Source of the DNA: Thermotogaceae bacterium | GTDB taxonomy: Bacteria; Thermotogota; Thermotogae; Thermotogales; Thermotogaceae | Length of the DNA: 35,076 bases | Direction: 5' to 3' | Assembly: GCA_015489065.1 (NCBI GenBank) | Contig: WGAO01000003.1 | Coordinates: 1 to 35,076, forward strand | Notes under the pieces: model-generated | Databases searched by the model: none | What the model was told of the DNA's origin: nothing | The model's input: the letters and a program-made list of their open reading frames with translations, nothing else | Shown: in pieces, positions 1 through 35,076 of the stretch | Layout of the letters: each line of letters starts with the position of its first letter | How positions within the stretch are numbered: position 1 is the first letter of the stretch | Position numbers and translations under genes: made by a program

Positions 1-79
1 CACCTTCTATGATCTTTTCAACTTTAGCCATTTCTGATTTTTCAGAAGCTTTTGTGAATCTATCATGACTATTTCTCAT
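1..79 (-). CDS. N-terminal fragment of an unidentified gene (cut by window edge)
   Basis: Reading leftwards from an ATG at 79, 26 codons stay open to the window edge. The peptide begins MRNSHDRFTKASEKSEMAKV. A GGGGTGA Shine-Dalgarno-like sequence lies just upstream, and the frame starts 11 nt after the stop of the broken dprA-like gene, so the two probably shared a transcript. The fragment is charged and hydrophilic with no signal peptide. It is too short to assign a family. Confidence 0.55.
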   Translation of the reverse strand, partial: MRNSHDRFTKASEKSEMAKVEKIIEG

Positions 80-90
80 TGATTCACCCC

Positions 91-773
91 TTAAGTAGTA
101 TCCAATTCTGATTTTCTGGAGTTTTTCAAGACTTTTTCTACAAATCGCTCGATACTTTCAGTATCTGATATATCATGGTCGCGTATTATATGTGTGCCTC
201 TTTTTGCAAGAAACTTGGCGGGTTGGATGTTGAGTGGAGACGGATAAACATATACCGGTATTCCCATTTTCATCGCGGATTTTGCCGTTGCAAAACTTCC
301 ACTTCTCTTGCCCACTTCTGGACCTGGTTCTATGACTATCACTGCTTTAGATAATGCACATACGGTTTCGTTTCCTTTCATTGCGTTATAAGCTCTCCAC
401 TGTTGATTTTGGCTTAAATTGAGATACAGCAACGATGCCTTTTTCCAAATCTTTCTTCATCAATTTGGAAAACCTTCCTTGTACTTATCAAATTCAAAAT
501 TCCATAGCTCAACACCATCGTTGTTATTCCGTTACCCTCTATTGCCTAGATGTGCATAGGTATCTACACCTTTTGCGAATCCAGATACCACTACCTCGCC
601 AATGTTTTGCAAATTTCGTACTCAGCTTCTTTGAAAATATCAAACCTTTCTTTGATGCATTTCGTTCCCCAACTATCGCAACTTCCTCTTTCCTGAAAAG
701 TTTCAATCGAACCTTTGAGGGATGGAGGCAGCCATTCATGTTGGTGAGGAGCTGGCGGTAGATCCGTTTTCAA
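91..773 (-). pseudogene. dprA: dprA/smf-like gene, multiply frameshifted
   Basis: DprA (Smf) is a Rossmann-fold protein that loads RecA onto incoming single-stranded DNA in transformation. Its motifs are here in the right order but scattered over all three minus-strand frames: a lead-in LPPSLKGSIETF (about 720-755), EEVAIVGERNAS (about 655-690), GEVVVSGFAKGVDTYAH (about 545-600), NGITTMVLSYGI (about 500-530), KGIVAVSQFKPKST (about 400-445), and then an intact stretch 432-91 with ALSKAVIVIEPGPE, RSGSFATAKSAM and GIPVYVYP. At least four single-base shifts are needed to join them, for example near 600, 545, 495 and 400. The other genes in the window are intact, so real decay is more likely than poor sequence, but assembly error is not excluded. 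The 5' boundary at 773 (TTG) is approximate and has no clear ribosome site. Confidence 0.75.
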
Positions 774-833
774 TCGAATAAGGGAGGTTATAAACGATCA
801 AGAATCAATTCTAATAAATTCCCCGCGGAATAC

Positions 834-863
834 TTGAAAACTTTCAAATTTGTATGATATATT
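834..863 (+). promoter_or_regulatory. Putative promoter of tRNA-Thr
   Basis: TTGAAA at 834-839 and TATATT at 858-863, separated by 18 nt, end 13 nt before the tRNA. The -35 lies in a small palindrome (TTGAAA-AC-TTTCAA). Judged by eye only. Confidence 0.5.
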
Positions 864-876
864 TTCAAACCGGTGA

Positions 877-949
877 GCCAGCGTAGCTCAATCGGCAGAG
901 CGGCGCATTCGTAATGCGCAGGTTGTGGGTTCGAGTCCCACCGCTGGCT
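877..949 (+). tRNA. tRNA-Thr (anticodon CGT)
   Basis: A full cloverleaf can be folded. The acceptor arms GCCAGCG (877-883) and CGCTGGC (942-948) pair over 7 bp, and the discriminator is T. The D arm is GCTC...GAGC. The anticodon stem GCGCA/TGCGC encloses the loop TTCGTAA with anticodon CGT, which reads ACG (Thr). The T arm is GTGGG-TTCGAGT-CCCAC. CCA is not encoded. A terminator hairpin follows within 10 nt. Confidence 0.95.
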
Positions 950-955
950 TAAAAA

Positions 956-978
956 GGGTCCAAAAGGACCCATTTTTT
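956..978 (+). terminator. Intrinsic terminator after tRNA-Thr
   Basis: The stem GGGTCC/GGACCC with an AAAA loop (956-971) is followed by a T run (973-978). It lies between the tRNA and the nuclease gene, 20 nt before the latter's start, so the nuclease would depend on readthrough or its own promoter. Confidence 0.8.
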
Positions 979-997
979 ATAAATCGAGGTGGTATGT

Positions 998-2110
998 GTG
1001 AGAATAATCCACACCGCCGATTGGCATTCTGGACTCATTTCTTGGAGAGGTAGTAAGGTTAAAAACAGAACGAATGAAATTAGAGAAGTTTTAAGTTCAT
1101 TGATCGATCAAGCGAAGGTTCTAAATCCAGATATAGTTCTAGTGGTTGGGGATCTCATACATTACAAGCGAAATCCAAGCTTGGAATCCATCAGAACGGT
1201 TTTAGACGCGCTTGAAAACCTATCAAAGATTGCTCCAGTCGTTGTTATAGCAGGAAATCACGATTGGGAGGGAATTGTTACATATGACAGGATATCTGAG
1301 GATATAACGATTGTTGGGCATGGTGATTATAGTGAAAGAATAATAGACACAAACTCTGGAAAGATAGCCCTTTATCCGTTGCCTTATATATCGGGAAAAA
1401 TGATGCTGAGCAAGGGAAAAGAAAAGGTGCTGAGGAGTTTAGTAGGAACACTCAAAAAGTTTGATGTTTCCAACCCGAATGCTGATTACAAAATTTTAGC
1501 TTCCCACGCTATGTTTAGGGGTATAACAAAGCCGTCTGAGGATCTAATATCGATAGAGCTCGAAAAAGAGTACATAGGATCCAGCTTTTCTTATGTTGCA
1601 CTCGGTCATGTTCATGCTTTTCAAAAGGTCATTTCTAATCCCCCGGCTTATTATAGCGGTTCGATAATCCAAGTGGATTTTTCTGAAAATGAGGACAAGG
1701 GATTTTTGATCGTGGATATGGATAGCTGGAATGTCGATGTGAAATTTCTAAAGCTTCCTCATAAGATCCTTAAGACAGTCAATCTCGTAAGTGAGGCCAG
1801 GGATAACATAATATCTAGGATTGAAGAAGAGACGGAAAGTGCTGACTACATAAGAGTTGTACTCAGCGGAAGAGATTCCGATCTCATCAGAAAACTCATG
1901 AAGATCGAGAAAGTTGTCAGCGTAAAAATTGAGGAAGAGGATAGAAAATTCACGCCTCAGATAGAGAGTTTTGAGGATATGAGAAAAGTTTTCTTTGAAT
2001 ATGTTAAAAGCCATCTTGAGAAGTCTTCACCGCCGGATAAGATCGAGAAAGCGATGAGAATTCTTCAAGAAGCTTTTGAAAGAGCTTCCATTGATAAAAC
2101 AATGGCGTGA
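998..2110 (+). CDS. sbcD: Mre11/SbcD-type DNA repair nuclease
   Basis: Calcineurin-like metallophosphoesterase of the Mre11/SbcD family. With Rad50/SbcC, these Mn-dependent nucleases process DNA ends and hairpins. The phosphodiesterase motifs are all present near the N-terminus: HTADWH (residues 4-9), VVGDLIH, AGNHDW, then ASHAMF and ALGHVH. About 370 aa is the usual length, and the sequence resembles T. maritima Mre11. GTG at 998 is chosen because GAGGTGG at 986-992 sits 5 nt upstream and MRIIHTADWH is the family start; an earlier in-frame GTG at 989 lies inside that ribosome site. No rad50/sbcC gene adjoins it. The SMC-like gene at 25053-27599 is YhaN-type, so the true partner is probably elsewhere. 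The stop codon lies inside a palindrome shared with the convergent gene. Confidence 0.9.
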   Translation: MRIIHTADWHSGLISWRGSKVKNRTNEIREVLSSLIDQAKVLNPDIVLVVGDLIHYKRNPSLESIRTVLDALENLSKIAPVVVIAGNHDWEGIVTYDRISEDITIVGHGDYSERIIDTNSGKIALYPLPYISGKMMLSKGKEKVLRSLVGTLKKFDVSNPNADYKILASHAMFRGITKPSEDLISIELEKEYIGSSFSYVALGHVHAFQKVISNPPAYYSGSIIQVDFSENEDKGFLIVDMDSWNVDVKFLKLPHKILKTVNLVSEARDNIISRIEEETESADYIRVVLSGRDSDLIRKLMKIEKVVSVKIEEEDRKFTPQIESFEDMRKVFFEYVKSHLEKSSPPDKIEKAMRILQEAFERASIDKTMA

Positions 2111-2126
2111 GCAGTGCTCACGCCAT
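2102..2126. terminator. Palindrome spanning two convergent stop codons
   Basis: The arms ATGGCGTGAG (2102-2111) and CTCACGCCAT (2117-2126) are perfect inverted repeats; the 5 nt between them (CAGTG) could pair further. Both flanking genes end in it with the same codons, ATG GCG TGA. It is a likely bidirectional terminator. The T-rich side (TTGTTTTATC) follows the hairpin on the minus strand. Confidence 0.6.
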
Positions 2127-2333
2127 CTGGTCCAAGTTCATGCCGGCATACATTTGTGCAGCTATTCTTGCGAGCTTATATGGTATTCCCGTTTGGTTGT
2201 ACATCATTAAACCCAAAACCCGGAGCATGTCGTTTTTGCTCATAACTGGTGCGCCGCTAGATCTATGAACAGCCGGCATGGCTTGGAAAGTTGGGAAGTA
2301 CATGTTGGAAAATCCCACTCCATTGACCCTCAT
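2118..2333 (-). CDS. Small hypothetical protein (71 aa)
   Basis: I do not recognise this protein. ATG at 2333 is chosen because GGGGAGGTGAT lies upstream (8 nt from GGAGG to ATG); the in-frame GTG at 2342 is part of that site. The peptide begins MRVNGVGFSNMYFPTFQAMP and continues with a Met-rich, amphipathic C-terminal half (SKNDMLRVLGLMMY, YKLARIAAQMYAGM). There are no cysteines, signal peptide or membrane segment. The strong ribosome site and the shared palindromic 3' end with the nuclease gene argue that it is a real gene. It diverges from nusB across about 100 nt. The N-terminal RVNGVGF faintly recalls small flagellar or motility-associated proteins, but that is only an impression. Confidence 0.6.
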   Translation of the reverse strand: MRVNGVGFSNMYFPTFQAMPAVHRSSGAPVMSKNDMLRVLGLMMYNQTGIPYKLARIAAQMYAGMNLDQMA

Positions 2334-2395
2334 GGGGATCACCTCCCCTCTGTTAAAAGTATCGGCATCTTTTGGGTTTTTTTAATAGCTTTCTG

Positions 2396-2404
2396 TGTTA
2401 ATAT
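2396..2404 (+). promoter_or_regulatory. Putative extended -10 upstream of nusB
   Basis: TGT-TAATAT (2396-2404) fits an extended -10 element and would give a leader of about 25 nt before the nusB start. No good -35 hexamer is seen; the region is a T run. This 2334-2435 gap must also hold the promoter of the divergent small gene, which I could not place. Confidence 0.35.
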
Positions 2405-2435
2405 ACAACCTTAGAGAAAATAGGAGGTGATTTTT

Positions 2436-2867
2436 ATAAAACCGGCGACGAGAAGAAGCAGGATGAGAGAAGCAGTGTTCAAGGCGATCTTTCAAATGGA
2501 TTTCACCTCCAACGATCCAGAAGAGATGATAAATGAATATATCGAAGATTGGTTCGACGAAAAGCTCATAGAAGATGCAAAAAGATATGCAAAAGGTATA
2601 AGAGATAATCTCAAAAAGATAGACGAAGTTATATCTTCAAAACTCGAAAATTGGAAGTTTGAGAGACTCTCATCAGTTGACAGAAACATACTCAGACTTG
2701 GTACTTACGAACTTCTCTATGAGAAAGATGTTCCTATAGAGGTCACCCTTGATGAGATGATAGAAATGGCTAAGAGGTATGGTACGGAAAATAGTGGTAA
2801 ATTTGTGAACGGTGTTCTTGATAGAATATCAAAAGAGTATGCACCTATCGAGAAAAAAGATTTGTAA
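2436..2867 (+). CDS. nusB: Transcription antitermination factor NusB, likely AUA start
   Basis: NusB binds boxA RNA with NusE (S10) in antitermination complexes on rRNA operons. The helical-fold landmarks are clear: [32 protein letters not shown], and the C-terminal [20 protein letters not shown]. The start is unusual. The only in-frame GTG (2427) is part of the ribosome site AGGAGGTGAT (2422-2431), and the first in-frame ATG (2463) would cut conserved basic residues and has no good site. ATA at 2436 lies 8 nt after AGGAGG and gives 143 aa, beginning [12 protein letters not shown], close to T. maritima NusB as I recall it (MKTPRRRMR...). I infer an AUA start, which might couple expression to initiation-factor levels as AUU does for infC. 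fhs follows 14 nt later. Confidence 0.85.
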
Positions 2868-2881
2868 AGGAGGGATCGTAG

Positions 2882-4561
2882 ATGGGATTTCCAAGCGATA
2901 TTGAGATAGCCAGGCAGGCTAAGCTCAAGGAGATATCCGAAATAGCTGATGAACTTGGAATACCAAAGGATAAACTCAAGCCCTACGGCTGGTACATAGC
3001 AAAGGTGGATCATAACTACTACAAAGAGATATCAGACAAGCCAGATGCAAAACTCATACTCGTTACTGCTATTACGCCAACCCCAGCTGGAGAAGGAAAG
3101 ACAACCACCAGCATAGGACTTTCCATGGGACTCAACAGACTCGGCAAGAAGACCATAGTTACCCTTAGGGAACCATCTCTTGGACCTGTTATGGGAGTTA
3201 AAGGAGGAGCTGCTGGCGGGGGATATTCGCAGGTCCTTCCGATGGAAGAAATAAACCTGCATTTCACAGGAGATATACACGCAGTTGCCGCAGCTCATAA
3301 CCTCCTCTCAGCTATGATAGATGCTCATATAAAATTTGGTAATGAACTCAACATAGATCCGACAAGAGTATTTTGGAAAAGAACGGTAGACATGAACGAC
3401 AGAGCTTTGAGACAGGTCGTTGTCGGACTTGGAGGAAGGGGAAATGGAGAACCAAGAGAGGATGGATTCATTATCACAGCAGCTTCCGAGGTTATGGCTA
3501 TACTTTGCCTTGCGAAAGACTTGGCAGATCTCAAAGAGAGGCTCTCTAAGATCGTCATAGCGAGAAAGAGAACGGGAGAAATTGTCACCGCTGGAGATCT
3601 TAAAGCCCAGAACGCTATGGCTCTCCTTCTCAAAGATGCTATCAATCCAAATCTCGTTCAGACCATAGAAAACACACCGGCGTTCATTCATGGAGGACCG
3701 TTTGCAAACATAGCCCATGGAACAAATTCCATAATGGCTACGAAACTGGCTCTCAAACTCGCTGATTATGTCGTAACAGAGGCAGGTTTTGGAGCAGATC
3801 TCGGAGCTGAGAAATTCCTCGATTTCGTGTCGCCAACTGCTGGTTTCAAGCCGTCTGTTGTTGTTCTGGTAGCTACTGTGAGGGCTCTCAAATACCACGG
3901 TGGTCAGAAACTCGAAGACGCAAAGAAGGGTGTTGAAGATCTTGAAGCTCTGAAGAAAGGACTCGAAAATCTCAGAGTTCACATAGAGAATCTGCAGAAG
4001 TTCAAACTGCCAGTAGTCGTAGCTCTCAACAGGTTCTTTACCGATACTGACAGGGAACTCCAGATGGTTATGGAATTCGTTGAGAACATGGGAGCAAAAA
4101 TAGCCCTTAACGAAGCTTTCGCAAAAGGTGGAGAGGGAGCAGAAGAACTTGCAAAGAAGGTTCTTGAGGAGCTTGAAAAAGATGCTCAGTATGAGCCTAT
4201 ATACAGATGGGATATGCCAATTGAAGAAAAAATCGAGATCCTTGCAAAGGAAATATACAGAGCAGGAAAAGTCGAATACACCTCGGCGGCGAAGAGCAAG
4301 CTCAAATTCCTCAAAAAATACGGTTTTGATAAACTTCCGATAATAGTTGCAAAAACACAGAGCTCGATAAGTGACGATCCAAAGAAACTCGGTGCTCCTC
4401 AGGGATACACATTTACGGTGAGAGACTTTGAGATATCTATCGGTGCGGGATTCGTCGTTGTCTTGGCTGGAGATATACTCAGAATGCCCGGACTTCCGAA
4501 AGTTCCAAACGCTGTGAAGATGGATATACTCGATGATGGAACGATAGTCGGGCTTTCGTAA
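2882..4561 (+). CDS. fhs: Formate--tetrahydrofolate ligase
   Basis: Makes 10-formyl-tetrahydrofolate from formate, THF and ATP, feeding purine synthesis and formyl-Met. The 559-aa length is typical. The P-loop-like [16 protein letters not shown] is at about residues 65-80, followed by [32 protein letters not shown] and [13 protein letters not shown], all hallmarks of the family. ATG at 2882 follows AAAGGAGGG at 9 nt. It is the second gene of a nusB-fhs operon and ends at a strong terminator. Codon use is more biased (AUA, AAG, CTC) than in nearby genes, which suggests high expression. Confidence 0.98.
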
Positions 4562-4582
4562 AGTTCGGATAGTAAAGCAAAA

Positions 4583-4606
4583 GGCGGCCGATCGGCCGCC
4601 TTTTTT
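4583..4606 (+). terminator. Strong intrinsic terminator after fhs
   Basis: A perfect 18-nt palindrome GGCGGCCGATCGGCCGCC (4583-4600) is followed by six T (4601-4606). On the minus strand TTTTGCTTTA follows the same hairpin, so it can also serve the convergent gene ending at 4609. Confidence 0.9.
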
Positions 4607-4608
4607 GA

Positions 4609-5148
4609 TTAGTATTCTAAGATATTGATATAGACAGTTATGGGAAGCAGCCAGAAGAAGAAGTTTACATACTTTCCTTTCATCCATTCGGCAAAGAATG
4701 AGATTCCAAAACTTGGCCCTACAATCCCCACTCCAGGTTCATGGAGCCCAGAATAGCCAGGAATATTTGCTCCTGCGATAGAGTAGTATATTCCGCCGTC
4801 GATTCTCAAAGCTGGGATTATCTTATATCCAAAGAGGTTGAAGTACCAATCTTCTTTGCTTACGAAAACATAAGCAAGAGCTTCGACAGCTGTTCCAAAA
4901 ACACTATATGGAGGTATCCCAGCGTATCCAAATGATACTCCTCCTCCCAAGAACCCATCCACGTTTATCTTCATGTCTGGTATTTTGTAAAAACTAGTTC
5001 CTTCGAGGTAATATCCATCCACTTCAAAATACACCGGATATGGCCAGATTACAGCTCCTCCTCCATACATCCTTTTTTCCATTCCTGGGATAAGTGCTAA
5101 GTATAAGATTGCCATGGTTGAGAGAGCAAACACAAGAAGTTTTTTCAT
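4609..5148 (-). CDS. Exported hypothetical protein, possibly beta-rich envelope protein
   Basis: Unrecognised 179-aa protein. MKKLLVFALSTMAILYLALIPG looks like a signal peptide or N-terminal anchor. The rest is rich in Gly, Tyr and Phe with alternating hydrophobic strands (VYFEVDGYYLEG, VSFGYAGIPPYS, GIVGPSFGISFFAEW) and ends in a hydrophobic stretch, FFFWLLPITVYINILEY. That composition suggests a small beta-barrel or envelope-associated protein, but no family motif is visible. Start ATG 5148 has GGGGGTGAT upstream. It lies 29 nt downstream of the hydrolase gene and probably shares its transcript. Confidence 0.7.
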   Translation of the reverse strand: MKKLLVFALSTMAILYLALIPGMEKRMYGGGAVIWPYPVYFEVDGYYLEGTSFYKIPDMKINVDGFLGGGVSFGYAGIPPYSVFGTAVEALAYVFVSKEDWYFNLFGYKIIPALRIDGGIYYSIAGANIPGYSGLHEPGVGIVGPSFGISFFAEWMKGKYVNFFFWLLPITVYINILEY

Positions 5149-5177
5149 AAAATCACCCCCCTGAACTTTTCTCTATT

Positions 5178-5996
5178 TTATACTTCCAGCAGAAATTTCT
5201 CTATCTCCTTATAGAACCTCTCGGAATGCTCTGGATCTTCAAAAAGCTCATGGTATCCTCCTTCGAACTCGACCTTTTTCTTTGTGTGAACACGCAGATT
5301 CTCGTAGAATTTTCTTGCTCCATCGGGAGGAGTAACCTCATCAGCCGTTCCTATCAACAAAAGCACAGGAACCCTGATCTTTTCTGCATCTTTTATCGCT
5401 TTTTCGGACTCCAAAAAGAAGTCTCTTGCAAGAGCGACAGAAATTCTTCTATGAACGAGAGGATCGCTTACATATCTTTCAACCGCTTTCTCATTTCTTG
5501 AGAGTTTGTTTGGATCTATCTTATTATCCATTGTCAGGAACGGAACTACGAACGATAAGAACTTTGCGAGGTTTACAAGTGAATCTGAAACTTTCGATTT
5601 GTCATAGCTAAGCCCAGGTGAGGACAAAATTAATCCTTTCAATCTTCCACCAAGTTCTGCATATCTTGCAGCTATTAAACCTCCAAGAGAATGCCCAAAG
5701 ATCACCGGAGGTTCTGCTGTTTCTTTTGCAAGATTATCAACCATTCTCAGTACTTTCTTTAGCGGTGCATGTCCCCTTATACCGGGGCTTTTTCCATGAC
5801 CAGGAAGATCAAATGTCACAACTCCATATCCGTGTTTTAGAGCTATCTTTACAAGATTTCTATACCGTCCTGAATGTTCTCCAAGGCCGTGGATTATTAG
5901 AAGTACTTTCGAGCTCATGTCCCCCTCTTTCATCATGTACACACTATCACCCCGCTTGATTTTACCATTGTTTACAGGTTTGGTATTCTCTCTCAC
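5178..5996 (-). CDS. Alpha/beta hydrolase, monoacylglycerol lipase / lysophospholipase-like
   Basis: Serine hydrolase with the catalytic triad in view: GHSLGG (Ser about 103), GTADEVTPP (Asp about 219) and GGYHELFEDP (His about 249), counted from GTG 5996. HGLGEHSGRY near the N-terminus is the oxyanion-hole region typical of monoglyceride lipases and PldB-like lysophospholipases. It has no signal peptide and is probably cytosolic. The start is uncertain. GTG 5996 keeps the expected first strand (GDSVYMMKEGD) but has a poor ribosome site. GTG 5942 has an ideal GGGGTGAT 7 nt ahead but shortens that strand. The frame stays open to 6107, which would overlap the divergent carbamoyltransferase gene. 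The exact substrate is unknown. Confidence 0.85.
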   Translation of the reverse strand: MRENTKPVNNGKIKRGDSVYMMKEGDMSSKVLLIIHGLGEHSGRYRNLVKIALKHGYGVVTFDLPGHGKSPGIRGHAPLKKVLRMVDNLAKETAEPPVIFGHSLGGLIAARYAELGGRLKGLILSSPGLSYDKSKVSDSLVNLAKFLSFVVPFLTMDNKIDPNKLSRNEKAVERYVSDPLVHRRISVALARDFFLESEKAIKDAEKIRVPVLLLIGTADEVTPPDGARKFYENLRVHTKKKVEFEGGYHELFEDPEHSERFYKEIEKFLLEV

Positions 5997-6009
5997 TTTA
6001 CTGTAAAAT
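5980..6009 (+). promoter_or_regulatory. Putative promoter of the carbamoyltransferase gene
   Basis: TTGGTA (5980-5985), 18 nt, TAAAAT (6004-6009), placing the transcript start about 15 nt before the ribosome site at 6031. It overlaps the 5' end of the divergent hydrolase gene if that begins at 5996. Weak -35. Confidence 0.35.
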
Positions 6010-6044
6010 ACTCTCCGACAAATTTTCTCAAGGAGGTGAACGAA

Positions 6045-7112
6045 GTGATTTCTTACGGTGGAAGCTCTGATCCTTTCTTCAAAGGTAGGCATCTTATAAC
6101 ACTCCAAGATTTCACAAAGGAAGAGATAGATGTAATGCTAGACTTGGCACGCGATCTAAAGCTCAAGTTTTACAGAGGAGAGCCTACTCCTCTCCTTCTT
6201 TACAAAGTTCTGTTTTTGATATTCTTCGATGAGTCTACGAGGACGAGAAACAGTATGCAGGCCGGTATAGCTCAGCTCGGAGGACAGGGAATATTCTTAA
6301 CGCCTGATAAGATGCAGATAGCGCATGGAGAGAGTGCAAGAGATACAGCTATTATACTCTCGCGTTTTGGCGATGGTATAGGTATAAGACACTGCACCTT
6401 TGGTGTTGGAAACAAATATATAAGAGCCATTGCAGAAAACTCAAGAGCTCCCGTGATGAACCTTCAGGATGATTACTACCATCCCTTCCAAGCTCTTGCA
6501 GATATCATGACAATACAGGAGAGATTTGGAAAAGACCTCAAAGGGCTTAAAGTTACGATAAGCTGGGCTTATGCGAAGAGCCACCTCAAACCGCTCTCAG
6601 TACCACAGTCACAGATACTCCTATTCACAAGGTACGGTATGGATGTCACGCTCGCGTACCCGGAGAAGTTCGACCTGATGCCCGATATAGTTGATCAGGC
6701 GAAAAAGAATGCGGAGGCATACGGTGGAAAGCTCAACATAGTCCACGACATGGACGAAGCATTCAAAGATGCAGATGTCGTCATACCAAAGAACTGGGGA
6801 GGATTCTTCGTACTTGGAAATGCTAGAGAACTCCTAGAGATGGATCCAGCTGAGGCTATGAATGTTCTCAAAGAGAACGAGAAGGTTATTTGGGAAGAGA
6901 CAGAAAAGCACAAAGATTGGATAGCTGATGAAAGAAGAATGAGTCTTACGAAAAAACACTCGATTTACATGCATGCGCTCCCAGCAGATAGAGGAAGAGA
7001 AGTTGTTGATAGCGTCATAGATGGACCACATTCCGTTGTTTTCGATGAAGCAGAGAACAGAATCCACACTGCAAAAGCCGTTATGGCGCTATTAATGGGA
7101 GGGAGAGGATGA
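6045..7112 (+). CDS. ygeW: YgeW-family (knotted) carbamoyltransferase
   Basis: Member of the aspartate/ornithine carbamoyltransferase superfamily. It has the carbamoyl-phosphate loop STRTR (about residues 64-68), the HPFQ motif (about 146-149) and MHALPADRGREV near the C-terminus in place of the HCLP loop of ornithine enzymes. The insertions around residues 175-190 and 255-305 and the 355-aa length fit the knotted YgeW type. In E. coli ygeW sits in a purine/amidohydrolase cluster and its substrate is not firmly known. Here it is alone, with no carbamate kinase, hydantoinase or arginine genes in the window. GTG 6045 is chosen because AAGGAGGTGA ends 5 nt before it; an upstream GTG (6036) is inside that site. 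Confidence 0.85.
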   Translation: MISYGGSSDPFFKGRHLITLQDFTKEEIDVMLDLARDLKLKFYRGEPTPLLLYKVLFLIFFDESTRTRNSMQAGIAQLGGQGIFLTPDKMQIAHGESARDTAIILSRFGDGIGIRHCTFGVGNKYIRAIAENSRAPVMNLQDDYYHPFQALADIMTIQERFGKDLKGLKVTISWAYAKSHLKPLSVPQSQILLFTRYGMDVTLAYPEKFDLMPDIVDQAKKNAEAYGGKLNIVHDMDEAFKDADVVIPKNWGGFFVLGNARELLEMDPAEAMNVLKENEKVIWEETEKHKDWIADERRMSLTKKHSIYMHALPADRGREVVDSVIDGPHSVVFDEAENRIHTAKAVMALLMGGRG

Positions 7113-7116
7113 AAAA

Positions 7117-7140
7117 GGGGCGATTATTCGCCCCTTTTCT
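7117..7140 (+). terminator. Intrinsic terminator (bidirectional)
   Basis: The stem GGGGCGA/TCGCCCC with TTAT loop (7117-7134) is followed by TTTTCT and more T. It overlaps the last codons of the convergent membrane-protein gene. The minus-strand side of the hairpin is also followed by TTTTTC, so it can end both transcripts. Confidence 0.85.
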
Positions 7141-7819
7141 TTTTCTTTCTCATGAAATTGAAGTATATTCCAAATGCTATTAATATCACCAAACTTCCCA
7201 AAAACACTGTAAGTGCATTTCTTTTTACATCAACAAGACCATACGGATTTGGAAAAGCTTTCTTCCAAGCCTGAGGATCTCCCGTGTAAACATTCATTAT
7301 TCCCATCGAGGCGAGGTAGCTTCCCGCAAATATTCCTATGAGAGCTATTAACTGTCTGGTGAATTTTATAGTTATCAAGCCTATGAGAACACCCATTGCT
7401 AAGGATATCCAGTTCAATGTTCCAAAACCTGTTTCTATTTGAGTTGGGACATTGCTCGGAATTTCAATGAATCCTAAAAGCGCGTTCGCAAATATGTATC
7501 CAGCTCCAAGTCCAACAACAAAAAGACCGATTTTGTATATATACTTCATTATGAAGTAAAGTAGTGCCAAGATTATCACGCTTACGACTCCGAGCACCAA
7601 ATTTTTCGACTGGAAGGCTTGGAGCGTTACTGGGAGGACAACGAATATTCCAACGACAACGGTCAGAGCGGCTATCAATATGTTTTCCAGATATTTTGCC
7701 ACCGCTATTATGGATAAGCCTGTGAGTACAGCCAGATACCACTTCTGCATAATCACATTTATTATTGCAACAAGGTATACATATATTTCAGAAAAATAAT
7801 GCTGAATGGCTTCCACCAC
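7124..7819 (-). CDS. Multi-pass membrane protein of unknown function
   Basis: 231 aa with about six to seven hydrophobic segments: roughly residues 13-25, 29-40, 48-67, 77-92, 95-112, 136-150 and 155-172, plus a last one at 203-222 before the basic tail RKKKKRGE. A hydrophilic loop (VYTGDPQAWKKAFPNPYG) precedes the last helix. I recognise no transporter signature. Start is GTG 7819 or the adjacent in-frame GTG 7816, behind GGGGGTGGT. It is the last gene of the STAS/binding-protein/HAD operon, 8 nt after the HAD gene, but nothing shows that it acts with the binding protein. Confidence 0.7.
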   Translation of the reverse strand: MVEAIQHYFSEIYVYLVAIINVIMQKWYLAVLTGLSIIAVAKYLENILIAALTVVVGIFVVLPVTLQAFQSKNLVLGVVSVIILALLYFIMKYIYKIGLFVVGLGAGYIFANALLGFIEIPSNVPTQIETGFGTLNWISLAMGVLIGLITIKFTRQLIALIGIFAGSYLASMGIMNVYTGDPQAWKKAFPNPYGLVDVKRNALTVFLGSLVILIAFGIYFNFMRKKKKRGE

Positions 7820-7827
7820 ACCACCCC

Positions 7828-8493
7828 CTAAACAGTTTCATTCAGAATCCCAATGATATCTTTGAGATTTTCTGCGATGTAATCAGCATCTTCGTAAGCT
7901 TTTGGTGTTGCTCCATATCCCCTTCTTCTGACAAGGATTGTTTTCACTCCAAACTTTTTTGCGGGGATTATATCGTGGAAAATACTCTGCGCTACATGAA
8001 TCCATTCGTTCTTTGGTACTTCAAATTCCCTGTATGCATACTCGAAAACCTTCATAGACGGTTTATATGCCCCCACTCTTTGAGCAGTTATGATGTAATC
8101 GAACTTAACACCAATTCTTTCTTGTGTAAGCTTGAATATATCATCATCCACATTTGAAATGACAGCTATTTTGTGAAGCTCTTTAATCTTTTTCAATGTC
8201 TCAGTTGTGTCCGGAAATACCGGCCAATTTCCAATGGAATCAACTAAGGCGTTTTTATCACCTTCTGATAGCTTCATTCCAAAATGCTCTCCAAGTTTTT
8301 CCATTACTAATCTCAGCACTTCTTTATAGGGTTTATAAGTTTTTTCCAGTTCTGGCTCGATCTGTGAGTAGAGCTTTAGTATTTCAGAACTTTCTACAAT
8401 CTTTCCGTATTTTTCAAGAACGCTTTTAACGGCCCTCACTATTCCGCTTTCCCAATCTATGAGTGTTCCATAGCAGTCAAAACTTATTATCAT
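7828..8493 (-). CDS. HAD-superfamily hydrolase (2-haloacid dehalogenase-like)
   Basis: 221-aa HAD phosphatase/dehalogenase. Motif I is FDCYGTLIDW (nucleophile Asp 6 followed by a Tyr in DCYGT, as in haloacid-dehalogenase type II subfamilies). Motif II is VISNVDDD, motif III includes the Lys of GAYKPSMKVFEYA, and the motif IV region is HVAQSIFHDIIPAKKFGVKTILVRRRG. Such proteins are usually small-metabolite phosphatases; the substrate cannot be read from sequence. ATG 8493 overlaps the TGA of the upstream gene by one base (TGATG) with GGTGG 5 nt ahead, so translation is likely coupled. Confidence 0.9.
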   Translation of the reverse strand: MIISFDCYGTLIDWESGIVRAVKSVLEKYGKIVESSEILKLYSQIEPELEKTYKPYKEVLRLVMEKLGEHFGMKLSEGDKNALVDSIGNWPVFPDTTETLKKIKELHKIAVISNVDDDIFKLTQERIGVKFDYIITAQRVGAYKPSMKVFEYAYREFEVPKNEWIHVAQSIFHDIIPAKKFGVKTILVRRRGYGATPKAYEDADYIAENLKDIIGILNETV

Positions 8494-10304
8494 CACTCCA
8501 CCTTCTTTACATATTCAACGAGACCGTTGACGGATTGAAGGCCAGATTGAACCTTCGTATATGGGAAAACAAGCTTTTTTGAGTAAGCTTCCGTCACTTT
8601 GGGTACGAACAGAGGAATATACGGAAGGTCGTGCGCTAATATCTTTTGCATCTCGAACACCATTTCTCTTGCTTTGTGTAAGTTTGAACAGGAAAGAAGC
8701 TTTTCAACTATATCGTCGAATTTTGGATTAGAGTAATGTGTGACATTAAACATGCTCTTACTGTAGAGGTAGTTTACGAGATGATCTGGCGTTCTGACAG
8801 GTCCCCATCCCAATATAAACATGTCGAAGTCTCTATCATAATAGGCTCTCCTTATTATCGACTTAAAGTCCATAAAATGTGCTTTTACGGGTATTCCAAG
8901 GTCGTTAGACCATTTCTCAATGTACAGCGCTATTATGGATCTCATCGGATCATACGATTCCGTTGGTGCAAGAAGCCTGAGTTCTTTCACAACACTTCCC
9001 TGAGGGTCTATTAAACCTTTTCCTTTCCTTACTAATTTCTCACCGGAGAATCTCGGTTCAACTATCCACCTGAATCCGGATTTTTTCAGAATCTCGTACG
9101 CCATTTTAATTCTTTGATTGTGACTTAAATGGTGATCTACAGCTCTCACAGGAGCGTGCCAGAATTTGTTTCCTTTGGGAATGAGAGAGTCTATAGGTGA
9201 GACATTTCCCATGAGCACTCTGCGTGTTAGGAAGTCCATATCGGCTATGTATGCTATAGCTTTACGAAACGCTCTGTATCTCTCCGGTGATCTGTCCAAA
9301 TTAAAGGCTAGATACCTAGGATTTATGGAATCGTTTGTAATTATATTTACATCGCTTCCTTTCAAACTTGACACATCGCCACTTTGAATACCGCTTGGAT
9401 TGAGAATGAAATCGACCTTGCCAGCTCTGAGTGCTTGAACAGCTGAAGATACATTCTGATAAACCCTGTATATAACCCCGTCGACAAACGGTCCCATTTC
9501 TACGCTCAGGACAGCCTTCCCGATGGGATATTTGCTCCTCCATTCGTATCCCCCGGGACATCTCAGAGTTATTGCACCGTTTTCGTAATGTTTTTCAACA
9601 CATCCCTTATCAAAATAATTATCAATTGCTTTCAACCTTATAAAAGCTCCTTTTTCCCACTTCTCCAAAACGAACGGACCTGAGGAAGGATCAGGATTGT
9701 TAATAGTATCGACTGAATAAAGATAATCGATTTTCTTCTTTCCGCTCAAAACTTTGCTGATGTGCTCTTTCCAGTATTTCTTTTGGATAATCGGTGCCAT
9801 GAGGATTCCATATTCTACTCTCAGAAATCCCGTTTTTTTGAGATAGATTTTCAAGGTGTTGTCGTTAATAGCTTTGGCTTTTTCAAAGAAATGAGGATCA
9901 ACCATGTTTACCCAGTTTCCAGACAGCCCGGCTTTTTTAACCAAATCGGCAGCGCTGTTGAGCGTGAACGCAGCGTCTTCTGCTGTTATTGGAGAACCAT
10001 CGCTCCATTTCAATCCTTTTCTAAGCTTTATTGTATATACGACAAAACTTCCTTCTTTTGATACTTTTGGAAGGTCAAACGCCAAATCGGGAACGAAGTC
10101 TAGGGTTACATGTGAAAATCTGTATAAAGATCTGTATTTGCTTGAGAAAACATATCTTGACCACGTGTTTGCGTGTGGACCGTAATCTACCCACACATTT
10201 AAAGCCTTGGGCTCTACGAGAATAGCGTATCTCAATGTGCTGGAGAATGCCAAGAGGAAGATTGTTAAAACTCCTATCACAACAATCAACCTTCTCAAAC
10301 TCAT
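8493..10304 (-). CDS. Oligopeptide/dipeptide-type ABC transporter substrate-binding protein
   Basis: 603-aa solute-binding protein of the SBP_bac_5 (OppA/DppA/CtaP) family. Residues 1-22 form a signal peptide without an obvious lipobox. The family signature KLRKGLKWSDGSPITAEDAAFTLN is present, followed by ALRAGKVDF, AFRKAIAYIAD and near the end LGWGPVRTPDHLVNYLYS. In Thermotogales such proteins often bind oligosaccharides as well as peptides, so the ligand is open. It is an orphan here: no permease or ATPase genes are nearby. It is preceded by a STAS gene whose stop is 5 nt from its ATG (AGGAGGGATG) and followed by an overlapping HAD gene. Confidence 0.9.
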   Translation of the reverse strand: MSLRRLIVVIGVLTIFLLAFSSTLRYAILVEPKALNVWVDYGPHANTWSRYVFSSKYRSLYRFSHVTLDFVPDLAFDLPKVSKEGSFVVYTIKLRKGLKWSDGSPITAEDAAFTLNSAADLVKKAGLSGNWVNMVDPHFFEKAKAINDNTLKIYLKKTGFLRVEYGILMAPIIQKKYWKEHISKVLSGKKKIDYLYSVDTINNPDPSSGPFVLEKWEKGAFIRLKAIDNYFDKGCVEKHYENGAITLRCPGGYEWRSKYPIGKAVLSVEMGPFVDGVIYRVYQNVSSAVQALRAGKVDFILNPSGIQSGDVSSLKGSDVNIITNDSINPRYLAFNLDRSPERYRAFRKAIAYIADMDFLTRRVLMGNVSPIDSLIPKGNKFWHAPVRAVDHHLSHNQRIKMAYEILKKSGFRWIVEPRFSGEKLVRKGKGLIDPQGSVVKELRLLAPTESYDPMRSIIALYIEKWSNDLGIPVKAHFMDFKSIIRRAYYDRDFDMFILGWGPVRTPDHLVNYLYSKSMFNVTHYSNPKFDDIVEKLLSCSNLHKAREMVFEMQKILAHDLPYIPLFVPKVTEAYSKKLVFPYTKVQSGLQSVNGLVEYVKKVE

Positions 10305-10309
10305 CCCTC

Positions 10310-10639
10310 CTAATCGAAAAATTCGAGAGCATTTGAGACGCTTTCGTAAAGATCGATCAGTTTATCGAGTTTTGCCATATGTATGGATCTTTTGACCTCA
10401 TCTTCTCCAACTACTATCGCCATCTTCTTTTTGTGACTAACACATCTGTTGAACACGCTGATAATGCTTCCAAGACCTATGCTGTCTATATAATCGACTT
10501 CCCTGAGGTCTAGCACAATTCCCTTCTGAGACTTCTTGCACCACTTAAGAGCAAGTTCTTTGAACTTTCCAGAAGTTTCGATGTCCAAGTTTCCAGATAG
10601 AGATATTATAGTTGCACCCTCTAGTTCTATTACCCTCAA
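10310..10639 (-). CDS. STAS-domain anti-sigma factor antagonist-like protein
   Basis: 109-aa single-domain STAS protein of the SpoIIAA/RsbV type. GNLDIETSGKFKEL and VLDLREVDYIDSIGLGSI match the family; the Ser in DSIGLG is at the usual site of regulatory phosphorylation. Such proteins bind an anti-sigma kinase (RsbW/SpoIIAB) and release a sigma factor, or act in other partner-switching pathways. No kinase or phosphatase gene is nearby. TTG at 10639 is favoured because AAAGGGTGAT lies ahead with normal spacing; the in-frame GTG at 10648 is inside that site. It is the first gene of an operon with an ABC binding protein, HAD hydrolase and membrane protein, an odd grouping. Confidence 0.85.
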   Translation of the reverse strand: MRVIELEGATIISLSGNLDIETSGKFKELALKWCKKSQKGIVLDLREVDYIDSIGLGSIISVFNRCVSHKKKMAIVVGEDEVKRSIHMAKLDKLIDLYESVSNALEFFD

Positions 10640-10656
10640 ATTTATCACCCTTTATC

Positions 10657-10665
10657 ATTATAACA
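10657..10665 (-). promoter_or_regulatory. Extended -10 promoter of the STAS operon
   Basis: On the minus strand TGT-TATAAT is a perfect extended -10. No convincing -35 is present. Transcription would begin about 10 nt before the TTG start, giving a very short leader that is almost only the ribosome site. Confidence 0.55.
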
Positions 10666-10719
10666 GAGTCAAATAGATGGTAGAATTCACACAAAAGAAA
10701 AAATTCGGGAGGTGTTAGA

Positions 10720-11070
10720 ATGAGAGTAGCAGTAGCGGCGAGTGGAAATGATCTTTCTTCAAAACTTGCAGACAGGTTTGCAAGAGCAGATTATTTCATA
10801 GTATATGATACAGACTCTGGAGAATATGAAGTGGTTGAGAATCAAGTAGCAATGTCACAAGCTCATGGAGCTGGACCAAGAGTTGTGCAGATGATAGCCT
10901 CATTGGGTGTAGACGCAGTTATACTTCCAGGAATAGGATCAAATGCTTTTGATGCGCTTTCAGCAGCTGGTGTGAAAGCTTACATAGGAAAACCTGTAAG
11001 CGTTGAGGAAAACATAAAAATGCTCCTTAATGGTGAATTGGAAGAAGTGAAATCTCCTACAAGAGGGTGA
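10720..11070 (+). CDS. NifX/NifB-type dinitrogenase iron-molybdenum cofactor-like protein
   Basis: 116-aa protein of the Nitro_FeMo-Co (NifX/NafY/NifB C-terminal) fold, with MRVAVAASGNDLSSKLADRFARADYFIVYD at the N-terminus and GVDAVILPGIGSNAFDAL later. Homologues occur widely in anaerobes without nitrogenase, including several in Thermotoga; their role is thought to be in Fe-S or metal-cluster handling but is unproven. No nif genes are nearby. ATG 10720 follows GGGAGGTG. The first SLH gene starts 13 nt after its stop, so the genes are probably cotranscribed even though no functional link is evident. Confidence 0.9.
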   Translation: MRVAVAASGNDLSSKLADRFARADYFIVYDTDSGEYEVVENQVAMSQAHGAGPRVVQMIASLGVDAVILPGIGSNAFDALSAAGVKAYIGKPVSVEENIKMLLNGELEEVKSPTRG

Positions 11071-11083
11071 AGGAGGGATAACG

Positions 11084-12352
11084 ATGAAGAAATTTCTAAT
11101 TTTCTTGCTTGTTCCGGCTGTTTTGGCATTATCTGCTAGTTTCAAGGACTTGAGTCCAAGACATTGGGCTTATGAAGCAGTAGTCAAGCTGACGGATATG
11201 GGGATAATAAACGGATACCCCGATGGTACATTTAGAGGTAACAACCCGTTGACGAGATACCAGTTTGCCGTAGCAGTATACAGATTGATAAAGTATATAG
11301 ATGAGAAGGTGTCGAAATCGTCTGCTACATCTCCTGCCCCTGTCGCTTCTGTATCAAGTGATACAAGAAGACTTGAAATAAAATTGGCAAACATTGAAAA
11401 AATATTAACGGACCTCAGAAGAAGAGTGGCTATCCTCGAGAAGAATTCTTCAAACAAGAGTGCTCCGCCGGAGGGTTATTCAGCGGAGATCGATAATCTG
11501 CAAAAGATGATCGAGAAAGCTTATGAAATGATATCAAGCAACACAAAGAGCGTAAGGAATCTATCTTCAAAACTATCTGATATTGAAGGAAAGATCACAT
11601 CGGTGAACGATCTCTATGAAACCCTGTTCGAAATGAAAAAGCTTATAGGGAAACTCAGCGATGAGATTTCTAGCATGAAGAAAAACTATCCCACGAAAGA
11701 TTATGTAAACATGGCTATAAAACCCATTGAGATGAAGCTGGAAAGTCTTGAGGAAAAATATTCGAAGCTGGAAAAGTCTATCAGTGGAGAGTCCACTGGT
11801 TCAAAGGACCTCTCAGCTGTTGTTGAGAAACACTCAAGTTCTATAAAAACGCTTTCTTCGGAATTGGAGACACTCAAAAATGAGATAAGCTCAATTGAAG
11901 CGAAAATCTCTTCTCATGGAAAAGATCTAGAGACACTGAAAAGCGAAGTTAAGAAAATCAAGGGACTTGAGTTCGATCTCAAATCACTTAAAGATTCTGT
12001 CGCAGATCTATCTGGAAGGTTTAGTTCCGTGGAAGAAAGAGTTTCAGAGCTTGAAAAGAAGAATTCTGATATTTCAAAACTTCAGAATGATGTTTCAGAT
12101 TTGGAGTACAAAGTCTCTGATCTTGATGAGAAAACTCAATCTCTCTCTGCTGATTTGAAATCTCTTAAGGAAGATTTGAAAAAAATTACGGAAGGAATCA
12201 CCAAATCTTCGAAAAACTCGAAAGATTTACAGAGTAGAGTGGAGAACTTGGAGAAAAAGACTTCTTCCATTCCTGGATGGGGGATTTTCGTGATAATTCT
12301 GAGTTTGATCAATCTTGGTGTAGCTGGATATCTGATATTCAAGAGTTTGTAA
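11084..12352 (+). CDS. SLH-domain, coiled-coil, membrane-anchored envelope protein (Omp-alpha-like) 1
   Basis: 422 aa. The signal peptide (about 1-18) is followed by one SLH domain (about 19-75: FKDLSPRHWAYEAV...GIINGYPDGTFRG...TRYQFAVAVYRL), which in this phylum binds the cell wall. A Ser/Ala/Pro linker leads to about 300 residues of heptad coiled coil, and the protein ends in a hydrophobic anchor (GWGIFVIILSLINLGVAGYLIF). This matches Thermotoga Omp-alpha, the rod that spaces and holds the outer 'toga' to the wall. ATG 11084 has GGAGGGAT upstream. It is the first of three related genes in an operon with the NifX-like gene. Confidence 0.9.
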   Translation: MKKFLIFLLVPAVLALSASFKDLSPRHWAYEAVVKLTDMGIINGYPDGTFRGNNPLTRYQFAVAVYRLIKYIDEKVSKSSATSPAPVASVSSDTRRLEIKLANIEKILTDLRRRVAILEKNSSNKSAPPEGYSAEIDNLQKMIEKAYEMISSNTKSVRNLSSKLSDIEGKITSVNDLYETLFEMKKLIGKLSDEISSMKKNYPTKDYVNMAIKPIEMKLESLEEKYSKLEKSISGESTGSKDLSAVVEKHSSSIKTLSSELETLKNEISSIEAKISSHGKDLETLKSEVKKIKGLEFDLKSLKDSVADLSGRFSSVEERVSELEKKNSDISKLQNDVSDLEYKVSDLDEKTQSLSADLKSLKEDLKKITEGITKSSKNSKDLQSRVENLEKKTSSIPGWGIFVIILSLINLGVAGYLIFKSL

Positions 12353-12365
12353 TGGTGGTGGTCTG

Positions 12366-12581
12366 GTGGATAGCTTTTCAAAAGCACTCTCAAATGTTTT
12401 AAAGAGGTATCAAGATCGAGGGATAGAAATTGTTGATATAAAAGACATTTGGATAGACACCTCTATACCGGAGGATCTAATGGTTGAGCTTCTGAGAAGC
12501 GGCAAAGTAGAGGTGCCAGATGGGATTATGGAGATAAAAAAGGGTTCACATGCTGTTTGGAGAAGGAGGAAAGAAGCATGA
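12366..12581 (+). CDS. Small hypothetical protein (71 aa) within the SLH cluster
   Basis: Unrecognised small acidic/basic protein, beginning MDSFSKALSNVLKRYQDRGI and ending KGSHAVWRRRKEA. It has no signal peptide, membrane helix or cysteine, so it is presumably cytosolic, unlike its neighbours. GTG 12366 is preceded by GGTGGTGG. Its stop overlaps the ATG of the second SLH gene by 4 nt (ATGA), so translation is probably coupled. It might be a regulator or assembly factor for the envelope proteins, but that is only an inference from position. Confidence 0.65.
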   Translation: MDSFSKALSNVLKRYQDRGIEIVDIKDIWIDTSIPEDLMVELLRSGKVEVPDGIMEIKKGSHAVWRRRKEA

Positions 12582-13843
12582 AGAATGTAATACCAGTTAT
12601 TTTACTAACTTCTCTGACTGTTTTTGGGATATCTTTCAAAGATGTTCCAATAAATCATTGGGCTTACGATGCTGTCAATGAGGTGTCGGAGCTTGGGATA
12701 ATATCGGGATATCCCGATGGAACTTTTAGGGGCGTTGACTTTGTAAATAGGTATCAGCTTGCTGTGGCGATATACAGAACGATAGAGTACATAAAATCTC
12801 AAATGAAGAATATGTCTTCCCAGCCGGAGAACAAGGAGACTTCTGTACAACCTCAGGTGATATCTGAAATACGTTCAAGTATCAGCGATCTTGAGGAAAA
12901 ATACAAGATGCTCGCTGGCTACATGAATGATAGATATAAGAACATATTTGAGAAACTCTCTTCTCTTGAGAAGAGGATAAGGGAGAACACCCTTGAAATA
13001 TCAAAAAGCAAAAGTTCTATAGACAGATTGAACGATTCACTTATGTATGTCGATTCTAGGATAACGAAAATAGCCACGAGTGTTATGGAAATTTCCAAAA
13101 AGGTCAATGATAATTCCAAACATCTCAAATCACTTGACGATTCTGTTGATAAATTAGAAAAGGCTTACTCCATATTCACGGACTATGTTAACGATGTCAA
13201 AGAGAAAATAAATGTTGTCAAAGCTGAGCTTGATTCAAATCTTTCTGAATTGAACAATGAGATCAACACTTTGAAGAAAAATTCCAATCAAAATTCGGTG
13301 GCTGTAAAAGAGCTCAAGTTTGATCTTTCCAAGCTATCTTCTAGGGTAAATCTATTGGAAAAAAGCATTTCAGAAGCTTCAGATTCGATAGCTGTTCTTG
13401 AAAGGAACGTGTCTGATCTTTCATCAAAATTAGAAGATCTAAGTGGTAAGTACAGTTCTCTTTATATGAAAGAAAAAGAAGATTTTCAAAAGGTCAGCGA
13501 AGTTGTGAAGAGTAACAGTTTTGATATAAACAGTTTGAAGACCGATCTTTCTGATCTCAAAGAAAGAGTGGCCAACATATTAGAGCCGGAGCTGTCTAAG
13601 ACGAAATCTGACATAGCTGAGCTGGAGAAGAGAGTTAGCAACATCGAAGAGAATTCAAAAACATTTGTAAAGAAAGAAGTTTTCCAGAAGAGTTTGGATG
13701 ACATAGAGAGTAAATTGGATAAGATTTCAAAGCAAATCAGAAGCTCTTCAAACACGGATACTACCCAGTGGGTAGTCATAATGATGTTAATGGCTGCTCT
13801 TGGAGTACTCGTTTATCTCCAGGTGAGTGGTGGTAATACATGA
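12578..13843 (+). CDS. SLH-domain, coiled-coil, membrane-anchored envelope protein 2
   Basis: 421-aa paralogue of the preceding SLH protein: signal peptide MKNVIPVILLTSLTVFG, SLH domain (FKDVPINHWAYDAV...GIISGYPDGTFRG...NRYQLAVAIYRTI), about 310 residues of coiled coil, and a C-terminal membrane helix (WVVIMMLMAALGVLVYLQV). ATG 12578 is chosen over the longer frame (12557) because it starts the signal peptide and follows AGAAGGAGG. The coiled-coil part has diverged from paralogue 1, while the SLH domain is closely conserved. Its stop overlaps the next start by 4 nt. Confidence 0.9.
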   Translation: MKNVIPVILLTSLTVFGISFKDVPINHWAYDAVNEVSELGIISGYPDGTFRGVDFVNRYQLAVAIYRTIEYIKSQMKNMSSQPENKETSVQPQVISEIRSSISDLEEKYKMLAGYMNDRYKNIFEKLSSLEKRIRENTLEISKSKSSIDRLNDSLMYVDSRITKIATSVMEISKKVNDNSKHLKSLDDSVDKLEKAYSIFTDYVNDVKEKINVVKAELDSNLSELNNEINTLKKNSNQNSVAVKELKFDLSKLSSRVNLLEKSISEASDSIAVLERNVSDLSSKLEDLSGKYSSLYMKEKEDFQKVSEVVKSNSFDINSLKTDLSDLKERVANILEPELSKTKSDIAELEKRVSNIEENSKTFVKKEVFQKSLDDIESKLDKISKQIRSSSNTDTTQWVVIMMLMAALGVLVYLQVSGGNT

Positions 13844-15129
13844 AAAAATTCGTCGTTATGATGATTTTAATGTCTCTCATAGTCTTTGGTCTAAAGGATG
13901 TCCCAAGAAACCACTGGGCTTACGATGCTGTCGTTAGCCTGATGAAGCTTGGGATAATATCGGGATACCCCGATGGAACTTTCAGAGGGAATGAGACTGT
14001 CACGAGGTACCAGCTAGCCGTCTCACTATATAGGACTATCTTGTACTTGAAAAGATATGTCAAAAGCTTTGCATCAAATAGTTATTCTTTAAATAAAAAG
14101 GTGTCTGAGATGTCTGATATGGTTTCGAAAGCTTACAAGTGGTCGTCAGAAAATTATGCTAGCCTTTCTGAGCTGAAAAGAGAATTAGACGATGTATCGA
14201 AAAAATTGAAGGGGATCAACGAAAGCGAAAATATATACAACGAGATCGCATCTCTGAAGTCTGAAATTTTGGACAAACTCATAAAGCTCGATAAGGAGTA
14301 CAGATCTAAAATAGAAGATGTAGTCAGAGACATGGATACTTTGAGAGCGTCAGTAGAAAATTTGAAATCTGAAGTGCAGTCTATGAAAAATGATAGATCG
14401 AAAACAGTTGATATAAGGCAAGAAGCTCTCTCTGAAGCTTCGAAAGTTTCTGAAAAAGATTTAGAAAATCTGAAGAAATACTTTGACGACAAGATAAAAG
14501 AAATGGAAAAGAGTCTAGATATCACAAGCTCTGGGTTTCAAAAAGAAGTAGGAAAGCTTGAGAGTGAAGTCAAGGGAAATTTGTCCGAAATAGAATCTTT
14601 AAAGAAAGAGCTAGAATCCTTTAAAGGAAGCCTTAGTATGAGCTTGAAGAGTGTAAAGAATTTGCAAGACATGTTAAAAGATCTTGAAAGAAAACACGAT
14701 GTAGATTTTAAAGTTCTTGATAAAAAGATAGATTATCAAACTTCAAGACTTTCAGAAAAAATTGAATCTCTTTCGGTAACTCTTGAGAGCAGTGTATCTT
14801 CTCTGAGAAAAGAACTGGAGGACCTCAGGCGTCGTGATGAGGATATGGGTAAGAAAGTACTGAGCATGAATTCTGAAATACTAGATTTGAAGGATGCATT
14901 CAGCTCGGTTAAGAATGATCTTGAAGAGCTGTCAAGGAAAACTACGAAGAGCATCAACACGCAAAGCATTGAGATGAAAAATATCAAGGAGAAGTTGAAT
15001 GAGCTGGAAAAGGGGTATTCTGATCTTTACAGAGAGGTTAATGGCATTCCTACAAAGGGTGTTTATTACATCTTCTTAGTCATTTCAGTTGTTTCACTTT
15101 TGATATCTATAGTTTCTGTCCTGCTTTAA
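13840..15129 (+). CDS. SLH-domain, coiled-coil, membrane-anchored envelope protein 3
   Basis: 429 aa with the same layout: signal peptide MKKFVVMMILMSLIVFG, SLH domain (LKDVPRNHWAYDAV...GIISGYPDGTFRG...TRYQLAVSLYRTI), about 320 residues of Lys/Glu/Ser-rich heptads, and a C-terminal helix (GVYYIFLVISVVSLLISIVSVLL). The SLH domain is nearer to paralogue 2 than to 1, suggesting stepwise tandem duplication. It ends 2 nt before a strong hairpin. Rods of similar length could form mixed coiled coils. Confidence 0.9.
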   Translation: MKKFVVMMILMSLIVFGLKDVPRNHWAYDAVVSLMKLGIISGYPDGTFRGNETVTRYQLAVSLYRTILYLKRYVKSFASNSYSLNKKVSEMSDMVSKAYKWSSENYASLSELKRELDDVSKKLKGINESENIYNEIASLKSEILDKLIKLDKEYRSKIEDVVRDMDTLRASVENLKSEVQSMKNDRSKTVDIRQEALSEASKVSEKDLENLKKYFDDKIKEMEKSLDITSSGFQKEVGKLESEVKGNLSEIESLKKELESFKGSLSMSLKSVKNLQDMLKDLERKHDVDFKVLDKKIDYQTSRLSEKIESLSVTLESSVSSLRKELEDLRRRDEDMGKKVLSMNSEILDLKDAFSSVKNDLEELSRKTTKSINTQSIEMKNIKEKLNELEKGYSDLYREVNGIPTKGVYYIFLVISVVSLLISIVSVLL

Positions 15130-15131
15130 AC

Positions 15132-15157
15132 AAAGGCAGCGGGAAACCGCTGCCTTT
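15132..15157 (+). terminator. Hairpin terminator between convergent operons
   Basis: An 11-bp perfect stem AAAGGCAGCGG/CCGCTGCCTTT (15132-15157) is closed by a GAAA tetraloop. Its T runs are within the stem, and it touches the stop codon of the GH57 gene, so it can work in both directions. Confidence 0.75.
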
Positions 15158-16752
15158 CAGTTTGCGTAGATTTTGTAATCCACATCACTGAATATTCCAT
15201 CTAACCATTCATAGCGCTTAAGTTTTTCTTCATCTATATTTCCACTTTTGAACATTCCATAAAGATCCAGAAATCTTCTTATATGAGACTTAACCCTGTT
15301 GACGGCGTAGTTCACGCTCGTTCCAGTCGTTATTATAAACGCCCAATCGCTCGATTGAAGTAGAAGAAGCTCCCTAGCCATTTGTTTTGCCATTCTGACC
15401 TGGAGTTCATTGGATTCATCTACGCTTTTGGCAACCTCTCTCATCTTTTCTTCAAGCTCATGCTGATGTGGGTATATCCAATCAGTTTTGCCATTTAGCC
15501 AAACTTCGTTGTAACCGTTTGCTCCCCAGCTTGATGCTGCTGGAGTGACTATTTGAACCACTTCGAGTCTGTCGACCATTTCTCCAGCAGTTGCAGCCCT
15601 TAGATATCTGCTTTTTGAAATCATCCTGAAGAATTCTTCCAAGAAGAATATCCCTTCATACCACCAGTGTCCAAAGAGTTCTGCGTCAAAAGGTGCCACT
15701 ATTACCGGCTCAACGCCTCCGAATAGGGCATTCAAGTTCCTCGCCTGAGCCTCTTTTTTAGATAGAAAATCTTTGGCATGCTCTTTAACAGCAGTTAGAG
15801 CTTCATCTATGTCATAGAGCTCCTTCTCAGAAAGTGGAGTCCTTTTAGAGGTTATTTTATGATACTTTATTCCGGTGTTTATTCTGACTCCGGATTTATC
15901 GATATATGGTCTTATATAGTCATATTCTCTGTCGAATCCTATATCCCTGTAAAATTCTCTATATCTCCCGTCTCCAGGATATCCGACATCTGCACTCCAA
16001 ACCTGTTCACTTGATTCCGGATCTCTAGCGAATACAAATACACCACTTGGCGTAACCACAGGTCTGTAAACACCGTATTTTGGCCTCTCGTCGGCATACC
16101 AGAAACCGTGTGAATCGACAAAGAAATATTCAATCCCGTTGTCTGCTAGAATTTTGTCAAGTCCCGGATAGTAAGCGCATTCTGCGAGCCATATTCCTCT
16201 AGGACTTCTTCCCATGTGTTTCTTGTATGTGTCAACTCCTATTTTTACCTGAGCTTTTACAGAATATGGGTGTATTTCCATTAGAGGAAGATATCCGTGA
16301 GTTGCGTTGCATGTTAGGACATCCAATTTTCCCTTATTCATGTATTCTTTGAAACCCTCTAAAAGATTTCCACCATAAGATTTGAATATCCCAAATATTT
16401 CGTTGAAGTCATTTAAATAGTATTTTGCCATTTTGTGCTTTTTTGGATCTTCTGTCGATGTTCTTTCGACCTCTTTCTCTGCAAGATCTATCAATTTTGA
16501 CATGTGTCTTTCGAACTTTTTCATGAGATCTTCGGATGTGAGCATTTCCATAAGAGGAGGGGTTATAGACATCGTCAATTTGAAATTAACCCCATCTTTT
16601 TCAAGCCTTTTGAACATTCTCAAAAGCGGTATGTAAGTCTCTATCATTGCTTCAAAGAGCCATCTCTCTTCGAGAAATTCCTCGTATTCTGGATGCCTCA
16701 CATATGGCAGATGTGCATGGAGTACTAGGACGATATTTCCACTTTTCATCAT
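15157..16752 (-). CDS. GH57 1,4-alpha-glucan branching enzyme
   Basis: 531-aa glycoside hydrolase family 57 protein. HAHLPYVRHP starts the (beta/alpha)7 barrel (about 12-21). GIWLAECAY contains the catalytic nucleophile Glu (about 191), and APFDAELFGHWWYEG contains the acid Asp (about 356). The C-terminal helical part has the Trp-rich SSWGANGYNEVWLNG typical of branching enzymes. It creates alpha-1,6 branches in storage glucan in the cytosol. Length and motifs match T. maritima and Thermococcus branching enzymes rather than GH57 amylases. ATG 16752 overlaps the stop of the DUF4912 gene (ATGA). An in-frame ATG follows directly. Confidence 0.93.
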   Translation of the reverse strand: MMKSGNIVLVLHAHLPYVRHPEYEEFLEERWLFEAMIETYIPLLRMFKRLEKDGVNFKLTMSITPPLMEMLTSEDLMKKFERHMSKLIDLAEKEVERTSTEDPKKHKMAKYYLNDFNEIFGIFKSYGGNLLEGFKEYMNKGKLDVLTCNATHGYLPLMEIHPYSVKAQVKIGVDTYKKHMGRSPRGIWLAECAYYPGLDKILADNGIEYFFVDSHGFWYADERPKYGVYRPVVTPSGVFVFARDPESSEQVWSADVGYPGDGRYREFYRDIGFDREYDYIRPYIDKSGVRINTGIKYHKITSKRTPLSEKELYDIDEALTAVKEHAKDFLSKKEAQARNLNALFGGVEPVIVAPFDAELFGHWWYEGIFFLEEFFRMISKSRYLRAATAGEMVDRLEVVQIVTPAASSWGANGYNEVWLNGKTDWIYPHQHELEEKMREVAKSVDESNELQVRMAKQMARELLLLQSSDWAFIITTGTSVNYAVNRVKSHIRRFLDLYGMFKSGNIDEEKLKRYEWLDGIFSDVDYKIYAN

Positions 16753-17540
16753 TTACCACCCTTCCCGAGTCCACTTCTCACCTTCTCCCATATGAAAGCT
16801 CCTCCGCCGGATGGTGAGACATTCTGAAGTATTCCAACTCCAGAGGATCCAACCATTTTCTCGATAGGTCTGACATAAGGTTCTCCGCCGGGTTTGACCC
16901 TCTTTTCTTTTGTTCTCAGGTCAAGCCACCTTTCTCTCTTTGAATCTGACGGATGATTTCTCGGAGCGCTACAAACATTCGATCTCATTAGAGGAACAAA
17001 TTTACCATCCGGTCCTTTATAACCAAGCTCTAATATGTAAGAAGCTCCGGGAAGGGGAACGTTGAAGTAATAATTTCTTGTGAATCGAACATCAACACCA
17101 AATTCGAATGTTCTGTGAGCATTTGTGCCATCGAATATTATGTATGTCACATCATATAGCCTCAGGACTATTTCATATCCAAGTCCGAGGGATTCTATCT
17201 TTCTAATAGTTTCGGGTGAAAAGTCCCAGTAGGCATGAAGCCAGTTGGGATTTACTGGCATAAGAACGAGCTTGTCTTTTCCATAGCTTTTTGGGAGATC
17301 CTCTTCGTAGTTGGAAGTCTTTCCCTGAATTTCTTGATTTTCAATATGACTCGTTGGATTTGTCGTTTCTTCCTTGGTCTGAGCTATTCTCCTTTCTATC
17401 TCTTGACGTATAGCTTTCAATATGTCTCTCTTTTTCATTCTCTTTTTTAACCTGATCCCTAATTCTTTCGCCTTTTTTCGAAGCTCTTGTATGGTTGGAG
17501 TCGAGTCCAGCCATTCTAAAAGATCTTCGTAAACGAGCAT
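16749..17540 (-). CDS. DUF4912-domain protein with N-terminal Rho-N/SAP-like region
   Basis: 263 aa. Residues about 1-50 (LLEWLDSTPTIQELRKKAKELGI...KKRDILKAIRQEI) form a basic helical region resembling Rho N-terminal or SAP domains. A polar linker leads to a DUF4912-like domain (about 85-190: LVLMPVNPNWLHAYWDFSPETI...YYFNVPLPGASYILELGYKGPDGKF). The C-terminus is Gly/Ser-rich. DUF4912 looks like a beta-sandwich with carbohydrate-binding character, and the gene is coupled to the GH57 branching enzyme by a 4-nt overlap, so a role in glycogen metabolism is a fair inference. ATG 17540 follows GGGAGGGGAG. Confidence 0.85.
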   Translation of the reverse strand: MLVYEDLLEWLDSTPTIQELRKKAKELGIRLKKRMKKRDILKAIRQEIERRIAQTKEETTNPTSHIENQEIQGKTSNYEEDLPKSYGKDKLVLMPVNPNWLHAYWDFSPETIRKIESLGLGYEIVLRLYDVTYIIFDGTNAHRTFEFGVDVRFTRNYYFNVPLPGASYILELGYKGPDGKFVPLMRSNVCSAPRNHPSDSKRERWLDLRTKEKRVKPGGEPYVRPIEKMVGSSGVGILQNVSPSGGGAFIWEKVRSGLGKGGK

Positions 17541-17578
17541 TTTCTCCCCTCCCTATGGGTCTATTTCTTTCTGAGGAA

Positions 17579-17606
17579 ATTATATCATGTTATCCAGAGG
17601 TGTAAA
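17579..17606 (-). promoter_or_regulatory. Promoter of the DUF4912-GH57 operon
   Basis: On the minus strand TTTACA (17606-17601), 16 nt, TATAAT (17584-17579) is a near-consensus sigma-70-type promoter. It starts a leader of about 30 nt before the gene. It lies downstream of the permease gene in the same direction, so the two operons may be separate units; I saw no clear terminator between them, only short palindromes near 17640-17665. Confidence 0.75.
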
Positions 17607-17687
17607 CAGTTATAACAAAGAGAATTTGGTATCTTTTTAGGAATATTTCCAGATAATTCTAGAATATAGTATATAATCGCCGAAAAA

Positions 17688-18959
17688 TCAGTACCTAATG
17701 TAAACATAGACAGAAGCTGTTAGTATGGAAAGAACCACTACCGATAAACCAACGATCGAGAATTTCCAGAACTTTATCTTTTTTCCGTTTTGAGAGAGTA
17801 TCTGAAGGGCTACTACATTAGCGGACGCTCCTATCGGTGTTCCGTTTCCACCAAGGCAGGCTCCGAGGGCGAGTGACCACCACAGTGGATTGAGATCAGA
17901 AAAAGTTTTTGGATCTATTTCTTTAAGATGGTTTATGACATGAACCATCGTAGCGGTGTATGGAATGTTGTCAACAAACGCTGATAAGCTTGCAGAAAAC
18001 GATATCAGTATCATTTCGAACTTTTTCAGGCTGCTGCCTGCTAGATCCACCATGAAGTAAGCCATTTTTTCTAATATTCCCGTCTCTTCTAGTGCTCCCG
18101 TTATTATGAACAATGCGACGAAAAAGAAGATAGTTTCCCAATCTACTTCTCTAAGGAACTCTTCAAGTTGATCTTTTTCTATGACTAGAACCGACAAAAA
18201 GCCCATCATCAGTGCTATTGAAGAACCTGATATGTTGAGTTTGTGCTGGAGCAGGAAGAGAACAATTGTAGTTCCTAAGAGAATTTCTCCCATGAAAAGC
18301 TTGGGATTTTTCTCTTCACGAAACATATCATCTCTTATAACACTTTTAAGGTCGATTGAGAGTTCTTTCCTGTAGATAAACATCAAGAAAATGTCAACTA
18401 TTAGAAATATTGTAAAGGACGCCGGCGCGAGATTTACTAGAAAATCGGAGAATGACAAATGCGCATTCGTACCTATTATTATATTTGGAGGATCACCTAT
18501 GAGTGTGGCGGTCCCGCCTATATTCGATGCAAATACTTCACCAAGGACAAATGGGCTTGGATCTATTCCTATAACATCAGTTACAGCCAGAGTCATCGGG
18601 ATGAATATTAAAATAGTTGTGACATTATCTATGAATGCAGATACAACAGCAACTATCGCGGTAAGTATAAAAAATAGCATTTTTGGACTTCCTCTTGATA
18701 TCTTTAAACCTTTGATACCTAAGTATTGGAAAAAGCCTGTTCTTTTCATAGCTGCCACAAAGAGCATCATGCCTATTAGGAGGAAAACTGTATCAAAATC
18801 CACATATCTTATGTAAACTTCATGAGGGTTCTCAAATATTTGAAGGAATATTAAAGCAGCTGCACCTATCATCGATGCTATTGTTCTATGGATTTTCTCA
18901 GATATTATGAATATATAAACGGTAAAGAATATAGTAACAGTAACGAAAATATCGTACAT
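17688..18959 (-). CDS. SLC13/ArsB-NhaD-type ion transporter
   Basis: 423-aa membrane protein of the ion-transporter superfamily with 10-11 predicted helices and two inverted halves. The hallmark re-entrant motifs are SAFIDNVTTILIFIP and GGTATLIGDPPNIIIG in the first half, and SAFVDNIPYTATMV and GGNGTPIGASANVV in the second. These resemble ArsB/NhaD/YbiR-type permeases more than dicarboxylate carriers, but substrate (arsenite, Na+/H+, anion) cannot be fixed and no arsR/arsC genes are nearby. ATG 18959 has GGGGGG upstream and lies 19 nt after the PflX-type gene, in the same operon direction. Confidence 0.88.
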   Translation of the reverse strand: MYDIFVTVTIFFTVYIFIISEKIHRTIASMIGAAALIFLQIFENPHEVYIRYVDFDTVFLLIGMMLFVAAMKRTGFFQYLGIKGLKISRGSPKMLFFILTAIVAVVSAFIDNVTTILIFIPMTLAVTDVIGIDPSPFVLGEVFASNIGGTATLIGDPPNIIIGTNAHLSFSDFLVNLAPASFTIFLIVDIFLMFIYRKELSIDLKSVIRDDMFREEKNPKLFMGEILLGTTIVLFLLQHKLNISGSSIALMMGFLSVLVIEKDQLEEFLREVDWETIFFFVALFIITGALEETGILEKMAYFMVDLAGSSLKKFEMILISFSASLSAFVDNIPYTATMVHVINHLKEIDPKTFSDLNPLWWSLALGACLGGNGTPIGASANVVALQILSQNGKKIKFWKFSIVGLSVVVLSILTASVYVYIRY

Positions 18960-18978
18960 GTTAAACCCCCCAAGAATT

Positions 18979-19884
18979 TCAGAGTTTTGATCTTAAGAGA
19001 TCGTATATGGACTTGACAGATCTTGTAGGAACTACTTGAGGTTCATCGGTTTGAACCCATCCTTTCAACCCCAAATTTTCTGCGTGTTCAACTATTTCAT
19101 TATATTCTTCTTCCGTAATCTTCCTTGATATTTCAGGATATTCCTTTGCTCTAAAAACAGGCATGTATTGCCTCATTATAGAAACGGGAACATCTTTTGA
19201 TAGTTCGTATGCTATGAAATCAAGCGCCTTCTTATGATCTGTTATCTTATTCGGAAAGACAAGTATTCTTATTATCATTCCTTTTCTTCCGTTGAAAGCT
19301 CCTACTTGACGGAACATTTCCTTAAGAGCTTTTTTTGCAACGCTCCAATAATCTGGAACCTTGGAATATCTCATTCCGACTTCATCCTCGACATATCTTA
19401 TATCGGCTAGATATATGTCTATCAAACCATCTAGTAACTTCAATGATTCAACCGATTCATAACTCGAAGTATTCCAAACCAAGGGAATACTGAGCCCTTT
19501 TTTGAAAGCGATGTCAAGGGATTTGATCACATGAGGAAGGTATTGCGATGCTGTCACCAAGTTTATATTCTCAGCACCGGCTTTCTGAAGTTCTAACATT
19601 ACAGTGGCGAGTTCTTCCTCTGATAGATTCACACCTCTCATGTGTTGGGAGAAGCCGAAATTCTGGCAGTAAACACACTTCATCGGGCATCCTGAAAAGA
19701 AGATTATCCCAGATCCACCTTTTCCAGATATTGGAGGTTCCTCCCCAAAGTGCAAAAGAGCGTTCGATATCTTTACATTCCATTCTGCTCCACAAATCCC
19801 TCTATGTTTTGATCTATCAACTTTGCATTTCCTTGGACATATATCACAAGAATGGAGGCGGTTATAAAGATTTCCTATTTCAAT
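18979..19884 (-). CDS. PflX-type (COG1313) radical SAM protein with non-canonical start
   Basis: Radical SAM protein of the uncharacterised PflX/COG1313 family. The cluster motif GCPMKCVYCQN is about residues 65-75, preceded by LLHFGEEPPISGKGGSG, and followed by ENINLVTASQYLP and DIYLADIRY. Homologues also carry an N-terminal Cys cluster, visible here as CDICPRKCKVDRSKHRGICG (about 13-32). That region is in frame but has no ATG, GTG or TTG upstream; the first usual start, TTG 19755, would delete the cluster and lacks a ribosome site. Candidate starts are ATT 19884, ATA 19878 or ACG 19890, after GAGGTGA near 19896-19902. The start given is therefore tentative. It overlaps the murA stop by about 5 nt. 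The substrate is unknown. Confidence 0.82.
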   Translation of the reverse strand: MEIGNLYNRLHSCDICPRKCKVDRSKHRGICGAEWNVKISNALLHFGEEPPISGKGGSGIIFFSGCPMKCVYCQNFGFSQHMRGVNLSEEELATVMLELQKAGAENINLVTASQYLPHVIKSLDIAFKKGLSIPLVWNTSSYESVESLKLLDGLIDIYLADIRYVEDEVGMRYSKVPDYWSVAKKALKEMFRQVGAFNGRKGMIIRILVFPNKITDHKKALDFIAYELSKDVPVSIMRQYMPVFRAKEYPEISRKITEEEYNEIVEHAENLGLKGWVQTDEPQVVPTRSVKSIYDLLRSKL

Positions 19885-21151
19885 CCACGTATTCGTTCAC
19901 CTCGATGTACTCGATCCTTCCACCAAGATTTTTGAATTTCTCGATGATATTTTCATATCCCCTGAATATGTGTTCAACATGATGTATCTCACTCGATCCT
20001 TCTGCCATGAAGGCAGCTATAACCAATGCTGCAGTTGCTCTGAGATCTGTTCCGTTCACAGGAGCTCCAGATAGCTTTTCGACGCCGTCTATTATCGCTA
20101 CTGAATCGGATAGCTCTATCTTCGCTCCCATCCTTCTAAGTTCATCAACATGAAGAAATCTTGAGTGAAATACATTCTCTCTTATATGAGATGTTCCGCG
20201 TGATATGCTCAAAAACGCCATCATTTGAGGTTGGAGATCGGTGGGAAATCCAGGATAAGGTGCAACATCTATGTTCAATGGACTAGGTCTTTCATCCATA
20301 GATATCTCGACAATATTCTCATTGAATTTCAAACTCACTCCGGCTTCTTCCAGAAATTCCCAAAGAGAGTTAAGATGCTCCGGTACCAGATTTTTTATTC
20401 TCCCCTTTCCTTGGGTAGCGGCTATCGCTATAGCGTATGTTCCAGCTTCTATTCTATCCGGAATGATCGTGTGTTGAGCTTTCTTTGATTTGACACCTCC
20501 TTTTATCCTTATAATGCTTGTTCCAGCTCCCTCTATTTCAACTCCAAGCTCCTTTAGGAATTCCTGAAGATCAATTATCTCTGGTTCCATTGCTGCGTTC
20601 TCTATCACCGTATCTATTCCATCGAGAACAGAGGCTGTAGTCATCAGATGTTCTGTAGCTCCGACACTTGGTTTTGGAAGAGTTATCCTTGCACTCTTCA
20701 CATTTTTCTTTTTTGCTATCACAAAACCATGTTCTATTTCTATTTCAAACCCCATTTTCTCAAGACCGCTTATGTGGAAATCAACTGGCCTGACGCCTAT
20801 AGAGCATCCGCCTGGAAGAGCTACTTTGGCAGTTCCGTATTTTGCAACAAGCGGTCCGAGAACATTAAACGAAGCTCTCATTTTTCTGACGAGCTCATAT
20901 GGAACATCTGTGTTTGGAGAAGCAGCGGGGGATATCTCTACTGTTCCTCTGTTAAATGAAACTTCCATCCCAACAGATCTCAGGATATCTATCATGGTTC
21001 TGACATCCAAAAGATCAGGAACATTTTTAATGACGACTTTAGAATCCGAGATTATAGAAGCGGCAAGCACTGGCAACGACGCATTCTTCGCCCCTGAGAT
21101 CTCAACATCGCCTTCAAGACTCACAGGACCATCTATTTTGAAATATCCCAA
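19880..21151 (-). CDS. murA: UDP-N-acetylglucosamine 1-carboxyvinyltransferase
   Basis: MurA transfers enolpyruvate from PEP to UDP-GlcNAc, the first committed step of peptidoglycan synthesis. The 423-aa length is normal. Lys22-Asn23 (SGAKNASLPVLAA), the mobile loop PGGCSIGVRPVDFHI with catalytic Cys116, and PDRIEAGTY, PGFPTDLQPQ and NGTDLRATAALVIA are all present. Cys rather than Asp at the loop predicts fosfomycin sensitivity of the enzyme. TTG 21151 is used: AGAGGTGA ends 6 nt upstream, and the peptide (MGYFKIDGPVSL) matches the family start. An ATG 5 nt earlier is out of frame. It follows the GGDEF-like gene by 1 nt. Confidence 0.97.
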   Translation of the reverse strand: MGYFKIDGPVSLEGDVEISGAKNASLPVLAASIISDSKVVIKNVPDLLDVRTMIDILRSVGMEVSFNRGTVEISPAASPNTDVPYELVRKMRASFNVLGPLVAKYGTAKVALPGGCSIGVRPVDFHISGLEKMGFEIEIEHGFVIAKKKNVKSARITLPKPSVGATEHLMTTASVLDGIDTVIENAAMEPEIIDLQEFLKELGVEIEGAGTSIIRIKGGVKSKKAQHTIIPDRIEAGTYAIAIAATQGKGRIKNLVPEHLNSLWEFLEEAGVSLKFNENIVEISMDERPSPLNIDVAPYPGFPTDLQPQMMAFLSISRGTSHIRENVFHSRFLHVDELRRMGAKIELSDSVAIIDGVEKLSGAPVNGTDLRATAALVIAAFMAEGSSEIHHVEHIFRGYENIIEKFKNLGGRIEYIEVNEYVD

Positions 21152-21152
21152 T

Positions 21153-21740
21153 TCATTTCACCTCTTCGAATGATTCTTCTAAGAGCTTGTCCAAATCCTC
21201 TCCATCATCTGGATATACCTTGAGAGATATCTTTACCTCTATTTCATCTCCCATCTGGGTCTTTATCATATCCTCTACCCTTTCTTTCACTCTCTCGGCG
21301 TTTTCCTTGTTTACATCGGTGAGGAGAATAATGAATGTATCTTCAGAATACCTTCCTATACTGTCAAGAGGCACCCTGACAGAGTCTCTGAGTATCTTTC
21401 CAAGAAGTACCAGATTACTCTCTCTCTCAAGTGGAAGAAGATCTTCCAAATTGGATATTCTGACGGTTAATATTCCATAGCTCAGTCCTTCTTCAAACGC
21501 TTTCTCGTGATAATAAGATATGAGCTTCAGTATATGATCTTTTGAGTAAACTCTTGTTAGTGGATCTATGATCCTCTTTGTGCCTATATCTTTTACGAAG
21601 CTATCGAACAATTCAAATTGTCTTTTAACGAGTTCGTTGTATTCCTGAAGCATACTTTCCATTTCTTTTTCTCTCTGTCTGCAGCTTTCTAAAAGTTCTT
21701 CAAGTTCTTTTATCTTGTCAAGCAGCTCTTTTTCTCCCAT
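21153..21740 (-). CDS. Coiled-coil protein with degenerate GGDEF-like domain
   Basis: 195 aa. Residues 1-45 form a charged coiled coil. Residues about 55-185 resemble a GGDEF domain: DPLTRVYSKDHIL matches the DPLTGLYNRRYL start, and GRYSEDTFIILL occupies the place of GRYGGDEF. The GGDEF signature is thus SEDTF, so diguanylate cyclase activity is unlikely; the domain may bind nucleotide or act as a scaffold. No signal peptide or membrane helix. ATG 21740 has GGAGGTGAT upstream. It is directly upstream of murA (1 nt gap), which could link it to cell-wall synthesis, but this is inference. Confidence 0.8.
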   Translation of the reverse strand: MGEKELLDKIKELEELLESCRQREKEMESMLQEYNELVKRQFELFDSFVKDIGTKRIIDPLTRVYSKDHILKLISYYHEKAFEEGLSYGILTVRISNLEDLLPLERESNLVLLGKILRDSVRVPLDSIGRYSEDTFIILLTDVNKENAERVKERVEDMIKTQMGDEIEVKISLKVYPDDGEDLDKLLEESFEEVK

Positions 21741-21757
21741 GTTATCACCTCCTTGAG

Positions 21758-21771
21758 TTATGTTAACATAA
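21758..21771. promoter_or_regulatory. Perfect 14-bp palindrome between divergent operons
   Basis: TTATGTTAACATAA is a perfect inverted repeat in the 47-nt gap between the GGDEF-murA operon and the NusG II-Gx-maf-radC operon. A minus-strand promoter TTTACC-16 nt-TAACAT would use it as its -10. It is a candidate operator for both directions, but part of the symmetry may simply come from overlapping promoter elements. Confidence 0.4.
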
Positions 21772-21787
21772 TATCGGGTGAGGTAAA

Positions 21788-22141
21788 TTGAGGATCCTTC
21801 AACAAAAAGATATTATAATAGTCATCACTGTTATAGCGGTAGCCTTAATACCTATTTTTGTTAAGAAAAGTCAGGCTTTCTCAAACGTAGTACTGGTTGA
21901 AGTTGATGGGAAAGTTGTGATGAGGATAGAAAATCCAGGCAGGTACGATGTCTACAGAAACGGTAAGAGGATAACGACCGTGATTTTTAATGGAAAAGAG
22001 GTCAGGGTGGAAAATTCCACTTGCCGGTTGAAAATATGCGAGAAGATGGGATGGGTAAAACCGGGAGGAGAGATAATCTGCGTTCCAAACCACCTGATAG
22101 TTCGATTCGAAAAGAGCAAGACAGACGCAATGACTTGGTAG
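21788..22141 (+). CDS. NusG domain II-containing exported/anchored protein
   Basis: 117-aa protein: N-terminal membrane anchor or signal (DIIIVITVIAVALIPIFV), then a NusG_II-type domain with the conserved CRLKICEKMGWVKPGGEIICVPNHLIV. Family members are small extracytoplasmic proteins, often next to Gx transporter/heptaprenyl diphosphate synthase component I genes, as here; function is unknown. TTG 21788 follows GGTGAGGT, giving MRILQQKD. Its 3' end overlaps the likely start of the next gene by 7 nt. Confidence 0.85.
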   Translation: MRILQQKDIIIVITVIAVALIPIFVKKSQAFSNVVLVEVDGKVVMRIENPGRYDVYRNGKRITTVIFNGKEVRVENSTCRLKICEKMGWVKPGGEIICVPNHLIVRFEKSKTDAMTW

Positions 22142-22620
22142 AAATATCCTTTCTGGGAATCCTCATATCCCTTGCGAGCGCAATATACGCTTTAGAGAGT
22201 TTCATCCCATTTCCTCTACCTGCTGGAAGATGGGGTTTTTCGAACTCTATAGTCCTGTTTTCTGCAACTATTTCGTTGAAGTCCGCTTTGATTGTATCTG
22301 CTGGGAAAAGTATACTTGGGAGCGTCATCGTGGGCAGAATAATGTCGCCGACATTTTGGATGGGTTTTTTCGGATCGATCGGAGCTGCGCTTGTTGAGAG
22401 GGCTCTTTACAGATTGAGATTTGGATATCTAGGTATGAGCCTTGCAGGTTCGACTGTGAACAATATTCTGCAAATGTTGTTTGGTGCGGTTCTTATAAAG
22501 AGTAAAGGGATCTTCTTTTTACTTCCCATGTTTCTGATAATGGGAAGCATTTCGGCGGTTGCAAATGTGTATATCGCTAAAGCTTATGAGAAGTTCTGGG
22601 AGGTGAGAACAAAAACATGA
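22135..22620 (+). CDS. Gx transporter / heptaprenyl diphosphate synthase component I-like membrane protein
   Basis: Integral membrane protein of the Gx_transp family (annotated in databases as heptaprenyl diphosphate synthase component I, though many members look like ECF-type S components). About five helices; typical motifs are ALESFIPFPLPAGRWGFSNSIVLFSA and GKSILGSVIVGRIMSP. The start is uncertain: TTG 22135 gives 161 aa, the usual size, while the frame is open to 22021 with ATGs at 22036 and 22051. Those upstream residues are polar and overlap the NusG II gene, so I prefer the short form although its ribosome site is weak. The stop overlaps maf (ATGA). Confidence 0.8.
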   Translation: MVEISFLGILISLASAIYALESFIPFPLPAGRWGFSNSIVLFSATISLKSALIVSAGKSILGSVIVGRIMSPTFWMGFFGSIGAALVERALYRLRFGYLGMSLAGSTVNNILQMLFGAVLIKSKGIFFLLPMFLIMGSISAVANVYIAKAYEKFWEVRTKT

Positions 22621-23180
22621 GGATAATATTAGCATCATCATCTCCAAGAAGAGCGGAAATACTCAAGAAAATAGGGATAGATTTTGATGTTATCCCTTCA
22701 AGAATCAATGAAGAATTTGATGAAGGAGACTTTGGAGAGGTGGTGGAAAATCTCGCTAAAAGGAAAGCAAAAGAGGTTTTTGAGAGAACTTTTGATGAGA
22801 GAATAGTTATCGGTGCTGATACTATTGTGGTTCTGAATGGAGAGATATTTGGAAAGCCCAATGGATTTGAAGATGCGAGGAATTTTCTAAAAGCACTCTC
22901 TGGAAAATCCCACGAAGTTTATACGGGTGTTGCATTCGTATGGAACAGCGGAGAATACTCATTTCACGAGAAAACTGTTGTGAAGTTTCGAGAACTCCCA
23001 GATGAGCTCGTGGAGAAATACGTGAGATCTGGTAGCCCAATGGACAAAGCGGGTGGATACGGGATACAAGATCTTGGAGCAGTATTCGTTGAAAAGATAG
23101 AAGGAGATTTCTACAATGTCATGGGACTTCCCATTGGAAAAGTTTGGGAGTTTCTATTCAAAAAGGGTTGGTGGCGATGA
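22617..23180 (+). CDS. maf: Maf family nucleotide pyrophosphatase
   Basis: 187-aa nucleoside triphosphate pyrophosphatase that hydrolyses dTTP/UTP or modified nucleotides to monophosphates, with effects on septation in some bacteria. ASSSPRRAEILKKIG is the N-terminal signature, GADTIVVLNGEIFGKP carries the catalytic Asp, and DKAGGYGIQDLGA is the conserved distal loop. Overlaps the preceding and following genes by 4 nt each (ATGA), so it is tightly coupled with radC; maf-radC adjacency is common in bacteria. Confidence 0.95.
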   Translation: MRIILASSSPRRAEILKKIGIDFDVIPSRINEEFDEGDFGEVVENLAKRKAKEVFERTFDERIVIGADTIVVLNGEIFGKPNGFEDARNFLKALSGKSHEVYTGVAFVWNSGEYSFHEKTVVKFRELPDELVEKYVRSGSPMDKAGGYGIQDLGAVFVEKIEGDFYNVMGLPIGKVWEFLFKKGWWR

Positions 23181-23815
23181 AACCCCGAGAAAAACTCTTG
23201 AGATTTGGGCCACATGTTCTTGAAAACAAAGAACTGCTTGCCATTCTTTTGAGAACGGGAACTGATAAAAAGGGAGTTCTTGATTTGTCAAAGGAAATTT
23301 TAGAGTCATTTCCAAGCATTACTTCTCTTGCAGAAGCTACTGTCGAAGAGATACTTTCAATTAAAGGAGTTGGAATAGCAAAAGCAGCATCTTTGAAAGC
23401 AGCTCTTGAAATCGGAAAAAGGCTTCATCTTGAGATGGTTAAAAAACCAAAGAGAATAAAGTCTGTTGAGGACCTCCTGCCGTTCTGTGAAGATCTTAAG
23501 TTTCAAGATGGAGAAGTTCTGCGCATTATAGCCGTGGATGGGAATCTCTCTTACATATCGCAGAAAGATTTCTACGGATCATCTTCCGCCGTCTATGTAG
23601 AAATAAAAGATGTTATGAGATATCTTCTGAGAGTAAATGCGAGTGCATTCTTCATATCACACAATCATAAATCCTCTTTAAATCCAAGTGAGGAGGATAA
23701 GAAATACACTTTAAGGCTTCTCCATGCGGGTGATATACTTGGAATAAAACTGCTAGATCATGTAATTGTGACTTCAAGAGGATATTACAGCTTTTCCAAG
23801 AAGGGGTTGATTTGA
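23177..23815 (+). CDS. radC: RadC family JAB-domain protein
   Basis: 212 aa. N-terminal helix-hairpin-helix-like part (MKPREKLLRFGPHVLENKELLAILLRTG, SIKGVGIAKAASLKAALEIGKR), then a JAB/MPN domain with the metal motif HNHKSSLNPSEEDKKYT. The usual sequence is HNHPSGDPTPSxxD: both His and the Asp remain, but the Pro is Lys here. RadC's role is not established. ATG 23177 overlaps maf by 4 nt and starts the conserved REKLL region; the longer frame from 23144 lies inside maf. Its stop overlaps the next ATG by one base. Confidence 0.93.
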   Translation: MKPREKLLRFGPHVLENKELLAILLRTGTDKKGVLDLSKEILESFPSITSLAEATVEEILSIKGVGIAKAASLKAALEIGKRLHLEMVKKPKRIKSVEDLLPFCEDLKFQDGEVLRIIAVDGNLSYISQKDFYGSSSAVYVEIKDVMRYLLRVNASAFFISHNHKSSLNPSEEDKKYTLRLLHAGDILGIKLLDHVIVTSRGYYSFSKKGLI

Positions 23816-25065
23816 TGGATTTTGAAGATCCAAAACTGAAGAATATATTAAAGCTCAAGGAAGCTTTCGAAAAAGAATTAGTCAAGATGGGTAAGTTGAA
23901 GCCAAAACCTAAGACCTCGTCAAGTAAGCCTTCGGTCAAACTCAACATAGATATCGCGCCAGCTGCGACAGTCAGTGCTACCGATACCTGGACTGTTTTG
24001 GATCTCAACAGGCAGGATTACGATGCTACAGATGCTTCTATAATAAAAGCATTAAGGCAGAGCTTGGGAAAGGTTGGCGATATAAGGCAGAGGACAATAG
24101 TGGATGGAATAATTAAGCTTTTGCAGGGTGACTATGAGTCTGCTAAAGATGTGTTCTCAAGGTTTGACGGAGACGAATTTCGATACATGCTCGGTGTGAC
24201 CAAACTCTATTCTGGAGATCCGGATACTCTGAGCTACGCTGTGAAATTTTTGAAAGAGAGATCTACTGTATTTTATCCTTATCTCCTAATGAGTGAAGTT
24301 ATGATGGGACTTGGGAGATATTCCGATGCAGAGAAGTTTTTCGAAGCAGCGGCGAAGATATCCAGAGACATTTATCTTCACCTTGTTTTAGGAGTGTATA
24401 GAGAAGAACCCTCTGCGAGAAAACTGTTTCCAATAGCTGTCAATAAAAGAGGGTACAAATCTCTTCTTGCGATAATGTCTATATTTATAGAGAAAAATCT
24501 TGAGAAGGCTAAGAAAATCGCTGAATCTTTATCAAAGAGAGAGAATTCCTGCTGCAGGTACATAGCATCATTTTGGGGCAATTCTTTCAGAAGTGAGGAT
24601 TCTCAGAAGTTTGGCTTTTGTCCAAGAATAACTCTGATGAAATGGGCAAAAGATTTTGAAGAAGGCAGATTGGAAGGAGACCCCAGGAAGGCATCTAAGT
24701 GGAATGATCCTTTTTCGGATCTCTTCCTAGCTCTTTACTCTTTCGATATAGGAGAATATAACTCTGCGGATGAGTACTTTAGAAAATTTGAATCTTCTGT
24801 GAAGATCAAGAAAAGGTATTTGTACAGAAGTGGTAAGATGGTGAAAAAACACGGCATGACAATGTTTTACGAGCCAATGGATCCAGAGCCTCTTGTTGAA
24901 ATATCAGTACTCAGCTCGTCTGAAATTAGAAAAACAATGGATCGAGTTTCAAAGGAAATGAAACTTGGGAAAGAACATATCGACATATATGTCGATTTCC
25001 GTGATCCGGAGATACTCAAACTCTTTTTCGGTCAGAGGCACTGCAGTCATCTCTACGGAGATTGA
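23815..25065 (+). CDS. TPR-like repeat protein of unknown function
   Basis: 416 aa, no signal peptide. After a Lys/Pro/Ser-rich lead (about 20-45), pairs of short helices recur: VDGIIKLLQGDYESAKDVFSRF, LMSEVMMGLGRYSDAEKFFEAAAKI and LFLALYSFDIGEYNSADEYFRKF resemble tetratricopeptide repeats. The middle is more degenerate and contains three Cys (NSCCRY, GFCPR). The C-terminal 80 residues form another unit, ending in QRHCSHLYGD. A role as a protein-protein scaffold is likely; no partner is evident. It is the last gene of the operon starting at 21788, and its 3' end overlaps the convergent SMC-like gene by 13 nt. Confidence 0.78.
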   Translation: MDFEDPKLKNILKLKEAFEKELVKMGKLKPKPKTSSSKPSVKLNIDIAPAATVSATDTWTVLDLNRQDYDATDASIIKALRQSLGKVGDIRQRTIVDGIIKLLQGDYESAKDVFSRFDGDEFRYMLGVTKLYSGDPDTLSYAVKFLKERSTVFYPYLLMSEVMMGLGRYSDAEKFFEAAAKISRDIYLHLVLGVYREEPSARKLFPIAVNKRGYKSLLAIMSIFIEKNLEKAKKIAESLSKRENSCCRYIASFWGNSFRSEDSQKFGFCPRITLMKWAKDFEEGRLEGDPRKASKWNDPFSDLFLALYSFDIGEYNSADEYFRKFESSVKIKKRYLYRSGKMVKKHGMTMFYEPMDPEPLVEISVLSSSEIRKTMDRVSKEMKLGKEHIDIYVDFRDPEILKLFFGQRHCSHLYGD

Positions 25066-27599
25066 AGTTCCTTTACAGATCTTTTGGGAACGAGGTTTAG
25101 TATTCTCGTATCGCTGGTGGTTAGTATCACTTGACGATTTTTCGCTATCTCTTTCAAAAGCGAGAGTACGGTTTCAAGTCGCAAGTCATCATATCTTGTG
25201 AAAGCGTTATCTATTACAAACGGATATGGGTCTTCAGGAGAAAGCACATCGTAAAGGGCTAACTTGTAAGCCAATTCAACCTGATCTTTCGTGGCTCTGC
25301 TAAGAGATTCCAATCCACTCACCTTTATGCTTATTGACAAGTCGTCTCCTACGCTTGTCTCGAAGTCCCTGCCTATTATTCTCTCGGAGTACTCTCTAAA
25401 TTTCTTTTCGAATATCTCCTTGTACTTCTCGACAAATTCGTCCTTTATCGTTGAGAAGAGCTTTACAACTTCCGGAAATATCTTAAGCTCCTCCTCGGCA
25501 AGTTTGTGATTAAGCCTAGCTTCAACGAGTTCGCTCTTAGTTTTCAATATCTCAGATGGATCCACTTTTATCTTTTCTATATCGTTAAGAAGCTGGTTTA
25601 TCCTGTTCTCAAGATCTGAAATTTCCATCTTCGTGTTCTCTATCCTTGTAGACAGGACTTCTATGGACTCCAACTTTTCCACGTCTATGCCTTCTGGTAT
25701 AGCCATATCGTAATAGGATTTGAACTCTTCCCATTCGTTTTTGAGTTCCTTTAATCTATTCTCTAACCCTTCTCTTTCTTCAATGAGAGCCTCGTATTTC
25801 TTTCTATTCTCAACGAGCTTTTTACAGTCTTCATAAGAGGAGCATCCCAATTCTTTAAATATTGAGTCCTTTTCGCTTAAAAGTTCTTCTCTTTTCTTTT
25901 TGAGGTCCTCCAATACTGTTTTGAGCCCGTCTATTGATAGTTTCAAGCTTGCCATTTTATCCCTGAGAATAGCGTATTCGGAGACCTTATCTTTTATTTC
26001 CGATACGAGTTTTGAGTAGTCACCTTTCACCTCGTCAAAGAATTCCTTCAAACTTTCTACAATTTCTCTTTCCAGCACCTTAACACTTTCATTTTCTATG
26101 TGACTCTCCATGGATTTTTTCCAATTCTGGTACCTTCTGTACTCATCGATCAGTTCCTGAGGACTTTTGAAATCTGTACCGCTTATCATGGAATTTACTT
26201 CATTCTTAAGATTTTCCAGCTTTTTCTCTAAAACTTTGTAGTTAAGGTTTAATCTCTCTTTTTCTCCCTCAAGGCTTGCTCGGTTTTTTCTGAGCTCACT
26301 GGTTGATAGAAACAGTGCCAAGGATAATCCCGTCGAGACAGCTGCTGAGATTGATAAGAAGAACAGAAGGTTTGATAGGTATCCTGCTCCAATCAAACCA
26401 CCAGCAAGAGCCAAGAATACTATTGTCAAGGTGTTTCTGAGATTTATCTTTGCTCTTATAGCACTTAGTTCTTTGTCCACTACTTCTAGTTCTTTCTCTA
26501 TCTCATTTAGGTTTTTCTCCAAAGTCTTGATCTTTTCAAGCATAGATGATAACTCTGAAATTCTCTTATCTGCATCGATTATTCTTTCGAAATATCTCCA
26601 TCTTTCATCGTATCCCTTCGGCCGTTTTTTCTCCTCCAGCATTTTCAAGGACAATTCTATGTTCTTGACTTTCAAAATTATCTTGTCCACATCATCGTTT
26701 TCAGATATTCTTAGAAGCTCTTCTAATACCTTTTTCCTTTCTCCTAAAATCTTTTCTTCTTCAAGTCTGCTGTCCAGCTCTGCGGAGATCTTATCTATTT
26801 TCTCCTCTATCTCCCCGATCTCCCTCTTAAGTTCCCAAACTCTATCTATTTTTTCTTGAGGATATTTCATGTACTTTTTGAGATTGGATATTTCAACGCC
26901 GAGAGAGGATATCCTCAGCCTGATCTCGTCCATCTCTTTCCAGATATTTTTAGATTTGATTATCTTTGCAGAAAGGAGCTTATTTTCCAGAACATTGAGC
27001 TCTTCTCTGAGATAATTGAGTTTCTTCTTGGATTCAACATACCTTTTTCTTAAAGTTTTTTCCTCCGAAAGTTTTTCATTTAGCAGATTTATCTTCTCTT
27101 CAATCTTTCTTATCTTTTGAGCTAGTTCTTTTTCGACTTGTGAGAGTTTTTCATAGACAGTCTGCTCGTTCTTTAAAAGATCTATCACACGCTCCATTCT
27201 TTCTATTTCTTCCATCCTTTTTCTAAGTTTCGCTATCACAATGCCACTTACACCCTTTGATACGATTAAGCCACCTTCTTCAGAGATGAAAGAGGAGGAC
27301 TCGTATTCTTCTCTTCTAACGATCTTTTCATAAGAAGGATCATCGGGATTTAGTTCTTGTCTGATTTCACCATTTTGAGTTTCAATTAGCATCTCACCGC
27401 CAAAATCTTCGCTGTTCCATGGAGTGTACTTGGCTATCTCTTCTGGAGAAAACCCTGAGATGGTATAGAGAATGAAATTCGCCAAAGTAGTTTTCCCAGA
27501 TTCGTTCTGACCGTAGAGAACATTCATTCCCTTTTGGAAGGAAAATTCAGTGTTCTGAAATTTTCCAAATCCCTTTATCTTAATTTTGGCGATCTTCAC
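25053..27599 (-). CDS. YhaN-type SMC/Rad50-like ATPase with membrane hairpin
   Basis: 848-aa ABC-type ATPase of the SMC/Rad50/YhaN group. Walker A GQNESGKTT is at residues 30-38 and the signature-like SLSRATKDQVELAYKLAL near 755-772, followed by a Walker B/D-loop region PFVIDNAFTRYDD (about 790) and VILTTSD. Long coiled coils fill the middle. Two hydrophobic helices (TIVFLALAGGLIGAGYL, FFLSISAAVSTGLSLALFL; about 388-430) interrupt them, the feature that sets YhaN-like proteins apart from Rad50. There is no CxxC zinc hook; a CX5C near 584-590 is in a different place. The GTG start overlaps the stop of an unknown gene (GTGA). In Bacillus, yhaN pairs with the Mre11-like yhaO; no nuclease adjoins here. 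Confidence 0.88.
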   Translation of the reverse strand: MKIAKIKIKGFGKFQNTEFSFQKGMNVLYGQNESGKTTLANFILYTISGFSPEEIAKYTPWNSEDFGGEMLIETQNGEIRQELNPDDPSYEKIVRREEYESSSFISEEGGLIVSKGVSGIVIAKLRKRMEEIERMERVIDLLKNEQTVYEKLSQVEKELAQKIRKIEEKINLLNEKLSEEKTLRKRYVESKKKLNYLREELNVLENKLLSAKIIKSKNIWKEMDEIRLRISSLGVEISNLKKYMKYPQEKIDRVWELKREIGEIEEKIDKISAELDSRLEEEKILGERKKVLEELLRISENDDVDKIILKVKNIELSLKMLEEKKRPKGYDERWRYFERIIDADKRISELSSMLEKIKTLEKNLNEIEKELEVVDKELSAIRAKINLRNTLTIVFLALAGGLIGAGYLSNLLFFLSISAAVSTGLSLALFLSTSELRKNRASLEGEKERLNLNYKVLEKKLENLKNEVNSMISGTDFKSPQELIDEYRRYQNWKKSMESHIENESVKVLEREIVESLKEFFDEVKGDYSKLVSEIKDKVSEYAILRDKMASLKLSIDGLKTVLEDLKKKREELLSEKDSIFKELGCSSYEDCKKLVENRKKYEALIEEREGLENRLKELKNEWEEFKSYYDMAIPEGIDVEKLESIEVLSTRIENTKMEISDLENRINQLLNDIEKIKVDPSEILKTKSELVEARLNHKLAEEELKIFPEVVKLFSTIKDEFVEKYKEIFEKKFREYSERIIGRDFETSVGDDLSISIKVSGLESLSRATKDQVELAYKLALYDVLSPEDPYPFVIDNAFTRYDDLRLETVLSLLKEIAKNRQVILTTSDTRILNLVPKRSVKELQSP

Positions 27600-28276
27600 A
27601 GTATTTCCCCCCGAAGGGCTTTCATGCCCAAGTACTTTCCAACTCTACTTCTCATTCTTTTCATAAATTCAGTTTCTACATTGTCCTTAGGCTCTATAAG
27701 CTTTTTCGATAGATTTATCACGAACCCACCTGTCCCCTCTACGAAGGAGATTATGGCTTCTTCCTCAGCACTGATTAAATATGTGTAAAGGATTGCCACT
27801 AACATCCCTCCGTTCATGTTTTTAACGAACGATTCGACGGTGGAAACCGGAGTCAGGTCATCTGGAGATATTTCCAATACCCAGATGGGAGTGACATCCA
27901 GCTCTGATATTTCCTTTTCATCTACCAAAACTTTTGGAACATTGTTTACTGGACTTGATGAAAATTCCCAAGAGTTGTCCATTTCGTTTAATATCTCAAT
28001 ATTTTCCGGGAGGATTATACAATCATATACATCTATGTGGGGGAATATTTTTACAGATGGAATGCCTTTCAAAGAATCTAAAATCTCTTCTGCTTTTGAT
28101 GGATGTATCTCTTCTCCAAACGGATTTACGAGTACGAGTTCTTCTGGTTTAAACTCCTTAATTGCGTTATCCAGAACGCTTTCTTTCTTTCTGGTTATGA
28201 TATCTCTGAGTTCGTCTAAAAGATACACACCGTCTTCACCATATATTAAAAGATCTTTCAGCATGAGTTTAGACAT
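27596..28276 (-). CDS. Unknown protein translationally coupled to the SMC-like ATPase
   Basis: 226 aa, unrecognised. ATG 28276 is chosen because GGGGGGAT is 4-9 nt upstream; longer frames run through tRNA-Cys and are spurious. It contains acidic alternating segments (EELVLVNPFGEEIHPSKAEEIL, VKIFPHIDVYDCIILPENIEIL), a central ISELDVTPIWVLEIS, a hydrophobic GGMLVAILYTYLI near 175 and a basic C-terminus (KRMRSRVGKYLGMKALRGEI). No nuclease or phosphoesterase motif is seen. The 4-nt overlap with the ATPase gene suggests the two products work together. Confidence 0.75.
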   Translation of the reverse strand: MSKLMLKDLLIYGEDGVYLLDELRDIITRKKESVLDNAIKEFKPEELVLVNPFGEEIHPSKAEEILDSLKGIPSVKIFPHIDVYDCIILPENIEILNEMDNSWEFSSSPVNNVPKVLVDEKEISELDVTPIWVLEISPDDLTPVSTVESFVKNMNGGMLVAILYTYLISAEEEAIISFVEGTGGFVINLSKKLIEPKDNVETEFMKRMRSRVGKYLGMKALRGEIL

Positions 28277-28292
28277 TTCGATCCCCCCAAGC

Positions 28293-28298
28293 ATTATA
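28293..28298 (-). promoter_or_regulatory. Possible -10 for the unknown/SMC-like operon
   Basis: TATAAT on the minus strand just after tRNA-Cys, about 17 nt before the ATG. No -35 hexamer is visible because the tRNA occupies that place, so the operon may instead be read through from the tRNA promoter. Confidence 0.35.
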
Positions 28299-28307
28299 CA
28301 ACAAAAA

Positions 28308-28381
28308 AGGCGGCGGTGGGATTCGAACCCACGAATAGGGATTTTGCAGACCCCCGCCTTTGACCGCTTGGCCACGCCGCC
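28308..28381 (-). tRNA. tRNA-Cys (anticodon GCA)
   Basis: Cloverleaf on the minus strand: acceptor GGCGGCG/CGCCGCC, D arm beginning GCCAAGCGG, anticodon stem GGGGT/ATCCC (one G-T pair) with loop CTGCAAA giving anticodon GCA, and T arm GTGGG-TTCGAAT-CCCAC. The discriminator is T, as expected for Cys. CCA is not encoded; TTTTTG follows the acceptor stem directly and may help termination. It lies 25 nt after tRNA-Met in the same transcript. Confidence 0.95.
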
Positions 28382-28406
28382 TTTATCGCTTTCTTATAAA
28401 AACAAA

Positions 28407-28479
28407 TGGCGGCGGTGGGACTCGAACCCACGACACGGTGATTATGAATCACCCGCTCTTGCCACTGAGCTACGCCGCC
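28407..28479 (-). tRNA. tRNA-Met, elongator type (anticodon CAT)
   Basis: Cloverleaf on the minus strand: acceptor GGCGGCG/CGCCGCC with discriminator A, D arm GCTC...GAGC, anticodon stem GGTGA/TCACC with loop TTCATAA (anticodon CAT), T arm GTGGG-TTCGAGT-CCCAC. G1-C72 is paired and the anticodon stem lacks the three G-C pairs of initiators, so it is not tRNA-fMet. The GGCGGYG-UAGCUC start resembles elongator Met in Bacillus. The TilS substrate tRNA-Ile2 has the same anticodon, so that alternative is not fully excluded. Confidence 0.88.
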
Positions 28480-28487
28480 GATAACGA

Positions 28488-28516
28488 AATTTACAAAAAA
28501 AACTCCTTTATGTCAA
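28488..28516 (-). promoter_or_regulatory. Promoter of the tRNA-Met/tRNA-Cys operon
   Basis: Minus strand: consensus TTGACA (28516-28511), 17 nt, TAAATT (28493-28488), ending 8 nt before the tRNA-Met 5' end. Correct spacing and a perfect -35. Confidence 0.8.
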
Positions 28517-28537
28517 CCTTCATGAGAATGTACCGGG

Positions 28538-28566
28538 TTGAATGTGATTCAGGTGTGTTAGATAAT
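28538..28566 (+). promoter_or_regulatory. Promoter of the TolB-like gene, implying a leaderless mRNA
   Basis: TTGAAT (28538-28543), 17 nt, GATAAT (28561-28566). Only 8 nt separate the -10 from the ATG at 28575, so transcription should begin at or next to the start codon. It is back to back with the tRNA promoter. Confidence 0.6.
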
Positions 28567-28574
28567 TAGCAAAT

Positions 28575-29840
28575 ATGAGAGTTTCTGTTTTTATTCTACT
28601 TACTTTTTTCTCGGTGTTGGTTCTCGCTGGAAAGATTGATATAGGGATAGAAGCTGTGGTGGGATCCGGAGCGGATGAGCTTTTTTCAAAAGTGTGGAAT
28701 GAGATGGAAGAGATGGCTCCGGACTATGTAGAACTTCACAGCGGGACTTCTTCGGAGTATAGCCTTAACTTTGAGGCCATTTTTCTGGTCGATGATGAGG
28801 GAAAATACGGTGTTATATGGAAAGAGAATGGAAGAAAGATAGGTTCGTTCACGAGATCACCGAATTCCCCTTTCCCGCTCAGATTTTTCTTAATAGATGC
28901 TGCGTCGATTCCTCTGGAAAGAGCAGCTCTGTTGAAGCTCAAAAATGGTGATTGGGGAAAATTTCTCAGAGTGACTTACAGATCTTCCATTGAAGAGTAC
29001 GCATCCTTTTCTCCTGACAGTAGATATCTAGTTTTTTCCAGCGATAGAAACGGGGGAAACCGAGATATTTTCATGATAGATTTAAAGAACGGTTCGATGA
29101 CATCGTTGAGGCTCTCTGGAAGTAGCGAATATTTTCCGTCAATTTCTCCAAATGGTAGCACGTTACTGTTTCAAGGGTCTTTTACTGGAAATTGGGGAGT
29201 TTACACGATACCAATTGATGGAAATATAAGGAAGATTAGAAGACTTGCAGGAACAAGGAATACTGCAGCTTATATGCCAAATTGGGTTGATGAAGATCAC
29301 ATAGTTTACCTGATGGATAACGGTGATGGAAATGAGGTGTATTTCGAGGACATCACTACGAAAGTTTCCACAAAGATTGATCTTCCTTTCAAATATGTCT
29401 TCTCTCCGAGGATGTGTGGTGGTGATCTGTATTTTGTTGGATTGAAAGAGGCTGATTTTGGGATATACAAGCTCACGAAAAATGGGAGCATATCGGTCGT
29501 TGAGGACAGCGAATATAACGAACATGATATGGACATATCTTCTGATTGCAGATCGATGATATTCGTATCGAACAGAGATGGTGTTTACAGATTATGGTAT
29601 AAAGATCTTCAAACAGGTGAAGAAAAAGTAGTAACAGATTTCATAGATTACGATGTTTTTTATCCATCGTTTTCTCCTGATGGAAAGGTTGTGGCTCTCT
29701 CGGTTTATAAACCCGGTATAGAACCGGATGTGTGGCTGGTGAGACTTGATGTTCATGGAAAAGCTGAAGAATTTCATAATGGAGAAACGCCTGTTCAAGA
29801 AGGGACAAAAAATAATATTGGCAGTATCGGGGGGAGTTGA
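28575..29840 (+). CDS. Exported TolB-like beta-propeller protein
   Basis: 421 aa. Signal peptide MRVSVFILLTFFSVLVLAG, then an N-terminal domain resembling the TolB D1 region (about 20-130) and repeated propeller blades with WD40/PD40-type motifs: ASFSPDSRYLVFSSDRNGGNRDIFMIDL, PSISPNGSTLLFQGS, DISSDCRSMIFVSNRDGVYRLWYKDL and PSFSPDGKVVALSVYKPG. It probably acts in the periplasm. No tolA/Q/R or pal is nearby. There is no Shine-Dalgarno sequence before the ATG, in contrast to almost every neighbour. The frame runs 86 nt into tilS, with a low-complexity tail after the last blade (LVRLDVHGKAEE onwards), so the natural end may once have been earlier. Confidence 0.85.
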   Translation: MRVSVFILLTFFSVLVLAGKIDIGIEAVVGSGADELFSKVWNEMEEMAPDYVELHSGTSSEYSLNFEAIFLVDDEGKYGVIWKENGRKIGSFTRSPNSPFPLRFFLIDAASIPLERAALLKLKNGDWGKFLRVTYRSSIEEYASFSPDSRYLVFSSDRNGGNRDIFMIDLKNGSMTSLRLSGSSEYFPSISPNGSTLLFQGSFTGNWGVYTIPIDGNIRKIRRLAGTRNTAAYMPNWVDEDHIVYLMDNGDGNEVYFEDITTKVSTKIDLPFKYVFSPRMCGGDLYFVGLKEADFGIYKLTKNGSISVVEDSEYNEHDMDISSDCRSMIFVSNRDGVYRLWYKDLQTGEEKVVTDFIDYDVFYPSFSPDGKVVALSVYKPGIEPDVWLVRLDVHGKAEEFHNGETPVQEGTKNNIGSIGGS

Positions 29841-31002
29841 TTCGGTAGTTCTTCTCCATTCTTTTCTCCGCCTCTCCAGGGAATTTAATCTAAAGCTACA
29901 TGTCGCGCATCTGGATCATGGGTTAAGAGAAAGTTCTAGAAGAGACGCGAGGTTTGTTGAAGAGCTTTCCTCACGTTTTGGTGTTCAGTGCACGGTAAAA
30001 AGAGTAGAGGTTGTGAGGAAAAAGGGCGAAAGCCTCGAAGAAGCCGCCAGAAGGGTACGATATGACTTTCTTAAGGCTTTGAAAACAGCATTGGGATTTG
30101 ATTTTATAGCAACCGCTCATCACAAAAGTGATCTCTCAGAGACAATGCTCTACAGGATAATCCGTGGAACCGGCGTAAGAGGACTTGTTGGAATTAAACC
30201 GAAAAGTAGTTGTCTGATCAGGCCACTTTTGATTTTCACAAGAGAAGAGATAGAGAGGTATGCATCTGAGAATGCTCTTCCTTACGTTATAGATGAAACG
30301 AATTTCGATATAAGATATGCTAGAAACTTCATAAGGCACAAAGTTCTTCCAATTTTGAAGGATATCAATCCTTCCATAGAAGATGCACTTTTTAGACTTT
30401 CTCAGAATGCAAATATGTTTCAAAGCTATGTTGATTCGGTCATAAGTCGTGAAATGAAAAATGTCAGGAGACTCAAGATGGGCTGTGATTTCCCAATTCA
30501 AGATCATGATCTTTTGAACTCAGAGCTCATCAGAAATATCTCAGAGAAGCTAACCGGCAGGATTCCGTCATGGCTTGATGTGAAAAGATCCATCAATATG
30601 CTCGATAGTGGTAAAAAGGTGATTTTTTGGCGCGATTTTGGAGTCTGGAGTTCTCTTGGAAGAGTGTATGTAGGCAAACTTTCAAGAGAAAGGATAGAGT
30701 ACGATCTTAAAGAAGGGGAGTATGAATTTGACGATTACAAAGTGGTGGTCGAGAGAGGAACCGGACTGAGGTTCTCTGATGGTATGGTGTTAAGGAATAG
30801 ACGGAAAGGTGATAGAATCGGCAAGAAGAAGCTGAAGGAATTTTTGATCGAGAGGAGAGTACCGGCTTATTTGAGGGATGAAATACCTCTTATTGCGATT
30901 GGAAACAAGGTAGTATGGATAGGTGGAGAGATGATAGACAAAAAATTCTCTGGAGACGATTTCAAAGTATCGATGTACTTCATAGGAGGGGATAGGTCTT
31001 GA
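29755..31002 (+). CDS. tilS: tRNA(Ile)-lysidine synthetase
   Basis: TilS changes C34 of tRNA-Ile(CAU) to lysidine so that it reads AUA, an essential step; AUA is a very common codon in this genome. The PP-loop SGGVDS is at about 25-30, followed by HVAHLDHGLR and TAHHKSDLSETMLYRIIRGTGVRGL. The C-terminal domain includes LRNRRKGDRIG...KKLKEFLIERRVPAYLRDEIPLI. 415 aa. ATG 29755 gives the usual short lead before the PP-loop; an ATG 6 nt earlier is also possible. It overlaps the upstream gene by 86 nt in another frame. Its stop overlaps ftsH (TTGA); tilS-ftsH order is common in bacteria. Confidence 0.93.
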   Translation: MEKLKNFIMEKRLFKKGQKIILAVSGGVDSVVLLHSFLRLSREFNLKLHVAHLDHGLRESSRRDARFVEELSSRFGVQCTVKRVEVVRKKGESLEEAARRVRYDFLKALKTALGFDFIATAHHKSDLSETMLYRIIRGTGVRGLVGIKPKSSCLIRPLLIFTREEIERYASENALPYVIDETNFDIRYARNFIRHKVLPILKDINPSIEDALFRLSQNANMFQSYVDSVISREMKNVRRLKMGCDFPIQDHDLLNSELIRNISEKLTGRIPSWLDVKRSINMLDSGKKVIFWRDFGVWSSLGRVYVGKLSRERIEYDLKEGEYEFDDYKVVVERGTGLRFSDGMVLRNRRKGDRIGKKKLKEFLIERRVPAYLRDEIPLIAIGNKVVWIGGEMIDKKFSGDDFKVSMYFIGGDRS

Positions 31003-32861
31003 ACCGTATGAACTTGATGAACATAGTCATAGCGGTACTGGTTATACTGTCCTTTTTTTGGTTCGCTAAAGCTATGTATTCCACAGAGTCTCCTACAATA
31101 AAGGTGGACTATACAAAGTTTCTGAGATATGTCGACAAGGGACTCATATCTGATGTTTTGATAAATGATGATGGTTCGGTGAAGTTCCACCTGAAAGGTG
31201 ACAGAAGACTGTACGAAGTCTATGCTCCATGGATTGAGAAAGATAACGAGCTACTCAAAAAGCTTGCAGACAAAGGTGTGAAAGTATCTGGAGAAAAGAG
31301 CATTTCAAGCTCTGTTTGGGTGAATGTACTTGGAACTCTAATACCGACGCTCTTGTTGATATTCGTGTGGATATTCGTTATGCGTGCAATAACGAGCAGG
31401 GGAAATAGCGCTATGACTTTCACAAGAAGTAGAGCGAGGATGTTTAAACCCGGCGAGAAGAGGGTAACTTTTAAAGATGTTGCAGGAGTTGACGAGGCAG
31501 TTGAAGAGCTTCAAGAAGTCGTTGATTTCTTAAAAAATCCCGCCAAATACAACAAAATAGGCGCTAGGATGCCCAAAGGGATACTGTTAGTCGGACCTCC
31601 GGGAACCGGTAAAACGCTTCTTGCAAGGGCAGTTGCAGGTGAAGCAAATGTTCCATTTTTCCACATATCAGGTTCGGATTTTGTGGAGCTCTTTGTTGGA
31701 GTTGGAGCTGCGAGGGTAAGAGATCTGTTTAATCAAGCAAAATCCAATGCTCCTTGTATAGTATTCATAGATGAGATAGACGCTGTGGGAAGGCATAGGG
31801 GAGCAGGACTTGGTGGAGGACATGACGAGAGAGAGCAGACTCTGAATCAGCTATTGGTGGAAATGGATGGATTCGATTCAAGAGAGGGAATAATAGTCAT
31901 GGCCGCAACGAACAGACCTGATATCTTAGATCCAGCTCTCTTGAGACCAGGAAGATTTGATAAGAAAGTCGTTGTCGATCCTCCAGATGTTCGCGGAAGA
32001 GAAGAAATTCTCAAAATTCATATGAGAGGCAAACCTATTGCTGAAGATGTGGATGTAAAAATACTTGCCAAAAGAACAACGGGATTTGTCGGAGCGGATC
32101 TGGAAAATCTGATAAATGAAGCAGCCCTTTTAGCTGCAAGAGATGGTAGAAGTGTCATAACGATGGCGGACTTCGAGGAGGCAATAGATAGAGTAATAGC
32201 TGGACCAGCGCGAAAGAGCAGGGTAATAAGCCAGAAGGAAAAGAAGATAATAGCTTATCATGAGGTAGGACATGCGATAGTTTCAACAGTCCTTCCAAGT
32301 GCCGATCCAGTTCACAGAATATCGATAATACCGAGAGGATATAAGGCTCTGGGATATACCCTTCAACTTCCGCACGAAGATAAATATCTTATATTCAAGC
32401 AAGAGATGCTTGATCGAATTTCCACGATGCTTGGTGGACGAGCCGCAGAAGAAATAGTCTTTGGCGATATAACCTCTGGAGCTGCCAACGACATAGAGAG
32501 AGCGACTGAGATGGCGCGGTCTATGGTTTGTGAACTCGGTATGAGTGATAGATTGGGACCTCTGGCATGGGGAAAAACCGAGAGAGAAGTTTTCTTGGGA
32601 AAGGATCTTGCAAGAATGAGGAATTTCTCAGAGGAAGTTGCAAGTGAAATAGACGAGGAAGTAAAGAGGATTATCACTGATTGTTATAACAGGGCTAAAG
32701 AAATATTGAGAAATCATAGAAAGCAAATGGACAGGATAGTGGAGATTCTTCTTGAGAAGGAAACGATCGAAGGAGATGAGCTCAGGAAAATCTTGCAGAG
32801 TGAGTTGGAAGATGATGAAGAAGCCGAGGATTACAAAGTCGATCAGGAGGTCGACAATTGA
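30999..32861 (+). CDS. ftsH: ATP-dependent zinc metalloprotease FtsH
   Basis: Membrane-bound AAA+ protease that degrades misfolded membrane proteins and regulators. 620 aa: helix 1 (about 8-24), a small extracytoplasmic domain, helix 2 (about 108-130), Walker A GPPGTGKT (199-206), Walker B VFIDEIDA, pore loop near FVGVGAARV, second-region-of-homology [20 protein letters not shown], and zinc site HEVGH (about 421-425) with a distal acidic ligand in [12 protein letters not shown] 30999 follows AGGAGGGG at 9 nt; an in-frame ATG is 9 nt downstream. Part of a tilS-ftsH-radical SAM-esterase operon with 4-nt overlaps. Confidence 0.98.
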
Positions 32862-34303
32862 GAAGGCCGAGGAGGCCTGAAGATTACAGGGATTTTAAAA
32901 TAGTAAGGGACTATTCTGAAAAGGAAAGGGATTTCAAACCTTCGCGAGGAATCGATCTGGCGCTGTTTTTTCCGGCTAGTTATCGTGTAGCGGCTTCTTC
33001 ATTATCTTTCACATGGGTCAGGGATCTCCTCTATTCTGAAAATGTAGGTGTTGAAAGATTTTTCTTTCATAGGTCTTTTTCCAGATTTTACTCCCTAGAA
33101 AATCTGAGACCTGTTGATGAATTCAGAAATATCGCTTTCTCGTACAATTTTGAAATGGATCTTTTCAATATTCTGGAAATACTCAAGAAGATTCACATTC
33201 CGATTCGATGGAAAGATAGAAACTCCAATCATCCACTTATCATCGTTGGAGGTGCGATGACATATTTCAATCCATCAATTGCCTACCCAATAGCAGATGT
33301 TGTTTATCTGGGGGATCTTGAAGAAGATGTAAAACGTTTTTCCAGTGCGCTTTTGAAGGAAAGCAAAGAAACTTCTTTGGAAATATTCAATTTGTCTCCA
33401 TTTGTTTCAATACCGAGGATCGGAAAATTCGGCACCGTTGCAAAGGTTGGAAATCTCAATCGCTTTCCACCCATCGGTAGCATTTTAACGCCTGAGGGTG
33501 AATTTAAGGACAAACTCCTTATTGAGATAGGAAGAGGTTGTATAAGAAGATGCTCTTTCTGCATGATAGGGCATCTTCAAAAACCCGCGAGATTTTTAAA
33601 GATCGATACTCTTAAAAATATTCTTTCAGAAATACCGAAGAGTACAGCTCTTGGTATTATAAGCGCTACAGTAACGGATTATCCATGGTTGGATGAACTT
33701 TTAGATCTTTTAGAAGATAGAAGATTTTCCGTATCCTCTATGAGAATGGACAAGCTTAACCTAAGACTCTTGAAAATGCTAAAAAATTCTGGCCAAAAGA
33801 GCTTCACGGTGGCACCAGAGGGTGGAACTCAAAAGATCAGAGATATCTTAAAAAAAGATATAGAAGATCAGCATATTGAGAGAGCCCTTTTACTTGGGAG
33901 AAAGTCGGGTTTTGATAACCTGAAAATGTATTTTATATATGGTGTTCCGAGTGAAACAGAGGAGGACTTAAAAGGGATATCCGAGATAGCGAGTTTAGCT
34001 CTGAAAATGGGGTACAAAACTGTGAAGTTGAGTTTGAATCCGTTGATACCAAAGCCGGGAACACCTATGGAGAAGACAAAGATGGAAAGCATTAAAATTT
34101 TGAAAAAGAAGCGAGATTTTCTTCAAAGAAGTTTAAAGGCAAGAGGTGTAAAACTTCACTTTGAGGGGTTAAGAGAGAGTGTAGTCCAGTACGGGATAGC
34201 AAATTCAAATTCGGATGATGTTGAAGAATATTTGGACATTTTTGAAAAGTTCGGATCAAAAGATCTTGAGAGATTCATATACAAGAAGTTCGAAGGGAAG
34301 TGA
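32858..34303 (+). CDS. B12-binding-type radical SAM protein (TIGR03960-like)
   Basis: 481 aa. The N-terminal Rossmann-like half (LALFFPASYRVAASSLSF, PLIIVGGAMTYFNPSIAYPIADVVYLGD) resembles the cobalamin-binding-type domains of TIGR03960-like proteins but lacks an obvious DxHxxG motif. The radical SAM cluster is GCIRRCSFC (Cys 228, 232, 235), with VAPEGGTQKIRDIL and KMYFIYGVPSETEEDL further on, typical of methylthiotransferase-like barrels. It lacks a visible TRAM domain. The function is unknown; RNA or protein modification is possible. TTG 32858 overlaps the ftsH stop and follows AGGAGG at 7 nt. Confidence 0.88.
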   Translation: MRRPRRPEDYRDFKIVRDYSEKERDFKPSRGIDLALFFPASYRVAASSLSFTWVRDLLYSENVGVERFFFHRSFSRFYSLENLRPVDEFRNIAFSYNFEMDLFNILEILKKIHIPIRWKDRNSNHPLIIVGGAMTYFNPSIAYPIADVVYLGDLEEDVKRFSSALLKESKETSLEIFNLSPFVSIPRIGKFGTVAKVGNLNRFPPIGSILTPEGEFKDKLLIEIGRGCIRRCSFCMIGHLQKPARFLKIDTLKNILSEIPKSTALGIISATVTDYPWLDELLDLLEDRRFSVSSMRMDKLNLRLLKMLKNSGQKSFTVAPEGGTQKIRDILKKDIEDQHIERALLLGRKSGFDNLKMYFIYGVPSETEEDLKGISEIASLALKMGYKTVKLSLNPLIPKPGTPMEKTKMESIKILKKKRDFLQRSLKARGVKLHFEGLRESVVQYGIANSNSDDVEEYLDIFEKFGSKDLERFIYKKFEGK

Positions 34304-35049
34304 TCGAGTTGGTGATATATCCTTCTCAATTTTTAAAAGGCAGTGAGAAATGCTTTTTGCTGATACATGGTTACACAGGGTCACCTTATGAGATGATGTA
34401 TATAGCTGAGGGAATTAACAGAAATCTTGGATGGACTGTAAGAGTTCCGAGGCTTCCGGGTCACTCTACATTTACCGAGGATTTTCTTGAGACCACCAAG
34501 AGAGATTGGAAAAGGAGGATTTTTGATGAATTTCTTGGTATGAAATCTTGTTGCAAAGAGATAGTCGTTGGAGGGCTCTCTATGGGGGGAATCCTATCCG
34601 TTATACTCGCAAATAAATTCAATGTAAATAAGATAGTACTATACGCACCGGCTTTTCTTACGGCTTTCCAAAAATACATACCACTCACGATGGTACTCTC
34701 CACATTTCTAAGAAGAACCAAAAAGAGGAATCCACCAAAAGAGGAGGAAGATCCTATAAAGAAAAAACTTAGAGAAGAGTACTGGGTATATAATTTTTAC
34801 AAACAGAGTTGGGAATTCTTCAAACTTCAGTTTGAAGGAAGGAAAAATCTTCCAAGATTCTCAGGAGAAGCGCTTGTAGTTGTTTCAAAATCTGACAGAA
34901 CGGTTCCCATAACTGTAAAAGATTACCTAGATAAAAATATGGGTGGGAGAAAGAAATTCGTGATTTTAGAAAAAAGTCAGCATGTTTTAACGGTCGATGT
35001 CGAGAAAGAGAAAGTTCTAGAAGAAACATTGAAGTTTCTGAAAGGGTGA
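34300..35049 (+). CDS. Alpha/beta hydrolase, Est30-like carboxylesterase
   Basis: 249-aa cytosolic esterase-like hydrolase. LIHGYTGSPYEM is the oxyanion region, GGLSMGG carries nucleophile Ser 94, SKSDRTVP the Asp (about 199) and EKSQHVLTVD the His (about 228), in the order seen in Geobacillus Est30 and related monoglyceride lipases. A basic cap insertion (RRTKKRNPPKEEED) lies near 138-151. GTG 34300 overlaps the upstream stop (GTGA); TTG 34309 or GTG 34312 are alternatives with somewhat better spacing to GGGAAGTGA. Last complete gene of the tilS operon. Confidence 0.87.
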   Translation: MIELVIYPSQFLKGSEKCFLLIHGYTGSPYEMMYIAEGINRNLGWTVRVPRLPGHSTFTEDFLETTKRDWKRRIFDEFLGMKSCCKEIVVGGLSMGGILSVILANKFNVNKIVLYAPAFLTAFQKYIPLTMVLSTFLRRTKKRNPPKEEEDPIKKKLREEYWVYNFYKQSWEFFKLQFEGRKNLPRFSGEALVVVSKSDRTVPITVKDYLDKNMGGRKKFVILEKSQHVLTVDVEKEKVLEETLKFLKG

Positions 35050-35053
35050 TACG

Positions 35054-35076
35054 ATGGATTTCAGAGAGGTTAGAAA
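35054..35076 (+). CDS. Start of another gene (cut by window edge)
   Basis: ATG at 35054, preceded by AAGGGTGAT and only 4 nt after the esterase stop, is followed by seven codons (MDFREVRX) before the window ends. The spacing suggests it continues the same operon. Nothing can be said about function. Confidence 0.5.

Follow-up and report, generated by a model that had tools for sequence, protein, structure and literature searches.

The transcription antitermination factor NusB of a heat-loving member of the Thermotogaceae, from a clade represented by environmental assemblies, is very probably translated from an AUA codon (position 2436) rather than from AUG, as judged from the architecture of the site, its counterparts in related species and the behavior of other start sites of similar construction. 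The gene lies in a stretch of 35,076 nucleotides, hereafter the window, which is contig C3 of a 134-contig assembly (genome G000). It does not stand isolated, and some other genes of the family, including those encoding SecA and a CoxS-like protein, appear from their sequences to begin likewise. The nusB gene would represent a conserved AUA start in the gene of an rRNA-transcription factor, and AUH starts (AUA, AUU, or AUC) are indicated to recur in core genes of one bacterial family and to be retained there.

The features of the nusB locus and the other candidate loci are listed in Table 1. The nusB frame is preceded by an in-frame stop codon (TAG, 2421–2423), and the sole canonical codon between this stop and the conserved N-terminus is the GTG at 2427–2429, which is held within AGGAGGTGAT (2422–2431); the initial annotation had described this site correctly. 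The GGAGG motif ends at 2427, leaving a spacer of 8 nt to the ATA. The product (scanned from GTG 2427) matches TIGR01951 with 144.5 bits against a cut-off of 88.35, over positions 2–130 of the 131 of the model, and query residues 5–142 align with residues 3–141 of the solved chain 1tzt_A, residues 1–4 being outside the aligned stretch. The fhs gene adjoins nusB in all six species of the clade defined below (tblastn).

Table 1. Coordinates of the nusB locus in the window and of candidate AUH-initiated genes in the Thermotogaceae (L, locus handles).
Feature	Position or loci	Strand	Remarks
nusB, transcription antitermination factor	2436..2867	+	143 codons plus stop; TIGR01951 2e-42; 1tzt 9.1e-53
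Putative start codon ATA of nusB	2436..2438	+	spacer 8; invariant in 6/6 species; ATG at this position in the other genera of the family
Extended Shine-Dalgarno (SD) of nusB, AGGAGGTGAT(T)	2422..2432	+	11 pairs with the 16S tail, ending in a U-G wobble; -22.1 kcal/mol
In-frame GTG within SD	2427..2429	+	judged non-start; best own SD -4.4; start slot is the codon 9 nt later
Downstream ATG	2463..2465	+	9 codons past ATA 2436; rejected as sole start of nusB
fhs, formate-tetrahydrofolate ligase	2882..4561	+	PRK13505, 888 bits; next gene after nusB
Probable extended -10 promoter element of nusB, TG-T-TAATAT	2396..2404	+	read by eye
Divergent small ORF, 71 aa	2118..2333	-	GGAGGTGATCCCC-ATG, 8-nt spacer, in-frame GTG inside SD
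secA, window genus	L184:19688 (G000 contig C76); L124; L122	- (L184)	apparent start ATA/ATT
CoxS-like gene	L135, L134, L136, L231, L230		apparent start ATA (four species) or ATC (one)
era	L197, L190, L192, L194, L202, L193, L205, L203		probable start ATT; ATC in G005
Metallophosphoesterase	L236-L242		apparent start ATA in seven Thermotoga-like species

Transcription of nusB is predicted to start at about 2411. The pattern TGTGNTAWTAT recurs upstream of the gene in all six species, at shifted positions, and a consensus scanner, which requires a -35 box, returned no match for this promoter. RpoD promoters of T. maritima are described as containing TGn and as having 7 bp between the -10 element and the transcript start (PMC3636130). 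The divergent small ORF upstream serves as a natural control for nusB, its SD containing an in-frame GTG that is just as false; it has orthologues in G001 and G002 (89 and 73% identity, respectively) and no family in NCBIfam (scanned from GTG) or Pfam. Near the beginning of the window an ORF at 91–432 (minus strand) matches DprA (PF02481), and short ORFs in other frames of 91–770 (minus strand) resemble, by eye, further DprA pieces, as in a degraded gene or one affected by sequence errors.

SD energies were calculated as a simple ungapped stacking sum against the 16S tail GGATCACCTCCTTTCT, which was taken from the relative G009; a search for 16S gave no match in the window's own assembly, from which its own 3' end is missing. 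On this scale the ATA at spacer 8 reaches -22.1 kcal/mol, GTG 2427 and ATG 2463 at best -4.4 kcal/mol, and the next canonical codons downstream -7.7 (GTG 2475) and -6.3 kcal/mol (ATG 2496). Across the six clade species the SD of the ATA ranges from -20.8 to -23.2 kcal/mol and the best value for the GTG inside the SD is -5.3 kcal/mol; in all of them pairing extends past GGAGG toward the start codon (AGGAGGTGATT and variants that keep a wobble). The spacing was compared with a first sample of the window genome (257 kb, comprising the window together with 20 stretches drawn from the contigs in order), in which the spacers between GGAGG and ATG peak at 7–8 nt (20 and 20 of 72 pairs), as do those of GTG (6 and 8) and TTG (7 and 10). 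The 8-nt spacer of the nusB ATA is the spacing favored by this genome. As expected of a gene with an SD-directed AUH start of the infC/ccpN type, nusB lacks a well-placed canonical start and has its AUA at the SD-optimal distance.

The same sample served to gauge the role of chance. Among the 111 complete coding ORFs of the 257-kb sample with GGAGG near the start, 97 show a canonical start 3–12 nt later, 12 show neither a canonical nor a near-cognate codon and two show a near-cognate codon only, namely the ATA of nusB and a CTG at 22078, the latter set aside as a probable chance occurrence. When ORFs were scanned under a lax threshold nusB was missed, as weak canonical SDs elsewhere were counted, and an energy difference was then used. 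Under a strict threshold AUH occupied the SD-optimal position in 3 of 6 (G000), 5 of 10 (G002), and 1 of 6 (Thermotoga-like G009) ORFs without a good canonical start. Two of the five AUH cases in G002 (ATT at C15:93918 and ATA at C15:257616) look like chance, so that the real cases are roughly equaled in number by other codons and chance AUH taken together. A scan of contig C15 of G002, chosen for carrying nusB and infC, recovered infC (ATC) as a positive control and also secA (ATT) and the CoxS-like gene (ATA). A GAPDH gene (C15:179024) was also dropped as an AUH start because an ATG follows. Among the 40 extra stretches of G000, those on C76, C132, and C123 were chosen for the secA, CoxS-like, and infC genes they carry, and the G000 counts in the threshold scans and in the control described next are enriched accordingly. 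Loci L031–L035 duplicate L002–L006 and were left out of counts.

The main alternative start is GTG 2427, which overlaps the SD and would make the isoleucine at position 4 an ordinary residue. No other canonical codon lies in frame upstream, and all six species carry this GTG, an invariance that is also compatible with an SD role, since the SD would require those bases. The isoleucine could be constrained as a residue, and canonical in-frame codons in or beside the SD accompany all eight era and all five CoxS-like cases discussed below. Against this reading, the GTG has no SD of its own upstream in any of the six species, the two codons that would follow it vary (IF, IS, VS, IC, or VF) while the fourth is always ATA, and ATA or ATT is found at two genes without any such GTG (secA of the window genus and the phosphoesterase). 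Moreover, an in-frame GTG arises in any GGAGGTG with an 8-nt spacer. This was examined in complete coding ORFs whose start region contains a GGAGGTG with its GTG in frame: the codon located 9 nt beyond this GTG is ATG, GTG, or TTG in 30 of 32 ORFs in G000 (the other two being the ATA of nusB and that of the CoxS-like gene, whose contig was fetched on purpose), in 13 of 18 in G002 (the rest comprising two ATA, ACG, CGG, and GTA) and in 18 of 19 in G009 (the exception being the ATT of era). A canonical codon in 61 of 69 ORFs over the three samples identifies the position 9 nt on as the start slot, which contradicts a GTG start for nusB; the ACG, CGG, and GTA of G002 have no explanation, and the slot is for this reason not perfect evidence. 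Taken together, initiation at GTG 2427 is improbable.

Initiation at ATG 2463, with the first nine codons as a leader, is less probable still. It would offer a plain ATG that is found in the five sister species too; its SD is weak (-4.4 kcal/mol in the window and -9.8 kcal/mol in G002) and the residues it would discard match an N-terminus of NusB that relatives translate from ATG, GTG, or TTG. In addition, codons 2–9 counted from the ATA show 53 synonymous versus 10 nonsynonymous pairwise codon differences among the six species, with 1, 2, and 6 variable columns of 8 at the first, second, and third codon positions, respectively. These codons evolve as coding sequence, which excludes ATG 2463 as the sole start.

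The AUA is conserved within a clade of six species in three genera (G000–G002 in g1, G003 in g2, G004 and G007 in g3); the five nearest relatives of this NusB are titled Thermotogaceae MAGs, three of which share a naming series. All six species contain GGAGGTG-RTY-TNT-ATA-AAA at nusB, in a leader in which every column from -48 to -16 varies in the ungapped register. The changes within RTY preserve pairing with the 16S tail (A-U or G-U; C-G or U-G). The initial annotation had named a sister genome with its start plainly at another codon as a refutation of the AUA start, and none of the five sisters shows this. The possibility that a sequencing or assembly error converted ATG into ATA, conceivable in an assembly of 134 contigs, is negligible and already refuted by this conservation, the same codon being ATA in five other assemblies and three genera. 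Invariance of the ATA was rejected as proof by itself, given that 6 of 28 invariant internal isoleucine columns are likewise ATA throughout the six species. The other genera of the family (g4 and g5, eight species) have ATG AAA as the aligned codons, and species of f2 and f3 carry GTG, TTG, or ATG near the aligned start. Since ATG is found in g4 and g5 and ATA in g1–g3, the simplest account is a single replacement of ATG by ATA close to the base of g1–g3, which may have happened roughly when nusB lost its upstream neighbor and was left as the first gene, ahead of fhs.

Of all these genes, secA presents the clearest non-canonical start. Its slot is ATA in G000 and G001 and ATT in G002, with a stop codon three codons ahead of it, and no canonical codon is met until 58 (G000), 43 (G001, TTG), and 10 (G002, TTG) codons in. 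Eleven of the 12 secA loci were displayed (G005 did not match the motif); outside the window genus there is an ATG near this position in G003, G004, G007, G009, G012, G016, and G024 and a GTG in G017, and the ATG of G003, G004, G007, and G009 occurs in the same context as the AUH codon. The infC gene of the window genome starts with ATC, and its relatives in the order with ATC, ATA, or ATT (18 of 20 loci, by eye). A CoxS-like 2Fe-2S gene (Pfam Fer2/Fer2_2) appears to start with ATA in G000, G002, G004, and G007 and with ATC in G003, each of the five with an in-frame GTG in the SD; its start was read in five of the seven genomes with a match (G001 has more distant homologues only and G017 was left out).

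Two further genes are found in the Thermotoga-like genus g5. The era gene probably starts with ATT in all seven species of this genus, and its slot is ATC in g4 (G005). At the aligned position, the eight f3 species read carry ATG or GTG and the five g1–g3 species read carry TTG or GTG, while of ten f2 species nine carry TTG and one CTG (G034, L196); starts were readable in 31 of 43 era loci, the other 12 having no motif match. Each of the eight g5 and g4 copies is preceded, at a distance of 9 nt, by a GTG or TTG in frame, and in two of them an ATG occurs 6 nt ahead of the slot as well. With these codons in or beside the SD, era alone is a weaker case. A metallophosphoesterase gene shows ATA directly after an in-frame stop in all seven g5 species, with a moderate SD (-12.9 to -14.0 kcal/mol); its first canonical codon lies 38 codons in for G011 and G013 and is a GTG at codon 4 in the other five. 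Elsewhere the gene has ATG (G000, G002, G003, and G005) or GTG (G016).

Whether these weak starts are kept by selection or are tolerated was considered by comparison with silent sites. No ATG, GTG, or TTG occurs at the slot in any copy of the groups concerned (nusB, 6; CoxS-like, 5; secA, 3; era, 8; phosphoesterase, 7). Of the invariant Lys/Glu/Gln columns, only 3 of 20 in nusB and 2 of 68 in fhs have A at the third position throughout the six species; the corresponding figures are 1 of 14 for the CoxS-like gene, 16 of 112 for secA (three species), 2 of 46 for era, and 3 of 34 for the phosphoesterase. The change from ATA to ATG is the same A-to-G change as the silent loss and should be welcome, so that a retained ATA is unlikely to be neutral; the comparison, which takes no account of codon bias or of the structure of the tree, suggests an advantage for a weak start. 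In the contrary reading AUA is a real start that arose by neutral drift and is tolerated with no regulatory role, a strong SD making the identity of the codon matter little at high growth temperature. We regard this as a considerable possibility, although not the favored one. It agrees with the mixed character of the gene set (nusB, secA, era, a 2Fe-2S subunit, and a phosphoesterase) and with the switching of the codons among ATA, ATT, and ATC, and it gains from the fact that retention was counted in groups defined by carrying AUH and is partly circular, least so for nusB. Where a GTG might start the gene, retention is also confounded by the isoleucine residue, a complication from which secA and the phosphoesterase are free. 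It is the absence of reversions in all five groups, set against the rare retention of third-position A, that argues for selection over drift.

From the layout of the site we infer that AUA is used in the cell, that methionine is the first residue of NusB and that the yield is lowered. The transcript would begin about 25 nt upstream, at the extended -10 element, with a leader consisting of little more than the SD and the start codon. The long, near-perfect SD (AGGAGGUGAUU) would hold the 30S subunit so that the AUA sits in the P site, where the fMet initiator tRNA would pair with it at two of three positions and the protein would begin with fMet. Against the use of AUA stands its poor performance as a start codon in E. 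coli. The combination of a strong SD and a weak start codon may lower the output of NusB and probably makes it sensitive to the stringency of initiation (for instance IF3, free 30S subunits, or growth state). Regulation of the nusB start through IF3, a speculative but plausible reading, would be a reasonable guess given that infC of the same genome has ATC. A broader proposal is that the Thermotogaceae keep by selection a set of core genes with AUA, AUU, or AUC starts (infC, nusB, secA, era, the CoxS-like gene, and the metallophosphoesterase) as a start-codon regulon that follows the level of IF3 or the stringency of initiation, its members mostly having extended SDs, arising independently in different genera and tending to be hidden from gene finders; as a whole this is tentative and rather unlikely. 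The hiding would follow from an annotation trap, since every GGAGGTG with an 8-nt spacer brings with it an in-frame GTG that falsely resembles a start. T. maritima can be grown and the era and phosphoesterase cases occur in its near relatives, which makes it directly testable whether a bacterium controls core genes jointly through the strength of their start codons.

Non-canonical starts of this type are known from other bacteria, and the AUA start of nusB adds to the known class of AUH codons with extended SDs; the family-wide set is the novel part. A search of titles and abstracts in open-licence PMC showed no report of AUA or AUU starts in Thermotoga genes among the matches listed, which weakly suggests that such starts are absent from print. 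The infC gene resembles nusB in having a non-canonical AUH start plus a strong SD, and its mechanism is autoregulation by IF3; NusB, in contrast, is not an initiation factor, and a loop on itself is therefore not expected. The pcnB gene of E. coli, which reportedly has an AUU start, is similar in that a weak start limits the product of an RNA-related gene, and differs in codon, gene, and phylum. Autoregulation of infC has been called likely for S. aureus, where this gene, like ccpN of S. aureus and B. subtilis, has a conserved AUA start with an extended SD (PMC13009471). The claim of the initial annotation that AUA and AUU starts are known chiefly from infC was too narrow, as ccpN in both species and S. 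aureus citZ use AUA, and it also conflicts with the family itself, where secA, the CoxS-like gene, the phosphoesterase, and probably era appear to use AUA, AUU, or AUC. AUA and AUU reporters of ccpN, citZ, and cvfC1 in their native initiation context are described as reaching about 10% of AUG in poor medium in S. aureus, and the ccpN reporter up to 30% in rich medium (PMC13009471). In aur mRNA, G-U could replace A-U in the start-proximal SD (PMC13009471), a tolerance that matches the GGAGGTGGT variants of the nusB SD. The S. aureus citZ is like nusB in its codon, but its AUA occurs only among strains of a single lineage, and S. aureus cvfC1 differs from nusB in having an AUU start. The ccpN gene shares with nusB the AUA, the extended SD, conservation between genera and a product that is a transcription-related factor; it is an unrelated gene of another phylum, for which ribosome profiling and a reporter in S. 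aureus support the start, whereas that of nusB is predicted from sequence.
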